Assembly: GCF_014203395.1 (NCBI RefSeq)
Contig: NZ_JACHIW010000002.1
Span: forward strand, 124,001-188,000
Source of the DNA: Saccharopolyspora phatthalungensis
Lineage (GTDB): Bacteria; Actinomycetota; Actinomycetes; Mycobacteriales; Pseudonocardiaceae
Direction of reading: 5' to 3'
Length of the DNA: 64,000 nucleotides
The notes under the pieces were generated by a model. That model ran no database searches, was not told where the DNA came from, and saw only the letters and a list, made by a program, of their open reading frames with translations. The position numbers and the translations under genes are program-made. Positions 1-64,000 of this stretch are shown here, piece after piece; positions within the stretch are counted from its first letter, which is position 1; every line of letters starts with the position of its first letter.

Positions 1-353
1 CGGATCGCCCGCAGCAGGTCGACCGGCTTGGTGTCCTTGAGCAGGAACCCGCTGGCTCCGCCGCGCAGCGCGGTGAAGACGTACTCGTCAACCTCGAAGG
101 TCGTCAGCACGATCACCTTCGTGTCCGGCAGGTCGGGGTCCGCGGTGATCCGCCGGGTCGCCTCCAACCCGTCGACCCCGGCCATCCGCACGTCCATCAG
201 GATCACGTCGGGCCGGTGCTCGCGCGCCGCGGCCACCGCCGCCAGTCCGTCCGCGGCTTCGCCGACGCAGGTCAGGTCGTCCTCGTTGTCAATGAGGGTG
301 CGCAGTCCGATGCGAACCAGGTCCTGGTCGTCAACGATCAACACGCTGATCAT
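1..353 (-). CDS. NarL/FixJ-family response regulator, 3' part cut by window edge
   Basis: The minus-strand frame from ATG at 353 begins MISVLIVDDQDLVRIGL, a canonical receiver-domain start with the acidic DD pair, followed by DVILMDVRMAGVDG, where the phospho-acceptor Asp lies, and the switch Thr in KVIVLTTFE and the Lys in GFLLKD. The reading frame runs off the left edge, so the LuxR-type DNA-binding domain expected downstream is not visible. Its ATG overlaps the stop of the histidine kinase gene (ATGA), so the two are translationally coupled and form a two-component pair. It should act in the cytoplasm as a DNA-binding regulator. Target genes cannot be deduced. Confidence 0.93.
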   Translation of the reverse strand, partial: MISVLIVDDQDLVRIGLRTLIDNEDDLTCVGEAADGLAAVAAAREHRPDVILMDVRMAGVDGLEATRRITADPDLPDTKVIVLTTFEVDEYVFTALRGGASGFLLKDTKPVDLLRAI

Positions 354-1459
354 GGGTTTCCTTCGATGGGCAGGCGGGCGTGCACTTCGAACCGGCCGTC
401 CCCGGTGGGACCGGCGGTGAACTCGCCGCCCAGCGACGCGATGCGCTGCCGCATGCCGGGAATGCCGAGTCCGCCGCTGTCGCCCGGGGCGCCGGTGAAC
501 GGGTTGGCGACCGTGATGACCACGGCATCGGCCGCGTAGTCGATCGTCACCGCGGCGCGTTTGTCGCTGCTGTGGCGCAGCACGTTGGTCAATGATTCCT
601 GCAGAATCCGGTAAGCGGTCAGGTCGACCACGGCAGGCAACTCGCGCGGCTCACCGGTCGTGGCCAGCTGCACCTGCACCCCGGCTTCGCTCATCCGTTG
701 CCGCAGGTCATCGAGCCTGGCCAGGCCCGGGGCCGGGGATTGCGCGGCGCTGCGGCGCACCACGGCAAGCGTTGCGCGCAGCTCGTCCAGCGCATCGCTG
801 CTGGTGCGGCTGATGGCCTCCAGCGCGACCTCCGCCTGCTCGGGCTTCTTCGGCAGCACGTGCAGGGCGACTTCCGCCTGCATTTTGATCGCGGCCAGCC
901 CGTGCCCCACGACGTCGTGCACCTCCTGCGCGATCCGCAGCCGTTCGTCGTCGACGCGTTGGCGCAGCACTTCGGCCCTGGCCCGGGACGCCGCTTCGCG
1001 TTGCTGCCGGACGACGACGCCCACCGCGAACGGCACCACCACCCACGCCGATCCCGGTATCACCCCGATCAGGTCGGCCAGCGTGGTGCTGCTGGTGAAG
1101 ACGCGGATCAGCAGCAAGCCCAGCGCGGCGAACGCGGTCGGCACCGAGGTGGCCAGCGGGCGGTGCCTGGCCACGGTGTAGACCGCGATCACCAACGCCA
1201 GCATGATCGGGCCGTAGGTGTAGCCGAGGACCAGGTACGTCGAGATGAGCGCGGCCCCGACGAGCAGCGTGAGCACCGGTTGGCGCCGCCGCAGCACCAG
1301 GACCAGACCGGCGGCCGCCGCCAGGATCAGGCCACCGGGGTCCAGCGGCCGGTGCGAGGCCGCCGCCCAGTGGTCGGCGCCCACCGTGCCGGCGATGCCG
1401 ACCAAGGTGACCACGACGGCGAGGACGGCGTCCCAGATCAGCGATCTCATCGCGCGCAT
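350..1459 (-). CDS. Sensor histidine kinase, HisKA_3 (NarL partner) type
   Basis: 369 residues. The first ~150 contain several hydrophobic segments (roughly 10-28, 43-57, 62-95, 106-120, 138-150), so the sensor part is a membrane bundle with almost no extracytoplasmic loop. A coiled basic linker follows, then the H-box QEVHDVVGHGLAAIK with the phospho-acceptor His near residue 181, typical of HisKA_3. The C-terminal HATPase_c region has the G-rich motif GGLGIPGMRQRIASLGG. It phosphorylates the adjacent response regulator. The start is uncertain: ATG at 1459 or three codons later, neither with a clear Shine-Dalgarno. The ligand is unknown. Confidence 0.93.
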   Translation of the reverse strand: MRAMRSLIWDAVLAVVVTLVGIAGTVGADHWAAASHRPLDPGGLILAAAAGLVLVLRRRQPVLTLLVGAALISTYLVLGYTYGPIMLALVIAVYTVARHRPLATSVPTAFAALGLLLIRVFTSSTTLADLIGVIPGSAWVVVPFAVGVVVRQQREAASRARAEVLRQRVDDERLRIAQEVHDVVGHGLAAIKMQAEVALHVLPKKPEQAEVALEAISRTSSDALDELRATLAVVRRSAAQSPAPGLARLDDLRQRMSEAGVQVQLATTGEPRELPAVVDLTAYRILQESLTNVLRHSSDKRAAVTIDYAADAVVITVANPFTGAPGDSGGLGIPGMRQRIASLGGEFTAGPTGDGRFEVHARLPIEGNP

Positions 1460-1613
1460 GCTCGCAGTTTCCGCGATGCGTGCGCCGCGGAAGTCAGCCA
1501 GGGAGCGAACATGCTCCTACTCTCCTCGACGTAGGCATCGGTGCCACCCCGGCACCGTGCCCTCAAGGTACCGGCGCGCACGCGGGCTTTCGTCCACAAT
1601 AGAACGGTGGGAT

Positions 1614-2504
1614 TCACCGGCGGGGACTCGCCAGGTCGGGCAGTCGGTGGAGCCAGGCGCGGGGGCCGGGGATTTCACATTTGAGGGCGGCGACGGCCGC
1701 GGCGCGTTCAATGCTGGTCGGGACGTCGGATCCGGGTTGGCAGGCGAAGTAGCAGTAAGCGCCGTGGAACACATCGCCCGCGCCGAGGGTGTCCACCGCT
1801 TGGACGCGCGGTGGGGACACCGTTGCGAACTCGCTGCCGTGCCACCAGCGGACCGGGCCGCTGCCGTGCGTGGTGATCACGGTCGGGATGTCTTGGTCGA
1901 GCAAGGCCAGGGCGGTCTCCTCGGAGTTCGTCGTTCCGGGCACCCGGAAATCGGCGGAGGCGATGACCGCCTCGGCACGCGGCAGCAGCGGCCGCATGGT
2001 CGGCTTCCAGCGCCCGGCGTCCACCACGATCGGCGCCGATGCCGCGTTCGCAGCGGCTTCAGCGAGCACCGGGTGGTGGCCGTCGAGCAGGACCACGTCG
2101 GCGAAGTCGATGTGTTCGGCCAGCTCCGGCGCCCGATGCACCTGCAATGCGGTGGTGTCGATGCCGATGACCGAGCGCTCGCCGGTGCTCCGGGTGACCG
2201 CGACAGCGGAGACCGGGGCGTCGGTGGTCCGGTCGGCGGCTGCGTCGACGATGGTGACCGAGTGAGATTCCAGGTCGGCCCGGATGACGGTGCCGAGCGC
2301 GCCGCGTCCGATCGCGGTGACCAATACCGCCGCACCGCCCAGCCCGGCGAAGGTCACCGCCGCGTTTGCCGCCGGTCCACCGGCCGCGACGAACTGGGCG
2401 CTCGCGGTGGTTTTCTGATCGGCAGCCGGGCGGACATCGACGTGGTGCACGACGTCCAGGGTGGTCAGGCCGACGAACACGCCCCGAGGTGGTGGTGCAG
2501 CCAT
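1614..2504 (-). CDS. PfkB-family carbohydrate kinase
   Basis: 296 residues, cytoplasmic. The N-terminal signature GLTTLDVVHHVDV and the substrate-binding GGPAANAAVTFAGLGG (about residues 41-56) are followed near the C-terminus by DTLGAGDVFHGAY. The Asp of GAGD is the catalytic base of ribokinase/PfkB sugar kinases. The family transfers the ATP gamma-phosphate to a sugar or nucleoside hydroxyl; the substrate cannot be assigned. No good Shine-Dalgarno precedes ATG 2504, but a -10-like TAGACT sits six bases upstream of the ATG, which suggests a leaderless transcript. No functional partner is adjacent, and a half copy of a MITE-like end lies just upstream. Confidence 0.88.
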   Translation of the reverse strand: MAAPPPRGVFVGLTTLDVVHHVDVRPAADQKTTASAQFVAAGGPAANAAVTFAGLGGAAVLVTAIGRGALGTVIRADLESHSVTIVDAAADRTTDAPVSAVAVTRSTGERSVIGIDTTALQVHRAPELAEHIDFADVVLLDGHHPVLAEAAANAASAPIVVDAGRWKPTMRPLLPRAEAVIASADFRVPGTTNSEETALALLDQDIPTVITTHGSGPVRWWHGSEFATVSPPRVQAVDTLGAGDVFHGAYCYFACQPGSDVPTSIERAAAVAALKCEIPGPRAWLHRLPDLASPRR

Positions 2505-2517
2505 ACCGGCAGTCTAG

Positions 2518-2546
2518 AGAGCGTTTCAGAAGTGGTGTGCGTAGCC
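2518..2546 (+). repeat. Solitary copy of a MITE-like terminal repeat
   Basis: The block starting AGAGCGTTTCAGAAGTGGT and running into GCGTAGCC closely matches the inner-facing ends of the inverted-repeat element at 37262-37425 (shared core AGAGCGTTTCA...GTGGT.TGCGTAGC). Only one end is clear here, so it is a remnant or solo end between the sugar kinase and cutA. Confidence 0.55.
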
Positions 2547-2604
2547 TCTTTTCTCCCTGGTGGTGTCGCGCCTGGCCGTAGAGTTTCGGTATGTCTCACC
2601 ACAC

Positions 2605-2642
2605 CCCACACCGCCGCAGGGGCACTGCTACGGCGGTGTGGG
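2605..2642 (+). promoter_or_regulatory. Stable hairpin upstream of cutA
   Basis: Perfect 12-bp inverted repeat, CCCACACCGCCG at 2605-2616 and CGGCGGTGTGGG at 2631-2642, with a 14-base loop. It ends five bases before a -10-like TAGGGT (2647-2652) that sits seven bases before the cutA ATG. It may insulate cutA from upstream transcription or act as an operator. cutA itself looks leaderless. Confidence 0.5.
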
Positions 2643-2659
2643 TCGATAGGGTCCGAGGT

Positions 2660-2977
2660 ATGGCGAACTACGTCCAGGTGGTCACTACGACCGACAGTGA
2701 AGAGGCAGCCGCAACACTTGCCCGCAGCATCGTTGACGCCCGCATGGGGGCGTGCGTGCAGGTGGTCCCGATCCGGAGTTTCTATCGGTGGGAAGAGGCC
2801 GTGCAGGATGACCCGGAATGGCAACTTCAGGTCAAGTCTACGAAGGGACGGCAGGATGCTCTAGTGGAGCACATCCGGGCGAACCACACCTACGACGTTC
2901 CCGAAGTCATCGTGACGGACATCGTGGGCGGGAACCCCGCTTACCTGTCGTGGCTCGATGACGAAACTCAGGACTGA
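2660..2977 (+). CDS. cutA: CutA1 divalent-cation tolerance protein
   Basis: 105 residues, the usual CutA1 length. The protein starts MANYVQVVTTTDSEEAA and carries the family signature GACVQVVPIRSFYRWE, the mid-region QLQVKSTKGRQDALVEHI and the C-terminal motif VPEVIVTDIVGGNPAYLSWL. CutA1 proteins are small cytoplasmic trimers of ferredoxin-like fold linked to copper/divalent-cation tolerance, but their biochemical role is unsettled. I chose ATG 2660 rather than the upstream in-frame 2591 because homology starts there and a TAGGGT -10 box lies seven bases before it, implying a leaderless message. It runs tail to tail with the XRE regulator, overlapping its 3' end by ten bases. Confidence 0.93.
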   Translation: MANYVQVVTTTDSEEAAATLARSIVDARMGACVQVVPIRSFYRWEEAVQDDPEWQLQVKSTKGRQDALVEHIRANHTYDVPEVIVTDIVGGNPAYLSWLDDETQD

Positions 2978-4341
2978 TTCGCGGCCAACAGTTCGTTCGT
3001 GACGCGCTGCCGCAGAGCCCCGGCTGATCCTTTGCCGTTGGACTGCGGCAGCGTTTCCGTCAACTCCCAGAGACGATCAAGCGCCAAGCTTGCTTCGTGG
3101 CGAATCGCCAGGGGCAGCGCCGCCGTTGCCAATTCATCGGCCCGGTCAACGTCGCTGCCGCGTGCTGCGGACAGAGCGAGATCTGCGACCACTAGCGCAC
3201 GAACCTTCGTCTCTGTTGGGGAGATCTCCCGTAGCAGCGATTGCGCGAGTGCATCAGTCTGCGGGTGGGAAAGCCGCCCATAGGTAGACACGGTGAGGCT
3301 GCCCAGCCGGTTCGCGCCGAAGAACGCGGTCCAGCTTCGTTCGTGGTGCGGGCGGGCGTAGTCGAATGCGGTTACGGCTCGTTCAATGGCGCGTTCGGCG
3401 GTGATCCGATCCCCGATTTTTGCTGCCTCTTCCGCCTGGCGTGCAGCCACCCACGTTTGCGTCGTGGCTGCCGAACCGCGCACAAATTGGCCAGCGTCGG
3501 CGAGTATCTGAACCGCCTTATCCGGGGCGTCCTGCGAAGCGAATAGGTAGCTCACGTAATTGAGCACACATGCCGTTAGCGGCCCGTCTCCGGCTTCGTC
3601 CGCGAATTTCAGCGCCGAGCGGTAACGGTCTTGCGCTTCCGTGAAGCGGTCAAGGTCATAGGCCAACCAACCGGTAAGGGCTTCGGTTTCGCCGGCTGCC
3701 GACAACAACCTTCGCCGGTCATTTTCCCGGTGGGTGTTGGCAAGTAGGCGTGCGATGACCTTGCCGTGTTCCAGCAATGAGGCGTGCATGGTGCGTGCGG
3801 TGGTCGTCTCTTCCTGCCGGAAGAATCCCGTTGTCTTGTCCTCGATTAGCTGGATGGTCATTTCATCCGGTGCGCGATGGTGATCGAGCGCGTCAGAAAT
3901 GCGGTTCCACGGACCGGATACCAAGGCAGCCCCGGCAAGTTTCAATGCGTCGCGTCGGTCCACGTCATCCCCTCGATCCGGTGGCGGCTCATGGGTCGTG
4001 AGGTTACGTCGATTGGTGGTAGCGGGCGATGCCTCGCGGACATAGGGGGCGCGGACCCACCGCAGCCGCTCCGGCATGTGGATCAGGTCCAGCCACGCCT
4101 GCATCCGGGCAAGGCTGGTGCCCTTCTTACCGCTTTCCAGTCGGCTCAGATGGGACTGCCCGATGTCCATCAGAGTGCAAAGCGTGAGCTGCGGCATTGG
4201 TGGGTTGACGGACGTTCGGTATGCGCGGAGCAGCCAACCGAAGTCCTGTCGGCTGATGGCCGCCCGCACATCTGCGCGGTCCCAGAATCCGGCCGGAGGC
4301 TGCGGTGCAGCGTCGGGGCCGACCACGTCACGTTCGTCCAT
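2968..4341 (-). CDS. XRE-family transcriptional regulator with C-terminal TPR region
   Basis: 457 residues from ATG 4341. An N-terminal helix-turn-helix (about residues 30-85) contains MPQLTLCTLMDIGQSHLSRLESGKKG, split here as LTLCTLMDIGQSHLSRLESG, the XRE recognition helix. A long alpha-helical tail follows with TPR-like repeats (for example DRYRSALKFADEAGDG and ERAIERAVTAFDYARPHH). This architecture is very common in actinomycetes, where TPR domains may sense a peptide or metabolite. A still longer frame opens at 4572, but its first 77 residues look like untranslated sequence. It converges with cutA and is divergent from the small plus-strand genes from 4806, which makes it the likely local regulator of this block. 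Confidence 0.85.
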   Translation of the reverse strand: MDERDVVGPDAAPQPPAGFWDRADVRAAISRQDFGWLLRAYRTSVNPPMPQLTLCTLMDIGQSHLSRLESGKKGTSLARMQAWLDLIHMPERLRWVRAPYVREASPATTNRRNLTTHEPPPDRGDDVDRRDALKLAGAALVSGPWNRISDALDHHRAPDEMTIQLIEDKTTGFFRQEETTTARTMHASLLEHGKVIARLLANTHRENDRRRLLSAAGETEALTGWLAYDLDRFTEAQDRYRSALKFADEAGDGPLTACVLNYVSYLFASQDAPDKAVQILADAGQFVRGSAATTQTWVAARQAEEAAKIGDRITAERAIERAVTAFDYARPHHERSWTAFFGANRLGSLTVSTYGRLSHPQTDALAQSLLREISPTETKVRALVVADLALSAARGSDVDRADELATAALPLAIRHEASLALDRLWELTETLPQSNGKGSAGALRQRVTNELLAANQS

Positions 4342-4805
4342 TCGTGCACCCCAATGGTTGTCCGTGTGCAGGGAGTGTAGCGGACTGCACGGCGCGTGAT
4401 CAGTCGTTATGGCCGCCGGGCATATTTGGGGCATAAGGCTATGTCCGGCGGGGATTGTGCGCCTTGACCTCTGAAGCGCAAAGTTCGGGCCGTAATTGAA
4501 CTGACTAACGCGGCGGTGGGGGTGGTTGGTCGTGGATCGATGGGCGTTCGTGGTGTTCTCGTGCGTGATCACAGCTTTCCCGGCCGTGAATTGGATTCGT
4601 AATCTTTCGCCGATTCTTCATGCCCGGCAGGTGCGTCATTGTCGCCGCACCACGCGCAAAATCTGGGCACGTTGCCCGGAGTCGCGCCCGCTGACGAATC
4701 GGCAGCCGGTCACCGCCGCTTTGCACGGCGAGAGCGGTGATCGGTTCCTGTCGGTGGGTCGGGTGCGGGAGTTGACGAGGACGCCCGCCCCGGCTCACCG
4801 CGCAC
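4342..4805. other. Intergenic region, no supported gene
   Basis: 464 bases between the XRE regulator start and the first small plus-strand ORF. Base composition is less GC-rich than the surroundings. Open frames exist on both strands (for example 4526-4837 plus, 4505-5002 minus), but they lack ribosome binding sites and protein-like composition. It should contain the regulator's promoter and perhaps the promoter for the small genes; I could not pick convincing -35/-10 pairs. Confidence 0.5.
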
Positions 4806-5111
4806 GTGTCCGCATCTACGTCGGGGGTTCCCGATGAACGAAACTTTGTTCTCGATGCTGCACGTGCATTGGGTGGTTCCGTTGGGGGCCACGGCATTAC
4901 GGAAGCCATCGCCGTCCGGCGGGTTGGAAATCGTTTCCCCGTGCTGTGCGGTGATTGGGTCACGTTGTTGCCGGAACCGCCCCAAAGCATCGGCGCGAAC
5001 ACACATCAGTTTTGCGCGGATTGCATTCTCGAGTGGGCGGCAATGGGCGACGGCAGCTATGTATCCGTCAAAGAGAGGTATCCGGAATGGTTGAAAGCTC
5101 AGGAGTCATAG
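4806..5111 (+). CDS. Hypothetical protein, 101 aa
   Basis: I do not recognise this protein. The frame has protein-like composition from about residue 12 (RNFVLDAARALGGSVGG, then VLCGDWVTLLPEPP) and a Cys pair in HQFCADCILEW. The GTG start at 4806 has no clear Shine-Dalgarno, so the true start could be elsewhere. Its last 25 bases overlap the start of the next ORF at 5087, as in tightly packed small-gene clusters. It may belong to the accessory block controlled by the XRE-TPR regulator. Confidence 0.45.
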   Translation: MSASTSGVPDERNFVLDAARALGGSVGGHGITEAIAVRRVGNRFPVLCGDWVTLLPEPPQSIGANTHQFCADCILEWAAMGDGSYVSVKERYPEWLKAQES

Positions 5112-5338
5112 AACAGCCGTGGACATGGGTGGAGTGTTCCAATTGGATGCGAATGCGGAAACGTCTGCGCCTTGGGATGAGTGGGGAGAAAGTGACGTTG
5201 GCGCTGCCTCCGTCCGATGTGGCGACGTTGACGGAACCGCAGGCGATCGAACTTCGGGACGAGTTGACCCGGCGGATTGCGGAGCTTCAGACGCGACGGA
5301 GTTGCCGCAACGTATCCCCCGGCCTTCCTGGAAGCTAA
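5087..5338 (+). CDS. Hypothetical protein, 83 aa, with charged helical C-terminus
   Basis: ATG 5087 is preceded by AGAGG with eight bases of spacing, a good ribosome binding site. The second half, VTLALPPSDVATLTEPQAIE followed by LRDELTRRIAEL, reads as a beta strand plus an amphipathic helix and is clearly protein-like. It overlaps the upstream ORF by 25 bases in another frame. Function unknown. Confidence 0.55.
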   Translation: MVESSGVIEQPWTWVECSNWMRMRKRLRLGMSGEKVTLALPPSDVATLTEPQAIELRDELTRRIAELQTRRSCRNVSPGLPGS

Positions 5339-5415
5339 AGGGCGAGATTTACCCACCGCCACCCCCCGACGAGTTCGTCGAACGATTGCTCGCCGGGTTG
5401 CGGCGGTGGTCCTAG
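5302..5415 (+). CDS. Possible small protein, 37 aa, proline-rich centre
   Basis: In the third frame, a TTG at 5302 could open a 37-residue peptide containing WKLKGEIYPPPPPDEFVERL and ending LLAGLRRWS. The composition is protein-like, but there is no separate ribosome binding site and the same DNA is covered by the tail of the 83-aa ORF up to 5338. It is either a coupled small gene or the 3' end of a frameshifted one. Confidence 0.28.
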   Translation: MPQRIPRPSWKLKGEIYPPPPPDEFVERLLAGLRRWS

Positions 5416-5606
5416 ACGCGGTTGCGTGCTGTGTCACCCCGGCACGTGACCGCGCCCACCCCGGGCACTTCCCCCCGTCCCCGGGGTGGGCATCCAAGCT
5501 CGACGCGGGCTTTCGACCACTTTCCCCGCGTTGAGAAACGGCCCGGACGATTCGGATTCCCCGACCCGATGAGTCCGGGCCGGTCCTATCTGCGGAGGTA
5601 TGGAAC

Positions 5607-5969
5607 ATGACGAAAAGGAAACGAGCGGTGATCTCGGTGGACCGATTACGCGGCGCGGCGCAGGATTTCGAGAGCGGCACGCACACGAAGATTCTGGCAG
5701 TGCGGTACCGCGTGGCGCTGCGGACGTTGCTTACCGCGTTCGCAGCGTGGGGTGTCGACTGCCGTCGGACGGAGTCACCGGAAAGCGCGGTGCGTGATGC
5801 CGAAGCTTTCGATCGAGAAGGGGTTCGGTTGGGGCGTACTGCTGTTCACGCTCGCTGTTCTCTTGTTGGCGGCGCGGCTGCACGGGGTGGTATTTCAACT
5901 CACCCGATTCGCCGTTCACCGCTGATGCTGTGGTGCCGGAATGCGTGCAGTCGCGTCCGGCCGCGCTAA
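5607..5969 (+). CDS. Hypothetical small basic protein with possible helix-turn-helix
   Basis: ATG 5607 is preceded by GGAGG with eight bases of spacing, a strong ribosome binding site. The first ~65 residues look genuine: a basic N-terminus (MTKRKRAVISVDRLRGAAQ) and KILAVRYRVALRTLLTAF, which resembles a small helix-turn-helix of the sigma-70 region 4/homeodomain-like type. After about residue 70 the composition degenerates and the frame overlaps another small ORF (5797-5925). The natural stop may therefore have been lost, or the tail is not meaningful. Confidence 0.5.
   Translation: MTKRKRAVISVDRLRGAAQDFESGTHTKILAVRYRVALRTLLTAFAAWGVDCRRTESPESAVRDAEAFDREGVRLGRTAVHARCSLVGGAAARGGISTHPIRRSPLMLWCRNACSRVRPR
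5797..5925 (+). CDS. Possible 42-aa single-pass membrane peptide
   Basis: ATG at 5797 opens MPKLSIEKGFGWGVLLFTLA, followed by VLLLAARLHGVVFQLTRF and the stop at 5923-5925. One clear transmembrane helix (about residues 11-26) is followed by a basic, cytoplasmic-looking tail. It overlaps the 3' part of the 5607 ORF in another frame. I see no strong ribosome binding site, so expression is uncertain. Confidence 0.4.
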   Translation: MPKLSIEKGFGWGVLLFTLAVLLLAARLHGVVFQLTRFAVHR

Positions 5970-5988
5970 GGGAAGAATCGTTGAGAGG

Positions 5989-7116
5989 ATGACCGTGGAG
6001 GTATTCGAACGTGCGCAGCTCGATTCGTACTTTGGTCGCATCGCCGGGCAGTTCGCGACGGACGAGCGTGCGGCGGCATTCCTGGTAACGCATCTGCTGC
6101 CGGAACGCCCGGCTTTTGTTCGCGGCGTGGGGCAGATAACGGACCTCCGGGCGGTGCTGCCTAAACCGAAGTCAATCAGTGAATCGGCGATACGGCAGAT
6201 TGAAAGCGACGGATTCTCGTGCGACCGGCTGACGCGGGAACTGTTCAGCGATCCGCAGCGGGCATTGGACTATCTCGAATCCCGTGCTGCCGGATGCCGC
6301 ACGATTCTGCTGGACGTGGGCGGATATTTTGCACCCGTTTTGAACGACATATGCGAACGGTTCTCCGGGCAAATCCTCGGAGTCGTAGAGGACACCGAAA
6401 ACGGGCACCAGCGGTACGCGGAGTTGAAACTGCCGTGTCCGGTCGTGTCCGTTGCACGGTCGCCACTGAAAGATCCGGAGGATTACCTAGTCGGTCAATC
6501 CGTGGTGTTCAGCGCGGAAGCACTCATGCGCAGCCGGGGGGACATCCTGCACGGCCGGAACGCCCTGGTGATCGGGTTCGGCAAGCTAGGTAGTTCGATA
6601 GCGCGGCTGCTGCACGCCAAAGGGGTGCACGTGACCGTGCACGATATCGACCCTGTGCGACGTACACAGGCACTTTCGCAGGGGTTCGCGGTCGCCCGCG
6701 AGTGTCGGCATGCACTGCGGGATGCTGGACTCGTGCTCTGCGCTACCGGTCGCCTGTCCCTGCGGGGTGAAGACTTCCCGCAAGTCCGTAACGGCGCATA
6801 CGTCGCCACGGTCACTTCGTCTGAAGACGAATTGGAGCTGGACGGACTCACCGACGTTTACGACCGCACCCCCGTGTGCGACAACATCACGCGATACCTG
6901 ACTACGGGGCACTACTTCTACTTGCTGAACAAAGGCAACGCAGTCAACTTCCTACACGGCGCAAGCGTCGGACCCTTTATCTTCCTGGTTCAAGCGGAAA
7001 TTCTTGCCGCGTCGGCATTGCTTTCGCGGCAGAACTTGGAACCGGGAATGCACGAAGCAAGTGCACACGACCGATCAACCATCGCCGCTACGTGGCTCGA
7101 CTATTTCAATAGGTGA
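5989..7116 (+). CDS. Adenosylhomocysteinase-like NAD-binding protein
   Basis: 375 residues from ATG 5989. A Rossmann dinucleotide-binding motif VIGFGKLGSSIARLL lies near residue 190, followed by an acidic strand end VHDIDPVRR. The C-terminal motif GNAVNFLHGASVGPF resembles the GRLVNL...HP region of S-adenosyl-L-homocysteine hydrolase. The protein is shorter than true SAHH (about 430-480 aa) and I cannot find the full substrate-binding set, so a different substrate is likely. The NUDIX gene starts four bases after its stop, so they form one transcription unit. Confidence 0.7.
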   Translation: MTVEVFERAQLDSYFGRIAGQFATDERAAAFLVTHLLPERPAFVRGVGQITDLRAVLPKPKSISESAIRQIESDGFSCDRLTRELFSDPQRALDYLESRAAGCRTILLDVGGYFAPVLNDICERFSGQILGVVEDTENGHQRYAELKLPCPVVSVARSPLKDPEDYLVGQSVVFSAEALMRSRGDILHGRNALVIGFGKLGSSIARLLHAKGVHVTVHDIDPVRRTQALSQGFAVARECRHALRDAGLVLCATGRLSLRGEDFPQVRNGAYVATVTSSEDELELDGLTDVYDRTPVCDNITRYLTTGHYFYLLNKGNAVNFLHGASVGPFIFLVQAEILAASALLSRQNLEPGMHEASAHDRSTIAATWLDYFNR

Positions 7117-7119
7117 AGC

Positions 7120-7674
7120 ATGACAATCACGACTGAGCACATTTCGCAGGCACTAAAAGCGTACTTGACCAACTACCCGGAGCATGTCGACGACGTGCAG
7201 GTGATCGCTGACCTGATCGCCGAAGGTGTCGACATCACGCCCCGCACCGAATTCCGGGGGCACGCGACGGCGGGCGCTGTGCTGCTCAACGAATCCGGAC
7301 AGGTCTTGCACATTCGTCACCGTGCGCTGGGCAAGTGGCTTCGGCCGGGTGGACACCTCGAACACGGAGACGAGTCGCTGTGCGACGCGGCATTGCGGGA
7401 ACTCGACGAAGAGACCGGGATTAAGCCGGAAGCGGTCACCGTGATCGACGATGTGCCGATTCACGTGGACGTGCACACGATCGACGCAAACCCGGAAAAG
7501 GGTGAACCGGAACACCAGCACTTCGACTTCCGGTTCTTGTTCCGCACGACTTCCGCGGTCGGCGAGTTGCAAGAAGCGGAAGTGACCGGGGCGGATTGGT
7601 TCCCGGTGGACACGCTGCCGGGGCAAGGTCTCCGGGAACGGGTTCGGGCGGCAGTGGCATCGCGGAACAGCTAG
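7120..7674 (+). CDS. NUDIX hydrolase
   Basis: 184 residues. The NUDIX box GGHLEHGDESLCDAALRELD followed by EETGI fits GX5EX7REUXEEXGU, with the Glu residues that bind Mg2+ for cleavage of a nucleoside diphosphate-linked substrate. The leading strand TAGAVLLNESGQVLHIRH is typical of the fold. About 45 N-terminal residues precede the NUDIX domain. It follows the SAHH-like gene by three bases and ends 30 bases before a strong terminator, which makes it the last gene of the accessory unit. Substrate unknown. Confidence 0.9.
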   Translation: MTITTEHISQALKAYLTNYPEHVDDVQVIADLIAEGVDITPRTEFRGHATAGAVLLNESGQVLHIRHRALGKWLRPGGHLEHGDESLCDAALRELDEETGIKPEAVTVIDDVPIHVDVHTIDANPEKGEPEHQHFDFRFLFRTTSAVGELQEAEVTGADWFPVDTLPGQGLRERVRAAVASRNS

Positions 7675-7703
7675 ACCACGTCCGGCCCTAGACACAAGGC
7701 AAA

Positions 7704-7739
7704 GCCCTCGTGTGGTCGCCTGAGCGACCACACGAGGGC
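7704..7739 (+). terminator. Rho-independent terminator after NUDIX gene
   Basis: Perfect 16-bp stem, GCCCTCGTGTGGTCGC at 7704-7719 pairing with 7724-7739, with the tetraloop CTGA. There is no U-run, as is usual in actinomycetes. It closes the plus-strand unit ending at 7674. Confidence 0.85.
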
Positions 7740-7971
7740 GTTGCTATGTCCTTGCAGCGTGACTAGGCCCAGCGTCGCCAGCAGTGCCAGCAGTGCCAGC
7801 AGCAGACTAGCCAGCCCTAACCCATTCGCGCGAAATCGCCCGGCATAGTCCCGAGCCTCGGCCGTCTTGGCCGATGTCCGAACATCGTTGGTACGAAAGG
7901 GAAAATGGGCACCTTCCGTCCTCAGTGGGCGCGCCCGATTCTCTCCGTTTTCCGAGGCAGGAATTGGTAAT

Positions 7972-7998
7972 CCCCGTACGCGACTTGCGCGTACGGGG
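7972..7998 (-). terminator. Terminator of the minus-strand catabolic operon
   Basis: Eleven-bp perfect stem, CCCCGTACGCG at 7972-7982 and CGCGTACGGGG at 7988-7998, with a five-base loop. It lies just beyond the stop of the last operon gene (8006). Confidence 0.75.
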
Positions 7999-8005
7999 GT
8001 GGGTT

Positions 8006-8737
8006 TCAGGCTCTGGTGAGGCCACCGTCGACGTCGATCACCGTGCCGTTGACGTAGCCGGCTCCTGGGGTGGCCAGCCAGGCCACCGCGTCCGCTACCT
8101 CTTCGGGCGTGCCCAGGCGGCCCGCCGGGATTTCGCTGGTGTCGTAGGCGTGTCCGGCGGTCATCTGGGTGGCGATCGGGCCCGGGGCCACCACATTGCT
8201 GGTGATGCCCAGGCGGCCTACCTCGCGGGCGATCCAGCGGGTCATGTTGATGACGCCCGCCTTCGACGAGGCGTACGCGACACCCGAGCGGCCTCCAGAG
8301 CCGTCGGCGTGCACCGGACCCGTACCGCCGGTCTTGCCGGAGATCGATGCGATGTTGATCAGCCTGCCGTAGCGGGCCTTCTCCATGTACGGGAATACCG
8401 CCGCCTGGCAGCACAGGAACGTGCCGAGCATGTTGGTGCTGACATCCGCCATGAACTCCTCCGCCGTGGTATCGGCGAACGAAGTGCGGTGCGCCGTACC
8501 GGCGCAGTTGACCATCACGTCGATTCCGCCGAAGCGTTCCGCCACTTCGTCGATGACCGTGCGGACCACCGCTCCGTCCGTTACGTCCAACACCTCGGCA
8601 TGCGTCGCGTCGAGCTCGTCGGCCACCGTGCTCACCTGCTGGCTCGCGTCGAACAGCGCGAGCCGATCCCCGTCGAACCGGTCGGCGATCGCTCGGCCGA
8701 TGCCGCCCGCCGCTCCGGTGACCACAACCGCACCCAT
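8006..8737 (-). CDS. SDR-family NAD(P)-dependent oxidoreductase
   Basis: 243 residues. The classical SDR pattern is complete: glycine motif TGAAGGIG at the N-terminus, the NAG-like VNCAG, the catalytic Ser in NIASISG, YASSK with the catalytic Tyr and Lys (about residues 164-168), and the C-terminal VNGTVIDVDGGL. It should oxidise or reduce a hydroxy/keto group of a pathway intermediate. It is the last gene of the operon; its ATG overlaps the MFS stop (TGATG). The exact substrate is unknown. Confidence 0.9.
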   Translation of the reverse strand: MGAVVVTGAAGGIGRAIADRFDGDRLALFDASQQVSTVADELDATHAEVLDVTDGAVVRTVIDEVAERFGGIDVMVNCAGTAHRTSFADTTAEEFMADVSTNMLGTFLCCQAAVFPYMEKARYGRLINIASISGKTGGTGPVHADGSGGRSGVAYASSKAGVINMTRWIAREVGRLGITSNVVAPGPIATQMTAGHAYDTSEIPAGRLGTPEEVADAVAWLATPGAGYVNGTVIDVDGGLTRA

Positions 8738-10023
8738 CAGTGCACCTCCGCGTCGTTGTTCCGGCCTGCCACCACGGCGGTCGCCACCGCGAGCAGGCCC
8801 GCGCCCAAGAGGAAGAAACCCAGCACGTAGAAACCGTTGGCGACGGCGCCGCCCGCGGCCGCCGCGCCCACGATCAGCGGACCGACGATGCCGCCGAAAT
8901 TGCCTGCGACGTTGATCAAACCCATCGCCGGGCCCGCCTGGTTGCGCGGGATGTACTGCAGCGCCCACGCCCAGAACGGGCCGAACGCCGCGTACAGGCC
9001 GATGCCCGCGATGATCAGCAAGATCATGTTTCCCAGCAGCCCGAACGTCACGACGTGCTGCACCAGCAGGGTCACGCCCGCGAGGAACATCGGCAGCACG
9101 ACGTGGCGAGCCCGCTGGTGGGGGCTGGCATCCGATGCCCGTGCATTCAGGTACATCGCCACTGTCGCCAGTACGAACGGGATCGCCGACAGCACGCCCA
9201 CCGCTGCGATGCCGCTGCTCGACAACTGGCTCAGCAGGCTCGGCAGCCACAGGCCGAAGCTGTACAGCCCCGTGATCCACAAGAAGTAGATCAGGCAGAA
9301 CGTCCACACCATCGGGCTGCGCAGAACCTCCAGGAACGAGCCGTGCTCGCGAGACGCGGTGGAGGCCCGCTCGGCCAAGAATCGCCGCTCCTCCTGGGAC
9401 AGGAACCGGTCCTGGTCGGGGTGGTCCGCACCCCAGTAGGCGAACGCCGCGGCCAGTACCAGGGGCGGAATGCCCCAGACGATGAACATCGTCTCCCAGT
9501 TGTACGCCGCGATCAGCCAGCCCGCGGTGGGCGCCATGATGATCGACGAAATCGGCAGCGCCATCTCGGAGAAGTTGATCGCCCGGCCCCGCTCCGAGTC
9601 CGGATACCAGTTGATGAACATCACCGCGAACGACGGCCACACCGCGCCCTCGGCCAGGCCCATCGCGAACCGCACCGCCAGCAGTTGGTAGTAGCCCGAC
9701 ACCAGGCCGGTGGCGATCGCCGCGGCGCCCCACACCACCAGCGTGCCCACGATCACCCACCTCGGGCCGATGCGGTTGGCCAGCATGCCGCCGGGGACCT
9801 GGGTCAGCACATAGCCCCAGAAGAACGCCGAGAGCAGCACGCCGAGCACGGTCGAGGACAGGTGAAGTTCCTTGACCATCTCGGGCGCGGCCACGCTGAT
9901 GTTCTGACGGTCGGCGAACGCCACCGTGTAGATCAGGAACAGCAGCAGACCGATCCGCCACCAGCGCGCCCGTGGCACCGATGCGGCAGCTGACTTCGTT
10001 TCTAGGGGAAAACTTTCGGACAT
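8737..10023 (-). CDS. MFS transporter, anion:cation symporter (ACS)-like
   Basis: 428 residues with about twelve hydrophobic segments. The N-terminal helix ends with AFADRQNISVAAP, very like the D-R-x-N-I-S/x-A motif of the ACS family (phthalate, tartrate, vanillate and hexuronate importers). GMLANRIGPRWVI is the MFS motif A between helices 2 and 3. ATG 10023 is preceded by AGGAGG with good spacing; the frame is open further upstream without support. Within an acyl-CoA catabolic operon, import of an organic, possibly aromatic, acid is the likely role. Confidence 0.88.
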   Translation of the reverse strand: MSESFPLETKSAAASVPRARWWRIGLLLFLIYTVAFADRQNISVAAPEMVKELHLSSTVLGVLLSAFFWGYVLTQVPGGMLANRIGPRWVIVGTLVVWGAAAIATGLVSGYYQLLAVRFAMGLAEGAVWPSFAVMFINWYPDSERGRAINFSEMALPISSIIMAPTAGWLIAAYNWETMFIVWGIPPLVLAAAFAYWGADHPDQDRFLSQEERRFLAERASTASREHGSFLEVLRSPMVWTFCLIYFLWITGLYSFGLWLPSLLSQLSSSGIAAVGVLSAIPFVLATVAMYLNARASDASPHQRARHVVLPMFLAGVTLLVQHVVTFGLLGNMILLIIAGIGLYAAFGPFWAWALQYIPRNQAGPAMGLINVAGNFGGIVGPLIVGAAAAGGAVANGFYVLGFFLLGAGLLAVATAVVAGRNNDAEVH

Positions 10024-10078
10024 GCGGCCTCCTTGCCACCTTGCGGATGGCTGATCGATCGGTTTCAGGTACGTGGAA

Positions 10079-10885
10079 TCAGGCGGCTTTCGCGTGCAGA
10101 CCGCCATCCACCGGCAAGGCCACACCGTTGACGTAGGCGGCCTCGTCGGAGGCGAGGAACAGCGCGGCATTGGCGACATCCCAGGCCGAACCCATCCGGC
10201 CGGTCGGGCTGTTCGCGTCGCGCTCCGCGCGCATCGTCACGGTGTCGCCATGTTCCCCGGCCAGCTGCTGGTAGATCAGCGGCGTGTGGATCAGGCCGGG
10301 CAGGATCGCGTTGACCCGGATTCCCTTGTCGGCGTACTGCAACGCCAGCGACTGGGTCAGTTGGTTGACCGCCGCCTTCGACGCGGAATAGGCCGGGTAC
10401 GGATAGCCGGTCCAGCGGATCGACGCCAGCGACGAGACGTTGATGATCGCGCCACCGCGCACCAGCAGGTGCGGTATGGCGTGCTTGCAGGCGCGGAACA
10501 CGCTGGTGACGTTGATGTCGAAGGCGCTCGTCCAGTCTTGCTCCGACAACTCCGTCGGCCCGCCCAGTCTCGTCACGCCGACGTTGTTGTGGACGATGTC
10601 CAGGCGGCCGTAGATGTGGACCGCACCGTCGATCGCGGCGGCGACCTGCGCCTCGTCGGTCACGTCAGCGACCACCGGACTGCACTCGCCGCCTGCCGCC
10701 ATGATCACCTGAGAGGTGCCTTGCAGCGCGGCCTCGTCGCGGTCCACCGCGACTACGCGTGCGCCGTGCTTGGCGAAGGTGACGGCGGTGGCGAATCCGT
10801 TGCTGACGCAGCCTTCCGGTGCTTTGACCGCGCTCGCGCCGGCACCGAAGACGATCGCCGTTTTCGCGTCGAGCCTGTTGACCAT
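10079..10885 (-). CDS. SDR-family oxidoreductase
   Basis: 268 residues. The cofactor motif is FGAGASAVKAPEGCVSNG, longer than the usual TGxxxGIG loop. Then come HNNVG, the catalytic Ser in NVSSLAS, YSASKAAVNQ with the Tyr/Lys pair, and the substrate-loop region NAILPGLIHTPL. I prefer ATG 10885 (GAGGTGAG upstream) to the ATG at 10906, which lies inside the preceding gene. It sits between the PPC-domain protein and the transporter, so it should act on an intermediate of the same pathway. Confidence 0.88.
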   Translation of the reverse strand: MVNRLDAKTAIVFGAGASAVKAPEGCVSNGFATAVTFAKHGARVVAVDRDEAALQGTSQVIMAAGGECSPVVADVTDEAQVAAAIDGAVHIYGRLDIVHNNVGVTRLGGPTELSEQDWTSAFDINVTSVFRACKHAIPHLLVRGGAIINVSSLASIRWTGYPYPAYSASKAAVNQLTQSLALQYADKGIRVNAILPGLIHTPLIYQQLAGEHGDTVTMRAERDANSPTGRMGSAWDVANAALFLASDEAAYVNGVALPVDGGLHAKAA

Positions 10886-10889
10886 CGGC

Positions 10890-11807
10890 TCACCTCGCCT
10901 CATCATCGGCCCGGATCGGCTCCAGGCATAGTTCGTAGGTGATGGCCACCGGATTCGCGCCGGAGACCAGCTCGCCCCCGTACACCTGCCCGGACTCGCC
11001 GACGAGCGTCGCGGTCAGGGTCGCTGTCGGCACGCCGCGCGCGTCGGTGCGGACCTCGCCGATCAGGGCGATCACCTCCACCGCCGGGCCCGGCACCGCG
11101 ATGACGCGGTCGCCGACCCGCAGCCGCGCACCGACCAGGCTTCCGACGCTGGCCCGCACCAGGGCCGCGCGGAAATCCTCGGCCAGGCACAGCTTTTCCA
11201 CCGCCTGCACGATGTCCTCATTCGGTTTGATCCGGGCGACCAGTACTTTTCGCCTCCCGGCAGGGGTCTGCACAGCTGCGGCTCCTTCCGCGCGGTGGTG
11301 GAAGATCGGCAGGTTCGTCTCGGCGTCCGGTGCGGACTCCAAGCGCACCCCGGACAACGCATCGATCACCGCTCGGGGTGGCGGCCCGCCGATCGTCGTT
11401 TCCGGTAGCAGATGACCGGCGCGCACAACGCCGTCGGCGTCCACCCACAACGCGTGGCAGTGCATCCACTTGCCGCCGTCGCGGACACCGATGGTCGCCG
11501 AAGCCATCACCAGCCGCACCGGCGCCCCGACGTCGAACGGTTCGGAGAACGTCGCGACTCGGCTGCCGTCCGGGCACTGGGCGGGAATGCAGTAGCGCAC
11601 CCGCCCGAAAGTGCCGCCGACGAGTTCGGCTTTGCCCGCCGTTCGGCCGGTTCGCTCCAGCGGTTCCCACAGTGCGTCCAAAATGGACGAACCCGGGGTG
11701 AGGTGCTGGACGTGGCGCAGGGCGTGGGCGCGGTGAGCCTCGACGCGCCGGGCATCCGCCGGGCCCGGGTGGCGCAACAGCTCCGGGCGGGCAAATGGCA
11801 GGCTCAT
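10890..11807 (-). CDS. PPC/DUF296-domain protein
   Basis: 305 residues. The second half has the PPC/DUF296 pattern: PNEDIVQAVEKLCLAEDF, ALVRASVGSLVGARL, AVEVIALIGEV and VYGGELVSGANPVAITYEL. An earlier segment, MHCHALWVDADGVVRAGHLL, looks like the histidine-bearing core of the same fold, so the protein may be a tandem or permuted pair. The molecular function of stand-alone bacterial PPC proteins is not established. Its ATG overlaps the stop of the acyl-CoA synthetase (ATGA), so it is a cotranslated member of the catabolic operon; a hydratase or binding role is only conceivable. Confidence 0.75.
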   Translation of the reverse strand: MSLPFARPELLRHPGPADARRVEAHRAHALRHVQHLTPGSSILDALWEPLERTGRTAGKAELVGGTFGRVRYCIPAQCPDGSRVATFSEPFDVGAPVRLVMASATIGVRDGGKWMHCHALWVDADGVVRAGHLLPETTIGGPPPRAVIDALSGVRLESAPDAETNLPIFHHRAEGAAAVQTPAGRRKVLVARIKPNEDIVQAVEKLCLAEDFRAALVRASVGSLVGARLRVGDRVIAVPGPAVEVIALIGEVRTDARGVPTATLTATLVGESGQVYGGELVSGANPVAITYELCLEPIRADDEAR

Positions 11808-13390
11808 GTCGTCTCCGCCCGTTCGGCCGCAAGCCGGTCCCTGATGGCTCGCTTGGCGATCTTGCCATACCCGGACTTGGGCAGTTCCTCCCAGAAGAGC
11901 AGCTGTTTCGGCAGCTTGTAGCGGGACAACTTCGGCGCCAGCCAGTCGCGCAGCGCCGTCGCGGTCAGCTCACCGCCCGGTCGCGGCACGACCACCGCGA
12001 TCCCGACCTCGCCCCAGTCCGGATCCGGCACGCCGATCACCGCTGCCTCGGTGATGTCGGGGTGCGCGAGGATCTTCTCCTCGATCTCGCGCGGATGGAT
12101 GTTGGAGCCGCCCGAGATGTACATCTCCGAGACGCGGCCGGTGATGTAGAGGAACCCTTCCGCGTCGAGAATGCCGAGGTCGCCGGTGCGGAACCAGCCA
12201 TCGCGGAACGATGCGGCGTTGGCCTCCGGATTGTTCAGATAGCCCTGGAACACCGCGGGTCCGCACACGCAGATCTCGCCCTGCTGCCCGGCCGGCAGTT
12301 CCCGGCCGGTGTCGTCCTGGATGCTGATCTGCATGCCAACCCGTGCCACACCGCAACTGCCGAAGTCCACGCCGTCGGGCAGTGGGCGGTCGTGCTGGTC
12401 CGGCGGCAGCACGGTGATGTTGCCGGTGACCTCACCAAGGCCGTAGTACTGCACCAGCACCGGGCCGAGTTCCTCCAGCGCGCGCAGCTGGTCCGAGCGG
12501 TACATCGGCGCCCCGGCGTAGATGACGTAGCGCAGGCTGCTGTGGTCGCGCAGCCGCACTTCCGGATGCTCGACCAGCCGCTTCAGGATCGTCGGGACGG
12601 TGAAAAGGTTGGAGACCCGCTCGGTTTCCACCAGCCGCCAGACCTCCGCCGGGTCGAAATGATCGGCGGCGGGCAACACGGTCTTGGCGGCACGCGCGAC
12701 CTGCGTGATGAAGTGGATCCCGGCCCCGTGCGACAGCGGTGCCACCGCTAGCGACGCGTCCCGGTGGTCGGTTCCGGGCATCAGGTCGCAGAGGTGGTTG
12801 GTGACCACGAAACCCATCTGATCGTGGCCGAGCACCGCGGCCTTCGGGCGGCCGCTGGTGCCGGAGGTGAAGAAGTACCAGCACGGGTCGTCCCGCCCGA
12901 CCAGCGCCGGCCGGACCGCTTCGGCACGACGCCGCGCGACCGCAGCGGCGACCGAATCGTCGCCGTCGCCGGCGAGGCGCAGCCGGAGCCGCAGCCCCGG
13001 CACCGCCTCGGCGACAGCCTGCGCGTGCTCCGGGTAGTCGGCGTGCCCGATCCAGGCGACCGGCCGAGACACCTCGGCGAGGCCGACGACCTCGGTCGGC
13101 GTCAGCCGGAAGTTTGTCGGCACTAACACCGCACCGGCGAACCAGCACGCGAACATGGCCTGGATCAGCTCGACATGGTTGGGGGAGTGGACCAGCACCG
13201 CGTCCCCGGACCCCACACCCGCCGCGCGGAGTTCGGCGGCCAGGGCACCGACGTCGGCGTGCAGCTCGCGCCAGGTCCACCGCCGGTCACCACTGACCAC
13301 TGCGTCGCGGTCGCCGTGCCGTCGCGCGGCTTGGACCAGCAGTTCGCCCAGGTTCATCGCGCGCCGCGCGATCGGCAGTCGCTCGCTCAC
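11804..13390 (-). CDS. AMP-dependent acyl-CoA synthetase
   Basis: 528 residues. Adenylation motif A5-like YFFTSGTSGRPKAAVLG (about 175-190), QYYGLGEVTG, DGWFRTGDLGILDAEG, GRVSEMYISGGSNIHPREIE, and the C-terminal catalytic Lys in PKSGYGKIAKRAI. It activates a carboxylic acid to the acyl-AMP and then the CoA thioester. GTG 13390 overlaps the thiolase stop (GTGA); a later ATG at 13354 is possible. With the monooxygenase 15638-16831 across the divergent promoter, an aromatic acid is a reasonable substrate, but this is inference. Confidence 0.92.
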   Translation of the reverse strand: MSERLPIARRAMNLGELLVQAARRHGDRDAVVSGDRRWTWRELHADVGALAAELRAAGVGSGDAVLVHSPNHVELIQAMFACWFAGAVLVPTNFRLTPTEVVGLAEVSRPVAWIGHADYPEHAQAVAEAVPGLRLRLRLAGDGDDSVAAAVARRRAEAVRPALVGRDDPCWYFFTSGTSGRPKAAVLGHDQMGFVVTNHLCDLMPGTDHRDASLAVAPLSHGAGIHFITQVARAAKTVLPAADHFDPAEVWRLVETERVSNLFTVPTILKRLVEHPEVRLRDHSSLRYVIYAGAPMYRSDQLRALEELGPVLVQYYGLGEVTGNITVLPPDQHDRPLPDGVDFGSCGVARVGMQISIQDDTGRELPAGQQGEICVCGPAVFQGYLNNPEANAASFRDGWFRTGDLGILDAEGFLYITGRVSEMYISGGSNIHPREIEEKILAHPDITEAAVIGVPDPDWGEVGIAVVVPRPGGELTATALRDWLAPKLSRYKLPKQLLFWEELPKSGYGKIAKRAIRDRLAAERAETT

Positions 13391-14565
13391 CGGACACGCT
13401 CCAGGACCGACGCGTAGTTGGCGACCGCCGCGCCGCCCATATTGAACACCGCCGCAAGGTCTGCCCGGGGCAGTTGCAGGTCCGCTGCCTGACCGGTCAG
13501 CTGCATCGCGGCCAGCACGTGCATCGACACGCCGGTGGCGCCGACCGGATGGCCCTTGGCCTTCAGCCCGCCGGAAACGTTGATCGGGAGCTTGCCGTCC
13601 CGCTCGGCCAGGCCCTCGTCCACCACACGTCGCCCCTTGCCGCGCTCGGCGAGCCCGAACGCCTCGTACTGCAGGAGTTCTGCGATGGTGAAGCAGTCGT
13701 GGGTCTCGATCAGATCCAGATCGTCGAGGGTGATCCCGGCTTCGGCGAGAGCCGCGCCGAAGGCGTCCCGCGCGCCCGCGAACTCCAGCGGGTCGCGGCG
13801 GCTCAGCGGCAGCGCGTCGTTGGCGTGGGCACGACCGCGGAACCCGACCGCGCGGGGCGCGCGAGCGGCGATATCCGGGCTCGCCACCACCACAGCGGCG
13901 GCGCCGTCGGAGACCAGCGAGCAGTCGGTGCGACGCAGCGGATCGGCCACGAGCGGGTTGCGGTCCGAGACCGTGTTGCAGAACTCGAAGCCGAGGTCCT
14001 TCCGGATCTGCGCCCACGGGTTGGCCACGCCGTTGCGGTGGTTTTTCGCCGCGATGCGGGCCAGCACGTCGCGGTGGTCGCCATGACGTTCGAAGTAGGC
14101 GGCGGCGATGGTGCCGAACACCGCGGCGAAGCTGCCGTAGTCGGCTTCCTCCTTGCGGTAGCTGGCCGACAGCAGGATGTCACCAACCTCGTCACCCGGC
14201 ACCCCGGTCATCTTCTCCGCGCCGATCACCAGTGCCGTCCGGCCGCGGCCGGCGGCGACGAAGTCCAGCGCCGCATACAGCGCCGCCGAGCCGGTGGCGC
14301 AGGCGTTCTCCAGGCGGGTCGCCGGGATCCGGCTCAACCGCTCCTGGCCCACGCCCACCAACGCCGCCTGGAAGTCCTGGCGGGAGAAGCCGTTGTTGTA
14401 GACGCCGACGAAGATGCCGTCCAGATCCTCGACCGGGAGTTCGGCATGCGCCAGCGCGTCCGCCGACACGGCGGCCAGCAGGGCTTCGGTGTCCGGTTCG
14501 GCCCGCTTGCCGAACCCGGTGTGCGACCAGCCGATGATCCGCGGTGTTTTGACCGCTCTGGTCAC
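13387..14565 (-). CDS. Thiolase / SCP-x-type acetyl-CoA acetyltransferase
   Basis: 392 residues. The nucleophilic Cys is in RLENACATGSAALYAALD (near residue 90), the His motif is in NVSGGLKAKGHPVGATG, and the N-terminal IIGWSHTGFGKR is typical of the SCP-x/thiolase-like subgroup. It cleaves a 3-ketoacyl-CoA with CoA. GTG 14565 has a strong GAGGAGG upstream. It starts only two bases after the stop of the IclR gene, so regulator and enzyme share a transcript. Confidence 0.9.
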   Translation of the reverse strand: MTRAVKTPRIIGWSHTGFGKRAEPDTEALLAAVSADALAHAELPVEDLDGIFVGVYNNGFSRQDFQAALVGVGQERLSRIPATRLENACATGSAALYAALDFVAAGRGRTALVIGAEKMTGVPGDEVGDILLSASYRKEEADYGSFAAVFGTIAAAYFERHGDHRDVLARIAAKNHRNGVANPWAQIRKDLGFEFCNTVSDRNPLVADPLRRTDCSLVSDGAAAVVVASPDIAARAPRAVGFRGRAHANDALPLSRRDPLEFAGARDAFGAALAEAGITLDDLDLIETHDCFTIAELLQYEAFGLAERGKGRRVVDEGLAERDGKLPINVSGGLKAKGHPVGATGVSMHVLAAMQLTGQAADLQLPRADLAAVFNMGGAAVANYASVLERVR

Positions 14566-14567
14566 CT

Positions 14568-15428
14568 TTACCTCCTCGGAGTCGGTTCACCCGTGGCTGC
14601 TTCCAGCAGCCGGCACTGCACGACGTGCGCCTCGCGGAGCAGCAGTTCGGCGAGCTCGCGCTGGCGCTCCAGATTCAGGCGCTGCTCGATGGTGGCGATG
14701 CTCAGCGCGGCCCGGACGACCCCGTCGGCGTCGTGCACCGGCACACCGACCGCCCAGGAGCCGGGGAAAATCCGGCCGTCGTTGAGGGCGTAGCCGCGCT
14801 GCCGGGTCCGGGCGATGAGCCGGCGCAGCACGGGTTCGGACAGCAGCCGGTAGGCGCGCCCGAGGACCTCGGAATTGCGCCCGATCACCGCGTCGACCTC
14901 GGCATCGTCCAACGCCGCCAGGATCGCCAAGCTGCCCGCGCCCGCGCCCAGGGGATGGAAGTCGCCCGGTTGCAGCGCGTAGTTGCGGATGGGGGCCGAG
15001 GCGTCCTCGCGGTGCAGGCAAACCGAGTAGTCGTCGCGGCGCACGGTGAGAAAGGCGGCGTCGCTGGAGAGCCTGGCCAGCTTCGCCAGCGACGGCAGCG
15101 ACAACCGGTGGATCCCGAACCGCCCGGCGGCCAGCACCCCGAGCACGTGCGACTCCGGCCCGAGGTGGTAGCGCTGGGTGCGCGGATTCTGCTCGACGAA
15201 ACCGTTGTGCGACAGGGCGGTCAGCAGCCGATGCACGGTCGGCTTGCGCAGCCCGCTCGCCGAGACCAGCTCGCCAAGCCCGACACCGCGATCGGTGCCG
15301 CCGCCCTCGCTGCCGAGCAGCCGCAGCAGTAGCAGCGCCCGATGCGCGCTCTGGGTGCCCGGCAACGGATCGCCGGGCGCGGTGTTGATCCGCGATACGG
15401 ACTCGGAGGTCGCCGCCGCGCTTCGCAT
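14568..15428 (-). CDS. IclR-family transcriptional regulator
   Basis: 286 residues from ATG 15428. The N-terminal winged helix-turn-helix (about residues 30-95) includes LGELVSASGLRKPTVHRLLT and FVEQNPRTQRYHLG. The C-terminal ligand domain has YALQPGDFHPLGAGAGSLAI and the closing region DGRIFPGSWAVGVPV. IclR proteins bind catabolic intermediates and control the neighbouring pathway. This one is the first gene of the operon it presumably regulates and is divergent from the monooxygenase, with an inverted repeat between them (15455-15483). Confidence 0.92.
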   Translation of the reverse strand: MRSAAATSESVSRINTAPGDPLPGTQSAHRALLLLRLLGSEGGGTDRGVGLGELVSASGLRKPTVHRLLTALSHNGFVEQNPRTQRYHLGPESHVLGVLAAGRFGIHRLSLPSLAKLARLSSDAAFLTVRRDDYSVCLHREDASAPIRNYALQPGDFHPLGAGAGSLAILAALDDAEVDAVIGRNSEVLGRAYRLLSEPVLRRLIARTRQRGYALNDGRIFPGSWAVGVPVHDADGVVRAALSIATIEQRLNLERQRELAELLLREAHVVQCRLLEAATGEPTPRR

Positions 15429-15454
15429 GATCACCAGCTCCCTTGCTGTCGGCC

Positions 15455-15483
15455 GTTCCGGGCTCGCCGCCGTGGTCCGGAAC
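15455..15483. promoter_or_regulatory. Inverted repeat, candidate IclR operator
   Basis: GTTCCGG at 15455-15461 and CCGGAAC at 15477-15483 form perfect 7-bp arms, 22 bases centre to centre, in the divergent region between the IclR gene and the FAD monooxygenase. The position suits control of both directions. Confidence 0.4.
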
Positions 15484-15637
15484 ACGCGGAGCATGCCACC
15501 CGCGGGTCCGACATGTGGACCGCCGTGCGGGTGCGACCAGTCGCGCAGACGTGTACAACGAGGGCGTCACGCGGACAACGGCGTGCCACCCGGTGCGTCT
15601 GCGCAGCTGCCCGCCTGTTCCCTCAGGAGGTCGTGCT

Positions 15638-16831
15638 GTGAAGATCGTGTGCATCGGAGCCGGTCCGGCCGGGCTGTACCTCGCCATCTCGGCGAAACTG
15701 CGAGACGCCGGACACGACGTGACAGTCATCGAACGGGATCCGCCGGGCGCCACCTACGGTTGGGGCGTCGGCTACGGGGAAAATCTGCTCGACACGCTGT
15801 ACCGCAACGACAAGGAGAGTGCGGAGCGGATCCGCGCCGAGTCGACGCTGTGGCAGGAGCAGGTCATCGCGATGCGCGGCGACGAGAAGGCGTATCTCGG
15901 GGGATACGGCTTCAGCATCAACCGCGCGCCGATGCTGGAGATTCTCGCTGAGCGGGCCACGGGCATGGGTGTGAAGCTCGACTACGAGCGTGCCGTGGAG
16001 GATCTGTCGGAACTCTCCGACGCCGATCTGGTCGTGGTCGCCGACGGCGCCAACAGCCGGATTCGGCAGCGCTACAGCGACGAGTTCGGCACCAGCGTGG
16101 ATCACGGCCGTAACCCCTACATCTGGTTGGGCACCGACAAGGTGTTCGACATGTTCACCTACGATTTCGAAGAGACCCCGGAGGGCTGGATCTGGTTCCA
16201 CGCCTATCCGTCCAGCACCGAAGTCAGCACCTTCGTCGTCGAATGCCAGGAGCCGACCTGGCGGGGCCTGGGCCTGGACCGGCTGGACGCCGGCCAGAGC
16301 ATGCGGCTGCTGGAGCGGATCTTCGCCCGCCCGCTGGAGGGCGGTTCGCTGATCAGCCAGTCCCGCGGCAAACCCGCGTCGTGGCAGCGCTTCACCCAGG
16401 TCTTCAACCAGACTTGGCGGCACGGCAACGCGATCCTGATCGGCGACGCCGCGCACACCACGCACTTCACCATCGGTTCCGGGACCCGGCTGGCGATGCT
16501 GGATGCGATCGTGCTCGCGGACAAGCTGTTCGATCACGACAACCTGGCCACGGCGTTGAAGGAGTTCGACGAGGAGGGCCACACCAACCTGCGCCGGCTG
16601 CAAGCCACCGCGCGCAGCAGCATGGCGTGGTACGAACACATCGACCGGTACATCGACCGCAACGTCGTGGACTTCTGTTACGCGATGGCCTGCCGCCACG
16701 GAGGGCAGCCTCCGTGGCGGTATCTGCGGCACGTCGCGAATCAGAATTTCCTGGTGCGCAAAGGAAGACGGCTGGCGGCCGCTGGCGGCCGCCGGTTCCA
16801 GGCGCACCGGCGCGGCGAAGCCTGGCGCTAG
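15638..16831 (+). CDS. FAD-dependent monooxygenase, aryl-CoA hydroxylase type
   Basis: 397 residues from GTG 15638 with AGGAGG seven bases upstream. The FAD-binding GXGXXG is in VCIGAGPAGLYLAI, the second motif is LVVVADGANSRIR, and the GD motif is in ILIGDAAHTTHFTIGSG. The early stretch GATYGWGVGYGENLLD resembles the start of the monooxygenase part of anthraniloyl-CoA monooxygenase and salicylyl-CoA 5-hydroxylase (GWGVVFSD). It probably hydroxylates an aromatic CoA ester made by the synthetase at 11804-13390. Its 3' end overlaps that of the ABC transporter. Confidence 0.85.
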   Translation: MKIVCIGAGPAGLYLAISAKLRDAGHDVTVIERDPPGATYGWGVGYGENLLDTLYRNDKESAERIRAESTLWQEQVIAMRGDEKAYLGGYGFSINRAPMLEILAERATGMGVKLDYERAVEDLSELSDADLVVVADGANSRIRQRYSDEFGTSVDHGRNPYIWLGTDKVFDMFTYDFEETPEGWIWFHAYPSSTEVSTFVVECQEPTWRGLGLDRLDAGQSMRLLERIFARPLEGGSLISQSRGKPASWQRFTQVFNQTWRHGNAILIGDAAHTTHFTIGSGTRLAMLDAIVLADKLFDHDNLATALKEFDEEGHTNLRRLQATARSSMAWYEHIDRYIDRNVVDFCYAMACRHGGQPPWRYLRHVANQNFLVRKGRRLAAAGGRRFQAHRRGEAWR

Positions 16832-18705
16832 TTGGGCAGCTGCCCGTCCGGCTGGGCCGGTGCACCCGGCCCGGCCGGACGCTCTGGGTGGTGCAGCCGG
16901 TAGAGGTGGGCGTACCCGCTGTTGTTGGTCAGCAGCTCGTGGTGGGTACCGGCCTCGGTGATCGAACCGCGGTCCAGGTAGATGATCTGTTGCGCGTCCT
17001 GGACCGTGAGCAGGTTGTGCGAGATGACGACGGTGGTGCGGCCGGCCATCAGGCGCCGTAGCGGGCTGAGGATCCGTTCCGCGGCGTCGGCGTCCAGGCT
17101 GGTGGTCGGTTCGTCCAGCAGCAGGATCGGAGCGTCCCGGATCATCGCGCGGGCGATCGCGATGCGCTGCCGCTGCCCGCCCGAAAGCAGGCGGCCGCGC
17201 TGCCCGACCCGGGTTTCGTAGCCCTCAGGCAGCCGCTGGATGAATTCGTGTGCGTCGGCGGCCTCGGCCGCTTCGACGAGTTGGTTGCGGGTGGCATCCG
17301 CTCGTCCGGCCAGGATGTTGTCCGCGATGGTGCCGTCCAGCAGCAGGGTTTCCTGTAGCACGATCGCGATGTTGGCACGTAACGCGGTCATGTCCAGGGC
17401 CCGCAGGTCGATGCCGTCGAGCAGGACCCGGCCATGGCTCGGGTCGTAGAAGCGCAACAGCAGCTTGGTCAGGGTTGACTTGCCCGCGCCGCTGGCCCCG
17501 ACCACGGCGGTGGTCTGGCCGGGCAAGGCGCAGAAGCTCACCCCGTGCAGCACATCGGTGACGGTCCCGGGGTAGCGGAAGCTGACGCGGTCGACCTCCA
17601 GGCGACCGGTGGCCCGCCGCGGCAGCGGGATCGGATGCGCCGGGCTCTGCACCAGCGGGCGCTGGTCCAGCAGCTCGATGATGCGCTCGGCGCTGGCGGC
17701 GGCCGAGAAGACGGTGTTGGACAGCTGGCCGAGGCTGCGCACCGGGGTATAGAGCTGGGACAGGTACACCAGGAACACCAGCAACCCGCCGAGGCTGATC
17801 CGGTCGGCGGACAGCTCGAAGATGCCCACGCCGAGGATGACCATCACGCCGAACACTTCCAGCAGGTCCACGAGCGGCGAGAACAGGGCGCCGACCCGCG
17901 CGGCGGACAGCTCGGCGGCGACGTTGCCGCGGCTCTGCTTGGCGAATCGCTCGACCTCGGCGCTCTCCCGCCCGTAGGCCTGGATCAGCGGCGCGTTGCC
18001 GAGGCTTTCCTCGGCGACGGTGCTGATGGAGCCGCTGCGGCCGCGGACCTCGCGGGAGGCCAGTTTGATCCGCTGCGCGAAGAACCGGGCGATCAGCCAG
18101 AACATCGGCACCGCGACCAGGGACACCAAGGCCAGCAACCAGTCGAGGTAGAACAGCACGCCGGTGAACAGCAGGACCTTCACCAACGAGGAGAAGGTTT
18201 GGGCGACCCCGGACAGCACGAGGCTCTCGATGGCACCCACGTCCCCGGTCAGCCGGGAGAGCGTGTCGCCGATGCGCCGGCGGTCGAAGAACCCGATCGA
18301 CAGGGTGTGCAGGTGGGCGAACACCTTCGTGCGCAACACGTTGAGGAAGTTCTCGCCGATCCACACCGTCAGGTACTGCCCGGAGAAATCGATTGCTCCA
18401 GAAACAAGGGTTATCGCCGCGTACGCCGCCGCCACAGCCGGGAACGCAGCGAAGTTGCGGGGCGTGAGCACATCGTCAATGAGCACCTTGAACAGCCAGA
18501 TCGCGGCGGTGTCCAACATCGGCGCGATTAGCACCAGCAGCAAGCTGAGCAGCAGCCAGCCGCGGAAGGGCCGGGCATCCGGCCAGAAGCGTCGGAAAAC
18601 CGCGCGCACTCGCATCGTCGGCGCATGCTCGACCAGCCCTTCGGTGTCCCCTTCGGCCGGTCGGAACAGCCAATTCACCAAGCCAGGCAAATTCTCACCC
18701 CGCAA
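16828..18705 (-). CDS. ABC exporter, fused membrane and ATPase domains
   Basis: 625 residues as called from TTG 18705; later starts (18690, 18678, 18615) are possible. Six transmembrane segments lie between about residues 45 and 330. Walker A GASGAGKST, signature LSGGQRQRIAIARA, Walker B ILLLDEPTTSLD and the switch His in VISHNL complete a type IV (MsbA/LmrA-like) half transporter that should work as a homodimer at the membrane. There is no C39 peptidase domain. Immediately upstream on the same strand lies the Gly/Trp-rich peptide gene (18776-18943) with a hairpin between, so the cargo may be that peptide. This is inference; multidrug or lipid export is the alternative. Confidence 0.93.
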   Translation of the reverse strand: MRGENLPGLVNWLFRPAEGDTEGLVEHAPTMRVRAVFRRFWPDARPFRGWLLLSLLLVLIAPMLDTAAIWLFKVLIDDVLTPRNFAAFPAVAAAYAAITLVSGAIDFSGQYLTVWIGENFLNVLRTKVFAHLHTLSIGFFDRRRIGDTLSRLTGDVGAIESLVLSGVAQTFSSLVKVLLFTGVLFYLDWLLALVSLVAVPMFWLIARFFAQRIKLASREVRGRSGSISTVAEESLGNAPLIQAYGRESAEVERFAKQSRGNVAAELSAARVGALFSPLVDLLEVFGVMVILGVGIFELSADRISLGGLLVFLVYLSQLYTPVRSLGQLSNTVFSAAASAERIIELLDQRPLVQSPAHPIPLPRRATGRLEVDRVSFRYPGTVTDVLHGVSFCALPGQTTAVVGASGAGKSTLTKLLLRFYDPSHGRVLLDGIDLRALDMTALRANIAIVLQETLLLDGTIADNILAGRADATRNQLVEAAEAADAHEFIQRLPEGYETRVGQRGRLLSGGQRQRIAIARAMIRDAPILLLDEPTTSLDADAAERILSPLRRLMAGRTTVVISHNLLTVQDAQQIIYLDRGSITEAGTHHELLTNNSGYAHLYRLHHPERPAGPGAPAQPDGQLPN

Positions 18706-18712
18706 GAAACGG

Positions 18713-18747
18713 GCGTAGCTCCCACTCCGCGGGAGTGGGAGCTACGC
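18713..18747 (-). terminator. Strong hairpin between Gly/Trp peptide gene and ABC exporter
   Basis: Perfect 16-bp stem, 18713-18728 pairing with 18732-18747 (arm CGTAGCTCCCACTCC), with a three-base loop. It lies in the 70-base gap between the peptide stop and the exporter start. A terminator or attenuator that yields much peptide mRNA and little exporter mRNA would fit, as in many RiPP and bacteriocin operons. Confidence 0.7.
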
Positions 18748-18775
18748 GACTAAATGGTTCGGTTGGCGTTAGGAC

Positions 18776-18943
18776 TCACCAGCAGCCCCAACCGCCCCAA
18801 CCGCCCCAGCCCCAGCCGTTGCCGCAGCCCCAGCCGCCCCAGCCCCAGCCGTTGCCCCAGCCCCAGCCCCAGCCGTTGCCCCAGCCCCAGCCGGTGCGAC
18901 CGAAATTGCGGCCATTGAAGTTGAATGTGTCCTTGATCTGCAT
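18776..18943 (-). CDS. Gly/Trp-rich 55-aa peptide, candidate secreted RiPP or bacteriocin precursor
   Basis: The ATG at 18943 opens a 55-codon frame ending with TGA at 18776-18778. Residues 1-17 (MQIKDTFNFNGRNFGRT) look like a leader. Residues 18-55 are built almost only of Gly and Trp in alternation (GWGWGNGWGWGWGNGWGWG and so on), with Asn at 23, 31 and 42, Cys at 40 and 54, and Trp last. In total there are 13 Trp, 22 Gly and two Cys. A purine-rich AAAGAG lies about nine bases before the ATG. The next gene on the strand is an ABC exporter. The frame is too short for many gene finders. I know no described family with this pattern; a structural or metal/heme-binding peptide is another possibility. 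Confidence 0.65.
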   Translation of the reverse strand: MQIKDTFNFNGRNFGRTGWGWGNGWGWGWGNGWGWGGWGCGNGWGWGGWGGWGCW

Positions 18944-19561
18944 TCCCCATCACTCTTTCTGTGTCGATGCACGTCGCTTGCCGGACACCAATGTGATCCG
19001 GCTTGCGCTTGCACGCAACGCGTGGAATTTCCGGTCCCCCGCAGGTCATCTCGAGCTGATCGATCTGGGCCCTGGATCGAACGTTCGCCCGGTGGGAGCT
19101 TTGCGACATGCGGACCGGCCGGAAATCATTTCCCTCGCGCCGGGCCACTTCGCCGGTGAGTCGGTCTTCCCCAGTAACCGATGTCATTTTGGTCCTGACC
19201 TCGGCCGGCTCTTTTCCCTCGATGTGACCGGTTCCTACCCTAAGCCGTCGGCCCGGAGACGACAAGCTGACTTTCGTGTTGGTTGGACGGATTTTTTCGC
19301 TTTCGCGGAGCGCGCCAGCCGTGTCCGCGCGGCGGCCGGGTATTTGGTCACTAGTTTCTTCTTAGGCCTGTTTCTGGTGTTGGCAGAGTGGGTATTGGGC
19401 CCGATCTCTTTAGCGCACTGATTCGTTCTTCAAGTGTGGGAAAGCAATCATGGTGCGGTTTTCAGTCAACTGCGGCGAGGTCAGGTTGAAAAGTATCGTA
19501 CAAGGCAATCGGTGAATGAATTGTCGTCGGGCAGCACTTCGCCGCCCGGGACCCGAGCCCG
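18944..19561. other. Long intergenic region upstream of the Gly/Trp peptide
   Basis: 618 bases with no supported gene on either strand. The long plus-strand frame 18735-19421 is the complement of the Gly/Trp repeats plus untranslated sequence. The stretch 19260-19420 is less GC-rich than the flanks. It contains a candidate minus-strand promoter at 19237-19265 and would leave a leader of about 290 bases before the peptide gene, long enough for RNA-based control. Confidence 0.5.
19237..19265 (-). promoter_or_regulatory. Candidate promoter for the Gly/Trp peptide unit
   Basis: On the minus strand TTGTCG (19265-19260) and TAGGGT (19242-19237) are separated by 17 bases, a fair match to an actinomycete housekeeping promoter. 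It is one of several possible choices in this region. Confidence 0.3.
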
Positions 19562-19747
19562 TCAGCTGCTCGCGAACAGGTGCTGGAAGAACGTCGTCAG
19601 TGAGGTGACCACGGTGGTGAGCGCCGCGATCAGCAGGTCCCAGCCGGACCGCACCGCGCTCGCCGCACCGACGGGATCGCGGACCAGCAGTGAGCCGCAG
19701 ACGACGACCAGGAGCGCCACGATCGCGATCACGGTCTTGCGGTTCAT
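19562..19747 (-). CDS. Small single-pass membrane protein, 61 aa
   Basis: ATG 19747 is preceded by GGAGG with eight bases of spacing. Residues 5-22 (TVIAIVALLVVVCGSLLV) form one transmembrane helix, and the C-terminal half is a second moderately hydrophobic helix, LLIAALTTVVTSLTTFF. It is not recognised. It stands alone, divergent from the enoyl-CoA hydratase side, with no partner gene. Confidence 0.7.
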   Translation of the reverse strand: MNRKTVIAIVALLVVVCGSLLVRDPVGAASAVRSGWDLLIAALTTVVTSLTTFFQHLFASS

Positions 19748-20129
19748 GAGATCAGCCTCCGTCGTCCGGCCACCCTCGGTGCCGACGAGACCCTACCTGG
19801 CTCTCGTGCGCCACCCTTGGACCTGTGTGCCGGAAAGCCGATCATGTCGGACCGATTACGATCGGCTGCCGCGCTGGTACCGGGGCAGGTGCCTGGTCGG
19901 AGGCAGGATGATCGGGAAACTGGTGTCCGGCGCCAACTCCACCCACTTGGTGGGGCGCGCCGGTGCCGCCGAATGCTCGGGCTCCCGCAGGGCCCCGCTC
20001 TTGCCGCCCCGTGTGCCAGGGCAGAGCTCAGTGGTCGGCGGATGGTCCCGCTGCCCGGCGGGTGCCCCGGCGCCATGTTTTATGCCAGGCTCGGGGAAGC
20101 GGCGACGAACTCGAGTCCCTGGAGCTTCG
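19748..20129. other. Intergenic region, no supported gene
   Basis: 382 bases between the small membrane protein and the enoyl-CoA hydratase. A plus-strand frame runs through it in phase with the hydratase, but its composition is not protein-like and its start (19434) has no support. It presumably holds the divergent promoters. Confidence 0.45.
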
Positions 20130-20909
20130 ATGACCAGCCAGCGATACCGGCACCTGCTGACCGAACAGGACGGTGCGACCGTCCGGATCACGATGAACCG
20201 CCCCAAGAGTCGCAACTCGCTGTCCGCGGAGCACCTCGGCGAGCTGCGGCAGGCCTTCGAGGCGGCCGCCGAGACGAAGGCGACCGGGATCGTGCTGGCC
20301 GGTGCGGGCCCGGTGTTCAGCTCCGGTCACGACTTCACCGACATGGCCGACCGAGACCTGGCCGGGATGCGCGAACTGCTGCGGCTGTGCGAGTCGCTGA
20401 TGCGCACGATCCACGCCGTTCCGCAGGTCGTGATCGCGCGGGTGCACGGGCTGGCGGTGGCGGCCGGGTGCCAGCTGGTGGCCACCTGCGACCTGGCGGT
20501 GGCCGCGGAGTCGGCGGGGTTCGCGCTACCGGGCGGCAAGGGGGGCTGGTTCTGCCACACCCCGGCGGTGCCGGTGGCCCGTTCGATAGGCCGCAAGCGC
20601 CTGCTGGAAATGGCGCTCACCGGAGATCCGATCGATGCCGCGACCGCCGAGCGGTGGGGCCTGGTCAACCAGGTGGTGCCCGACGCGGAGCTGGACGGCG
20701 CTGTCGAGGCGCTGCTGGCCCGCGCGACGTGCGGTAGCAGGCAGGCCAAGGCGGTGGGCAAGCAGACCATCTACGCCCAGCTCGACCGGCCGGAGGCCGA
20801 TGCCTACGCGATCGCGACCGAGGTGATGGCCGCGACGTCGCAAACCCCGGATGCGCGCGAACGCGTGCGGGCGTTCCTGGAAAAGCGGCCCCCGGCCTTC
20901 GGCGCCTGA
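20130..20909 (+). CDS. Enoyl-CoA hydratase/isomerase family protein
   Basis: 259 residues from ATG 20130 (GGAG nearby). Crotonase motifs: TMNRPKSRNSLSAEHLGELR, the oxyanion-hole segment FSSGHDFTDMADRDL and HGLAVAAGCQLVATCDLAVA. In the latter, the position of the first catalytic Glu of true hydratases is occupied by Gln/Leu (AAGCQLV), and AFALPGGKGGWF replaces the usual FxxPExxxGxxP. It may therefore be an atypical or non-hydratase crotonase. It is monocistronic, with no beta-oxidation partner adjacent. Confidence 0.85.
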   Translation: MTSQRYRHLLTEQDGATVRITMNRPKSRNSLSAEHLGELRQAFEAAAETKATGIVLAGAGPVFSSGHDFTDMADRDLAGMRELLRLCESLMRTIHAVPQVVIARVHGLAVAAGCQLVATCDLAVAAESAGFALPGGKGGWFCHTPAVPVARSIGRKRLLEMALTGDPIDAATAERWGLVNQVVPDAELDGAVEALLARATCGSRQAKAVGKQTIYAQLDRPEADAYAIATEVMAATSQTPDARERVRAFLEKRPPAFGA

Positions 20910-21000
20910 AGGTGATCAGGCAGTCCTAACCACCGAGATGTCGAGCTCGATGCTGACCTGCCGCAATCCGGCCGAAATCGCGGTCCACGGGACTGACTGG

Positions 21001-21040
21001 CGTGGCTTTCTGCTCTGGCCGCCGTGACTTTCTGCTCTGG
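21001..21040 (+). repeat. Imperfect tandem repeat, 2 x 18 bp
   Basis: CGTGGCTTTCTGCTCTGG (21001-21018) is repeated at 21023-21040 with a single change (GGC to GAC). It lies in the 300-base gap before the nitroreductase gene, which otherwise shows no gene. Function unknown. Confidence 0.6.
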
Positions 21041-21209
21041 ACCGATCAGCTAAGCGGTGCGAACTATTGTCTTGGTCCGTAGTGCGTTAGGTCGTGGTGC
21101 TGGTGTTCGGTTCGATCATCGAGAGACGGCCGCGGGGGTCGCGGCGCTGGCTCAATGACGGGTGGCTGCCGCGCTTACCGCGCCGCGTCAGGCGGCTGCT
21201 GGCGCTGGG

Positions 21210-22118
21210 ATGACGCGCGTCGCCCCGCCGTCTTACGACACCGTGTGTTCGGCGCTTTCCTTGGCGTGCCGGGCTCCCTCGGTGCACAACTGCCAGCCGT
21301 GGCGGTGGTTGCTGGCCGAGCGATCGTTGCAGTTGTTCCTGGACCGATCGCGGTTGCCCGAGGTGCTCGACCCGGCGGGACGTGCGCAGGTGATCAGTTG
21401 CGGTGCCGTGCTGCATCATGCGCGGATCGCGTTCGGCGCGCTCGGTTGGCGGACGATGGTGCACCGGCTGCCGAATGCGGCCCAGCCCGATCACCTGGCG
21501 TCGATCCAGTTCAGCCAGCATGATCGCCTTGCCCCGGCGATGGTGGCGCTGGCCGGGGCGGCGGGCCAGCGGCACGCCGCGCGGGGGCCGTACCGCGCGG
21601 AGCCCGTTCCGCCCGAGCTGCTGATGGGCCTGCGTGCCGCGGCCGAAACCGAACACGGCGCCCTGGTTCGGGCCGCCGAGCACCGCGGCGTCTTGGTGGA
21701 GTCCTTGCAGCGAGCCGGGTGGTTGCGGGAATCCGCCGCGTACCAGAAGGCGGTGGCCGATCTGGACGACCCCGAACCGGCGAGCCCGGTGCTGACCGAC
21801 GAAGCTGTGTTCGCGGTGCTGGCCACTCGCGGTGACTGGGTTGACAGCTGGCTGGCGGCGGGGGAGGCGCTCAGCGCCGTGCTGCTGGCGGCGGTGCGCG
21901 ACGGCCTGGCGACCTGCCCGCTGAACCAACTGGGAGAAGTCGCCGAGATACGCGAACGGGTCCAGGAAACGGTGCTCGGCGGCGCCGGGTATGCCCAGTT
22001 GGTGCTGCGCCTAGGCTGGCCGGGGCCGGAGGAGGCGCTGCCGACCACGTCACGCCGTCCGCTGGCCGAATCGCTGGAACTGCTTCCGCCGCGCAATGAG
22101 TACAACAGTCCACAATAG
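21210..22118 (+). CDS. Acg-type nitroreductase-family protein
   Basis: 302 residues from ATG 21210; an ATG 16 codons earlier is also in frame. The N-terminal RAPSVHNCQPWRWLLAER is the FMN-contact motif of the nitroreductase fold in the Acg/Rv2032 subgroup. CPLNQLGEVAEIRERV and AQLVLRLGWPGPEEALP are the C-terminal signature. Acg proteins are FMN-binding, often dormancy- or stress-induced, and are thought to sequester rather than turn over flavin. It is monocistronic, with no DosR-like box that I could recognise upstream. Confidence 0.85.
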   Translation: MTRVAPPSYDTVCSALSLACRAPSVHNCQPWRWLLAERSLQLFLDRSRLPEVLDPAGRAQVISCGAVLHHARIAFGALGWRTMVHRLPNAAQPDHLASIQFSQHDRLAPAMVALAGAAGQRHAARGPYRAEPVPPELLMGLRAAAETEHGALVRAAEHRGVLVESLQRAGWLRESAAYQKAVADLDDPEPASPVLTDEAVFAVLATRGDWVDSWLAAGEALSAVLLAAVRDGLATCPLNQLGEVAEIRERVQETVLGGAGYAQLVLRLGWPGPEEALPTTSRRPLAESLELLPPRNEYNSPQ

Positions 22119-22308
22119 ACATCTACGGTGGAGGTCCCCGGGTGTGTGCCGGGACTGCGCCGCCGCCGAGGTCGCCAGCAAGGTCAGCCGGGCGGCCGGA
22201 GGGATCCGGCACGAGGGCGCCATCGCATAGTGCGGATTCCCTTTTGTTGTCAGAGGTTTTCGTCAAGTCGATCAACGGTAGGGGCGGGCTGGGGGCGCCG
22301 ACGATCCG

Positions 22309-23448
22309 ATGATCGGAGTTGTTCGAGTGGTGACTCCGGATGGCCGCTGGGAGGCTTGGCGCGTGCAGGACAACGCGTATCGAGCAGGCAGACCGAATGA
22401 GAAGTCGGTGCGCCGCTGGCGACGTCGGCTGGCGGACGAGCATGAAGAAGCGAAGGTCTACCGGGAGCTGGCCGCCCGGCGCTCCGGTGAGGAACGGGAG
22501 ATCCTGCTCGGGCTCGCCGAGGCCGAGGAACGGCACGCCGCCTACTGGGAAGGACTGCTCGGCGACGAGGTCGGGCCGAAGCGGCGCGGCCACTTCCGGA
22601 TGCGGCTGCTCGTGTTCCTGGCCCGCCGGTTCGGTTCGGTGTTCGTGCTCGCTCTGGCGCAGCGCGCCGAAAGCCGCTCGCCGTACCGCTTCGACCGCGA
22701 CGCGCCGGCCGCGATGGCCGCCGACGAACGCATCCACGAGGAGGTCGTGCGGGCACTCGCCGCACGCGGGCGCGCCAGGGTGTCGGGAACATTCCGCGCG
22801 GCGGTATTCGGCGCCAACGACGGCCTGGTCAGCAACCTGGCGCTGGTGCTGGGCGTCATCGGCGGGAACGTGCCGACCTCGACCGTGCTGCTCACTGGGC
22901 TGGCGGGGCTGCTGGCCGGTGCATTGTCGATGGGGGCCGGCGAGTACATCTCGGTGCGTTCCCAGCGGGAACTGCTCGCCGCAGCGGCTCCGAATCCCGA
23001 AGCCCGCGCGGTGGTGCCCTATCTCGACGTCAACGCCAACGAACTCGGCCTGGTCTACCGGGCCAGGGGCATGTCCGCCGAGGAGGCCCAGCGCCGCGCC
23101 GATGCGCTGCTGCGCGACCCCAAGCCGCCGGTGCCACCGGCCGACCAACCCGCCGACGAGCACGAGATCGTCGGCACCGGTCTCAAAGCGGCGATCTCCA
23201 GTTTCGTCTTTTTCGCCTCCGGTGCGCTGGTCCCGGTGCTGCCGTTCGTCGCCGGGCTCAGTGGTGGCCTCGCCGTCCTGATCGCGGTCGTGCTGGTCGG
23301 GCTGGCGCTGATGCTGACCGGCGCCACCGTCGCCGTGCTGTCCGGCGCGCCGCCGCTGCCTCGCGCCTTGCGGCAACTCGCCATCGGGGCGGGCGCAGCG
23401 GCGGTGACCTACCTGCTCGGGTTGATCTTCGGCGCGACCGTTGGGTGA
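22309..23448 (+). CDS. Ferritin-like domain fused to VIT1/CCC1 iron/manganese transporter
   Basis: 379 residues from ATG 22309; the first 30 or so are uncertain. Residues about 40-155 are a ferritin-like four-helix segment with Glu/His pairs (EHEEAKVYRELA, EAEERHAAYWEGLLG, DERIHEEVVRALA). The VIT1 part begins FGANDGLVSNLALVLGVIGG, the family hallmark, with GAGEYISVRSQREL and three further membrane helices. The arrangement is that of erythrin-vacuolar iron transport (MbfA-like) proteins, inner-membrane exporters of Fe2+/Mn2+. It is monocistronic and converges on the GNAT gene across a terminator. Confidence 0.9.
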   Translation: MIGVVRVVTPDGRWEAWRVQDNAYRAGRPNEKSVRRWRRRLADEHEEAKVYRELAARRSGEEREILLGLAEAEERHAAYWEGLLGDEVGPKRRGHFRMRLLVFLARRFGSVFVLALAQRAESRSPYRFDRDAPAAMAADERIHEEVVRALAARGRARVSGTFRAAVFGANDGLVSNLALVLGVIGGNVPTSTVLLTGLAGLLAGALSMGAGEYISVRSQRELLAAAAPNPEARAVVPYLDVNANELGLVYRARGMSAEEAQRRADALLRDPKPPVPPADQPADEHEIVGTGLKAAISSFVFFASGALVPVLPFVAGLSGGLAVLIAVVLVGLALMLTGATVAVLSGAPPLPRALRQLAIGAGAAAVTYLLGLIFGATVG

Positions 23449-23497
23449 CGCATCCATTGGTCCAGCCGACCCAGCGGGTGCGTAGCGCGGAGCGGGC

Positions 23498-23519
23498 GGC
23501 GATTTCGTGCGAAATCGCC
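23498..23519. terminator. Bidirectional terminator hairpin (repeated palindrome, copy 1)
   Basis: Perfect 9-bp stem, GGCGATTTC at 23498-23506 and GAAATCGCC at 23511-23519, with loop GTGC, between the convergent VIT1 and GNAT genes. The same 20-base palindrome recurs at 46961-46980, so it is also a small repeat. Confidence 0.7.
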
Positions 23520-23569
23520 GGTCCCCCAGGCCAATCCGCCCGGTTAGCATCTCTGGCCGCAGCGGACCG

Positions 23570-23887
23570 TCAGAGCTGGAAACCCGCCCGCTTATCGGCC
23601 GGCACGAGGTCCAGGTAGTCCGAGTGCTTGCTGATCCACCCGCGGACGAATGGACAGTAGGGCAGCACCGCGAGGCCGCGCTCCCGGGCGGCATCCAGCG
23701 CCGAGCGGATCAGCGCGCCGCCCAGCCCGCGACCCTCGAACCGGGGGTCGATCTCGGTGTGCAGGAACGCGATGGACTTGGGGCGCAGCCGGTACTCGGT
23801 GAATCCAGCCGGTTCCCCGTCGGCGCGGATCTCGAAGCGGTTGGCGCCGGGGTCGTCCACGACCTCGGGCTGGGTGGAGCTGCTCAC
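23570..23887 (-). CDS. GNAT-family N-acetyltransferase, YidJ/Gtn1-like
   Basis: 105 residues from GTG 23887 (GGAGAGG upstream). This is the small GNAT of the N-acetyltransferase domain type that spans about 90 residues. FLHTEIDPRFEGRGLGGALI carries the acetyl-CoA pyrophosphate loop RGLGGAL, followed by LAVLPYCPFVRGWISKH. It is cytoplasmic and of unknown acceptor. The convergent gene upstream is the VIT1 transporter and the divergent neighbour is pirin. Confidence 0.9.
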   Translation of the reverse strand: MSSSTQPEVVDDPGANRFEIRADGEPAGFTEYRLRPKSIAFLHTEIDPRFEGRGLGGALIRSALDAARERGLAVLPYCPFVRGWISKHSDYLDLVPADKRAGFQL

Positions 23888-23963
23888 GTTTCCTCTCCAG
23901 GTGCGTCGGCGGCGGTGTTCAATCGATTGTGCACGCAACGGCTGGATGCGGGAGGCTGGCTCG

Positions 23964-24962
23964 GTGAGCAACGTGGAACGCGACCCGGCCGAACTGCGCT
24001 GCGGCGGCGTGGTGACCGCGGCCGAGCCGGAGTACGAACTCCTCCGACCGCGCACCGTACCGCTGGGCGGCCCACGGGCGATGTTGGTGGGGCGCACGCT
24101 GCCGAACCGCGATCGGCGCATGGTGGGGGCCTGGTGCTTCGCCGACTTCTACGGCCCGGCTGACATCACGGGTGCGCCGGGCATGCAGGTGCCGCCGCAC
24201 CCGCACACCGGGCTGCAGACGGTGAGCTGGCTGCTCGGCGGCGAGGTGCTGCACCGCGACAGCCTGGGCAACGAGCAGCTGGTGCGACCGGGTGAGCTGA
24301 ACCTGATGACCGCCGGTTTCGGCATCTCGCACTCGGAGGAGTCGCCGGTCGGCCATGGCCCGGTCCTGCACGGAGTCCAGTTGTGGGTGGCGTTGCCCGG
24401 TGATCGGCGCGACGTGGCCCCGCATTTCGAGCACCACGGTGAGTTGCCCGTGCTGTCCACGGCGGACGGTGCCGTGACGGTCCTGATGGGTGAGCTCGCC
24501 GGGGCGAAGTCGGCGGCGCGGACCTACACCCCGCTGGTGGGGGCGGAGCTGTCGATCGCGGCGGGCCGCACGCTGCGGCTGCCGGTGCAGGCCGAGTTCG
24601 AGCACGCGGTGCTGGCGGTGTCCGACGGCCTTGCCGTGGGCGACCGGCCGCTGGCCGGCGGCGACATGCTCTACCTGGGGCGCGGCCGCCGCGAGGTGTC
24701 GGTGCGGGCCGATCGCCCGGCGCGCGCGGTCCTTCTCGGCGGTATCCCGTTCGAGGAGCAGTTGGTCATGTGGTGGAACTTTGTTGGGCGTTCGCACGAC
24801 GAGATCGCCCAGGCCCGGGCGGAGTGGGAGCACGGCCGCAGCACAGGCGAATCGGACGGACGCTTCGGGGTCGTGCACGGATACGACGGCCCGGCGTTGC
24901 CTGCGCCGGAGCTGCCGAACGTCGAACTGCGGGCTCGTGGCCGAACCCGCTGGTCGACCTGA
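23964..24962 (+). CDS. Pirin-family protein
   Basis: 332 residues from GTG 23964 (GGAGG eight bases upstream). The N-terminal cupin keeps the metal site: PPHPHTGLQTVSWLLGGEV, with the His-x-His pair, and LNLMTAGFGISHSEE. The C-terminal RmlC-like half ends in PFEEQLVMWWNFVGRSHDEI, typical of pirins. Pirins bind Fe(II)/Fe(III) and act as redox sensors or quercetinases in different organisms; no specific role can be assigned. It is divergent from the GNAT gene. Confidence 0.92.
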   Translation: MSNVERDPAELRCGGVVTAAEPEYELLRPRTVPLGGPRAMLVGRTLPNRDRRMVGAWCFADFYGPADITGAPGMQVPPHPHTGLQTVSWLLGGEVLHRDSLGNEQLVRPGELNLMTAGFGISHSEESPVGHGPVLHGVQLWVALPGDRRDVAPHFEHHGELPVLSTADGAVTVLMGELAGAKSAARTYTPLVGAELSIAAGRTLRLPVQAEFEHAVLAVSDGLAVGDRPLAGGDMLYLGRGRREVSVRADRPARAVLLGGIPFEEQLVMWWNFVGRSHDEIAQARAEWEHGRSTGESDGRFGVVHGYDGPALPAPELPNVELRARGRTRWST

Positions 24963-25378
24963 GCCGTGCATCGGCCGACATCTTGCCGCTGTCTGGTGAA
25001 CACCGGCCGCGGCTCGCGCGGGAGGCGGCCCCGCGGCACGCTGATCTGACCGCTCGCCGGGCCGATGGATTTCGCAAATCCCTGGTGCACTGTGGATCGA
25101 TCCCGTCGCGCAGCGCATTGTTGACACTGCGGAATTGATCAGTGGTTTCCTGATCACAACAAAATCGTTTGTGGTTGACCGATTGGCGGTTGATTTCGCC
25201 GAGCCGGGTCGTCGCGTTGGTTCATCGAGAGTGGGCGCGATCGGTGCCGGGTGTCCCATGTCGTTGTGAGACACCGGCATTGGGATGCGGCTGCTGATCC
25301 GCGATCAGGAGCCGGAGCTGCCCTGTTCGGGGCAACCTCGTCGCGTTGATGTGATCGTTATCTCTTGATCACATTCTA
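24963..25378. other. Intergenic region upstream of the siderophore operon
   Basis: No gene is supported. It becomes AT-richer towards 25130-25380. It contains an inverted repeat TGATCAG (25136-25142) / CTGATCA (25150-25156) next to a TTGACA at 25121-25126, and further TGATC/GATCA elements near 25352-25372. These may be binding sites for a second regulator of the siderophore operon. Confidence 0.45.
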
Positions 25379-25397
25379 TTAAGTTAGCCTAACCTTT
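25379..25397 (+). promoter_or_regulatory. DtxR/IdeR/DmdR1-type iron box
   Basis: TTAAGTTAGCCTAACCTTT matches the actinobacterial iron-box consensus TTAGGTTAGGCTAACCTAA at nearly all palindromic positions. It lies 55 bases before the first siderophore gene. Iron-loaded DtxR-type repressor bound here should switch the whole sbn-type operon off when iron is plentiful. Confidence 0.88.
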
Positions 25398-25451
25398 GCT
25401 AGCGTTCCGGCCGTCGCCCTGCCCGTTCCGGTCGTCGAGCTGAGGAGAAAC

Positions 25452-26435
25452 GTGGCTGTCGACACGCTGACCGAATCCGTCGCCGAGTCGGTTTTCGAGT
25501 GCGTGGGCAATACGCCCGCCGTCTCGCTGACCCGACTGTTCCCCGAACCCGATCTAGAGGTGATCGCCAAGCTGGAGCTGATGAATCCCGGTGGCAGCAT
25601 GAAAGACCGCTCCGCCCGCTACATCATCGAGTGCGGGCTGCGGGAAGGCTCCATCCGCCCCGGAAGCCACCTCGTGGAAAGCAGTTCCGGCAACTTCGGG
25701 ATCGCGTTGGCCATCGCGGCCCGGCTCCACGGCCTGCGGTTCACCTGCGTGCTGGATCCCAAGGCCGCCCGGTCGAACGTCGCCATCCTGCGGCACCTGG
25801 GCGCCGAGGTGGACGTGGTGACCGAGCCGGACGGCCTGGGCGGCTACCTGCACACCCGGATCCGCCGGGTGCAGCAGATCGTGGCGAACTCGCCGGAGGC
25901 GATCTGGATCAACCAGTACGCCAACGACCGGAACTGGCAGGCGCACTACCACGGCACCGGTGCCGAACTCGCCGAGCAGCTGGTCCGCCCGCCCTCGTAC
26001 CTGTTCGGCGCGGTGAGCACCACCGGCAGCATCCTCGGCTGCTCCCGCCGGTTGCGGGAGGACTTCCCGGACCTGCGGGTGATCGCGGTGGACGCGGTCG
26101 GCTCGGTGATCTTCGGGGCCCCGCCGGGCCCGCGCGACGTGCCCGGACTCGGCGCGAGCCGGGTGCCGGAACTGCTGCAACCCGGCGAGATCGACGACGT
26201 GGTGCACGTCAACGACTTCGAGGCGGCGGTGGGCTGCCGGGATCTGCTGGCCGCCGAAGGCATCTTCGCCGGCGGGTCGACCGGTGCGGTGGTCGCCGCG
26301 ATCCGCAAGACGCTGCCCGAGCTGCCCCGCCCCTGCCGGGTCGTCGCGGTGTTCCCGGACCGCGGTGATCGCTACCTCGACCTGGTTTACGACGACGACT
26401 GGTTCGCCGCCGCCCGACGGCGCTGCACGAACTGA
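25452..26435 (+). CDS. sbnA: SbnA-like PLP enzyme, ACEGA synthase for L-Dap formation
   Basis: 327 residues, cysteine-synthase fold. The PLP Lys is in NPGGSMKDRSARYIIECG, the substrate loop is SSSGNFGIALAIAARL, and the phosphate-binding segment is VSTTGSILGC. SbnA condenses O-phospho-L-serine with L-glutamate to N-(1-amino-1-carboxy-2-ethyl)glutamate, the precursor of L-2,3-diaminopropionate. GTG 25452 has GAGGAG upstream. It is the first gene of the operon behind the iron box; the dehydrogenase partner follows 15 bases later. The family alone would allow another beta-replacement, but the neighbours fix the role well. Confidence 0.9.
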   Translation: MAVDTLTESVAESVFECVGNTPAVSLTRLFPEPDLEVIAKLELMNPGGSMKDRSARYIIECGLREGSIRPGSHLVESSSGNFGIALAIAARLHGLRFTCVLDPKAARSNVAILRHLGAEVDVVTEPDGLGGYLHTRIRRVQQIVANSPEAIWINQYANDRNWQAHYHGTGAELAEQLVRPPSYLFGAVSTTGSILGCSRRLREDFPDLRVIAVDAVGSVIFGAPPGPRDVPGLGASRVPELLQPGEIDDVVHVNDFEAAVGCRDLLAAEGIFAGGSTGAVVAAIRKTLPELPRPCRVVAVFPDRGDRYLDLVYDDDWFAAARRRCTN

Positions 26436-26450
26436 CGAGAAGGAGATCTG

Positions 26451-27470
26451 GTGTCCACGGAGGAATCCCCGAAGATGCTCTACCTGAGTCGCAGCGACAT
26501 CGCGGCGGTGGGCGGTGCCGAGGCCGAGCTGTACGTGCGAGCCCTGCACGCCGGGCTGGTCGCGCACGCCGAGGGCAAGACGGTGCAGCCGCTCAAGCCG
26601 TACCTGCGGGCGGCGGGGACGGACGGACACATCGCCGACCGGATCATCGCGATGCCGGCGCACGTGGGCGAACCCGGGTTGTCCGGGATCAAGTGGATCG
26701 GCAGCAAGCACGACAATCCCGTCCGGCGCGGCCGGGAGCGGGCCAGCGCCGTCATCGTGCTCAACGATCCGGAGAGCAACTACCCGGTGGCCGTCCTCGA
26801 AGGCAGCTTGATCAGTGCGTGGCGCACCGCCGGGGTGACCTGCCTGGCGGCCCGGCACCTGGCGCGCGCCGGGTTCACCGACGTCGCGCTCGTCGGCTGC
26901 GGCGTGATCGGCCGGACGCAGCTCACCGCGCTGTTGCAGCAGTTTGAGCACATCGTGACCGTGCACCTCTACGACCAGCAGCCCAGCGCGGCGCACGATG
27001 TCGCGGCGCAGATCAGCGGCGAGTTCCCGGCCGTCAAGGCGCAGGTGGCGAGCACCGCCGAGGAAGCCGTGCGCGCCGGTGACCTGGTCGTGCCGTGCAC
27101 GGTCACCAGTCGGCCCTACATCCCGTTCGCCTGGCTCAAGCGGGGCGCACTGCTGTGCAACGTGTCCATCATGGACGTACACAAGGACGTGTTCCTGGGC
27201 GCGGACAAGGTCGTGGTGGACGACTGGGAGCAGAGCAACCGGGAAAAGAAGATCATCAACCAGCTGGTGCTGGAGGGCTCCTTCTCCCGCGAGCGGCTGC
27301 ACGCCGAGTTGGGCGAGATTCTCTCCGGCGCGAAGCCGGGGCGGGAAAACGACGACGAGATCATCGTGCTCAACCCGATGGGGATGGCGGTGGAGGACAT
27401 CGCCTGCGCCGGCGAGGTGTACGAGCGGGCGAAGAACCAGGGCGTCGGTACCTGGCTGGATCTGTACTGA
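26451..27470 (+). CDS. sbnB: SbnB-like NAD-dependent dehydrogenase (ornithine cyclodeaminase family)
   Basis: 339 residues. The NAD-binding motif DVALVGCGVIGRTQLTALLQ lies near residue 147, and KWIGSKHDNPVRRGRERASA and EGSLISAWRTAGVTCLAARH are signatures of the SbnB branch of the cyclodeaminase/mu-crystallin family. SbnB oxidatively hydrolyses ACEGA to L-2,3-diaminopropionate and 2-oxoglutarate, both staphyloferrin B building blocks. GTG 26451 has GAAGGAG upstream. Its stop overlaps the next start (TGATG). Confidence 0.92.
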   Translation: MSTEESPKMLYLSRSDIAAVGGAEAELYVRALHAGLVAHAEGKTVQPLKPYLRAAGTDGHIADRIIAMPAHVGEPGLSGIKWIGSKHDNPVRRGRERASAVIVLNDPESNYPVAVLEGSLISAWRTAGVTCLAARHLARAGFTDVALVGCGVIGRTQLTALLQQFEHIVTVHLYDQQPSAAHDVAAQISGEFPAVKAQVASTAEEAVRAGDLVVPCTVTSRPYIPFAWLKRGALLCNVSIMDVHKDVFLGADKVVVDDWEQSNREKKIINQLVLEGSFSRERLHAELGEILSGAKPGRENDDEIIVLNPMGMAVEDIACAGEVYERAKNQGVGTWLDLY

Positions 27471-29191
27471 TGCGAGACGAACCGGCCGAGCTGGTAATGC
27501 GGGACCTCGTCGACGCGCTGCTGCAAGAAGACCTGGTCGAGTTCGGTTCGCGGGCCGAACTCGACCGGCCCGCGGAGGTTGCCGGACAGCACTGGTGCCG
27601 CGTGAAGTTGCCGACCGGGTGGGTGAGCTTCCGGGTGCGCCCCGGCGGCGAACTCCAGCGCTACCGATACGCCGGCGGCCCGGTCCGCCACGGCGAGGGC
27701 GCGCAGCAGAGACCGATCACGCCGGAGGAGCTCGTCTTGCTGGTGTGCGGTGACTTCGCGGGTGCCGCCGGGGTGGCCGACGACGTGCGGGCCTCTAGGG
27801 CGCATGCCGCTGCACTGCTCGGCCAGCGGGCGGATCTCGTCCTCAAGCCGCAGGCGGGCGAGCTGTTGTCCGGCGAGCGGCTGGCCGCGACCCGGAACCG
27901 TCCGTTCCATCCCACCGCGCGGGCCGCGGCGGGCTGGTCCGCGACGGAACTGGTGCGCTACGGGCCGATGCGAGCGCAGCCGCTCGGCCTGGACTGGGTC
28001 GCGGTGCGCCGGGAGCGTCTTCGCTTCGGCGGCGACGCGGATTCACACCGGATACCCGAGCTGATCCTCGATCCCACGGACCGGGAAGAGCTCGCCGAGG
28101 CGCAGCAGCGCACGGGCGCCGTCACCGAAGATTTCCTGCCGGTTCCGGTTCATCCGTGGCAATTCGACCGCGTGCTGCCGTCCCAGTTCGCCGAGGAACT
28201 CGCCAGCGGCGCGCTGGTGCCGCTGGTGCGGGGCGTCGGCCGGTTCCACCCGACGGCGTCGATCCGCACGCTCACCACGGCGCCGGAAACGCCGAAGCAC
28301 GTCAAACTTCCGCTCGGCGTGGCCACTTTGGGCGCGACGCGGTTGCTGCCGCCGCGCTACCTGGCCAACGCCGAGCGCGCGCAGGAGACCATGCAGGACC
28401 TGATCGACCGGGATCCGTTGCTGCGGCGACGGATTGCGTTGTGCGACGAGCGAATCTGGTGCGGCTGGCATGATCCCGCCGACGAGTTCGGCAACCGGCC
28501 CGGCCAGCTCGCCGCACAGGTCAGGGTGTATCCCGAGCTGGACGGCCTGGCGCTGCCGATGGCCGCGCTGGCGGCACATGAGTGGGATGTGCTGGCGCCC
28601 GCGCTATCCGGCCAATTCGATGCGGTGACCTTCTTCCGGGCGCTGGCGGCGGCGTTCTGCGAGGTCGGGTTCGGTTTCCTGCGCTACGGAGTGCTGCCGG
28701 AACTGCACGGCCAGAACGTCGTCGTCGTGTTGCGGGATGGGGTGGTGGACCGGTTCGTGCTCCGGGATCACGACACGCTTCGGCTCTATCCGCAGTGGAT
28801 GCGTGCCGCCGGAACGCCGGATCCGGAATACGTGATCAAGCCTGGCGCGCCGCAGTCGCTGCACCTCGAATCGGCCGAAGCGCTCGTCGGCTACCTTCAG
28901 ACGCTCGGTTTTCAGGTCAACCTCTACGGCATCGCCGACGCGCTGTGCCGACACTTCGGCCTGGACGAAGGCGTGCTGTGGGCCGAGTTGCGGGCCGCGG
29001 TGCTCGACGGTCTGGCGCCGCTGCCCAACGCCGTGGCGAAGGTCCTGCGGGACCGGTTGCTGCATGCCGAGATGTGGCCGAGCCGGTCAGTGCTCGGGCC
29101 GCTGTTGCGGCAGGGGCCCTCCGGCGGGGTGAGCATGCCCGCCGGGGTGGGCGCGGTCCCGAACCCCCTGTTGCGCGGATCGGTGGTCTGA
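27470..29191 (+). CDS. sbnC: IucA/IucC-family NIS synthetase, sbnC position
   Basis: 573 residues from ATG 27470. NIS synthetase motifs: the early HPTARAAAGWS (binding of carboxylate), PVHPWQFDRVLPSQF, the ATP-binding FHPTASIRTLTTAP and KLPLGVATLGATRLLPPRY, and the C-terminal LPELHGQNVVVVLRDGVVDR with RDHDTLRLYP. These enzymes adenylate a carboxylate and join it to an amine without an NRPS. By gene order it corresponds to SbnC, which in Staphylococcus attaches 2-oxoglutarate last. Start by TGATG overlap with sbnB. Confidence 0.9.
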   Translation: MRDEPAELVMRDLVDALLQEDLVEFGSRAELDRPAEVAGQHWCRVKLPTGWVSFRVRPGGELQRYRYAGGPVRHGEGAQQRPITPEELVLLVCGDFAGAAGVADDVRASRAHAAALLGQRADLVLKPQAGELLSGERLAATRNRPFHPTARAAAGWSATELVRYGPMRAQPLGLDWVAVRRERLRFGGDADSHRIPELILDPTDREELAEAQQRTGAVTEDFLPVPVHPWQFDRVLPSQFAEELASGALVPLVRGVGRFHPTASIRTLTTAPETPKHVKLPLGVATLGATRLLPPRYLANAERAQETMQDLIDRDPLLRRRIALCDERIWCGWHDPADEFGNRPGQLAAQVRVYPELDGLALPMAALAAHEWDVLAPALSGQFDAVTFFRALAAAFCEVGFGFLRYGVLPELHGQNVVVVLRDGVVDRFVLRDHDTLRLYPQWMRAAGTPDPEYVIKPGAPQSLHLESAEALVGYLQTLGFQVNLYGIADALCRHFGLDEGVLWAELRAAVLDGLAPLPNAVAKVLRDRLLHAEMWPSRSVLGPLLRQGPSGGVSMPAGVGAVPNPLLRGSVV

Positions 29192-30396
29192 TGCGCACGT
29201 TCGCCGTGCTGTGCCTCGGCCAGTTCGCCGCGACCGCCGGGCTCACCATCGTCGTTCCCCTGCTGCCGTTCTACCTCGCCCAGCTCGGTACACCGGCGGC
29301 GGAAATACCTTGGTGGACGGGTGTTTCGCTGGCCGCGCCGGCGGTGACGCAACTGATCAGCGGGCCGGTGTGGGGGCTGATCGGCGACCGCTTCGGCCGC
29401 AAGCCCATGGTCGTGCGGGCGCTCGCGGGGCTAGGGCTGGCGATCGCGCTGATGGCGCTGGCGGACACGCCCGGCCAGTTCCTGGCCTGTCGGCTGTTGC
29501 AAGGCGCATTCGGCGGCGTGGTGAGCGCCACCGCGACCTACACCAGCTCCGCGGCAGGTCCCGACCGGCGCGGCCGTGCGCTGGGCGGCCTGTTCGGGGC
29601 CACGGCCGCGGGATCGTTGCTCGGCCCGCTGGTCGGTGGCCTGCTCGCCGGGCGCTTTGGGTTCGCTCCGCTGTTCGCGGCGGTCGCCGGCTTGCTGTTG
29701 CTGTCGAGCGTGCTCGCCGCGACGCTGCTGGTCGAGCCGACGGGTTGCGGCCCGGAACGGTACTCGATGCAGGCCGTGGCAGCGACGCTGTGGCGGGTCG
29801 GGGAAAGCCGCATGATGTTGCTCGCCGGGCTCGCCGCGCAGGCCGCGATCTTCGCGCTGGTGGTGGTTTTCGCGCCGCAGGTCGACCGGCTCACTGGCTC
29901 GATGGCCAGCGCGACGGCCTGGGTGGGTGCCTTGCAGGCCACGACCTGGGCGGCGTCCTGGCTGGGCAGCCCGTGGTGGGGCCGCCGCAACGACGTCCGC
30001 CCGGCCCAACGGGGCTTCGCCGTGGCCGCCGCACTGTGTGGCATCGCGGTGGCACTACAGGCCCTGGTGAGCGTGGAAATGCTGCTGCCGCTGCGCATCG
30101 TGCAGGGATTCTGCTTTGCCGCCCTGGTGCAGTCGGTGCTGCACGTGACCGCCCGGCAGGTTCCGGATCGGGGCTGCGGCGCCGCTTTCGGCTTCAGCAC
30201 CGGGCTGCTCGACCTCGGCCAGGTGCTGGGCCCACTGCTGGGCGCGGCGATGGCGGTCCTGCTGCCGCCGACGGCGGTGTTCTTCCTGATCGGCGCCCTG
30301 CTGGTCGTGGCGGCCTTGCTGGCCGCGGCGAGCCGCACGAGGTCCGATGTGCATTCTTTCCGAGTGGGTGCGACTTCCGAGAAGGTGTTCCGGTGA
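29191..30396 (+). CDS. sbnD: MFS siderophore exporter, SbnD-like
   Basis: 401 residues with twelve predicted transmembrane helices. The drug:H+ antiporter-1 signature is GPVWGLIGDRFGRKPMVVRA, and the motif-C-like LGPLVGGLLAGRFG lies in helix 5. ATG 29191 overlaps the previous stop (TGATG). Its place inside the operon and the order sbnC-sbnD-sbnE point to export of the finished siderophore across the membrane. Confidence 0.9.
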   Translation: MRTFAVLCLGQFAATAGLTIVVPLLPFYLAQLGTPAAEIPWWTGVSLAAPAVTQLISGPVWGLIGDRFGRKPMVVRALAGLGLAIALMALADTPGQFLACRLLQGAFGGVVSATATYTSSAAGPDRRGRALGGLFGATAAGSLLGPLVGGLLAGRFGFAPLFAAVAGLLLLSSVLAATLLVEPTGCGPERYSMQAVAATLWRVGESRMMLLAGLAAQAAIFALVVVFAPQVDRLTGSMASATAWVGALQATTWAASWLGSPWWGRRNDVRPAQRGFAVAAALCGIAVALQALVSVEMLLPLRIVQGFCFAALVQSVLHVTARQVPDRGCGAAFGFSTGLLDLGQVLGPLLGAAMAVLLPPTAVFFLIGALLVVAALLAAASRTRSDVHSFRVGATSEKVFR

Positions 30397-32027
30397 ATGA
30401 GGTTCTGGCTCGAGCGGCGGCGCGGCAGCGTCTGCTGAACGCGCTGGTGCGGGAAACCGGCGGGGCGCTCGCCGACGACTGGCTGCGTATCCCGCTGCAC
30501 GCGGCGGATGGCGCGCTGGTGGTCCGGGTGCGCTACCGCTCCGAGTTCGGTCATCACGCCTACGGCGACGAACTTTTCCGGGAACTCGCCGACGGCGACC
30601 GCGTTCCGGTCGGCCACGACGAGTTCGTGAAGCTCATCGCGGACGAACTTGCGCAGCGGTGCGGCACGGGCGGAACGGCGGCCTTCCTGGGACAGGTGGC
30701 CAACAGCGTCGAGCGGGCGGCGCGGTACCTCGCCCGCGACCCCGGCCCCCGGCCGACCGACTCGCCTGGCATCACTCGGTTCGCCGAGCAGTCGTTGCTG
30801 TTGGGGCACCCGTTCCACCCGACGCCGAAGAGCGCCGAGGGGTTCAGCGACCACGAGCTGGACTGCTACGCCCCGGAGCTCGGCGCGTGGTTCCAGCTGC
30901 ACTACCTGGCGCTCGCCGCCGACCTGGTCGTCGAGGACCGAGTCACCGACGAACCCTGGATTCCGGCCGAAGTCGAGGAGAAGGCCCGCACGGCGTTGCG
31001 CACCGATCAGGCAGACCACGTCCTGCTGCCGGTGCACCCCTGGCAGGCCGCCCACCTCGAGCGGCAGCCCGAAGTCGAGGCGCTGATCGACTCCGGGCGG
31101 CTGGTACCGCTGGGGCCACTCGGGAAGGCGGTGTATGCGACGTCGTCGGTGCGTACCGTGTGCGATCCCGGCTTCGCAACGGCGTGGAAACTGCCGCTGC
31201 ACGTCCGCATCACCAACTTCGTCCGCAACAACCCGGTGGAGCACGCACGCCGGGCCGTGGACGCGAGCCGGCTGGTCGCCGGCGCCGCCAGCCGGTGGCG
31301 GCACGACGGGTTCGAGGTACTGCTGGAGACCGGGTACCGCACCGTCGACCCGGCGGTCGTCGGCCCGCTGGCAGCGGATTTCTCGGTGCTCTTCCGCCGC
31401 CATCCGTTCGTCGAGTCCACCGCGGCCCCGCAGGTGCTGGCCGGGCTCCTGGAAGATCGGCTGGACGGCGGCCCTCCGGCGTTGGTGGAGCTGGTGGCGC
31501 AGGCGGGCCCGCTGACCTTCGAGCACGTCGCCGAGTGGCTGCGGGCTTACCTGGGCATCTCCTTGGGTCCGCTGCTCGCGGTGTTCACCGACGACGGCAT
31601 CAGCTTCGAGGCCCATGTGCAGAACTCCCTGCTGCACACGGAAAACGGTTGGCCGAAGCGCTTCTTCGTCCGCGATATGGAGGGCACCAGCGTGAGTCGA
31701 GAGCGAGCCAGGCTCGCCGGCGTGCCGCTGGACAGCCCGGTGCGCTACGACGACGCGGAAGCCTGGATGCGGCTGCGCTACCACTTCGTCACCAACCACC
31801 TCGGTCACCTGGTGCACGTGCTGGGCCGGTACACACCGGCCGGCGAGCGGCGGCTGTGGGCGGTGGTCCGGAAATTCCTCCGGGCCTGCCCCGGCCGGTA
31901 CGCCGCCGAGCTGGTCGAATCCCCGGTGCTGCCCGCGAAGGCGAACCTGATCAGTCGCTTCGCCGAGCGTGGTGAGCGCCCGCTGTATGTCGACGTCCGC
32001 AACCCGATGTGTGAGGTGAACCCATGA
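30393..32027 (+). CDS. sbnE: IucA/IucC-family NIS synthetase, sbnE position
   Basis: 544 residues from GTG 30393 (GTGA overlap with the MFS stop). Motifs: GHPFHPTPKSAEGFSDHEL, LLPVHPWQAAHLERQP, TSSVRTVCDPGFATAWKLPL (ATP/citrate region), SFEAHVQNSLLHTENG and FVRDMEGTSVSRERA. In the staphyloferrin B pathway SbnE joins citrate and L-Dap first. The specificity here is inferred from gene order, and it could also accept another dicarboxylate. Confidence 0.9.
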   Translation: MNEVLARAAARQRLLNALVRETGGALADDWLRIPLHAADGALVVRVRYRSEFGHHAYGDELFRELADGDRVPVGHDEFVKLIADELAQRCGTGGTAAFLGQVANSVERAARYLARDPGPRPTDSPGITRFAEQSLLLGHPFHPTPKSAEGFSDHELDCYAPELGAWFQLHYLALAADLVVEDRVTDEPWIPAEVEEKARTALRTDQADHVLLPVHPWQAAHLERQPEVEALIDSGRLVPLGPLGKAVYATSSVRTVCDPGFATAWKLPLHVRITNFVRNNPVEHARRAVDASRLVAGAASRWRHDGFEVLLETGYRTVDPAVVGPLAADFSVLFRRHPFVESTAAPQVLAGLLEDRLDGGPPALVELVAQAGPLTFEHVAEWLRAYLGISLGPLLAVFTDDGISFEAHVQNSLLHTENGWPKRFFVRDMEGTSVSRERARLAGVPLDSPVRYDDAEAWMRLRYHFVTNHLGHLVHVLGRYTPAGERRLWAVVRKFLRACPGRYAAELVESPVLPAKANLISRFAERGERPLYVDVRNPMCEVNP

Positions 32028-33781
32028 CCGCGCAGCTGGTGCAGGCCGCGCTGACCGCGCCGACCTTCCGAACCGTGCGGCGCCGGGTGTTCCGCCAACT
32101 GGTGTCGTCGCTGGTGTACGAAGACGCGCTGAAGACCCGGCAGGACGGCGACGAGCACGTCGTCGACGGCGTGGACGCGGCCGGCGGGCAGGTCCGCTAC
32201 TCATTCCGCGCGGTGCGCCGGTTCGGCTTCAATCGGGTGAGTCTCACCTCGGAGGTTCGCCGGGGCGACCGGGAAGCGGAATCGGTCAGCGGATTCCTCG
32301 CCGAGGTCCGGGGCTCGCTGGACGCCGACCCCGACCACCTGGTCGGCTTCGCCCGGGAGTTGGAGGAAACGCTGTTCAAGGACGCGCTGGCGGAATACGT
32401 CCGTGCCGAGCGGCGCACCGATCTGTCCACAGCGGACTATGACACCCTGGAATCGGCGATCACCGACGGACATCGCTACCACCCGACGTACAAGTCGCGG
32501 ATCGGCTTCGACGCCGCCGACAACATCGCCTACGGCCCCGAGTTCGCCAGCCCGGTACGGCCGCTCTGGCTCGCCGCGCACCGCAGCATCACCGAAGTCT
32601 CGCGGTCCACGACGATCGGCGAGCGGTATGTGGCCACCCAACTCGGTGCGTCCGCGGAAGCCTTCCGTCGACGGATCGAGCAGAACGGTGGCAACCCGCA
32701 GGACTACGCGCTGGTTCCCGTGCACCCGTGGCAATGGCGGGAGCGGATCGCCCGCGCGTTCGCCGAGCAGCTCAGCCGCGGCGAACTGATCCTGCTCGGT
32801 GCGGATCCCCACGAGTTCATCCCGCAGCAATCGATCCGCACCATGACCTGCCGGGACGACCTGCTGCGCCCGTACCTGAAGCTGTCCATGTCGATCGTGA
32901 ACACCTCGACCGGCCGCGGCTTGGCCGCGCACACCGTGCGCAACGCGCCGCGAATCACCGACTGGCTGCAAGAAGTGGTCGCCGGCGACGAGTTTCTGCG
33001 CGTTGACCTTCGCCCGATTCTGCTCGGGGAGGTGCTCGGTACCGCGGTGACCCCGGAATCCGGGCTCCTGCAAGCCGACACCTACGACGCGCTGGCCTGC
33101 ATCTGGCGCGAAAGCCTGCACCAGTACCTCGCCCCGGGGGAGCAGGCCGTGCCCTTCACCGGCTTGACCGCGTGCCAGGTCGACGGCACGCCGTTGATCG
33201 ACCCGTGGGTGCGCGACCTGGGTGTGGAGGAATGGGTGCGGCGTCTGGTGCGGGTCAGCGCGCTGCCGCTGGTGCACCTGCTCTGCAAGCACGGCATCGC
33301 GCTGGAGTCGCACGCGCAGAACATGGCGCTGGTGCACGACAACGGCATCCCGACCCGGGTGGTCTTGAAGGACTTCCACGACGGTGTGCGGTTCTCCCGC
33401 GAGCACTTGGCGGTGCCGGAGCTGTGCCCGGAACTGGCCGGAACCCCGGCGCACCACCAGAACCGGAATTCGTTCCTGGAGACCGACCGGCTCGACCTGG
33501 TCACGGATTTCCTGCTGGACGCGTTCTGCTTCATCAACCTGGGCGAGTTCGCCATGTTCCTGGCCGACCGCTACGCGTTCGCCGAGCGGCGGTTCTGGCG
33601 GTTGGTGCGCGACGAGATCCGCGCCTACCGGCAGTCTTTTCCGGAGCTGGCGGATCGTTTCGCACTGTTCGACGTGTTCACGCCGACCATCGAGGTGGAG
33701 AAGCTGACCACTCGCCGCCTGGTACCCGACACCGAACTCCGGCTGCACACGGTGCCGAACCCACTCGCGGAGGTGGACTGA
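32024..33781 (+). CDS. sbnF: IucA/IucC-family NIS synthetase, sbnF position
   Basis: 585 residues, ATGA overlap with sbnE. Motifs: HRYHPTYKSRIGFDAADN, LVPVHPWQWRERIARAFAEQ, PQQSIRTMTCRDDLLRPYLK, the LKLSMSIVNTS strand, ALESHAQNMALVHDNG and LKDFHDGVRFSRE. This pattern is that of IucC/SbnF-type synthetases, which add an amine to a monosubstituted citrate. It should add the second diaminopropionate after SbnH decarboxylation. It shares the operon and regulation by the iron box. Confidence 0.9.
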   Translation: MTAQLVQAALTAPTFRTVRRRVFRQLVSSLVYEDALKTRQDGDEHVVDGVDAAGGQVRYSFRAVRRFGFNRVSLTSEVRRGDREAESVSGFLAEVRGSLDADPDHLVGFARELEETLFKDALAEYVRAERRTDLSTADYDTLESAITDGHRYHPTYKSRIGFDAADNIAYGPEFASPVRPLWLAAHRSITEVSRSTTIGERYVATQLGASAEAFRRRIEQNGGNPQDYALVPVHPWQWRERIARAFAEQLSRGELILLGADPHEFIPQQSIRTMTCRDDLLRPYLKLSMSIVNTSTGRGLAAHTVRNAPRITDWLQEVVAGDEFLRVDLRPILLGEVLGTAVTPESGLLQADTYDALACIWRESLHQYLAPGEQAVPFTGLTACQVDGTPLIDPWVRDLGVEEWVRRLVRVSALPLVHLLCKHGIALESHAQNMALVHDNGIPTRVVLKDFHDGVRFSREHLAVPELCPELAGTPAHHQNRNSFLETDRLDLVTDFLLDAFCFINLGEFAMFLADRYAFAERRFWRLVRDEIRAYRQSFPELADRFALFDVFTPTIEVEKLTTRRLVPDTELRLHTVPNPLAEVD

Positions 33782-34554
33782 TGCTGCGTCCCAACACCGT
33801 CAAGGCCCGGCTCGCCCGGGGCGGCGAGAGCTACGGTTTGTTCTGCTCCATCCCGTCGCCGACGCTGGTGGAGATGATCGGCTGCGCCGGGTACGACTTC
33901 GTCATCCTGGACACCGAGCACACCCTCGTCGATCCGCAGCAGCTGGAGAACCTCATCCGCGCCGCCGAGGCCGTCGACCTCGTCGCGTTCGTCCGCGTGC
34001 CGGAGGCCGATCCGGGTGCGATTCTGCGCGCGCTCGATGCGGGTGCGCTGGGTGTGGTCGTGCCGCACGTGCGGACCAGGGCCGACATCGAATCGGCGGT
34101 CCGGGCCGCGCGCTATGCACCGGAAGGCATGCGCAGCCTCAACGGCGGGCGGGTGCCCGGCTTCGGGCGCATCGATCTGGCGGACTACATCCGCCGCGCC
34201 AACGAGGAAGTCATGGTGATCGCGATGATCGAGGATGCCGAGGGCGTCGACGAACTGCCGTCCATCCTCGCGGGCGGGGGAGTGGACCTGGTGCTGGAAG
34301 GCGCCGCGGACCTGTCGCAGTCCTACGGCGTGCCGTGGCAGACCCGGCACCCGCAGGTCCGCGACGCCCTGGACCGGGTGCACGCCGAATGCACGACGCA
34401 GCAGGTGCCGTTCTGCGCGATTCCGCGGACCCGCGAGGATCACGAGCGGTGGCAGGCCGCAGGGGTGCGCACGTTCGTCCTCGGCGAAGAACGGGGCCTG
34501 GCGGCCCGCGCCTTGCGCGCCCATCTCGACGACCACCGGGGGAACCATGCGTGA
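33781..34554 (+). CDS. sbnG: SbnG-like citrate synthase (HpcH/HpaI aldolase fold)
   Basis: 257 residues, ATG 33781 overlapping the sbnF stop. HpcH/HpaI signatures: GLFCSIPSPTLVEMIGCAGY, DFVILDTEHTLVDPQQLENL (metal and substrate site), GALGVVVPHVRTRADIESAV, and the Glu/Asp pair in VIAMIEDAEGVDELPSIL. SbnG makes citrate from oxaloacetate and acetyl-CoA, uncoupling siderophore production from the TCA cycle under iron starvation. It resembles 2-keto-3-deoxy-aldarate aldolases, and only the operon context supports the citrate role. Confidence 0.87.
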   Translation: MLRPNTVKARLARGGESYGLFCSIPSPTLVEMIGCAGYDFVILDTEHTLVDPQQLENLIRAAEAVDLVAFVRVPEADPGAILRALDAGALGVVVPHVRTRADIESAVRAARYAPEGMRSLNGGRVPGFGRIDLADYIRRANEEVMVIAMIEDAEGVDELPSILAGGGVDLVLEGAADLSQSYGVPWQTRHPQVRDALDRVHAECTTQQVPFCAIPRTREDHERWQAAGVRTFVLGEERGLAARALRAHLDDHRGNHA

Positions 34555-35740
34555 CCAGCTGGCCAAACTCGTGCAGGACCGGGCCGGTGGCGAGCCGGTC
34601 TGCCTGTTCGCCTACGACCTGGATCTGCTCACCGAACACGTCCGCACCGTGGTGGAATCGTTGCCGCCGCGGTGCCGGATGTTCTATGCGATGAAGGCCA
34701 ACAGCGCCGATCGGTTGCTGCGGGCGCTGGCACCGCTGGTCGCCGGGTTCGAGGTCGCTTCGGGCGGCGAGCTGGACAAGGCGCGGGCCATCGGGGAGAC
34801 GACGCCGGTGATCTTCGGCGGCCCGGCCAAGACACCGGCGGAGATCGAGCAGGCATTGACGCAGAACGTCACGCGGCTGCACGTCGAGAGCGTGCTGGAA
34901 CTGCACCGGATCTCCGAGATCGCCACCCGGATCGGGCGGACTGCGGAGGTGTTGCTGCGCGTCAACCTCGCCGGTCCGTTCCCCAGCGCGACCCTGGCGA
35001 TGGCCGGGCGCCCGACCCAGTTCGGGATTTCCGAAGCGGCCCTGCCCGAGGCGGTCGCGGCCGTGGCGACGTTGCCCGGTGTGCGGTTGGTGGGTTTCCA
35101 CCTGCACTCGCTGTCGAACAACCTTTCCGCAACCGCGCACCTGGAACTGCTGGACCACTACCGGCGAACCGTCTCGGCGTGGGAGCAGGAATTCGGCGTG
35201 CGCTGCGAGGTGCTTAACGTCGGCGGCGGCATCGGGGTGAACTACGCGGACCTGGCCGACCAGTTCGACTGGGTGCACTTCGCCCGCGAACTGCCCGCCG
35301 TGATCGATGAATTCCCCGGCCACTGGGCGGAAATCGACTTCGAGTGCGGCCGCTACCTGGTCGCCGAGTGCGGGCAGTACGCGGTCGAGGTCCTCGACGT
35401 CAAGCGCAACCACGGCGTGGACTACGCCCTGGTGCGCGGCGGCACGCACCAGTTCCGGCTGCCGGTGTCTTGGCAGCACAGCCACCCGTTCACGGTGCTT
35501 CCGGTGGAGCAGTGGTCGTTGAGCGCAACGCGTCCGGAGCTGCGCGATGCCCGGATCACCGTGGTCGGCGAGCTGTGCACCCCCAAGGACGTGCTCGCGC
35601 GCGACGCGGTCGTGGCACGGGTGCGGGCCGGGGACGTGCTGGTCTTCAGCCACGCCGGGGCCTACGGCTGGGAGATCTCGCACCACGACTTCCTCAGCCA
35701 CCCGCATCCGGAGCATCTCTTCTACGGCGACGCCGCCTGA
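34547..35740 (+). CDS. sbnH: SbnH-like PLP-dependent decarboxylase
   Basis: 397 residues, alanine-racemase-fold (fold III) decarboxylase. The PLP Lys is in MFYAMKANSADRLL (near residue 48), VGFHLHSLSNN has the ring-stacking His, GGGIGVNY binds the phosphate, and GELCTPKDVLARD carries the second-subunit Cys. SbnH decarboxylates the citryl-diaminopropionate intermediate to a citryl-diaminoethane unit. It overlaps sbnG by eight bases and is the last gene; a terminator overlaps its stop codon. No sbnI-like gene follows. Confidence 0.92.
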   Translation: MRDQLAKLVQDRAGGEPVCLFAYDLDLLTEHVRTVVESLPPRCRMFYAMKANSADRLLRALAPLVAGFEVASGGELDKARAIGETTPVIFGGPAKTPAEIEQALTQNVTRLHVESVLELHRISEIATRIGRTAEVLLRVNLAGPFPSATLAMAGRPTQFGISEAALPEAVAAVATLPGVRLVGFHLHSLSNNLSATAHLELLDHYRRTVSAWEQEFGVRCEVLNVGGGIGVNYADLADQFDWVHFARELPAVIDEFPGHWAEIDFECGRYLVAECGQYAVEVLDVKRNHGVDYALVRGGTHQFRLPVSWQHSHPFTVLPVEQWSLSATRPELRDARITVVGELCTPKDVLARDAVVARVRAGDVLVFSHAGAYGWEISHHDFLSHPHPEHLFYGDAA

Positions 35741-35754
35741 ACCGGGCGGCGTCG
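35728..35754 (+). terminator. Terminator of the sbn-type operon
   Basis: Ten-bp perfect stem, CGACGCCGCC at 35728-35737 and GGCGGCGTCG at 35745-35754, enclosing the sbnH stop codon and followed by AAAAG. It marks the end of the siderophore operon, so the amidase downstream is a separate unit. Confidence 0.78.
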
Positions 35755-35871
35755 AAAAGTCAATGGACGGTGTGCTCGGTTCGGGCGGCCGGCGCGGACA
35801 CATTGCCAACTTTTCCTGCGGCGGGGTGTGGTCGAGACTCGGGTTTCGGGCGCGAGCGAGGAGAACGTGGC

Positions 35872-37257
35872 ATGACGGAGCTGGCTGATCTCTCGGCGGT
35901 GGATCTGGTGGCGGCGTACCGGGCGGGCGAGACCTCGCCGGTCGAGGTCATCGATGCCGTGCTGGCGCGCGTCGATTCCTGCGAGCCCAAGGTGTGCGCC
36001 CTTTACGCGCTGGATCCCGCAGCGGCCCGGGCCGCTGCCCGTTCCTCGGAACGCCGCTGGCTCGCCGGCGCCCCGGCCGGGCCGGTGGACGGGGTGCCGG
36101 TAACCGTCAAGGAGAACATCGCCACCAGGGGAACGCCGGTTCCGCAAGGCACCGCGGCCACCGAGCTGGTCCCGGTCCGGCAGGACGCTCCCGCACCCGC
36201 ACGGCTGCGCGAGAGCGGTGCGGTGATCTTCGCCAAGACGACCATGCCCGACTACGGCATGCTCTCCTCGGGGGTGTCGAGCTTCCACCACCTGGCCCGC
36301 AACCCGTGGGACCTGACCCGCACCCCCGGCGGATCCAGCGCCGGAGCGGGCGCGGCCGCCGCGGCCGGGTACGGCCCACTGCACGTCGGGACCGATATCG
36401 GCGGATCGGTGCGGCTGCCCGCCGGGTGGTGCGGGGTGGTCGGGCTCAAGCCCAGCTTCGGCCGGATCCCCGTCGCCCCGCCGTATACCGGCCGGGTCAT
36501 CGGCCCGCTGACCCGCACGGTCGCCGACACCGCGCTGCTGACATCTGTGCTGTCCGCGCCGGACGAGCGCGACCACACCTCGCTTCCCCCGGTCGACCAC
36601 GACTGGATGCGGTTGGACGGCGAGGTTCGCGGCCTGCGCATCGCACTGCTGCTCGACCACCGGGTGGGCCTGCCCGTCGAGCCCGTGACGATCGCCGCCG
36701 TGACCGCCGCGGCGCAACTGCTCGAATCCGCCGGGGCGGTGGTGGAGCCGATCGACCCGTTCCTGTCCCGCGAGATGCTCGACGGCATGGACCGGTTCTG
36801 GCGGTTCCGCTCCTGGACCGACATCTCGGCGCTGCCCGCCGAGCGCCGCGCCAAGGTCCTGCCGGGCATCGCGCAGTGGGCGACCAACGCCAAGGACATC
36901 TCGGCCGCCGAGGTCTTCCACGGCTTCAGCCAGATGGACGCGATCTCGGTGGCCGCCAACCGGGTGGCCCGCGACTTCGACTACGTGCTGTCCCCGGTGG
37001 CGCCGATCCCGGCCTTCCCCGCCGAGCAGGCCTATCCCACCAATGACCCGATGCGTCCGATGGAGCACATCGCGTTCACGTTGCCCTACAACATGTCCGG
37101 CCAACCTGCGGTGTCGGTCAACTGCGGCTGGACCCCGGAGGGACTGCCCATCGGCCTGCAAATCGCGGGCAAGCGCTTCGACGATCTGGGTGTCCTCCGC
37201 CTGGCCCGAGCCTACGAGCAGCTCCGCCCCCCACAACGCCCCTGGCCGACTCTGTGA
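35872..37257 (+). CDS. Amidase-signature-family hydrolase
   Basis: 461 residues from ATG 35872. The Ser-cisSer-Lys triad is visible: the Lys in VPVTVKENIATRG, the cis-Ser in TPGGSSAGAGAAAAAGYG, and the nucleophilic Ser in GTDIGGSVRLPAGWCG. It hydrolyses amides of unknown structure in the cytoplasm. The length suits amidase/GatA-like enzymes, but no gatB/gatC are adjacent and the C-terminus lacks tRNA-specific features. It has its own transcription unit after the siderophore terminator and is bordered downstream by a MITE-like element. Confidence 0.92.
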   Translation: MTELADLSAVDLVAAYRAGETSPVEVIDAVLARVDSCEPKVCALYALDPAAARAAARSSERRWLAGAPAGPVDGVPVTVKENIATRGTPVPQGTAATELVPVRQDAPAPARLRESGAVIFAKTTMPDYGMLSSGVSSFHHLARNPWDLTRTPGGSSAGAGAAAAAGYGPLHVGTDIGGSVRLPAGWCGVVGLKPSFGRIPVAPPYTGRVIGPLTRTVADTALLTSVLSAPDERDHTSLPPVDHDWMRLDGEVRGLRIALLLDHRVGLPVEPVTIAAVTAAAQLLESAGAVVEPIDPFLSREMLDGMDRFWRFRSWTDISALPAERRAKVLPGIAQWATNAKDISAAEVFHGFSQMDAISVAANRVARDFDYVLSPVAPIPAFPAEQAYPTNDPMRPMEHIAFTLPYNMSGQPAVSVNCGWTPEGLPIGLQIAGKRFDDLGVLRLARAYEQLRPPQRPWPTL

Positions 37258-37261
37258 CCTG

Positions 37262-37425
37262 GAGAGTGTTTCAAAGGTAATTCGAGTAGCGGTGTGGGTA
37301 GCGCCCCCCTGCAGGAGTTACCGTCGCCGTACTGGGCATACATAAGTCGGGGATCCCGGAGTCCAGGCGGCGTCTGAGGTTCCGCTACCCGCACCGCTAC
37401 GCAAACCACGTTTGAAACGCTCTTT
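37262..37425. mobile_element. MITE-like element with ~40-bp imperfect terminal inverted repeats
   Basis: The left end (37262 onward, AGAGTGTTTCAAAGGTAATT, then GTAGCGGTGTGGGTAGC) is repeated in inverse orientation at the right end (GCTACCCGCACCGCTACGC, then ACGTTTGAAACGCTCTT to 37425). About 80 bases without coding capacity lie between. Size, ends and lack of a gene fit a non-autonomous miniature element. A related single end is at 2518-2546. It sits between the convergent amidase and dehydratase genes. I could not identify a flanking target duplication with confidence. Confidence 0.65.
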
Positions 37426-38389
37426 AGTAGGCGAGCAGTTCGGTGAAGCGTTGGAGGCCGACGTTTCCGCCGGAGATCACCACGCCGACACGCGGCGGCG
37501 GGGCGAGACGGCCGGAAAGCAACGCTGCGATGCCGACCGCGCCGCTGGGTTCGACCACGATCTTCAAGCGTTCGAACGCCAGCCGCATCGCCGAGCGGAT
37601 CTCGTCGTCGCTGACCAGCACGATGTCGTCGACGAGCCGCCGGTTGACCGAGAAGGTGAGTTCTCCGGGGATGTCCGCGGCGAGGCCATCGGCGATGGTG
37701 CGCGGGACCGGGATCTTCACCCGCTCGCCCGCATCGAGCGATCGCCTGGTGTCGTCGGCGGCTTCCGGTTCGACACCGACGACGCGGATCTCCGGGGAGA
37801 CGGCCTTGGCCGCCGTTGAGCATCCGGCGATCAACCCGCCGCCGCCGACCGGGACGACCAGCGCGTCCAGGGGCCCAGTCTCCTCCAGCAGTTCCAGCGC
37901 CGTCGTGCCCTGTCCGGCCATCACATGCGGGTGCTCGAACGGCGGGATCAGCGTCAGACCCCGCTCGGTGGCCAGCTGCCGGCCAAGTTCCTCGCGGTTC
38001 TCGGTGTACCGGTCGTAGGTGACGACCTCGGCGCCGTAGCCGCGGGTCGCGGCCAGCTTCGCCGCCGGAGCGTCCGCCGGCATCAGGATCACGGCGGTGG
38101 CGCCGAGCAGTCGGCAGGCCAGCGCGACGGCTTGGGCGTGGTTCCCCGAGGAATAAGCGGCCACGCCGCGGCGCAACTGTTCCGGGCTCAGCCGGGAAAT
38201 CGCGTTGTAGGCGCCGCGGAACTTGAACGCCCCCATCCGCTGGAAGTTCTCGCACTTGATGAAGACTTCGGCGCCGACAAGCTCGTTCAGCGTGCTGGAG
38301 GTGACCACCGGGGTGCGGTGCGCGATGCCGTCCAGGCGTTTCGCGGCGTCCCGCACATCGTCTACCGTCACGATCTCGCTCACGGGCAT
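37424..38389 (-). CDS. PLP-dependent threonine/serine dehydratase-family enzyme
   Basis: 321 residues from ATG 38389 (AAGGG just upstream). The PLP Lys is in FQRMGAFKFRGAYNAISR, SSGNHAQAVALACRLLGA is the cofactor/substrate loop, the glycine-rich phosphate cup is VPVGGGGLIAGCSTAAK, and the C-terminal segment is VVISGGNVGLQRF. There is no ACT regulatory domain, so this is the short form, like serine racemase, threo-3-hydroxyaspartate ammonia-lyase or catabolic threonine dehydratase; these cannot be told apart here. It might supply or remove amino acids, but its link to the siderophore operon is only by distance. Confidence 0.88.
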   Translation of the reverse strand: MPVSEIVTVDDVRDAAKRLDGIAHRTPVVTSSTLNELVGAEVFIKCENFQRMGAFKFRGAYNAISRLSPEQLRRGVAAYSSGNHAQAVALACRLLGATAVILMPADAPAAKLAATRGYGAEVVTYDRYTENREELGRQLATERGLTLIPPFEHPHVMAGQGTTALELLEETGPLDALVVPVGGGGLIAGCSTAAKAVSPEIRVVGVEPEAADDTRRSLDAGERVKIPVPRTIADGLAADIPGELTFSVNRRLVDDIVLVSDDEIRSAMRLAFERLKIVVEPSGAVGIAALLSGRLAPPPRVGVVISGGNVGLQRFTELLAY

Positions 38390-38478
38390 CCCTTTCCGGT
38401 CGGTGGTCGATGCCGATGGTATTGCGCGGATCCCGGCGACGGGAGGGGCGTTCCCTGGACCGTCCACATCGGATGATC

Positions 38479-39132
38479 TCACCACTGGTGCGGCTCGTCG
38501 CCCCAGCGCCGCGGAATCCCGGCGGTGGCCAGGTCGATCGCCTCTTCGACGAGCTCGACCAGCCGCGACAAGTCGCGGTGCCGGTCGGCGCACATCGTCT
38601 CCAGGCCGATGCGCAGCGCGGCGCAGATCATCCCGACCAGCACGCGGGGCCGCATGTCCCGCGCGGGATCGACCCCCTGCCGGGCGGCGATCTCGACGGT
38701 CAGCCGCTCCTCGTTGCCCGCCGCCCGCCGCAGGTTCCCGGCCAGCAGCGCGGGAGTCTTGTTGATCAGATGCTGGATGCGGAGGAATCGCCGGACGCCG
38801 TCGCCGGAGGCCGACTTGCGGATCATGTCCAGCACCGCCGCCCGCAGGGCGACCAGCGGTGGTTCGTCGGCGGGCCGCGCGGCGAGGGCGTTGAGCACCA
38901 GGTCGTCAAGCTCGGCGCCCTTGGCCAGCGCGACGTCCTCCTTACCGGCGAAGTAGCGGAAGAACGTGCGCGGCGAGATCTCCACCTCGGCCGCGATCTC
39001 GTCGATGGTCGTCGCGTCGTAGCCCTTGGCCAGGAACAGGTCCAGGCCCGCGTCGATCAGGGCGGCCCGGGTGCGCTGCTTTTTGCGGGCGCGTAGGCCA
39101 CCGTGGTCGGTGGGGACACTCATGTCGACCAT
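38479..39132 (-). CDS. TetR-family transcriptional regulator
   Basis: 217 residues from ATG 39132; the frame is open to 39150. The N-terminal domain has the typical TetR helices: ARKKQRTRAALIDAGLDLF, then TTIDEIAAEVEISPRTFFRY, with FAGKEDVALAKG leading to the ligand domain. The C-terminal domain is of the MftR/actinomycete type. It is divergent from the NADP-dependent oxidoreductase at 39228 with a palindrome between them, so it most likely represses that gene and itself. Confidence 0.9.
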   Translation of the reverse strand: MVDMSVPTDHGGLRARKKQRTRAALIDAGLDLFLAKGYDATTIDEIAAEVEISPRTFFRYFAGKEDVALAKGAELDDLVLNALAARPADEPPLVALRAAVLDMIRKSASGDGVRRFLRIQHLINKTPALLAGNLRRAAGNEERLTVEIAARQGVDPARDMRPRVLVGMICAALRIGLETMCADRHRDLSRLVELVEEAIDLATAGIPRRWGDEPHQW

Positions 39133-39151
39133 TGTGCCAGACAACGACATA

Positions 39152-39179
39152 AGTCACAGAACGTCATTTGGCAGTGACT
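39152..39179. promoter_or_regulatory. Inverted repeat, candidate TetR operator
   Basis: AGTCAC at 39152-39157 and GTGACT at 39174-39179 form 6-bp arms in the 95-base space between the divergent TetR and oxidoreductase genes. TetR-family operators commonly lie in such positions. The spacing (22 bases centre to centre) is slightly long. Confidence 0.35.
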
Positions 39180-39227
39180 GACACTTTGTGTATCGTCGGC
39201 GTCGACCGCACCTGCGAAGGAGCAAAA

Positions 39228-40232
39228 ATGAGCAAGGGCCTGGAAATCCGGCTCGCGTCGCGCCCGAAGGGCTGGCCGACGCTGGAGAACTTCGACATCG
39301 TCGAGGTCGAGGCACCGCAGCCCGGCGACGGGGAACTGCTGGTCCGCAACCTGCTGATGAGTGTCGACCCCTACATGCGGGGCCGAATGAGCGCGGCCAA
39401 GTCCTACACCCCGCCCTACGAGATCGGCAAGGCGATGGAGGGCGGCGCGGTCGGCGAGGTGGTCGCCTCCAACGCCGAGGGTTTCCAGCCCGGCGACATC
39501 GTGCGGCACCTTCGGGGCTGGCGCGACTACGCGGTGGTCGGCGCGAAACAGGCCACCAAGGTCGACCCGCAGGCGGCGCCGCTGAGCACCTACCTCTACG
39601 TGCTCGGCATGCCCGGCATGACGGCCTATGTCGGACTGGTCGATGTCGCCGAGCAGAAGGAGGGCGACGTGGTGTTCATCTCCGGCGCGGCCGGAGCGGT
39701 GGGCTCGCTGGCCGGGCAGATCGCCAAGCTGCGCGGGGCGTCCAGGGTGATCGGCAGCGCCGGATCCGCTGAGAAGGTCCGCTACCTCCTCGACGAGGTG
39801 GGCTTCGACGCCGCGTTCAACTACCACGACGGCCCGGTCGCCGAGCAGCTCAACGCCGCCGCGCCGGATGGCATCGACGTCTACTTCGACAACGTCGGCG
39901 GCGAGCACCTGGAGGCCGCGATCGACGCGCTCAACGACTTCGGCCGGGTCGCCGAGTGCGGCATGATCTCGCAGTACAACATCGCCGAGCCGGAGCCCGG
40001 TCCGAGAAACATGTTCATGCTGGTCGCCAAGCGCCTGAGGCTGGAGGGCTTCATCGTCGGCGACCGCGCACACCTCAAGGACCAGTTCGTCGCCGAGGTC
40101 GGCGGCTGGCTGCGCGAAGGCAAGATCAATTATCGGGAGACGGTTGTCGACGGATTGCGCAACGCCCCGGAAGCCTTCCTCGGGCTCATGCGCGGCGACA
40201 ACATCGGCAAGATGCTGGTGAAAATCGCCTGA
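39228..40232 (+). CDS. NADP-dependent oxidoreductase, medium-chain (zinc-free, PTGR/curA-like)
   Basis: 334 residues from ATG 39228 with GAAGGAG upstream. MDR features without zinc ligands: VDPYMRGRMSAAKSYTPPYE, the cofactor motif VFISGAAGAVGSLAGQIAKL, RVIGSAGSAEKVRYLL, and VYFDNVGGEHLEAAIDAL. The closest described activities are prostaglandin/leukotriene B4 12-hydroxydehydrogenase and curcumin or alkenal reductases, which reduce alpha,beta-unsaturated ketones. It is probably repressed by the divergent TetR, suggesting a xenobiotic or lipid aldehyde response. Confidence 0.92.
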   Translation: MSKGLEIRLASRPKGWPTLENFDIVEVEAPQPGDGELLVRNLLMSVDPYMRGRMSAAKSYTPPYEIGKAMEGGAVGEVVASNAEGFQPGDIVRHLRGWRDYAVVGAKQATKVDPQAAPLSTYLYVLGMPGMTAYVGLVDVAEQKEGDVVFISGAAGAVGSLAGQIAKLRGASRVIGSAGSAEKVRYLLDEVGFDAAFNYHDGPVAEQLNAAAPDGIDVYFDNVGGEHLEAAIDALNDFGRVAECGMISQYNIAEPEPGPRNMFMLVAKRLRLEGFIVGDRAHLKDQFVAEVGGWLREGKINYRETVVDGLRNAPEAFLGLMRGDNIGKMLVKIA

Positions 40233-40236
40233 CGGC

Positions 40237-41001
40237 TCAGCGGCGGTGTGCGACAAAGGCTTCGATGCCGTCCAGGATCCGCTGGAGGCCGAATTCGAAG
40301 GCGTGCTCGGGGTTGTGCGCTGAGCCGTGGGCCTGGCCGGCGGCGGAGCCGACGCGGGCGGCGGTCGGGAAGCGCTGCGGGTCGAGGAGCCGGCCGAGCA
40401 GCGGGGCGTGCGCGCGCCACCACTGCTCGTCGGTCATCCCGCTGCGCTGCTCGACCTGCGCCATCTCCACCGACCGGCGGGCGGTGGCCTCGGCATGGCC
40501 CAGCACCAGGCTCAACAGCGAGTCCATCTCGACGTCGGCGAGCCCCAGGCCCGCGACCGCGCCCAGTTCGTAGTCGTACTTGGCGATCGCGTTCGGACCG
40601 AGCACCGCTCGTCCGGCGGCCACCTGCAACATCCACGGATGCCGGTGGTACAGCGCCCAGTTCTCGTGCGCGACCTGCGCCAGCCTGGTCCGCCAGTCGG
40701 TCGCGGGTTCGGCGCGGTTGGTCTCGCCGTAGACGGTGTCGAGCATGACGTCGATCAGCTCGGCCTTGCCCGGCACGTAGGTGTACAGCGACATCGTGCC
40801 GACGCCCAGGTGGTCGGCGACCCGCCGCATCGACAGCGCACCCAGTCCGTCGGCATCGGCGATCTCGATCCCGGCCCGCACGATGCGGTCCACGCCGAGG
40901 TCCGACCGCCCCTTGCGGCCGCTGCTCGGCCCGTCCTTGGTCCGCCACAGCAGCGCCAGGCTGCGCGCCGGATCACCGCCGCCGCTGTACTCGGTCGCCA
41001 T
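40237..41001 (-). CDS. TetR-family regulator with TetR_C-type ligand domain
   Basis: 254 residues. The HTH is SMRRVADHLGVGTMSLYTYV (about residues 58-77), followed by PGKAELIDVMLDTVYGE, then a C-terminal domain of the tetracycline-repressor type with NWALYHRHPWMLQVAAGR. The first ~30 residues are basic and longer than in most relatives, so the true start could be later. Its 3' end meets the end of the oxidoreductase. Upstream lies CCTA-GATCG-TAGG near 41027-41042, a possible self-operator. Confidence 0.9.
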   Translation of the reverse strand: MATEYSGGGDPARSLALLWRTKDGPSSGRKGRSDLGVDRIVRAGIEIADADGLGALSMRRVADHLGVGTMSLYTYVPGKAELIDVMLDTVYGETNRAEPATDWRTRLAQVAHENWALYHRHPWMLQVAAGRAVLGPNAIAKYDYELGAVAGLGLADVEMDSLLSLVLGHAEATARRSVEMAQVEQRSGMTDEQWWRAHAPLLGRLLDPQRFPTAARVGSAAGQAHGSAHNPEHAFEFGLQRILDGIEAFVAHRR

Positions 41002-41068
41002 CGCACCTGCCTCCGTACCCCGTACGCCCTAGATCGTAGGAGGGCGGTCGGCGACGAGCGGACGGCGG

Positions 41069-41869
41069 TCATTCGGCGGGATGGGAACCCAGCCACTCCG
41101 CCCAGGTGGTCTTGCCGCGCCTGGCGCCGGGACACGTCATGTCGGTGACGATCCGGCGAAGCCGCTTGGGCGCGGGAACATTGAGCACCGGGCGATCGCG
41201 ACCACGGACGCGCTGCCAGGTCCGCAACGCGTCGCGGAGGGTCAGCACCTCCGGGCCGCCGAAGTCCTCCCGCCGGTGCCCGGCACCGTTGCCGATGCAT
41301 TCGACGAGGTATTCGGCGAAATCGCGGGTGTCGACGGGCTGGGTGGGCAGCGCTCCCGGCAGCGGCAGCACGGGCAGACGGGTGGCCCGGTTGAACATCC
41401 GGTCGAGCAGCCAGTGGAACTGGGTTGCGCGCGCGATGGACCACGGCACGTCGGCGACGCTGACGAGTTCTTCGGCCGTGTGCTTGAGGCGCAGGTAAGG
41501 CATGGCCGGCCGGTCCACGCCCACGATGGAGACGTACAGGAAGTGGCGGACCCGGGCCGCTGCGGCGGCTTCGAGCAACCGGCTGGTGCCGTCGACGTCG
41601 ACGTCCGGCGGGCTGCGCCAGAAGTCGACCGGATGCATGAAGCCGCGCTGCGCGGTCGGGGAGTAAGTGGCCGCGTGCACCACGGTGTGTGCGTCGGCCA
41701 CGGTTTCGGCGACTCCTTCGCCGGTGGTCAGGTCGCCCCGCACCCATTCCAGTCCGGGATCGGTGCCGGGGCGGCGCGCCAGGATTCGCACCCGGTGCGT
41801 GGGTTTGAGCAGGCGCACCAGTTCGCGCCCGAGGTGTCCGGTCCCGCCGGTGATCGCGACTGTGTCCAT
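41069..41869 (-). CDS. NAD(P)-binding SDR, NmrA/epimerase-like (extended/atypical)
   Basis: 266 residues. The N-terminal ITGGTGHLGRELVRLLKP is a Rossmann glycine motif, RGDLTTGEGV is the strand-loop that follows, and VRHFLYVSIVGVDRPAMPYL gives a YxxxK-like motif in PYLRLKHTAEELV. The family includes NmrA-like redox sensors and NADH:quinone-type oxidoreductases; catalytic function is not certain. It stands upstream of nothing obvious and is separated from the second TetR by 67 bases on the same strand. Confidence 0.85.
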   Translation of the reverse strand: MDTVAITGGTGHLGRELVRLLKPTHRVRILARRPGTDPGLEWVRGDLTTGEGVAETVADAHTVVHAATYSPTAQRGFMHPVDFWRSPPDVDVDGTSRLLEAAAAARVRHFLYVSIVGVDRPAMPYLRLKHTAEELVSVADVPWSIARATQFHWLLDRMFNRATRLPVLPLPGALPTQPVDTRDFAEYLVECIGNGAGHRREDFGGPEVLTLRDALRTWQRVRGRDRPVLNVPAPKRLRRIVTDMTCPGARRGKTTWAEWLGSHPAE

Positions 41870-41920
41870 ATCGGCACCCCCCGGATCAACTGTCCCACCG
41901 GGGTGCCGGGACTGCGATGA

Positions 41921-42568
41921 TTACTGCTCCAGAAGCGGTCCGGTGAGGCCGCCGAGGACACCGCCGACCCCGGGCAGCAGGCCCGGACGCGTCGGCCCGG
42001 GGTTCCTGGGCGCAGTGGGCTCCGGCTCGGACGCCGACGGGGGAGCGGAGTCGCTGGGCTTGTCGGACGGCTGCGGTGTCTCGGTCGGCTGCGCGGGTTC
42101 GGCAGGCTGCTGCGTCTCGGTCGGCTGCGCTGTCGGGGTCGGCTTCGGTTGCGAGGGTTCCGGAAGAGCCGAGGTCCGCTCGGTCGGCTTGGACGCTTTC
42201 GTGGTTTCCGGGGCCTGGGTCGCCGCCGGACGTTCGGTGGTCGGCTTGGCGTGGGAGGTGGTCGGGGCCGGGGTTTCGATCGCAACCAGGCGCGGTCCCG
42301 ACGCCGGCACGTCCAGGTTCGGTACGGTCGCCGTGACCTGCGGCGCGAGGAACTGTGCGGCCGGCTGCGCAGCCGCCTGTGGGGCCGGTCCAGGGGCCGA
42401 AGGCAGCGTGTCGGTGCCGTGGGAGGCACTGCTGACCGCGATGACGGTGAGGAACATCGCGACCGCGTAGCCGATCACGCGTGGGGGAGTGGCGTGCTGC
42501 CAGGTCTTGGGTTCCACCCGCCGGTGGCGGCCCCGCGTGCGGGTTCCCGGCAACGACGACTTGCCCAC
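41921..42568 (-). CDS. Pro/Thr-rich single-pass membrane protein
   Basis: 215 residues. The basic N-terminus (TRGRHRRVEPKTW) is followed by one transmembrane helix at about 31-48 (VIGYAVAMFLTVIAVSSA). About 140 residues rich in Pro, Thr, Ala and Glu come next, with PTET/QPTE-type repeats (for example QPTETQQPAEPAQPTETPQP). The C-terminus is Gly/Leu-rich (LLPGVGGVLGGLTGPLLEQ). This is a membrane-anchored, wall-spanning linker without a recognisable domain. Function unknown; low-complexity sequence is common in actinomycete envelopes. Confidence 0.75.
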   Translation of the reverse strand: MGKSSLPGTRTRGRHRRVEPKTWQHATPPRVIGYAVAMFLTVIAVSSASHGTDTLPSAPGPAPQAAAQPAAQFLAPQVTATVPNLDVPASGPRLVAIETPAPTTSHAKPTTERPAATQAPETTKASKPTERTSALPEPSQPKPTPTAQPTETQQPAEPAQPTETPQPSDKPSDSAPPSASEPEPTAPRNPGPTRPGLLPGVGGVLGGLTGPLLEQ

Positions 42569-42732
42569 TTCTTCTCACCCCACCTGTTGGCCCTCGGGTC
42601 CGTAAACACACACCGCCGTCACTCGAACGAGTGACGGAAGCAGGTCGAACCATACGCCATGGCCGATTCGGGCCGCCAGCCCCCCGAGGTCGCCTCTCGC
42701 GAGATCATCACAGGTCAGCGGGGGTGAGTCGA

Positions 42733-43701
42733 TCAGCCGTCGGTGACGATGCGGAAGCCGAGGTTGCCGCTGGAGCTGTCGGGAGTGTTGCTGGTGCGGG
42801 CGCCGACGCGGTACCGGTTGCAGTAGGAGTGGTGGCACAGGTACGAGCCGCCGCGCATCACTTTCGCACTGCCGTCGGCGGGGCCGGTCGGGTTGGCGGC
42901 CGGGGCCGGATCGTGCTCGGCTGTCCACCAGTCGGCGCACCATTCCCAGACGTTCCCGGCGACGTTGTAGAGCCCATAACCGTTGGGTTCGAAGGCGTCA
43001 ACCGGCGCCGTGCCGCGATGGCCGTCCTCGGCGGTGTTCTTCACCGGGAACTGACCCTGCCAGATGTTGCACATGTGCTGGCCATCCGGCGTGAGTTCGT
43101 CGCCCCATGGGTAGCGGCTGCGCGCCAGCCCGCCGCGCGCGGCGTACTCCCACTCGGCCTCGGTCGGCAGCCGCGTGCCGGACCACTGGCAGTAGGCCAG
43201 CGCGTCGTGCCAGGAGATGTGCACCGCGGGGTGATCCAACCGGTCCGCCACGGTGGAACCGGGGCCTTCCGGGGCACGCCAGAACGCCCCCTCGACCCCG
43301 CACCACCACGGCGTCTGCTGTGGGCGGGGAGAGATCTTGCGCACCCTGCCGGGCAAGAACCCGGCGAAGACGTAGGACCAACCGAACCGCTCCGCCTCGG
43401 TGACGTATCCGGTCGCATCGACGAACTCGGCGAACCCGGAGTTGGTCACCGCGTGCACGGCGACCCGAAACGGTGCCAGCTCGACCTGCCGGATCGGCCC
43501 CTCGCCGTCGTCGACGAAGCCGTCCGCGTCGTCGGTGCCCATCTCGAACACCCCGCCGGGCAATGGCACGAACTCGGCCGAGGTGGCCGTTCGTGCGGTT
43601 CCGGATGCGATCGGTGCGGGTTGCGCGGATTCGCCGGAATCGGCCGGACCTAGATCGGCCCGGCTTGCGCCGCAGCAACCGGAGTGTTCGAAAACTGTCA
43701 C
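42733..43701 (-). CDS. Formylglycine-generating enzyme (SUMF1 type)
   Basis: 322 residues from GTG 43701. FGE-sulfatase fold: FVPLPGGVFEMGTDDADGF, ISWHDALAYCQWSGTRLPTE, AEWEYAARGG, GNVWEWCADWW and NTPDSSSGNLGFRIV. The two copper-binding cysteines of true FGE are present in GGSYLCHHSYCNRYRVGART (C-x4-C followed by NRY), which argues for oxidation of the Cys in CxPxR sulfatase motifs to formylglycine rather than an EgtB-like role. No sulfatase gene is visible in the window. Residues 8-10 carry another Cys pair (HSGCCGAS) of unknown meaning. Confidence 0.92.
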   Translation of the reverse strand: MTVFEHSGCCGASRADLGPADSGESAQPAPIASGTARTATSAEFVPLPGGVFEMGTDDADGFVDDGEGPIRQVELAPFRVAVHAVTNSGFAEFVDATGYVTEAERFGWSYVFAGFLPGRVRKISPRPQQTPWWCGVEGAFWRAPEGPGSTVADRLDHPAVHISWHDALAYCQWSGTRLPTEAEWEYAARGGLARSRYPWGDELTPDGQHMCNIWQGQFPVKNTAEDGHRGTAPVDAFEPNGYGLYNVAGNVWEWCADWWTAEHDPAPAANPTGPADGSAKVMRGGSYLCHHSYCNRYRVGARTSNTPDSSSGNLGFRIVTDG

Positions 43702-43993
43702 GTCACCACCGTAGACCGCGCGGGGTAGCGCCGGTGCGGCCTGTCGGCCGAGCCGGTGCGTCCGCTTCGACCGCATCACGTTGGCCGGGTGGGTTGACCG
43801 CCCTGACGAGGTCGGGCCCGCCCGTACCACGGCGAGGCGCGGCCGGCCGCGTTCGGCCGCCAGTATCAGACGGCCCGATCCGGCGGCGCAGTCCGAAGTG
43901 GACGTTCTGGCCGCCGGGTGCTGCCGACCGGCCGCACCGCCCGACGCTGACGGACAGTGAACTCGCCCCTGCCTGTCGTCCGGAAACAGCAAC
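43702..43993. other. Intergenic region upstream of the FGE gene
   Basis: About 290 bases without a supported gene. Open frames on both strands extend from neighbours but have no start signal or protein-like composition. It should contain the FGE promoter. Confidence 0.45.
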
Positions 43994-44015
43994 GGCCTCG
44001 CCCGCGGGCGAGGCC
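43994..44015 (-). terminator. Terminator of the small membrane protein gene
   Basis: Perfect 22-base palindrome with arms GGCCTCGCCCG (43994-44004) and CGGGCGAGGCC (44005-44015). It lies 19 bases after the stop of the small minus-strand gene at 44034. Confidence 0.65.
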
Positions 44016-44033
44016 GAAGTCCACTCTGGACGA

Positions 44034-44189
44034 TCAGCGATGACCGAGCAGGCGGATGTCCTGCCGCAACTGCACCACGACATTCTTCAGGCTGCGGCGA
44101 CTCAGCGAATCCTTGCCGTCCAGCACATCGGTGAACATGACCGCACCCAGGATCAGTACCAACAACAAAGCAACAACGACGACGAACAC
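44034..44189 (-). CDS. Small single-pass membrane protein, 51 aa
   Basis: GTG 44189 is preceded by AGGGG about nine bases upstream. The peptide begins VFVVVVALLLVLILGAVMF, one transmembrane helix. A charged cytoplasmic tail follows, DVLDGKDSLSRRSLKNVVVQ, ending LRQDIRLLGHR. It is bounded downstream by a terminator, so it is a complete small transcription unit. It is short of the length many gene finders require. Not recognised; no partner. Confidence 0.6.
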   Translation of the reverse strand: MFVVVVALLLVLILGAVMFTDVLDGKDSLSRRSLKNVVVQLRQDIRLLGHR

Positions 44190-44379
44190 GTTAACTCACC
44201 CCTTCTGTCCAGAACATCGATCAACGGCGGCGTTCGTTACCGGTGTCGTTCAGGTGCGGTGTGTGACGCATGTTTCAGTCGGGAACGGGTGCAGCGCCGG
44301 GCGCCTAGGATGATGTTGTCGTCGAGGTCCGGCCGAATGGGCGGCTCCGACCGAAACCCGCGAAGACTAGCCTGGAGAG

Positions 44380-44763
44380 ATGGCGACCAACCGACCCAAT
44401 CCGGCGCAATGGGTCTGGTACGCCTTCGGGGGCAAGCTGCCGGACCGGTGCGCGGAGTGGGTCCTGCACGACGTCACCTGCCCCACCTGGGTGCTGCGCC
44501 ACCTGGCCCGCGCGCTGACCCAGTTGGCGCCGTTCTGTGCACTCGTGCTGTTGCCCGGGCCGCTGTGGATCCGGGTGTCCTCGATCCTGCTGGGCCTGTT
44601 CGTCGGGGTGTTCTACTCGGTCTGCTACATGGGCGAGACCGCCGAGCACCGCGCCATCAAGCACGGCTTCCCGCCCGGTGTCGCGCGAGACACGCGAGAA
44701 CTGCGCCGCGACGTCCAGCGCGCCGCCAAGCACGGCGTCGGCTATCGGCCGTGGTGGGAGTAG
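44380..44763 (+). CDS. DUF5313-family membrane protein
   Basis: 127 residues. The motif NPAQWVWYAFGGKLPDRCAE and EWVLHDVTCPTWVLRHLARA are characteristic of DUF5313. Two transmembrane helices follow (about 47-62 and 67-87), then a basic tail with AEHRAIKHGFPPGVA. Function not established; the family is found in mycolata and related actinomycetes. The downstream FAD oxidoreductase starts six bases after its stop, so the two are probably cotranscribed. Confidence 0.85.
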   Translation: MATNRPNPAQWVWYAFGGKLPDRCAEWVLHDVTCPTWVLRHLARALTQLAPFCALVLLPGPLWIRVSSILLGLFVGVFYSVCYMGETAEHRAIKHGFPPGVARDTRELRRDVQRAAKHGVGYRPWWE

Positions 44764-44769
44764 CGCCGG

Positions 44770-46158
44770 ATGAGCCAGGTCGACGTGTCGCTGGCCGATG
44801 CCGAAGTCTCCGTGTACTGGTTGGATCGTGCCGACCGACCGCCGCCACGAGAACCGCTGTCCGGTGCCGACCGCGCGGATCTCGTGGTGGTCGGTGGCGG
44901 TTTCACCGGGCTGTGGGCGGCGCTCCTGGCCAAGCAGCAGCGCCCGGACCACGACGTGCTGCTGCTCGAAGCGAACCGGTTGGGGTACGGCGGCAGCGGG
45001 CGCAACGGCGGTTTCGTGTCGGAATCCCTGACGCACGGCCTCGCCCACGGCGCGTTGTCGTGGCCGCGGGAGATCGACCAGTTGGTGCGGTTGGGGCGGG
45101 AGAACCTGCGGGCGATCGAGAAGTTCGTGCTCGCGGAGGGCATCGAGGCGGACTTCCGGTTGTGCGGCAGGACCAGCGTCGCCACCGAGCCGCACGAGGT
45201 CGGCGAGCTCAGCGACGAAGCCGCGCTGTATCGCGGACACGGGATGGCGGCGCGCTTCCTGGGCGCAGGCGGCGTTCGGTCGGACCTGAATTCGCCGACG
45301 TACCGGGCGGGCTTGCGGCTACCGGACGCGGGGGGCCTCGTCGACCCGGCGCGGCTTACCTGGGGACTCGCCGCGACGGCGCAGCGCCTCGGCGTGCGCA
45401 TCCACGAGGGCAGTCCGGTACGCGGGCTGCACCGCGGTTCCGGGGTGCTGCTCAAGACACCACAAGGGACGGTGCGGGCCGACGGGGTGGTGCTGGGGAC
45501 CAACGCGTTCCCGGCGCCGCTGCGCTCGATTCGGCGACGTGTGCTGCCGATCTGGGACTACGTCCTGGTCACCGAGCCGCTGTCGGCGCAGCAGTGGCGC
45601 TCGCTGGGGTGGCGGGACCGGCAGGGCATCACCGACGGCGCCAACCGCTTCCACTACTACCGGCCGACACCGGACGGCCGAATCCTGTGGGGTGGCTACG
45701 ACGCGGTGTACTACTTTGGCGGGCGCACCGATCCGGCACTGGCCCGCAATGACGCCGCGCACCACGGACTGGCGCGAAACTTCTTCCGCACGTTTCCCCA
45801 GTTGGAGGGGCTGCGCTTCGCCTATCGCTGGGGTGGTCCGATCGACTCCACGACCCGGTTCACGCCGGTGTTCGGTTGCGACCGGGCGATCGCCTACGCG
45901 GTCGGCTACACGGGGCTCGGCGTGGCGGCATCCCGCTTCGGCGCCCAGACCGCGCTGGACCTGTTGTGGGGCGAGGACACCGAACGAACCCGGCTGCGCA
46001 TGGTGCGGGACAAGCCGATGCCGTTCCCGCCGGAACCCCTGCGCTGGCCGCTGGTGCAGTTCACCCGCCGAGCCCTCGCGCACGCCGATGCGAACCAGGG
46101 CCGCCGGGGCCGTTGGCTTTGCTACCTCGACGGTCGCGGAATCGGCCTCGGCAGCTGA
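44770..46158 (+). CDS. FAD-dependent amine/amino-acid oxidoreductase (DAO family)
   Basis: 462 residues. The N-terminal FAD-binding motif DLVVVGGGFTGLWAALLAKQ ends in the acidic LLEANR, followed by GSGRNGGFVSE, typical of gamma-glutamylputrescine oxidase (PuuB)-like DAO proteins. The C-terminal FAD contact is AVGYTGLGVAASRFGAQTAL. It probably oxidises a secondary amine or amino acid with O2. It follows DUF5313 by six bases. Substrate unknown. Confidence 0.88.
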   Translation: MSQVDVSLADAEVSVYWLDRADRPPPREPLSGADRADLVVVGGGFTGLWAALLAKQQRPDHDVLLLEANRLGYGGSGRNGGFVSESLTHGLAHGALSWPREIDQLVRLGRENLRAIEKFVLAEGIEADFRLCGRTSVATEPHEVGELSDEAALYRGHGMAARFLGAGGVRSDLNSPTYRAGLRLPDAGGLVDPARLTWGLAATAQRLGVRIHEGSPVRGLHRGSGVLLKTPQGTVRADGVVLGTNAFPAPLRSIRRRVLPIWDYVLVTEPLSAQQWRSLGWRDRQGITDGANRFHYYRPTPDGRILWGGYDAVYYFGGRTDPALARNDAAHHGLARNFFRTFPQLEGLRFAYRWGGPIDSTTRFTPVFGCDRAIAYAVGYTGLGVAASRFGAQTALDLLWGEDTERTRLRMVRDKPMPFPPEPLRWPLVQFTRRALAHADANQGRRGRWLCYLDGRGIGLGS

Positions 46159-46266
46159 CGCGGGCAACTGCTTGGCCCTCGAAAGGGTGGCGCTGGTTCC
46201 GGATGGGGCCTGTCGTGCTGGTGAGATGGGTGGTGCAGTGGACCTGTCGGTTTTTGGAGGGATGGC

Positions 46267-46710
46267 ATGGGCAAGGTAACGGCCAGGGCGGAACGCCGGA
46301 TCGACGCATCCGCGGAGAAGGTGCGGACGATCGTCGCCGACTACGCGGAGAGCAGGCCGAAGATCTTCACCGAGCACTACCGAGACTACGCAGTCGTCGA
46401 AGGCGGCACCGGGGCGGGCACAACGGCGACCTGGAAGCTCCAGGCGACGTCCAAGCGGGTGCGCGACGTCAGGGCGGTCGTGACCGAGCCGGAGCCGGGC
46501 ACGTTCGTCGAGACCGATGCGAACTCCAGCATGGTGACGACCTGGACGGTGCGCGAGGCCAACGGCGGCTCCATCGTGCGGATCGAGACGATTTGGGACG
46601 GCGCGACCGGAATCGGCGGGTTCTTCGAGCGGACCTTCGCCCCGGGCGGCCTCAAGCGCATCTACTTGGGGGTTCTGGACAATTTGGACGCGCTCGTCAA
46701 GCAGTCGTGA
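46267..46710 (+). CDS. SRPBCC-family (polyketide cyclase/START-like) protein
   Basis: 147 residues, a single START/Bet v1-type domain. The start KVTARAERRIDASAEKVRTI and ending GFFERTFAPGGLKRIYLGVL match the usual strand and C-terminal helix of the SRPBCC superfamily. It binds a hydrophobic ligand or acts as a cyclase/chaperone; no specific role. ATG 46267 follows GGAGGG with six bases of spacing. A strong symmetric hairpin follows its stop. Confidence 0.85.
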   Translation: MGKVTARAERRIDASAEKVRTIVADYAESRPKIFTEHYRDYAVVEGGTGAGTTATWKLQATSKRVRDVRAVVTEPEPGTFVETDANSSMVTTWTVREANGGSIVRIETIWDGATGIGGFFERTFAPGGLKRIYLGVLDNLDALVKQS

Positions 46711-46715
46711 CGATC

Positions 46716-46759
46716 TCGTGAGTGGTTATTCCGGTTCGTACGAGATTAACCACTCACGA
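46716..46759. terminator. Symmetric terminator after SRPBCC gene
   Basis: 13-bp perfect inverted repeat TCGTGAGTGGTTA (46716-46728) / TAACCACTCACGA (46747-46759) with an 18-base loop. It starts just after the SRPBCC stop. It would work in both directions and separates that gene from the decayed region. Confidence 0.75.
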
Positions 46760-46778
46760 CCCACAGGCGCGGTTCAGG

Positions 46779-46910
46779 TCAGCGAACGCGCTGGATTCGT
46801 GCGGTCGCGGTCGACGTGGCCACGGGCTTGCCGTCGGGTCGGACGAGTTCATCGGCGAGGAAACAGATCTCGTTGCCGCGCTGCACGATTCGTCCCTGCC
46901 TCCGCTGAAC
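46779..46910 (-). pseudogene. Remnant of a PaaI/hotdog thioesterase C-terminus
   Basis: The minus frame ending at 46779 reads VQRGNEICFLADELVRPDGK then PVATSTATARIQRV, the last two strands of a hotdog-fold thioesterase (compare the usual V-x-RG...V-x-DxxGRLVATxTATx). Upstream in this frame the sequence is not thioesterase-like and no catalytic Asp/His helix is found. It appears to be a 3' fragment whose 5' part has been lost or scrambled. Confidence 0.5.
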
Positions 46911-46960
46911 AGGACACCACCGACAGCCCCAACAAGCCCGTAACCCCGCCCAGCGGCCGT

Positions 46961-46980
46961 GGCGATTTCGTGCGAAATCG
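46961..46980. repeat. Palindromic repeat, copy 2
   Basis: GGCGATTTCGTGCGAAATCG is identical over 20 bases to 23498-23517. Here it sits in the decayed non-coding stretch rather than between convergent genes. Confidence 0.65.
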
Positions 46981-46981
46981 T

Positions 46982-47372
46982 TCATGCGCTGGGCTGCCGA
47001 TGCATTGCAGAGTTCTCCGCAGCGTGGGTTGGGCTCTGCCTGCGGTTCCAGGATCTTGCCAAATAGGCGCGCTTTGCGGTGGAGCTCCGCGACCCCGTCC
47101 ACGGGCGGTGGTCGTCGTTGGTCATTCTTGGGACTCGGATGCCGCCGGGCGCACTGGCAGCCGCAGCCTGCACAGTACGTTCCGTGGCAGTTGGTGCAGT
47201 ATGAGCTTCCGGGCTCCCGTCGAGGATAATTGTGCAATCCACCCGGAAGAGCGCATCGCAATCGGCGAAGTATCGAACGCCGCCAACCTGCTGCGCCGCA
47301 TGGAATATGCCAACGGGCACGGTTCCGAAACACTGCTCGACGAGCAGGATTCGGGAATCATCGGCGATGCAG
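46982..47372. other. Decayed or non-coding stretch with a Cys-rich open frame
   Basis: No intact gene. A minus-strand frame contains SSYCTNCHGTYCAGCGCQCA (about 47146-47207), a zinc-ribbon-like cluster, but has no recognisable start and runs into non-protein-like sequence. With the thioesterase fragment and the odd tRNA it looks like a region that has collected debris. Confidence 0.35.
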
Positions 47373-47459
47373 TGCCGGGGGAAGGGTTCGAACCTTCACG
47401 TCCCATGGGGACACCCGACTACGAAGGTCGGATGCGTCTGCCAATTCCGCCACCCCGGC
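47373..47459 (-). tRNA. Class II (Leu-type) tRNA with atypical anticodon arm, apparent anticodon UCG
   Basis: An 87-base cloverleaf: acceptor GCCGGGG/CCCCGGC with discriminator A, D-arm GCGGAATTGGCAGACGC as in tRNA-Leu, variable arm GTCCC-CAT-GGGAC, and T-arm GAAGG-TTCGAAC-CCTTC, all perfectly paired. The anticodon stem CCGAC/GTCGG encloses CTTCGTA, giving U33 and anticodon UCG (47422-47424), which reads the Arg codon CGA. Two bases instead of one precede this stem, and with an outer T-G pair it is six bp. Position 37 is U rather than a purine. Body and long variable arm are leucine-like, so the amino acid is doubtful. CCA is not encoded. It could be a decayed tRNA-Leu. Confidence 0.7.
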
Positions 47460-47601
47460 TTAAACCTGATGCACTGACGTTAACAGAAGCTTGGCCGCAA
47501 GGAAAGAGAAATCCGGAGCCGGCAAAGGGAACTCCACATTTGGGCCATCGGCATTCCTTCCTCCGGTGCCGTCGGCGCAACGTTTTGACCTTCTTTGCCC
47601 A

Positions 47602-47630
47602 TTGACAAAACCGAGATAGAGCCGGATGAT
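47602..47630 (+). promoter_or_regulatory. Promoter of the radical SAM gene
   Basis: TTGACA (47602-47607), a 17-base spacer and GATGAT (47625-47630) make a good sigma-70-type promoter. It lies about 95 bases before GTG 47724 in an AT-richer gap (47461-47723) that otherwise holds nothing recognisable. Confidence 0.55.
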
Positions 47631-47723
47631 TCGCGGAGTAGGCCGATTGTGTAGCGCGCTTGCAGTGGCACTAGTGAGCCGTTAACGTGGATTCCGGCGT
47701 TTCTGCAGGGGCAGGGGAATCCA

Positions 47724-49553
47724 GTGAACACAAATCGCACGGTGTACCTGACGTATCCTCCGAGCTCCAGCATCTGGCATCTACCGATGGGCATTGCCTA
47801 TCTCGCCGGCGTGTTGGAACAACGCGGCCATCACGTGGTGCAGCACTACGGCCATATCGATGGGGTCGAGCACATTCTCAAACGTCACGGCGGCGAGGAT
47901 GTCGACCGATCGTTGCGCACGGTCCGCGATCCGGCTGCCTCGATCCTGGATCGGCACGACGCACGCATGGTCTTCGAAAAAGCCTCGGCGAGCGTGTCCT
48001 CGGCCGCCGAAGCCTTCGTTGTCGAACGGAACAACGTGCGATACGACTCCCGCCACTTCAAGGGACGCGTCGGCGAGTTGCGATGGGCGCTGGAACATCG
48101 CGAGGAGCACGTCTTCTACGACTACTTCATCGAAGTCGAACTGCCGCGGATCCAGGCGGCCGCACCTGATGTCGTCGGTATCAGCGTCGCGGACGAGCGG
48201 CAACTGGTGAGCGCCTGCGTGCTCGCCACCCTCGTCCGGGAGCAGGCGCCGCAGGTGCGTCTGATCATGGGTGGCAACTACTGGGCGCGAACCCTAGACG
48301 CTTACCGCGACCCAGAATTCGCCGCCCTGTTCGACCATTGGGACGCCATTGTTTACGCCGAGGGTTTCCAGCCCGTGGTCGATTTGGCCGAAGGTGCCGA
48401 TACGGCCACTGTACCTGGAGTCGTATGGCGTGACCGCGACCGGGTGCGCGTCAATCCCCGAATCCCGACACCGGCCGATTACGAGGACCTTCCCACTCCG
48501 GTGTTCGACGTGGGAATCCGCCAGTGGAGCCCGGATTTCGTGCCCCCGCTCTACACGATGTCCAACTGCCCGATGCGGTGCGGATTCTGCTCCATCTCGG
48601 CCGGTAGCGACACCTTTCTTCACAAGCCCCGGATAATGTCGGAACGCCGTGTCGCCGAACACATCGCCGCGCTGGGAGTCGCCCGCGTCGACTTCGTCGA
48701 CGAGTACCTGCCCATTACTCGGCAACTGAAGATCGGGCGCGAGCTGGCACGTATCGGGCACGCCGCCACCTGGCAATGCTATCTGACGGCCAGCGATCAA
48801 TTGCTCAAGCCGTACGTGTGCCAAACACTTTTCGAGGCCGGCTGTCGCGCCGTGCAACTGGGGCTGGAGTCGCTTGATCCGGCAACGCTGCGGCAGGAAG
48901 CGAAGCCCTGGAATCATCCCAGGAACTACGGTCGGATCCTCAAGAACCTGAGCGATGCCGGAATCCAGGTCCACGTTTTCATCATCGTCGGAGCGCCTGG
49001 TGAACCGATCAACCGCTCCCTGCACTGGCTGTCATTCCTCGAAGAATTCGGCGACCATATTCTGACCATCAAGTCCGGCCGCTACCGGCTGACCCGGCGC
49101 GCCCCGGATGAACATGCCGCCACCAACCAACAGCTGGCCGGAATAGAGGTGCCCGGTGGGGATACCCAAACGCTGAACCTCAACCGGGACCAGTACCGGT
49201 ACACCACACACGGTCTGAGCCGGAAACGAGTCGAGGCGATGCGCGATCTGCTGGAGGAAGCCTGCCGTCGCCACTGGGCCTACCAGATCACCTCGACGCT
49301 GCCATGGTGGATCAACCGCGGCCGGTACACGCTGCCGCAGCTGCGTGCCGCGGCCGACCTGCTCCGCGACCACCGCGCCAGCGAACCGTCCATCCCGGCC
49401 AGTCACCTCAAACGTGGACTGTCCAAGATCACCACTGCGGTGCACGACGAGCTGGGGCTGCGCATAGCTCCCACCTCATACGAGGACGTGCGCGACCTGG
49501 CTGCCCAACTACGCGCCCGGGACGAGACGTCAAGCGAGCCGCAACGGGTCTGA
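47724..49553 (+). CDS. B12-binding-domain radical SAM protein
   Basis: 609 residues from GTG 47724 (AGGGGA five bases upstream). The N-terminal part (about 1-215) resembles a cobalamin-binding Rossmann domain: VYLTYPPSSSIWHLPMGIAY, LAGVLEQRGHHV, PDVVGISVADERQ and LIMGGNYW. The radical SAM core starts near residue 275 with MSNCPMRCGFCSIS, the CxxxCxxC cluster site, then FVDEYL and VQLGLESLDPATLRQ. A 130-residue C-terminal extension follows. Such enzymes methylate or rearrange unactivated carbons in natural-product and cofactor pathways. It stands alone next to an abnormal tRNA, so the substrate is unknown. Confidence 0.88.
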   Translation: MNTNRTVYLTYPPSSSIWHLPMGIAYLAGVLEQRGHHVVQHYGHIDGVEHILKRHGGEDVDRSLRTVRDPAASILDRHDARMVFEKASASVSSAAEAFVVERNNVRYDSRHFKGRVGELRWALEHREEHVFYDYFIEVELPRIQAAAPDVVGISVADERQLVSACVLATLVREQAPQVRLIMGGNYWARTLDAYRDPEFAALFDHWDAIVYAEGFQPVVDLAEGADTATVPGVVWRDRDRVRVNPRIPTPADYEDLPTPVFDVGIRQWSPDFVPPLYTMSNCPMRCGFCSISAGSDTFLHKPRIMSERRVAEHIAALGVARVDFVDEYLPITRQLKIGRELARIGHAATWQCYLTASDQLLKPYVCQTLFEAGCRAVQLGLESLDPATLRQEAKPWNHPRNYGRILKNLSDAGIQVHVFIIVGAPGEPINRSLHWLSFLEEFGDHILTIKSGRYRLTRRAPDEHAATNQQLAGIEVPGGDTQTLNLNRDQYRYTTHGLSRKRVEAMRDLLEEACRRHWAYQITSTLPWWINRGRYTLPQLRAAADLLRDHRASEPSIPASHLKRGLSKITTAVHDELGLRIAPTSYEDVRDLAAQLRARDETSSEPQRV

Positions 49554-49907
49554 GTAAGTCGTTGATGAGGCGTTGCCGGCCTGCCACGGCGCTCGCGGAT
49601 TGCCGTAGTCCGGGCTGGGCCGCTGCTCACGGGCTCGTGTCGGGGTGAATCAGCAGAGTGTCCGACAAGCCGGTGCTTCGCCTGTTCGAAGGAATTCGAG
49701 CGACGGGGCGCCGGTGTTCTTCCGGCATCCTCGCATGCCCGGGCCGTGCGGTGGTTCCCGCCGACCCGAAAGGGAACGCTGGGTGATCGAGTGATCATTG
49801 CGCGTGGTGGACTCTGGTCATACCTTCGGTTGACGGGCCGACCGGCTCGTCGTGGTCGCCCTCCGAACATCGTCTGCGGGGGCGTTGCCGACCGAAGGGG
49901 TGCAGCC
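49554..49907. other. Intergenic region before the pyrimidine operon
   Basis: 354 bases with no supported gene; a candidate promoter is at 49798-49826. A TGATCGAGTGATCA-like dyad just before it (about 49784-49797) may be an operator. Confidence 0.45.
49798..49826 (+). promoter_or_regulatory. Candidate promoter of the pyrimidine catabolism operon
   Basis: TTGCGC (49798-49803), 17 bases, then TACCTT (49821-49826), a TAnnnT-type -10. It lies 80 bases upstream of the first gene. Confidence 0.35.
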
Positions 49908-50750
49908 ATGTCCAACATCGTTCGTGCGGCGCTGGTCCAGGCGAAGTGGACCGGCGACACCGCCTCGATGGTCGACCAGCACGAGAAGCACGCCCGCGCG
50001 GCGGCGGACCAGGGCGCCGGAATCATCGGTTTCCAGGAGGTCTTCAACGCGCCGTACTTCTGCCAGGTGCAGGAGTCCGAGCACTACCGCTGGGCCGAAC
50101 CGGTGCCGGACGGGCCGACCACGCAACGGATGTGCGCGCTGGCGCGGGAGCTCGGGATGGTGATCGTCGTTCCGGTCTACGAGATCGACGGCCCCGGCTT
50201 CTACTACAACACCGCCGCCGTGATCGACGCCGACGGCAGTTACCTCGGCAAGTACCGCAAGCACCACCTGCCGCACCTGCCGGGGTTCTGGGAGAAGTAC
50301 TACTTCCGGCCCGGCAACCTCGGCTGGCCGGTGTTCAACACCGCCGTCGGCCGGGTCGGCGTGTACATCTGCTACGACCGGCACTTCCCGGAAGGCTGGC
50401 GGGCGCTCGGGCTGGCCGGCGCGCAGCTGGTCTACAACCCGTCGGCGACCAGCCGAGGGCTCTCGTCCTACCTGTGGAAGCTGGAGCAGCCCGCCGCGGC
50501 GGTGGCCAACGAGTACTTCATCGCGGCGATCAACCGGGTCGGTGTCGAGGAGTACGGCGACAACGACTTCTACGGCACGAGCTACTTCGTCGACCCGTAC
50601 GGGCAGTTCGTCGGCGAACCCGCCAGCGACGCCGACGAGGAACTCGTGGTGCGCGATCTGGACTTCGACGTGATCGACGAGGTCCGCCGGAAGTGGGCGT
50701 TCTACCGCGACCGCCGCCCCGACGCCTACCGCCCGCTGATCGAGCCGTGA
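49908..50750 (+). CDS. Beta-ureidopropionase / N-carbamoyl-beta-alanine amidohydrolase (nitrilase superfamily)
   Basis: 280 residues from ATG 49908. The nitrilase Glu-Lys-Cys triad is visible: the Glu in IIGFQEVFNAPYFC, the Lys in YLGKYRKHHLPHLPGFWEKY, and the Cys in VGVYICYDRHFPEGWRALGL. It hydrolyses N-carbamoyl-beta-alanine to beta-alanine, CO2 and ammonia, the last step of reductive pyrimidine breakdown. The next gene, an aminotransferase, follows 11 bases later, and a dihydropyrimidinase is in the same operon. The frame opens earlier (49746), but homology begins at MSNIVRAALVQ. Confidence 0.92.
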   Translation: MSNIVRAALVQAKWTGDTASMVDQHEKHARAAADQGAGIIGFQEVFNAPYFCQVQESEHYRWAEPVPDGPTTQRMCALARELGMVIVVPVYEIDGPGFYYNTAAVIDADGSYLGKYRKHHLPHLPGFWEKYYFRPGNLGWPVFNTAVGRVGVYICYDRHFPEGWRALGLAGAQLVYNPSATSRGLSSYLWKLEQPAAAVANEYFIAAINRVGVEEYGDNDFYGTSYFVDPYGQFVGEPASDADEELVVRDLDFDVIDEVRRKWAFYRDRRPDAYRPLIEP

Positions 50751-50761
50751 GAGGAGCGACG

Positions 50762-52060
50762 ATGCCGAGCACGCACACCGAGCTGACCAAGCGGCACCGC
50801 GCTGTGCTGCCGGACTGGCTTGCGCTGTACTACGACGAGCCGATCGACATCGATCGCGGTGCGGGGCGGCACGTCTGGGACGCCGAGGGCAACCGTTACC
50901 TGGACTTCTTCGGCGGAATCCTGACGACGATCACCGCGCACGCGCTGCCCGAGGTGACCGCGGCGGTCAGCGCGCAGGCGGGCAAGATCCTGCACACCTC
51001 GACGCTGTACCTGAACCGCCCGATGATCGAGCTCGCCGAGCGGATCGCTGGGTTGTCCGGCATCGAGGACCCGCGGGTGTTCTTCACCACCAGCGGCACC
51101 GAGGCCAACGACACCGCGCTACTGCTGGCCACGGGATACCGCGCATCGAACCAGGTGCTGGCGCTGCGCAACAGCTACCACGGCCGGTCGTTTTCGGCGC
51201 TGGCGGTGACCGGGAACCGCAGCTGGTCGCCAACCAGCCTCTCCCCGGTGCAGACCGCTTACGTGCACGGCAGCCGCCGGCGCGGCACCCCGTTGGCCGA
51301 CCTGGCCGACGAGGAGTTCACCGCCGCGTGCGTGTCGGATCTGGAGGACGTGCTCGGGCAGCTGCACGGCAACGTCGCCTGCATGATCGCCGAGCCGATC
51401 CAGGGTGTCGGCGGGTTCGCCACGCCGCCCGACGGTCTGTTCGCGCGCTTCAAGGAGGTCCTCGACCGGCACGGCATCCTGTGGATCAGCGATGAGGTGC
51501 AGACCGGTTGGGGGCGCACCGGTGAACACTTCTGGGGCTGGCAGGCCCACGACGCCAACGGGAAGCCGGACATCGTCACCTTCGCCAAGGGCGTCGGCAA
51601 CGGCCTGTCGGTCGGCGGCGTCGTCGCCCGCGCCGAGATCATGAACAGCATCGGGGCGCAGTCGCTGTCCACTTTCGGCGGCAGCCCGGTCACCGCCGCC
51701 GGCGCGCTGGCCAACCTCGACTACCTCATCGGCCACGATCTACCGGGCAATGCCGCCCGCGTCGGCGCGGTGCTGCGCAAGCAACTCGACGCTGCGCTCG
51801 GCCGGATTCCGGCGGTCGTCGACGTGCGGGGCAAGGGCTTGATGATCGGTGTCGAGCTGGCACACGCGGACGGCACGGCTGCGCCGGAGATCGCCGCGGA
51901 GGTGCTCGAAGAGTCCCGGCGGCACGGTTTGCTCCTGGGCAAGGGCGGGCTGGAGGGCAACGTCCTGCGCATCGCGCCACCGCTGAGCCTCACCGAGTCC
52001 GAGGCGCGCGAAGGCGGCCGGATCCTGTTGGCAGCGCTGGAGAAAGCGGGGCAGCGATGA
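50762..52060 (+). CDS. Class III aminotransferase, probable beta-alanine:pyruvate/2-oxoglutarate type
   Basis: 432 residues. PLP enzymes of class III show FFTTSGTEANDTALLLATGY, NSYHGRSFSALAVTG, the Asp in ILWISDEVQTGWGRTGEHFW, and the Lys in VTFAKGVGNGLSVGGVV, all present here. As the second gene of the operon it should convert beta-alanine (or 3-aminoisobutyrate) to malonate semialdehyde. AGXT2-like glyoxylate aminotransferases are close relatives. It follows GAGAGGAGC and overlaps the next start (ATGA). Confidence 0.92.
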   Translation: MPSTHTELTKRHRAVLPDWLALYYDEPIDIDRGAGRHVWDAEGNRYLDFFGGILTTITAHALPEVTAAVSAQAGKILHTSTLYLNRPMIELAERIAGLSGIEDPRVFFTTSGTEANDTALLLATGYRASNQVLALRNSYHGRSFSALAVTGNRSWSPTSLSPVQTAYVHGSRRRGTPLADLADEEFTAACVSDLEDVLGQLHGNVACMIAEPIQGVGGFATPPDGLFARFKEVLDRHGILWISDEVQTGWGRTGEHFWGWQAHDANGKPDIVTFAKGVGNGLSVGGVVARAEIMNSIGAQSLSTFGGSPVTAAGALANLDYLIGHDLPGNAARVGAVLRKQLDAALGRIPAVVDVRGKGLMIGVELAHADGTAAPEIAAEVLEESRRHGLLLGKGGLEGNVLRIAPPLSLTESEAREGGRILLAALEKAGQR

Positions 52061-53457
52061 GCCGCACGATCATCCGTGGTGGTCTGGTGATCACCGCGAC
52101 CGAAGAAATCCGCGCGGACGTGCTCATCGACGGCGAGCACGTCGCCGCGATCGCCGCGCCCGCGGCCGCCGAGCAGTGGCTTGCCACCACGGACACCGTG
52201 ATCGACGCGACCGGGCACTACGTCATCCCGGGCGGTGTCGACGGGCACACGCATATGCAGATGCCCTTCGGCGGGACTTTCGCCTCGGACACCTTCGAGA
52301 CCGGGACCCGGGCCGCCGCGTGGGGCGGCACCACCACGATCGTCGACTTCGCGATCCAGCCGGTCGGCGGCTCCCCGCGCGAAGGGCTGGACGCCTGGCA
52401 CGCCAAGGCCGACGGGCAGTGCGCGATCGACTACGGCTTCCACATGATCCTCTCCGACGTCGGCGACGAGGCGTTGAAGGAGATGGACGCGCTGATCGGC
52501 GAGGGCATCACCAGCTTCAAGATGTTCATGGCCTACCCAGGCGTGTTCTACAGCGACGACGGGCAGATCCTGCGTGCCATGCAGCAGGCGGCCGACAACG
52601 GCGCGCTGACGATGATGCACGCCGAGAACGGCATCGCCATCGACGTGCTGGTGCAGCAGGCGTTGGCCGCCGGGCGTACCGACCCGAAATTCCACGGGCA
52701 GGTCCGGCATCCGCTGCTGGAGGCCGAGGCGACGCACCGGGCGATCCAGCTGGCCAGGGTGGCCGGTGCGCCGCTTTACGTCGTGCATGTCTCGGCCGCC
52801 GAGGCCGTCGCCGAGATCACCCAGGCCCGCGACAACGGGCTCAACGTCTTCGCCGAAACCTGCCCGCAGTACCTGTTCCTCACGATCGACGACCTGGCCC
52901 GGCCGGAATTCGAGGGCTCGAAGTACGTCTGTTCGACGCCGCTGCGGCAGGTCGAGCACCAGGCGAACCTCTGGCAGGCGTTGCGCACCAACGACCTGTC
53001 GGTGGTCTCAACCGACCACTGCCCGTTCTGCTTCAAGGATCAGAAGGAACTCGGACGCGGCGATTTCTCGAAGATCCCCAACGGCATCCCAGGCGTGGAG
53101 AACCGGATCGACCTGCTGCACCAGGCGGTGGTTGAGGGACGCATCAGCCGCCGTCGGTGGATCGAGCTGGCCTGCACCACTCCGGCCCGCATGTTCGGCC
53201 TGCACCCGCGCAAGGGCACCATCGCGCCCGGTGGCGACGCCGACATCGTGATCTACGACCCGCGCGCCGAGCACGTGCTCTCGGCCGAGACGCACCACAT
53301 GAACGTCGACTACAACGCCTACGAGGGCAAGCGGCTCACCGGCCAGGCCCGCACCGTGCTGTCCCGCGGCGAGGTAGTCGTCGACGCCGGAAGCTACACC
53401 GGCCGCGCCGGGCACGGCCGGTTCCTGCCACGCGACACCTGCCAATACCTGATCTGA
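52057..53457 (+). CDS. hydA: Dihydropyrimidinase (D-hydantoinase)
   Basis: 466 residues, amidohydrolase superfamily. GGVDGHTHMQMPFGG carries the first metal His pair. FKMFMAYPGVFYSDDG has the Lys that is carboxylated to bridge the metals. MMHAENG, YVVHVSAAEAVAEI and VSTDHCPFCFKDQKELG supply the other ligands and the catalytic Asp. It opens dihydrouracil or dihydrothymine to the N-carbamoyl amino acid for the adjacent ureidopropionase. ATG 52057 overlaps the aminotransferase stop. Confidence 0.94.
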   Translation: MSRTIIRGGLVITATEEIRADVLIDGEHVAAIAAPAAAEQWLATTDTVIDATGHYVIPGGVDGHTHMQMPFGGTFASDTFETGTRAAAWGGTTTIVDFAIQPVGGSPREGLDAWHAKADGQCAIDYGFHMILSDVGDEALKEMDALIGEGITSFKMFMAYPGVFYSDDGQILRAMQQAADNGALTMMHAENGIAIDVLVQQALAAGRTDPKFHGQVRHPLLEAEATHRAIQLARVAGAPLYVVHVSAAEAVAEITQARDNGLNVFAETCPQYLFLTIDDLARPEFEGSKYVCSTPLRQVEHQANLWQALRTNDLSVVSTDHCPFCFKDQKELGRGDFSKIPNGIPGVENRIDLLHQAVVEGRISRRRWIELACTTPARMFGLHPRKGTIAPGGDADIVIYDPRAEHVLSAETHHMNVDYNAYEGKRLTGQARTVLSRGEVVVDAGSYTGRAGHGRFLPRDTCQYLI

Positions 53458-53474
53458 GCGGCTTAGGGGCGACC

Positions 53475-54473
53475 ATGGACTTCGGACTCGTTTTGCAAAC
53501 CGATCCACCGGCCTGGTCCGTGGTGGACCGGATGCGCCGGGCAGAGCGGCTGGGTTTCAGCCACGGCTGGACCTTCGATTCGTGCGTGCTGTGGCAGGAG
53601 CCGTTCGTCATTCACAGCCAGATCCTCGCCGCCACCGAGCGGCTGATCGTCGGCCCGATGGTGACCAACCCGGCCACCCGCGACTGGACGGTCACGGCCT
53701 CGACCTTCGCCACGCTCAACGACATGTTCGGGCCGCGCACGGTGTGCGGCATCGGTCGGGGTGACTCGGCGGTGCGGGTCACCGGCGGCAGGCCGACCAC
53801 GCTGGCCACGCTCGAACAGGCCATGCGCGTGATCAAGGAGCTGGCCGAGGGGCGGGAGGTGCAATTGCACGGAACCCCGGTGCGGTTGCCGTGGGTGCGC
53901 GACGGTCGGCTGCCGATCTGGATGGGGGCCTACGGGCCGAAGGCGCTGGAGCTCGTCGGTCGGCTGGCGGACGGCTTCGTGCTGCAGCTCGCCGACCCGT
54001 TCCTGACGCGTTGGATGGTCGACCACGTCCGGCAGGCGGCCCGCGATGCCGGCCGCGACCCGGCGTCGATCACGGTGTGCGCGGCGGCCCCCGCCTACCT
54101 CGGCGATGACATCGACCACGCCCGCGCGCAGTGCCGCTGGTTCGGCGGCATGGTCGGCAACCACGTCGCCGACCTAGTCGCCCGCTACGGCGACACCGCC
54201 GAAGCGGTGCCCGCCGCGCTCACCGACTACATCAAGGGACGGCAGGGCTACGACTACTCGCACCACGGCCGGGCCGACAACCCCAGCACGGAGTTCGTGC
54301 CGGACGAGATCGTGGACCGCTTCTGCGTGCTCGGCCCCGCCGAAGCGCATGTGGCCAAGCTGAAAGAACTCAGAGACGCCGGAGTCGACCAGTTCGCGAT
54401 CTACGCCATGCACGACGCCCTGGATTCCACTGTGGACGCCTACGGCGAATCCATCATCCCCGCCATGTCCTGA
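53475..54473 (+). CDS. LLM-class (luciferase-like) flavin/F420-dependent oxidoreductase
   Basis: 332 residues, bacterial-luciferase fold: DFGLVLQTDPPAWSVVDRMR, RLGFSHGWTFDSCVLWQEPF, IVGPMVTNPATRDWTVTAST, VCGIGRGDSAVRVTGG and LPIWMGAYGPKALELVGRLA. The family resembles F420-dependent methylene-H4MPT reductase-type proteins and includes members with FMN. It is embedded 17 bases after hydA in a pyrimidine operon that lacks dihydropyrimidine dehydrogenase. It could therefore provide uracil reduction or ring attack (compare RutA, also LLM fold). This is inference. Confidence 0.88.
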   Translation: MDFGLVLQTDPPAWSVVDRMRRAERLGFSHGWTFDSCVLWQEPFVIHSQILAATERLIVGPMVTNPATRDWTVTASTFATLNDMFGPRTVCGIGRGDSAVRVTGGRPTTLATLEQAMRVIKELAEGREVQLHGTPVRLPWVRDGRLPIWMGAYGPKALELVGRLADGFVLQLADPFLTRWMVDHVRQAARDAGRDPASITVCAAAPAYLGDDIDHARAQCRWFGGMVGNHVADLVARYGDTAEAVPAALTDYIKGRQGYDYSHHGRADNPSTEFVPDEIVDRFCVLGPAEAHVAKLKELRDAGVDQFAIYAMHDALDSTVDAYGESIIPAMS

Positions 54474-54590
54474 GCACTGCTCCCGGACGTCACGGCATTC
54501 CGGCCGGCGGTGATCACGCGCCCGGCGGGTTTGTAGAGTTCCGCCGGAAGTGGCAGCCCCGGTCGGCGGGGTGGAACGGGAAGGGGTGCC

Positions 54591-55949
54591 ATGCGGCAGG
54601 GACTCGGCGCGAAGCAGGGACTCGGTGCGAAACTCGGTATCGGCTGGAAACTGCACGGGGACGGCACCACGCCCCGGCCCGGCGAGGCGGTAGCCCCGAA
54701 CGAACGGTTGTCCTGGGGGCGCACCATCGGGCTCGGCGCCCAGCACGTGGTGGCCATGTTCGGCGCCACTTTCGTCTTCCCGGTCCTGATGGGCCTGGAC
54801 CCGAACTTGGCGATCATGGTTTCGGGAGTGGCAACCGTCCTGTTTCTGTTGATCGTGCAGGGCAAGATCCCCAGCTACCTGGGTAGCAGCGCCTCCTTCG
54901 TGGGCGCGGTGACGGTCATCCGGGCCGGCGGCGGGGACACCTCGACGGTCACCGGCGCGATCCTGGTGTGCGCCCTGGTGCTGGCCGCCATCGGGTTGGT
55001 CATTCACTTCGTCGGCGCGCAGGTGGTGCACCGGCTGCTGCCACCCGCGGTCTCCGGTGCGGTGGTGATGCTGATCGGCTTCAACCTCGCCCCTGTGGTA
55101 GCCGAGACCTACTGGCCGCAGGACCAGTGGATCGCGCTGATCACGATGGCCGTCGTGCTCGGCTGCAGCGTGTTGCTGCGCGGATTCTGGTCCCGGATCG
55201 CGGTGTTCCTGGGGCTGGTCGTCGGCTACGGTCTGTCGTGGCTGTTCGACCGGGGCTTCGGCCCGATCACCGCGCCGGACGCCAACGGCCACGTCAGCAC
55301 GCACTTCCGGCTCGACCTCGGCGGTGTCGCGGACGCCAGCTGGTTCGGCTTGCCCGCACTGCACGCGCCGTCGTTCGATGCGGCGGCGATCATCGTCGTG
55401 CTCCCCGCGGTGATCGCGCTGATCGCCGAGAACACCGGGCACGTCAAGGCCGTCGAGGAGATGACCGGCGCCAAGCTGGATGGCAGCCTCGGGCGGGCGA
55501 TCTTCGCCGACGGGTTCGCCAGCACCCTCTCCAGCGCCGTGGGCGGCCCGCCCACCACCACCTACGCCGAGAACATCGGCGTTATGGCCGCCACCCGGGT
55601 GTACTCCACCGCGGCCTACTGGGTGGCGGCGATCGTGGCGATCCTGTTCGGGTTATGCCCCAAGTTCGGCGCCGTGATCGCGGCGACGCCTGGCGGTGTG
55701 CTCGGCGGCATCACCGTGGTGCTCTACGGCATGATCGGCCTGCTGGGCGCCAAGATCTGGGTGGAGAACCGGGTCGACTTCGGTGACCCGGTCAACCTGC
55801 TGCCGCTGGCCGCTGGGCTCGTGGTCGGCATCGGCGGGGTTTCGCTGAATATCACCGCGCAGTTCAGCCTTGGCGGGATCGCTCTGGGCACCCTGGTCAC
55901 GCTGCTCGGCTACCACGTGCTGCGGGTGCTGGTGCCCAAGGGTCGGTGA
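54591..55949 (+). CDS. Uracil-xanthine permease (NCS2 family)
   Basis: 452 residues, fourteen predicted transmembrane segments from about residue 45. NCS2 marks: LGAQHVVAMFGATFVFPVLM, VGAVTVIRAGGGD, ALIAENTGHVKAVEEMTG, and the signature AVGGPPTTTYAENIGVMAAT, which fits the UraA type. It takes up uracil or related bases by proton symport and supplies the catabolic operon. The N-terminus is odd: an 18-base tandem duplication encodes QGLGAKQGLGAK before the first helix. The 117-base gap before it may include a promoter of its own. Confidence 0.92.
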   Translation: MRQGLGAKQGLGAKLGIGWKLHGDGTTPRPGEAVAPNERLSWGRTIGLGAQHVVAMFGATFVFPVLMGLDPNLAIMVSGVATVLFLLIVQGKIPSYLGSSASFVGAVTVIRAGGGDTSTVTGAILVCALVLAAIGLVIHFVGAQVVHRLLPPAVSGAVVMLIGFNLAPVVAETYWPQDQWIALITMAVVLGCSVLLRGFWSRIAVFLGLVVGYGLSWLFDRGFGPITAPDANGHVSTHFRLDLGGVADASWFGLPALHAPSFDAAAIIVVLPAVIALIAENTGHVKAVEEMTGAKLDGSLGRAIFADGFASTLSSAVGGPPTTTYAENIGVMAATRVYSTAAYWVAAIVAILFGLCPKFGAVIAATPGGVLGGITVVLYGMIGLLGAKIWVENRVDFGDPVNLLPLAAGLVVGIGGVSLNITAQFSLGGIALGTLVTLLGYHVLRVLVPKGR

Positions 55950-56038
55950 TCGGCTCGGCTCCTGCCGTTGATCGTCAGTGCGGGTGCGGCGGGCAGGCCT
56001 TACGTTCGCAGACGACGACCGGAGTCGAGGAGGCCGCC

Positions 56039-56419
56039 ATGCTGCGCCCCGTGCACTTCGAGGTCCACGTCGCGGACGTGGATCGTGCCCGCGAGTTCTA
56101 CTCCACGGTGTTCGGCTGGCGGTTCCAGCAGTGGGAGCAAAACCGGTACTGGTTGATCTTCACGGGTGCTGGCCCGGGCATCGATGGCGGCCTGCTGCCC
56201 CGGAAGGGCCCGGAACCCTCCGACGAAACGCCGGTCGCGGCGTTCGTGACGACCATGGAGGTGGATGACATTGAGGGAATGCTTTCGACCGTGGAGTCCG
56301 CCGGTGGCCGGGTGGAGATGCCGAAGACGGCGCTGACCGGCATGGGATGGGTGGCTTACTGCCGGGACACCGAGGGCAACATCTTCGGCATGTTCCAGGC
56401 CGACGACATGGCGAGCTGA
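56039..56419 (+). CDS. VOC-family (glyoxalase/bleomycin-resistance fold) protein
   Basis: 126 residues from ATG 56039 (GAGGAGG five bases upstream). A single VOC module pair: LRPVHFEVHVADVDRAREFY, STVFGWRFQQWEQNRYWLIF and CRDTEGNIFGMFQADD. The His in HFEVHV and the Glu/Asp of the last strand may bind a metal. The common actinomycete type is a small glyoxalase-like protein of unknown function. Its 3' end is eight bases from that of the convergent TetR gene. Confidence 0.88.
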   Translation: MLRPVHFEVHVADVDRAREFYSTVFGWRFQQWEQNRYWLIFTGAGPGIDGGLLPRKGPEPSDETPVAAFVTTMEVDDIEGMLSTVESAGGRVEMPKTALTGMGWVAYCRDTEGNIFGMFQADDMAS

Positions 56420-56426
56420 CGCCGGC

Positions 56427-57080
56427 TCACCGCTGCGCGCCGCGCACCACCGCGATGTCGGCGGCGGTCACCGGACGGCCGGGCAGGGGCGTGCCGGGCC
56501 GAGCCTGCAGGCCGTCGAGCATCAGCGTCAGGTAGCGGGCCGGGGCTTCGCTGCGGATGTCATCCGGGGCGCTGTGCACGCCTTGCAGCACGATGGACAG
56601 AATCACGCCGAGGTCGCCGCTGCTGACGTCCGGCCGCAGCGAGCCGTTCGCCTGGGCGGCGAGCACCAGCCCGTCCAGGATGTCCAGCAGTTCGTTGCGG
56701 GCCTGCTCGACTTCCGGGTCCGCGCCCAGAATTTTCCTGGCCCGCTGGGACAGCATGGAGAACCGGACCACCGTGCGCAGGTCGGCCGCGCGCAGCAGGA
56801 AATCGGTCAGCGCGCGCCACGGATCACAGTCGCGTCCGCCGATCGCCCGGGCTTCTTCGAGGACCCGCTGGAACACGTCTTGGCCGACGGCGCTGATCAG
56901 CGAGTCGCGGTCCGGGAAGCGCCGGTAGAGCGTGCCGGTCCCGACACCGGCGGCGCGGGCGATCTCCTCCATCGGAACCTCGGTGCCCCGCTCGGTGAAG
57001 ACGGTTCGTGCCGCCGCGATGATTCGGTCGCGATTGCGGCGGGCATCGGCCCGCAGCCGTGGCGTGGCGTCGGTCGTCAT
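56427..57080 (-). CDS. TetR-family transcriptional regulator
   Basis: 217 residues from ATG 57080. The TetR HTH: NRDRIIAAARTVFTERGTEV then PMEEIARAAGVGTGTLYRRF and PDRDSLISAVGQDVF. The C-terminal domain is of the SCO1712/AcrR actinomycete type. It is divergent from the P450 gene, with a strong palindrome in the 163-base gap, so it most likely controls the P450-ferredoxin pair and itself. Confidence 0.92.
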   Translation of the reverse strand: MTTDATPRLRADARRNRDRIIAAARTVFTERGTEVPMEEIARAAGVGTGTLYRRFPDRDSLISAVGQDVFQRVLEEARAIGGRDCDPWRALTDFLLRAADLRTVVRFSMLSQRARKILGADPEVEQARNELLDILDGLVLAAQANGSLRPDVSSGDLGVILSIVLQGVHSAPDDIRSEAPARYLTLMLDGLQARPGTPLPGRPVTAADIAVVRGAQR

Positions 57081-57178
57081 GGTCCTCGCTTGTCGTGATC
57101 GGGCCGTGGCTAGAGCCCAGTTGGGGCTGGGTTGGGCGGATTGTCGCATGGTCTCCGCCCCAGTTAGGTGGACGAAAT

Positions 57179-57204
57179 CCTTCCAGTTCGGTACAACCGG
57201 AAGG
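57179..57204. promoter_or_regulatory. Palindrome, candidate TetR operator before the P450
   Basis: CCTTCC (57179-57184) and GGAAGG (57199-57204) are the outer arms, and GTT/AAC inside extend a near-complete 26-bp dyad. The half-site CCAGTT recurs at about 57160 and 57211. The position between divergent TetR and P450 genes is typical of a TetR operator. Confidence 0.45.
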
Positions 57205-57243
57205 GAATCGTCCAGTTGTTCGCTCGGTGTTCAGGGAGTCACG

Positions 57244-58449
57244 ATGCTCGATCCAGCCGTCGACCCAGCGGCCTACCCGAAGGTCCGCACCTGCCCGTTC
57301 GCGCACGAACCGGAATACGCCCGACTGCGGGCGGAAGCGCCGATCACGAAGGTCCCGATGGCGGGCGGTGGCACCGCTTGGCTGGTGACCCGGCACGACC
57401 TGGTCCGTCAGGTACTCGGCGATCCGCGGATGAGCTCCGATCGGCGCCGCCCCGGCTTTCCCCGGCTCTCAGCCAACCAGCGGCCCATCCCCAGCGTGGC
57501 CCCGCTGCTGGTCGGCATGGACCCGCCGGAGCACACCGAGGCCCGGCGGGCCGTGCTCGCGGAGTTCACCGTGCGGCGGATCGAGAAGATGCGCCCGCGC
57601 ATCCAGCAGATCGTCGACGGTTGCATCGACGATATGCTCGCCGAAACGGGGCCGGTCGACCTCGTGCGGGCGCTGTCGCTGCCGGTGCCGTCGTTGGTGA
57701 TCTGCGAGCTGCTCGGCGTGCCCTACGCCGACCACGACTTCTTCCAGGAACGGAGCAGCCTGATGCTGCGGAAGTCGACGCCGGTTGAGCAACGGGCCCA
57801 CGCGGTCGAGGAACTCCAGTCGTATCTGGACCGGCTCGTGACGGGCAAGGAGCGGGAGATCACCGACGACTTGCTCGGCAGGCAGATCCGAAAGCAGCGC
57901 GAGATCGGCGAGGTCGACCACCACGCGCTGGTGGCGCTGGCCTTCCTGCTTCTGATCGCCGGGCACGAAACGACCGCGAACATGATCTCGCTGGGCACCC
58001 TGGCTTTGCTGGTGAACCCGCAGCTGCTGGCGGAGATCGTCGCCGACCCGACCAAGACCCCGTCGGCCGTCGAGGAATTGTTGCGCTACTTCACCATCGT
58101 CGAGGCCGCGACCTCCCGCGTCGCGCTGGAGGACGTCGAGATCGGGGGCGTGCTGATCCGGGCGGGGGAGGGCGTCGTCGCGTTAGGCACGTCGGCAAAC
58201 CGGGACCCAGACGCCTTCGACCAGCCCGAAGAAATCGATATCAACCGCAGCGCCCGCCGCCACGTCGCGTTCGGCTTCGGCCCGCACCAGTGCCTGGGGC
58301 AGAATCTCGCGCGGCTGGAGCTGCAGATCGTCTTCGACACGTTGTTCCGGCGGCTGCCCGGGCTGCGATTGGACGCGGCGATCGACGACCTGCCGTTCAA
58401 ATCCGATGCGAACGTCTACGGAATCTACGAAATGCCCGTGACCTGGTGA
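57244..58449 (+). CDS. Cytochrome P450, CYP105/CYP107-like
   Basis: 401 residues from ATG 57244. I-helix LLLIAGHETTANMISLG with the acid-alcohol pair, K-helix ExxR in AVEELLRYFTIVEA, and the heme-binding loop FGFGPHQCLGQNLARLEL with the thiolate Cys (about residue 352). N-terminal VLGDPRMSSDRRRPGFPRL is typical of soluble actinomycete P450s. The ferredoxin gene begins 12 bases later and is its likely electron donor. The substrate may be a xenobiotic or secondary metabolite. Confidence 0.95.
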   Translation: MLDPAVDPAAYPKVRTCPFAHEPEYARLRAEAPITKVPMAGGGTAWLVTRHDLVRQVLGDPRMSSDRRRPGFPRLSANQRPIPSVAPLLVGMDPPEHTEARRAVLAEFTVRRIEKMRPRIQQIVDGCIDDMLAETGPVDLVRALSLPVPSLVICELLGVPYADHDFFQERSSLMLRKSTPVEQRAHAVEELQSYLDRLVTGKEREITDDLLGRQIRKQREIGEVDHHALVALAFLLLIAGHETTANMISLGTLALLVNPQLLAEIVADPTKTPSAVEELLRYFTIVEAATSRVALEDVEIGGVLIRAGEGVVALGTSANRDPDAFDQPEEIDINRSARRHVAFGFGPHQCLGQNLARLELQIVFDTLFRRLPGLRLDAAIDDLPFKSDANVYGIYEMPVTW

Positions 58450-58461
58450 GAGGAGAGATCG

Positions 58462-58662
58462 ATGCGGATCGAGGCGGACCTGGACCGGTGCGTCGGTGCG
58501 GGGCAGTGCGTGCTGACCGCGCCGACGCTGTTCGATCAGAACGACGAGGACGGCCGGGTGGTGGTGCTGGTGACCGAGGTGGACGACAGCGCGATTGCGG
58601 CGGCCCGGGAGGCAGTGCACGTGTGCCCGTCCGGGGCGTTGTCGCTGGTCGACGACCGGTGA
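58462..58662 (+). CDS. 3Fe-4S ferredoxin, P450 redox partner
   Basis: 66 residues. DLDRCVGAGQCVLTAPTLFD has the first two cluster cysteines (Cys-x5-Cys with Ala at the position of the missing fourth ligand), and VHVCPSGALSL has the last, the usual 3Fe-4S set of actinomycete P450 ferredoxins. It follows the P450 by 12 bases (GAGAGGAGA upstream) and is cotranscribed. A ferredoxin reductase must come from elsewhere. Confidence 0.95.
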   Translation: MRIEADLDRCVGAGQCVLTAPTLFDQNDEDGRVVVLVTEVDDSAIAAAREAVHVCPSGALSLVDDR

Positions 58663-58750
58663 GGGGCGACATTCAGTAGCCGATCGTGGGGTTGCGGACT
58701 GCCTTTTCATCCGGTGTGGTGAGGTGAATCACCGCCATCGGAGGTGCATC

Positions 58751-59563
58751 GTGGACACACGGTCGTGGTGGACACAGGGCGTCGACGTGACGAAACCCAG
58801 TTCGGCGCGCGTTTACGACGTGCACCTGGGGGGATCGCACAACTTCCAGGTCGACCGGGACCTGGCCGAGCAGGCGACCGAGTTGATGCCTTCACTGCCG
58901 GCGGTGCTCCGGGCGAACCGGTCGTTCCTGCGCCGGGTCGTCCGCCACCTCGCCGGTCGCGGCGTCCGCCAGTTCCTGGACCTCGGTTCGGGCATCCCGA
59001 CGGTCGGCAACGTGCACGAGATCGCACAGCAGGCGGACCCGGACTGCCGGGTCGTCTACGTCGACTGCGATCTCGTCGCGGTCGCGCACAGCCAAGCCAT
59101 CCTGCGCGGCAACGACCGCGCGATCGCGATCCGCGCCGACTTCCGGGACGCCGACTACGTGCTCGACCACTTCGAGGTGACGTCGATGCTGGATTTCGGC
59201 GAACCGATCGCGGCGCTGTTCCTCGCGGTCCTGCATTTCGTACCGAAGTCCGATGATCCGGTCGGCATTGTGTCGCACTACGTTGACCGGATGCCGGTCG
59301 GCAGTTACCTGGCCATCTCGCACGCGTGCAGCGACGACGTCCCGGAATCCACCCGGCAAGCCGCAGAGCTATACAGCCAACGCATCGGCGGCTTCTACCC
59401 GCGCCCGAAGGCGCAGATCGCGGCGATGTTCGGCGACCTGGACATGATCGAACCGGGCCTGGTGGACCTGACCGAGTGGCATCCGGACTCCCCGGAGTTG
59501 CTGCCCAGCGGCAAAGCCTGGACCGGCCCCGGCGGCGTGGCCCGGAAAAGCCAGCGCAGATAA
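58751..59563 (+). CDS. SAM-dependent methyltransferase, DUF574/Methyltransf_19 type
   Basis: 270 residues from GTG 58751 (GGAGG six bases upstream). The family starts with KPSSARVYDVHLGGSHNFQV then DRDLAEQATELMPSLP. The SAM motif is QFLDLGSGIPTVGNVHEIAQ, with VVYVDCDLVAVAHSQAIL and the C-terminal YPRPKAQIAAMFGDLDMIEP. Such proteins are abundant in actinomycetes, but their substrate is not established. It is separated from the ferredoxin by about 90 bases and closed by a strong terminator, so probably a single-gene unit. Confidence 0.9.
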   Translation: MDTRSWWTQGVDVTKPSSARVYDVHLGGSHNFQVDRDLAEQATELMPSLPAVLRANRSFLRRVVRHLAGRGVRQFLDLGSGIPTVGNVHEIAQQADPDCRVVYVDCDLVAVAHSQAILRGNDRAIAIRADFRDADYVLDHFEVTSMLDFGEPIAALFLAVLHFVPKSDDPVGIVSHYVDRMPVGSYLAISHACSDDVPESTRQAAELYSQRIGGFYPRPKAQIAAMFGDLDMIEPGLVDLTEWHPDSPELLPSGKAWTGPGGVARKSQRR

Positions 59564-59565
59564 GC

Positions 59566-59604
59566 AGCGGCGCCACCTCCCCCTCTCCTGGAGGTGGCGC
59601 CGCT
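59566..59604 (+). terminator. Strong terminator after the DUF574-type methyltransferase
   Basis: 15-bp perfect stem, 59566-59580 and 59590-59604 (arm AGCGGCGCCACCTCC), loop nine bases, two bases beyond the stop codon. Confidence 0.85.
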
Positions 59605-60002
59605 TGGCGCGGTCAAACCGCCATGCGACAGCTTGGCGTTCCGGATCCGCGATTCACAGAGCATTAGGTCCCTGGACAGGGCTGCTTAACGATTCCTTGA
59701 TCTTTCCCGCGGACGGTGGGTTGATCTCGTGCACCGCAGACCGGCCGGCGCGACTGGAGCCGGGGGAGGATTTTTCCCGTGCCGAAGTGGAGGGCGCCAC
59801 CGGTGCCGAGTTGTGCGGATAGGCCAAGAGGGTGCGACGCACGACACCCCCAAGGTGCCTTTAATTTGCCCGAAACAAGGCCCTAGCATTGATTGCGTAA
59901 GCATTCGGTTCCCCAAACCTTCTTCCGTTCGTCTCGCCCTTTGTCGGCGGTGCCGTTGCGCGCGTGCGGAAGACGGGGAGGTTTGCAGAAGGGAGGCAAG
60001 AA
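59605..60002. other. Intergenic region upstream of the small membrane protein
   Basis: 398 bases with no gene I can support. A patch at 59850-59920 is much richer in A/T than the surroundings and may be the promoter of the small gene at 60003. The rest shows no repeats or hairpins of note. Confidence 0.45.
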
Positions 60003-60152
60003 GTGACAACGGTGTGGGTGGCCCTGGCGGCCGAGTCGGTGGTGCTGCTGGCGGTGGCTGGTGCGATGACCAGGTGGGCGCTGCGGCTGCAGGCGGGCAC
60101 CCCGGACCAGGTGATCGAGCCGGTCGGCCCGGCGGCCGAGCGCCTCGTCTGA
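60003..60152 (+). CDS. Small single-pass membrane protein, 49 aa
   Basis: GTG 60003 is preceded by GGGAGG six bases upstream, an excellent ribosome binding site. The first half, TTVWVALAAESVVLLAVAGA, is one transmembrane helix without a positive N-terminus. The tail is amphipathic (MTRWALRLQAGTPDQVIEP) and ends AERLV. Not recognised, alone. Confidence 0.6.
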   Translation: MTTVWVALAAESVVLLAVAGAMTRWALRLQAGTPDQVIEPVGPAAERLV

Positions 60153-60465
60153 GGACGCGCGCGGACGGGCTTGGTCCCGCCCGGGAACAAGCCCGCGAAT
60201 CTCGAACCGGCTATCGGGCGGCGAATGCAATCGCTGCCTGGCCGGTTTTCGTTACCCGAGTCCGGGCTCCTTTTCGATTGAATGCATCACGTCGATTCCG
60301 CTATTTGTCAAGCCCGGTTGTTTGCGCGGTTAACTAGTGCGCTGTCGTAGCGTGCCCGGCGGTGGCGGGACCCCCGCCAGGCGATGCCGCACATGTTCGT
60401 CGCGGCGTGCGCGGCGACAGATAGGGTGGGCCGGAACGACCGCACGCCGATCGGGAAGGGCATCC
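60153..60465. other. Intergenic region, no gene supported
   Basis: 313 bases. A TAGGGT at about 60422-60427 may be the -10 of the following methyltransferase gene. No terminator-like hairpin is clear. Confidence 0.4.
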
Positions 60466-61131
60466 GTGACTCCAGTCGAACATTCCCGTGGTTCACAGCC
60501 GGGCGGTCCGGTGCTGCCCCGGTCGGGTGCCGGACCGATGCTGGCCAACTACCGGACGTTCATCGAACGCGCGGTGCGCAAGCCGAACCTGGTCGGTGCG
60601 GTCGCGCCGAGCTCGCCGAACCTGGCCCGTGAGATGGCGGCCGTGGTGCCGACCTCGGGTCGTCCGGTGGTCGTGGAACTGGGGCCCGGAACCGGCGCGC
60701 TCAGCGGCGCGATCGCCGGGCGGCTGCCCGCCGGCGGTCGTCAGGTGGCGATCGAGCTCGACTCCGGCATGGTCGAGTACCTGCGCGTCGAACTGCCCTG
60801 GCTGGAGGTCGTGCAGGGCGACGCCGCCCGGCTCGGCGAGCTGCTGGGCGATGCGGGCATCGATGCGGTGGACGCTGTCGTCAGCGGCCTACCGTGGTCG
60901 ATCTTCCCGGCCAAGCTGCAGCAGGACATCCTGGACCAGGTCGGTGCGGTCCTCGCGCCCGGCGGCGCGTTCACGACGTTCGCCTATGTGCACGCGCTGG
61001 GCATGGCCGGCGCCCGCCAGTTCCGCCGCCGCCTGGACCTGAGCTTCGACGAGGTGCTGACCTCGCACACGGTGTGGCGCAACGTCCCGCCGGCCCGCAT
61101 CTACGTCTGCCGCCGCCCCCGCCAGATCTGA
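60466..61131 (+). CDS. Phospholipid/rRNA-adenine-type SAM methyltransferase
   Basis: 221 residues from GTG 60466 (GGGAAGGG upstream). After the lead FIERAVRKPNLVGAVAPSSP comes the SAM motif VVVELGPGTGALSGAI, motif II QVAIELDSGMVEYL and the motif VVSGLPWSIFPAKLQQDIL, which replaces the NPPY/NLPY of rRNA dimethylases. That matches the phosphatidylethanolamine N-methyltransferase (PmtA)-like group. Cytoplasmic, possibly membrane-associated; substrate not proven. Single gene. Confidence 0.82.
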   Translation: MTPVEHSRGSQPGGPVLPRSGAGPMLANYRTFIERAVRKPNLVGAVAPSSPNLAREMAAVVPTSGRPVVVELGPGTGALSGAIAGRLPAGGRQVAIELDSGMVEYLRVELPWLEVVQGDAARLGELLGDAGIDAVDAVVSGLPWSIFPAKLQQDILDQVGAVLAPGGAFTTFAYVHALGMAGARQFRRRLDLSFDEVLTSHTVWRNVPPARIYVCRRPRQI

Positions 61132-61286
61132 TCCCCAGGAGCGGAGTCGGCACCGCCCCCCGTCGTAGATCAACGCTGCCAGCCTGACATGGGATCTTCA
61201 GGCGAGGACTGGCCCACCGGGGAGTCCGGCTTGACATACTGGCCCGCAGCGACGCGCTCGTTGCCCAGTGGACGGGAGGCGATCAC

Positions 61287-62516
61287 ATGTCCGGCGACGC
61301 GATGAGCCTCGGCGAGCGGATCAAGCGCATCCGCATGCGACGGCAGCTCACCCGCGAGAAGTTCGCCGAGAAGGCAGATGTCAGCGTTGACCTGGTACGA
61401 AAGCTGGAACAAGGGGTCCGCCACACCGCCAGCATGAGTTCCCTCACCCGCATGGCAACCGCCCTTGATGTCGAGGTGGCTCAGCTTCTCGGCCAGTCGT
61501 CCACCGTCGAGCCGACCGTGGACACGGAGGCAACCGGAGTCCTTGCCATCCGGGACGCGCTGACCTCTCTTGCTTATTTTCCCGGCCTGGGCAGCTCGGA
61601 GATCGTAGCGGATGAGCCTCCGACAGTCGCGCACCTGCGATCGGCTCTAGCGCACTGCGAGAGAATCAGGAAGCAGGGCTCGTTCGCTCAGCTCGGCGCG
61701 ATTCTTCCCGGTCTCATCGCCGAGGCGCATGGTGCGACGCGTGAGCTGACCGGCGATGACCAGGCTGCGGCCTTCGGGGTACTCAGCGAGGTATTCCAGG
61801 TCGCCTCAACCATGATGGCGGCTCTCGGGCAGACCAACATTGGCTATATCGGCCTGATCCGGGCGCAGGAGGCGGCACAGCGTGCCGGAGACGATCTGCT
61901 TCAAGCGATGAATGTGTCGTCGTTGTCTTGGGTCTTGTTCAAGCAGGGGCGCCTGAAGGATGCCGAGGAGGCAGCGGTTCGCAAAGCCGAGCAACTGCGG
62001 CCCGATTTTATCCACGATGGCGCGAGAAAGCTGGGCGTCTGGGGAGTACTCATGCTTCGGGCCGCAAGCGCGGCCGTCCGCAACAAGAAGCCGGATCGTG
62101 CGGAGGAATACCTGAGCCTCGCTCGCACCGCAGCGGCACGGATCGGCAGCGACCAGACGATCTGTTCGACACCGTTTGGCCCCACCAATGTCGGAATCGC
62201 CAGCGTGAACGCCGCGGTCGAGAGCGAACGCTTCGAAAACGCCCTCACTCTTGCCCGCTCGGTCTCGCTTCCCGGTAACGATTCCCTCTCCCCGACGTGG
62301 AAGGCTCGCTACCTGCTTGATCTGACCATCGCCTACAGCGGCCTGGACCGGGATCATGAGGCAACAGCGCAGCTTCTCAAGGCCGAGCGGTTGGCACCCG
62401 AGTGGATGCGCTACCACACGCTGACGCGCCAGACCGTGTACGAGCTTGCCGAGCGTGCCAAACGACGCCGAACACCGATCCAGGAACTCGCCGACCGGCT
62501 CGACATCCTCGACTGA
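61287..62516 (+). CDS. XRE-family regulator with C-terminal TPR domain
   Basis: 409 residues from ATG 61287 (GGGAGG seven bases upstream). The HTH is within the first 70 residues: LGERIKRIRMRRQLTREKFA, EKADVSVDLVRKLEQGVRH and SSLTRMATALDVEVAQLL. A long alpha-helical TPR-like region follows (for example NVSSLSWVLFKQGRLKDAEE). This arrangement resembles peptide- or ligand-sensing regulators. It lies directly upstream of the peptide/methyltransferase operon, on the same strand, and is the likely control protein of that locus. Confidence 0.88.
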   Translation: MSGDAMSLGERIKRIRMRRQLTREKFAEKADVSVDLVRKLEQGVRHTASMSSLTRMATALDVEVAQLLGQSSTVEPTVDTEATGVLAIRDALTSLAYFPGLGSSEIVADEPPTVAHLRSALAHCERIRKQGSFAQLGAILPGLIAEAHGATRELTGDDQAAAFGVLSEVFQVASTMMAALGQTNIGYIGLIRAQEAAQRAGDDLLQAMNVSSLSWVLFKQGRLKDAEEAAVRKAEQLRPDFIHDGARKLGVWGVLMLRAASAAVRNKKPDRAEEYLSLARTAAARIGSDQTICSTPFGPTNVGIASVNAAVESERFENALTLARSVSLPGNDSLSPTWKARYLLDLTIAYSGLDRDHEATAQLLKAERLAPEWMRYHTLTRQTVYELAERAKRRRTPIQELADRLDILD

Positions 62517-62694
62517 GCCTTTATCGCACGTTCTGGCCCAGCTTTGGCATATCAGCACCGCAGACTGGGACATCCTGTCCTTGTCGGGATGAAAGACCGC
62601 GTAGATATCGCAATCGGCGTCGCTTCAGAGATTGCCTCTTGCCTGCCAAGGTCAAACTGCTCCTAAGAAAGCAACAGGTGAGGAGATCACAATC

Positions 62695-63111
62695 ATGCGG
62701 TCGGGAGTCTTCAACGGCACCGAATCCTCTGTCATGGCCGGGGAAGCAATCAACATGACTGGTATTCCGGATCCTGGTGATCCAGGGCGGTGGTTGGTGC
62801 GGCCCTGGCCGGCGAATGCCAGTTTTTGTGAGGTGGTGCGGCATTTTTTGAATGCCTACGTGTGGCGGCTTCTGCAGGACACCGATGTTCGCCGTCAGCT
62901 TGACTATTTTTCAGGTTATCGGGCCGCGCTGGAAAACGCGCCGACGTACGAGCTGACGTGTGCTGCGGATTGGCAGTGGCGGGAGGAACTTCTGGCGGTG
63001 GTGGGGAGATGTGTGGATCTGTTTGAGGCGCAGCGTTGCGGCGAGCGGAAGGTGAATCTAGACCACCTGCGATTGCCGGAGCAGACCGCTCTGACGCTGG
63101 CTCCTGGGTGA
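62695..63111 (+). CDS. Hypothetical protein in the peptide/methyltransferase locus
   Basis: 138 residues from ATG 62695, which has GAGGAG nine bases upstream. Not recognised. The sequence begins MRSGVFNGTESSVMAGEAIN, then GRWLVRPWPANASFCEVVRH and FLNAYVWRLLQDTDVRRQLD, which looks like helical cytoplasmic protein; near the end, LFEAQRCGERKVNLDHLRLP. It lies between the XRE-TPR regulator and the small charged peptide, within one probable unit. It may be a recognition or accessory component. Confidence 0.6.
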   Translation: MRSGVFNGTESSVMAGEAINMTGIPDPGDPGRWLVRPWPANASFCEVVRHFLNAYVWRLLQDTDVRRQLDYFSGYRAALENAPTYELTCAADWQWREELLAVVGRCVDLFEAQRCGERKVNLDHLRLPEQTALTLAPG

Positions 63112-63228
63112 ACTTCCACAGTGGCTAGTGGCATGGGGTTGGCCCGGCGGATTCCACTCGCGTGGAGGTACATGCCTGACCAGCGCACACCGATAGTTAT
63201 TTCGGAACCGCAAGGGAGACAGAGCAAG

Positions 63229-63351
63229 ATGGGTAAGCACGACACCAACGTCGAGCGTGACGGTCATGGCGACTACGACCACACCAAAACCAAGCCGGTT
63301 GAGGAGTCCTCGGAGGGAACACATTCCAGTGATGACAAGGGTGGCGAATGA
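63229..63351 (+). CDS. 40-aa highly charged peptide, candidate RiPP precursor coupled to an isoaspartate-type methyltransferase
   Basis: ATG 63229 is preceded by AAGGGAG about ten bases upstream. The peptide begins MGKHDTNVERDGHGDYDHTK and ends in an acidic, Ser/Glu/Asp/Gly-rich tail; it has 11 acidic and five basic residues and four His. The Asp-Gly pair at positions 11-12 is an ideal site for succinimide (aspartimide) formation. Its stop overlaps the methyltransferase start (ATGA). The frame is open upstream to GTG 63121, so a longer precursor of 76 aa, with leader-like IPLAWRYMPDQRTPIVI, cannot be excluded. MGKH-type tails also occur in ATP-grasp-modified precursors. Confidence 0.6.
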   Translation: MGKHDTNVERDGHGDYDHTKTKPVEESSEGTHSSDDKGGE

Positions 63352-64000
63352 GCTCCCGCAGGTACCTGCCCACAGACCCGTGGACGAGCGAGGTACCCCG
63401 GGAACCCTTCATCCCGGACCGGATCTGGGTTTACAGCGAGCCGAACGGTGGGCGCGACCTCATCGAGATCAATCGGGTCACTGACCCGGAGCGCTGGTCC
63501 GCCGAGGTCGCCGCGAACGTCCCGATCATCACCCAGGTCAACATGGGCAAGCCGATCGAGCCCGGCGAGACCCTGGTCCCCACGTCATCCTGCTCCATGC
63601 CGTCGCTCGTAACCGACATGTTGGATGCCCTCGGTCCTCAGCCCGGCGACGGCATACTGGAGATCGGGGCAGGAACTGGGTGGAACGCCGCGCGCCTCGC
63701 CGTGCGCGTCGGGGGAGGCGGCCACGTCGTCACCGTCGAGGTGGACCCGGAACTGGCTGAAACCGCGCTGAAAAATCTCGCCGAGTTCGGCTCCACGGCG
63801 TGCGTAGTCACCGCTGACGGGCTCCAGGGGTGCGCCGAGGACGCGCCGTATGAGCGGATCATCGCCACGTGCGCGATCCGGGAACGAATCCCGGTAGCTT
63901 GGCTCGACCAGCTCTCACCGGGCGGGCGGATCATCGCGCCGTGGGGAACGGAGTTTTTCACTGGTTGCATGCTGACAGCCGACGCCGACGACGAAGGCTG
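63348..64000 (+). CDS. Protein-L-isoaspartate O-methyltransferase homologue, 3' end cut by window
   Basis: From ATG 63348, 217 residues are visible before the window edge. PIMT-like N-terminal YLPTDPWTSEVPREPFIPDR, then TSSCSMPSLVTDMLDAL, the SAM motif GDGILEIGAGTGWNAARLAV, VTVEVDPELAETALKNLAEF, and YERIIATCAIRERIPVAWLD. It keeps the general PIMT fold and the Ser-x-Pro loop, but not the plain house-keeping context. Translational coupling (ATGA) to a tiny peptide is the pattern of PIMT homologues that convert a fixed Asp of a RiPP precursor to methyl ester and then aspartimide. Any further genes are outside the window. Confidence 0.9.
   Translation, partial: MSSRRYLPTDPWTSEVPREPFIPDRIWVYSEPNGGRDLIEINRVTDPERWSAEVAANVPIITQVNMGKPIEPGETLVPTSSCSMPSLVTDMLDALGPQPGDGILEIGAGTGWNAARLAVRVGGGGHVVTVEVDPELAETALKNLAEFGSTACVVTADGLQGCAEDAPYERIIATCAIRERIPVAWLDQLSPGGRIIAPWGTEFFTGCMLTADADDEG

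Follow-up and report, generated by a model that had tools for sequence, protein, structure and literature searches.

The analysed stretch of 64,000 nucleotides (the window), which sits in an 8.54 Mb genome, carries on its minus strand a gene for a 55-residue peptide with a core of almost only glycine and tryptophan, followed by a conserved terminator-like hairpin and an ABC half-exporter. A flavin monooxygenase gene converges on the exporter, and the whole arrangement is conserved in related genomes. The locus probably, though far from certainly, encodes a secreted tryptophan-rich peptide resembling the RiPPs, which would be oxidised by the VioD-like enzyme and leave through the exporter. The features concerned are as follows.

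15638-16831 (+): FAD monooxygenase of the VioD/salicylyl-CoA 5-hydroxylase type, candidate tryptophan-oxidising enzyme (from sequence and fold relatives)
16828-18705 (-): ABC half-exporter, 625 aa (Pfam ABC_membrane and ABC_tran)
18713-18747 (-): terminator-like hairpin, 16 pairs and a 3-base loop, then a weak T run (from folding and alignment)
18776-18943 (-): gene of the GW-rich peptide, 55 aa, stop codon included in the coordinates (from translation and orthologues)
18779-18892 (-): Gly/Trp core, 38 residues (from translation and comparison of GW peptides)
18893-18943 (-): N-terminal leader-like segment MQIKDTFNFNGRNFGRT, 17 residues (from alignment of GW peptides)

The peptide gene and its hairpin

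Translation of 18776-18943 (-) gives MQIKDTFNFNGRNFGRTGWGWGNGWGWGWGNGWGWGGWGCGNGWGWGGWGGWGCW, which contains 13 tryptophan, 22 glycine and two cysteine residues among its 55 and ends in tryptophan. An in-frame TGA precedes the ATG with 6 bases between them (the open segment begins WGMQIK), so that this ATG is taken as the start. Further frames are also open across the GGCTGG repeats, and since these repeats keep several frames open, an open frame by itself proves nothing; the case for a peptide gene is built on leader conservation, on where the stop falls, on the hairpin and on the linkage. The complete Gly/Trp frame before an ABC exporter that the initial annotation described is borne out by the translation and by 13 of 13 orthologues. 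That annotation had also named disruption of the frame in related strains, together with no excess of synonymous change, as evidence against a gene. The frame is intact in all 13 orthologues, but the codon differences summed over all pairs (222 synonymous versus 814 non-synonymous) show no synonymous excess; the comparison is held to be uninformative because tryptophan has a single codon and the repeats align poorly, yet it gives coding no support. A promoter scan upstream of the peptide gene produced nothing, and the peptide matched no model in Pfam, NCBIfam or PADLOC. A 61-residue hydrophobic ORF without a Pfam match lies upstream of the peptide gene (19562-19747, minus strand).

The strong hairpin previously reported between peptide and exporter is present as 16 pairs at 18747-18713 (-) and is maintained by compensatory changes. 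The 81-base stretch that contains it folds at -41.9 kcal/mol (z -6.9), with none of 200 shuffles equally stable. In an alignment of 18 hairpins from linked and stand-alone loci, chosen by hand (leaving out L029, L054, L147, L150, L153, L171, L172 and further stand-alone ones), 96.5% of the cells pair and 11 of the 16 pairs change on both sides, while slid versions of the alignment drop to 36-50% paired. Compared with 500 shuffles of this alignment, four of five measures were equalled by none and the fifth by 42. Other genera have a hairpin of different sequence in the equivalent position, and at two loci (L245 and L246) a hairpin lies between the peptide and the flavin gene, with no exporter seen. 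In the window's own genome the hairpin pattern occurs at three places, all behind GW genes; as the reversed control gives three matches per strand, this count is not above chance, and it is the location that counts. The exporter would start at TTG 18705 or GTG 18678, 8 or 35 bases past the hairpin, and the conserved hairpin would fit an attenuating terminator.

Conservation and stand-alone copies of the peptide

A complete orthologous exporter (80-100% identity) was found in 13 of the 22 Saccharopolyspora genomes searched. In each of these 13, which were selected on exporter sequence alone, an intact GW peptide ends 71-144 bp upstream of the matched exporter, behind which a flavin monooxygenase gene lies in convergent orientation. 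The proposed linkage of peptide and exporter, and the conservation of the frame that was to be looked for in actinomycetes, are thus both found at every orthologous exporter. Seven of seven named Saccharopolyspora loci likewise have a GW peptide and hairpin directly 5' of the exporter; these overlap with the 22-genome set, so that the 7 and the 13 loci are not additive. In a fourteenth Saccharopolyspora genome (G013) the start of a GW peptide lies at a contig end. The set of peptide, exporter and flavin enzyme is also present in two other genera (genomes G033 and G023).

Met1 and Phe7 are invariant in the 16 aligned GW peptides, which typically start with M-x-[IV]-[KSR]-x-x-F. The 42 GW peptides listed are 29 to 69 residues long, with cores of varying length, and Ala, Leu, Pro, Glu and Tyr each account for <0.5% of their composition. 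Two strict leader-plus-GW patterns matched 5 and 6 of 200 family genomes, all Saccharopolyspora, and the reversed control pattern had no matches; known GW peptides from other genera escape these patterns. Low complexity defeats similarity search, which makes peptides of this sort hard to detect. Protein database searches with the window peptide alone and with a Streptomyces His-rich peptide returned nothing at E <= 0.001. A profile of the 16 GW peptides, with 7981 scored candidates, gave 25 proteins at E <= 10, five of them at E <= 1e-4; all relatives bearing names are called 'hypothetical protein', and three come from Pseudonocardiaceae MAGs. Three database relatives (P0009, P0010 and P0019) share a non-GW C-terminus, ..ISLHLDL or ..ISVHLDL. 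Six related peptides had no NCBIfam match and five others no Pfam match. The titles and abstract openings of the literature matches listed contain no description of such a peptide family.

The window's own genome contains three further GW genes, each with a GTAGCT hairpin, far from the exporters found. Stand-alone genes of this kind occur in 12 of 14 Saccharopolyspora genomes with the locus and in none of eight without it (Fisher p 1.4e-4, or 0.001 with one genome omitted; related genomes are not independent). In 10 of the 12 the evidence for the copy is a match within a short stretch or a locus, and match positions give how far it lies from the exporter, whereas absence in the eight locus-free genomes rests on two patterns together with a few DNA matches inspected in G009, G011, G016 and G017; weak DNA matches in G007 and G010 were left out of the test. 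Most stand-alone genes carry a similar hairpin, with none apparent in the 110 bases behind L180 and L188; the copy in the twelfth genome (G003) is also without an apparent hairpin. In one gene of G003 (L189) the start of the other peptide type is joined to a GW core. GW-like frames in L197 and L202 (G009 and G016) have no leader motif and look like another protein. One stand-alone copy, L056 (G005:C1:1062008), has a core frame that turns Ala/Gly-rich and is probably shifted and decayed. The stand-alone genes are consistent with a GW peptide that probably acts as a product and not only in cis.

The flavin monooxygenase and the proposed role of the locus

The initial annotation saw no obvious maturase next door; the flavin monooxygenase at 15638-16831 (+), which adjoins the exporter and is conserved together with the peptide, alters that picture. 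The two genes converge, with ends overlapping by 4 bases. The enzyme is related to tryptophan/indole hydroxylases; its best sequence and fold relatives are VioD, a hydroxylase of the violacein pathway and the nearest solved relative (about 27% identity), and salicylyl-CoA 5-hydroxylase. Its best NCBIfam match is NF006101 (salicylyl-CoA 5-hydroxylase/oxidoreductase), with 377 bits against a cut-off of 1078 and over profile positions 1-360 of 768; the VioD equivalog NF053547 scores 191 bits, below its cut-off of 620. This distance and the linkage to a peptide gene set the GW-linked enzyme apart from both. Since both matches, salicylyl-CoA 5-hydroxylase first and then VioD, lie far below their cut-offs, a small-molecule substrate is possible.

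Thirty of 46 flavin-enzyme matches were examined as loci, the others being four second Saccharopolyspora copies and 12 weaker matches; GW-rich peptides adjoin the enzyme in 22 of the 30, in six genera. At three of these 22 loci (L245-L247) the enzyme stands beside a GW peptide with no exporter within the 6-6.5 kb read, so that it seems tied to the peptide itself. The other eight of the 30 (L226 and L228-L234, second Saccharopolyspora copies included) have neither GW peptide nor exporter, and the enzyme family therefore probably has other jobs too. The enzyme was not found at same-family exporters with other peptides (0/23; L123-L142 and L074-L076, with L141 ending at the exporter), in the 1.5 kb flanks of type-2 Saccharopolyspora loci (0/11, one being the same locus as L123) or at stand-alone GW loci (0/8; L050-L052 and L116-L120, 11-16 kb each). 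A second copy in the window's genome (G000:C2:627117-628304; L233 and L248; 71% identity) lies ~14 kb from a stand-alone GW gene, with neither GW peptide nor exporter adjoining.

A CoA ligase, a thiolase and an IclR regulator adjoin the flavin enzyme in the window. The seven nearby genes scanned (12002-15494 and 19562-23448) comprise these three, an enoyl-CoA hydratase, a nitroreductase, a VIT1 protein and one ORF without a match. No lanthionine synthetase was found among these seven, the exporter and the flavin enzyme, and the scan of nearby genes showed neither a leader protease nor an immunity gene. In Pfam the exporter matches no C39 peptidase model, and its matches beyond ABC_membrane and ABC_tran are only weaker ATPase/P-loop types up to E 1; on its domain content it is not marked as a double-glycine (class II type) bacteriocin exporter. 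PADLOC gave only ATPase- or oxidoreductase-type matches, to the exporter and the flavin enzyme.

In the proposed mechanism the window frame would be the structural gene of a secreted, RiPP-like tryptophan-rich peptide. Its short N-terminal segment (typically M-x-I-x-x-x-F and a few Arg or Asn residues) could mark it for enzyme and exporter, the VioD-like monooxygenase would oxidise, most likely hydroxylate, the indole rings of the Gly-Trp core, and the half-exporter would take the product outside. The hairpin could stop most transcripts behind the peptide, giving much peptide and little exporter, and stand-alone genes elsewhere in the genome might supply additional substrates in trans.

The peptide might instead be exported unmodified, the flavin enzyme having a small aromatic molecule as its substrate in a pathway that has only the locus in common with the peptide. 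The closest NCBIfam model, the CoA ligase and thiolase near the enzyme and the lack of the enzyme beside all eight stand-alone loci favour this account, which is nevertheless unlikely given the loci that pair enzyme and GW peptide without an exporter in the stretch read, the GW peptides at 22 of 30 enzyme loci in six genera and the absence of the enzyme where same-family exporters, type 2 included, accompany other peptides. A role in cis is less probable still. Attenuator leaders of the trpL type consist of tryptophan codons followed by a terminator, and a Trp-rich leader peptide sensing charged tRNA-Trp could control read-through of the hairpin into the exporter. The window copy has this order, with 13 Trp codons, a terminator-like hairpin and the exporter start shortly downstream. 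The stand-alone genes do not, as they have a like leader and mostly a hairpin with no exporter behind; moreover, GW genes are far richer in Trp than trpL, the upstream peptides of homologous exporters differ widely in composition, and the Saccharopolyspora flavin gene sits on the other strand.

An intracellular low-complexity peptide (a scaffold, or a metal or haem binder) with no tie to transport has a slim chance. Gly/aromatic repeats of this type can phase-separate and His- and Cys-containing cores could bind metals, but the GW peptide is found at 13 of 13 exporters chosen without regard to it, and stand-alone copies co-occur with the locus. The single-genome low-complexity accident offered as the main alternative in the initial annotation is excluded by the leader, stop, hairpin and linkage conserved across genera; against the same evidence, an accident without any product is barely credible, even with several frames held open by GGCTGG repeats, no synonymous excess in the summed codon comparison and a seemingly frame-shifted copy in L056.

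RiPP systems combine a precursor, a modifying enzyme and an ABC exporter, some with flavin-dependent tryptophan chemistry. The GW locus resembles them in its small, apparently ribosomal precursor, its linked enzyme and exporter and, at the level of sequence, its short conserved N-terminal segment and variable core; the putative modifier is linked at 22 of 30 enzyme loci. It differs in a core of nearly pure Gly and Trp, an enzyme of the VioD aromatic hydroxylase type, a scanned set of nearby genes containing neither a protease nor a recognised RiPP enzyme, and exporter relatives that accompany peptides of other compositions. The GW locus can be classed as a RiPP-like cassette, for which neither a family model nor a published description came up in the model databases and literature listings searched. 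If the RiPP-like reading holds, it represents a so far unnamed class of secreted peptides carrying modifications, occurring in Saccharopolyspora, whose members serve in the production of antibiotics and insecticides, and probably also in several further groups of actinobacteria. The locus would also allow direct testing of the ability of a VioD-type flavin enzyme to act on tryptophan inside a peptide.

The wider exporter family

The nearest named relatives of the exporter are from seven Saccharopolyspora species (82-87% identity). GW exporters form a single clade of 15 rows (support 100/100), which joins the type-2 clade (100/100) at 95/95. More distant same-family exporters stand beside other one-sided peptides (Arg, His/Asp/Gly, Lys/Pro or Phe/Ser/Arg/Cys), often with a protein kinase. 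Examples are the His/Asp/Gly peptide MAIFSRLFPANHRDHGD... beside a Streptomyces exporter, MSFRKLAPLPPKPKSKQLPPPPPPKPKK... and MARSSIFSALQPARMARRGDSSSDDDRRRRRRRRRR... in other actinobacteria, and MAVFTGLAPAWGGFSGFSGRCFSRRFCSRRFFRFNTGCFW in the window's own genome, whose exporter is 61% identical. Of 23 family exporters, 21 had a biased upstream ORF, as did 13 of 164 control genes from the neighbourhood and none of 17 distant ABC exporters. Among the 21, L141 is read as spurious; the peptides of L130 and L138 were missed by the test, and three of the 13 control matches are the L138 peptides, which lie behind an exporter (L138 = L111) that has none before it. The exporter survey scored the best three candidates per genome.

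The second exporter type in Saccharopolyspora, represented by L100/L123 (G000:C1:327256-329070) in the window's genome and by L155-L164, accompanies Phe/Ser/Arg/Cys- or His/Arg-rich peptides. A protein kinase lies behind 11 of the 11 type-2 exporters listed (Pkinase 108 bits for one), and 10 of the 11 have a biased peptide. The Ser+Thr share of the tail is 0.188 at 19 kinase loci versus 0.031 at 12 loci with neither enzyme (p 1.2e-5; 1.8e-4 in a hand-thinned set), in a post hoc test on hand-picked peptides in which most kinase-free loci come from one clade. Two kinase loci are low in Ser/Thr (0.05 and 0.06). Omitted from the count are L163, which has a kinase but where no peptide was found, L141, which lies at a contig end and has a candidate on the opposite strand only, and L107; L130 is counted as kinase-free despite a distant kinase match ~3 kb off on the other strand. 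The link of kinase to Ser/Thr, confounded by phylogeny, is a lead, not a result.

A tentative generalization, with less than even chances, is that one actinobacterial exporter family serves a range of secreted peptides made of a short recognition segment and an extreme tail, and that the modifying enzyme is exchanged according to the tail: Trp tails would go with a VioD-like flavin hydroxylase, Arg/His tails bearing Ser/Thr with a protein kinase, and Lys/Pro or Arg/Cys tails with neither. What is secreted would then be peptides with hydroxyindole or phosphate groups, which might form a coat, an adhesive, a pigment or an antimicrobial layer; among animals, low-complexity cement proteins that are hydroxylated and phosphorylated would be a parallel. 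There is a real chance that this family of exporters, with tails and enzymes swapped between its members, constitutes a separate kind. Should enzyme type and tail composition prove to be linked, clear predictions would follow, and the combination of a family exporter with a biased small ORF offers a route to more such peptides.

Outside the cell the GW peptide might kill competitors, act as coat or adhesive material or serve as a signal. As a guess, a membrane-active antimicrobial peptide comes first, since tails rich in Trp, His, Arg/Pro or Gly turn up repeatedly in the exporter family. Animals and plants have composition-biased antimicrobial peptides (Trp-rich, His-rich, Pro/Arg-rich and Gly-rich), and the same one-sided compositions are seen here; unlike these, the family peptides are bacterial and lie beside an exporter.

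Loci of a Streptomyces clade (L074, L076, L124, L125 and L126) have genes for a sigma-70-type factor and a zinc-finger anti-sigma-like protein close to the cassette, and a weaker sigma/anti-sigma pair lies near L243. At L138 (G285) three Trp/Arg/His-rich peptides of 40-62 residues are clustered around the kinase behind the exporter, one of which has GWN-type repeats followed by runs of Arg and His.
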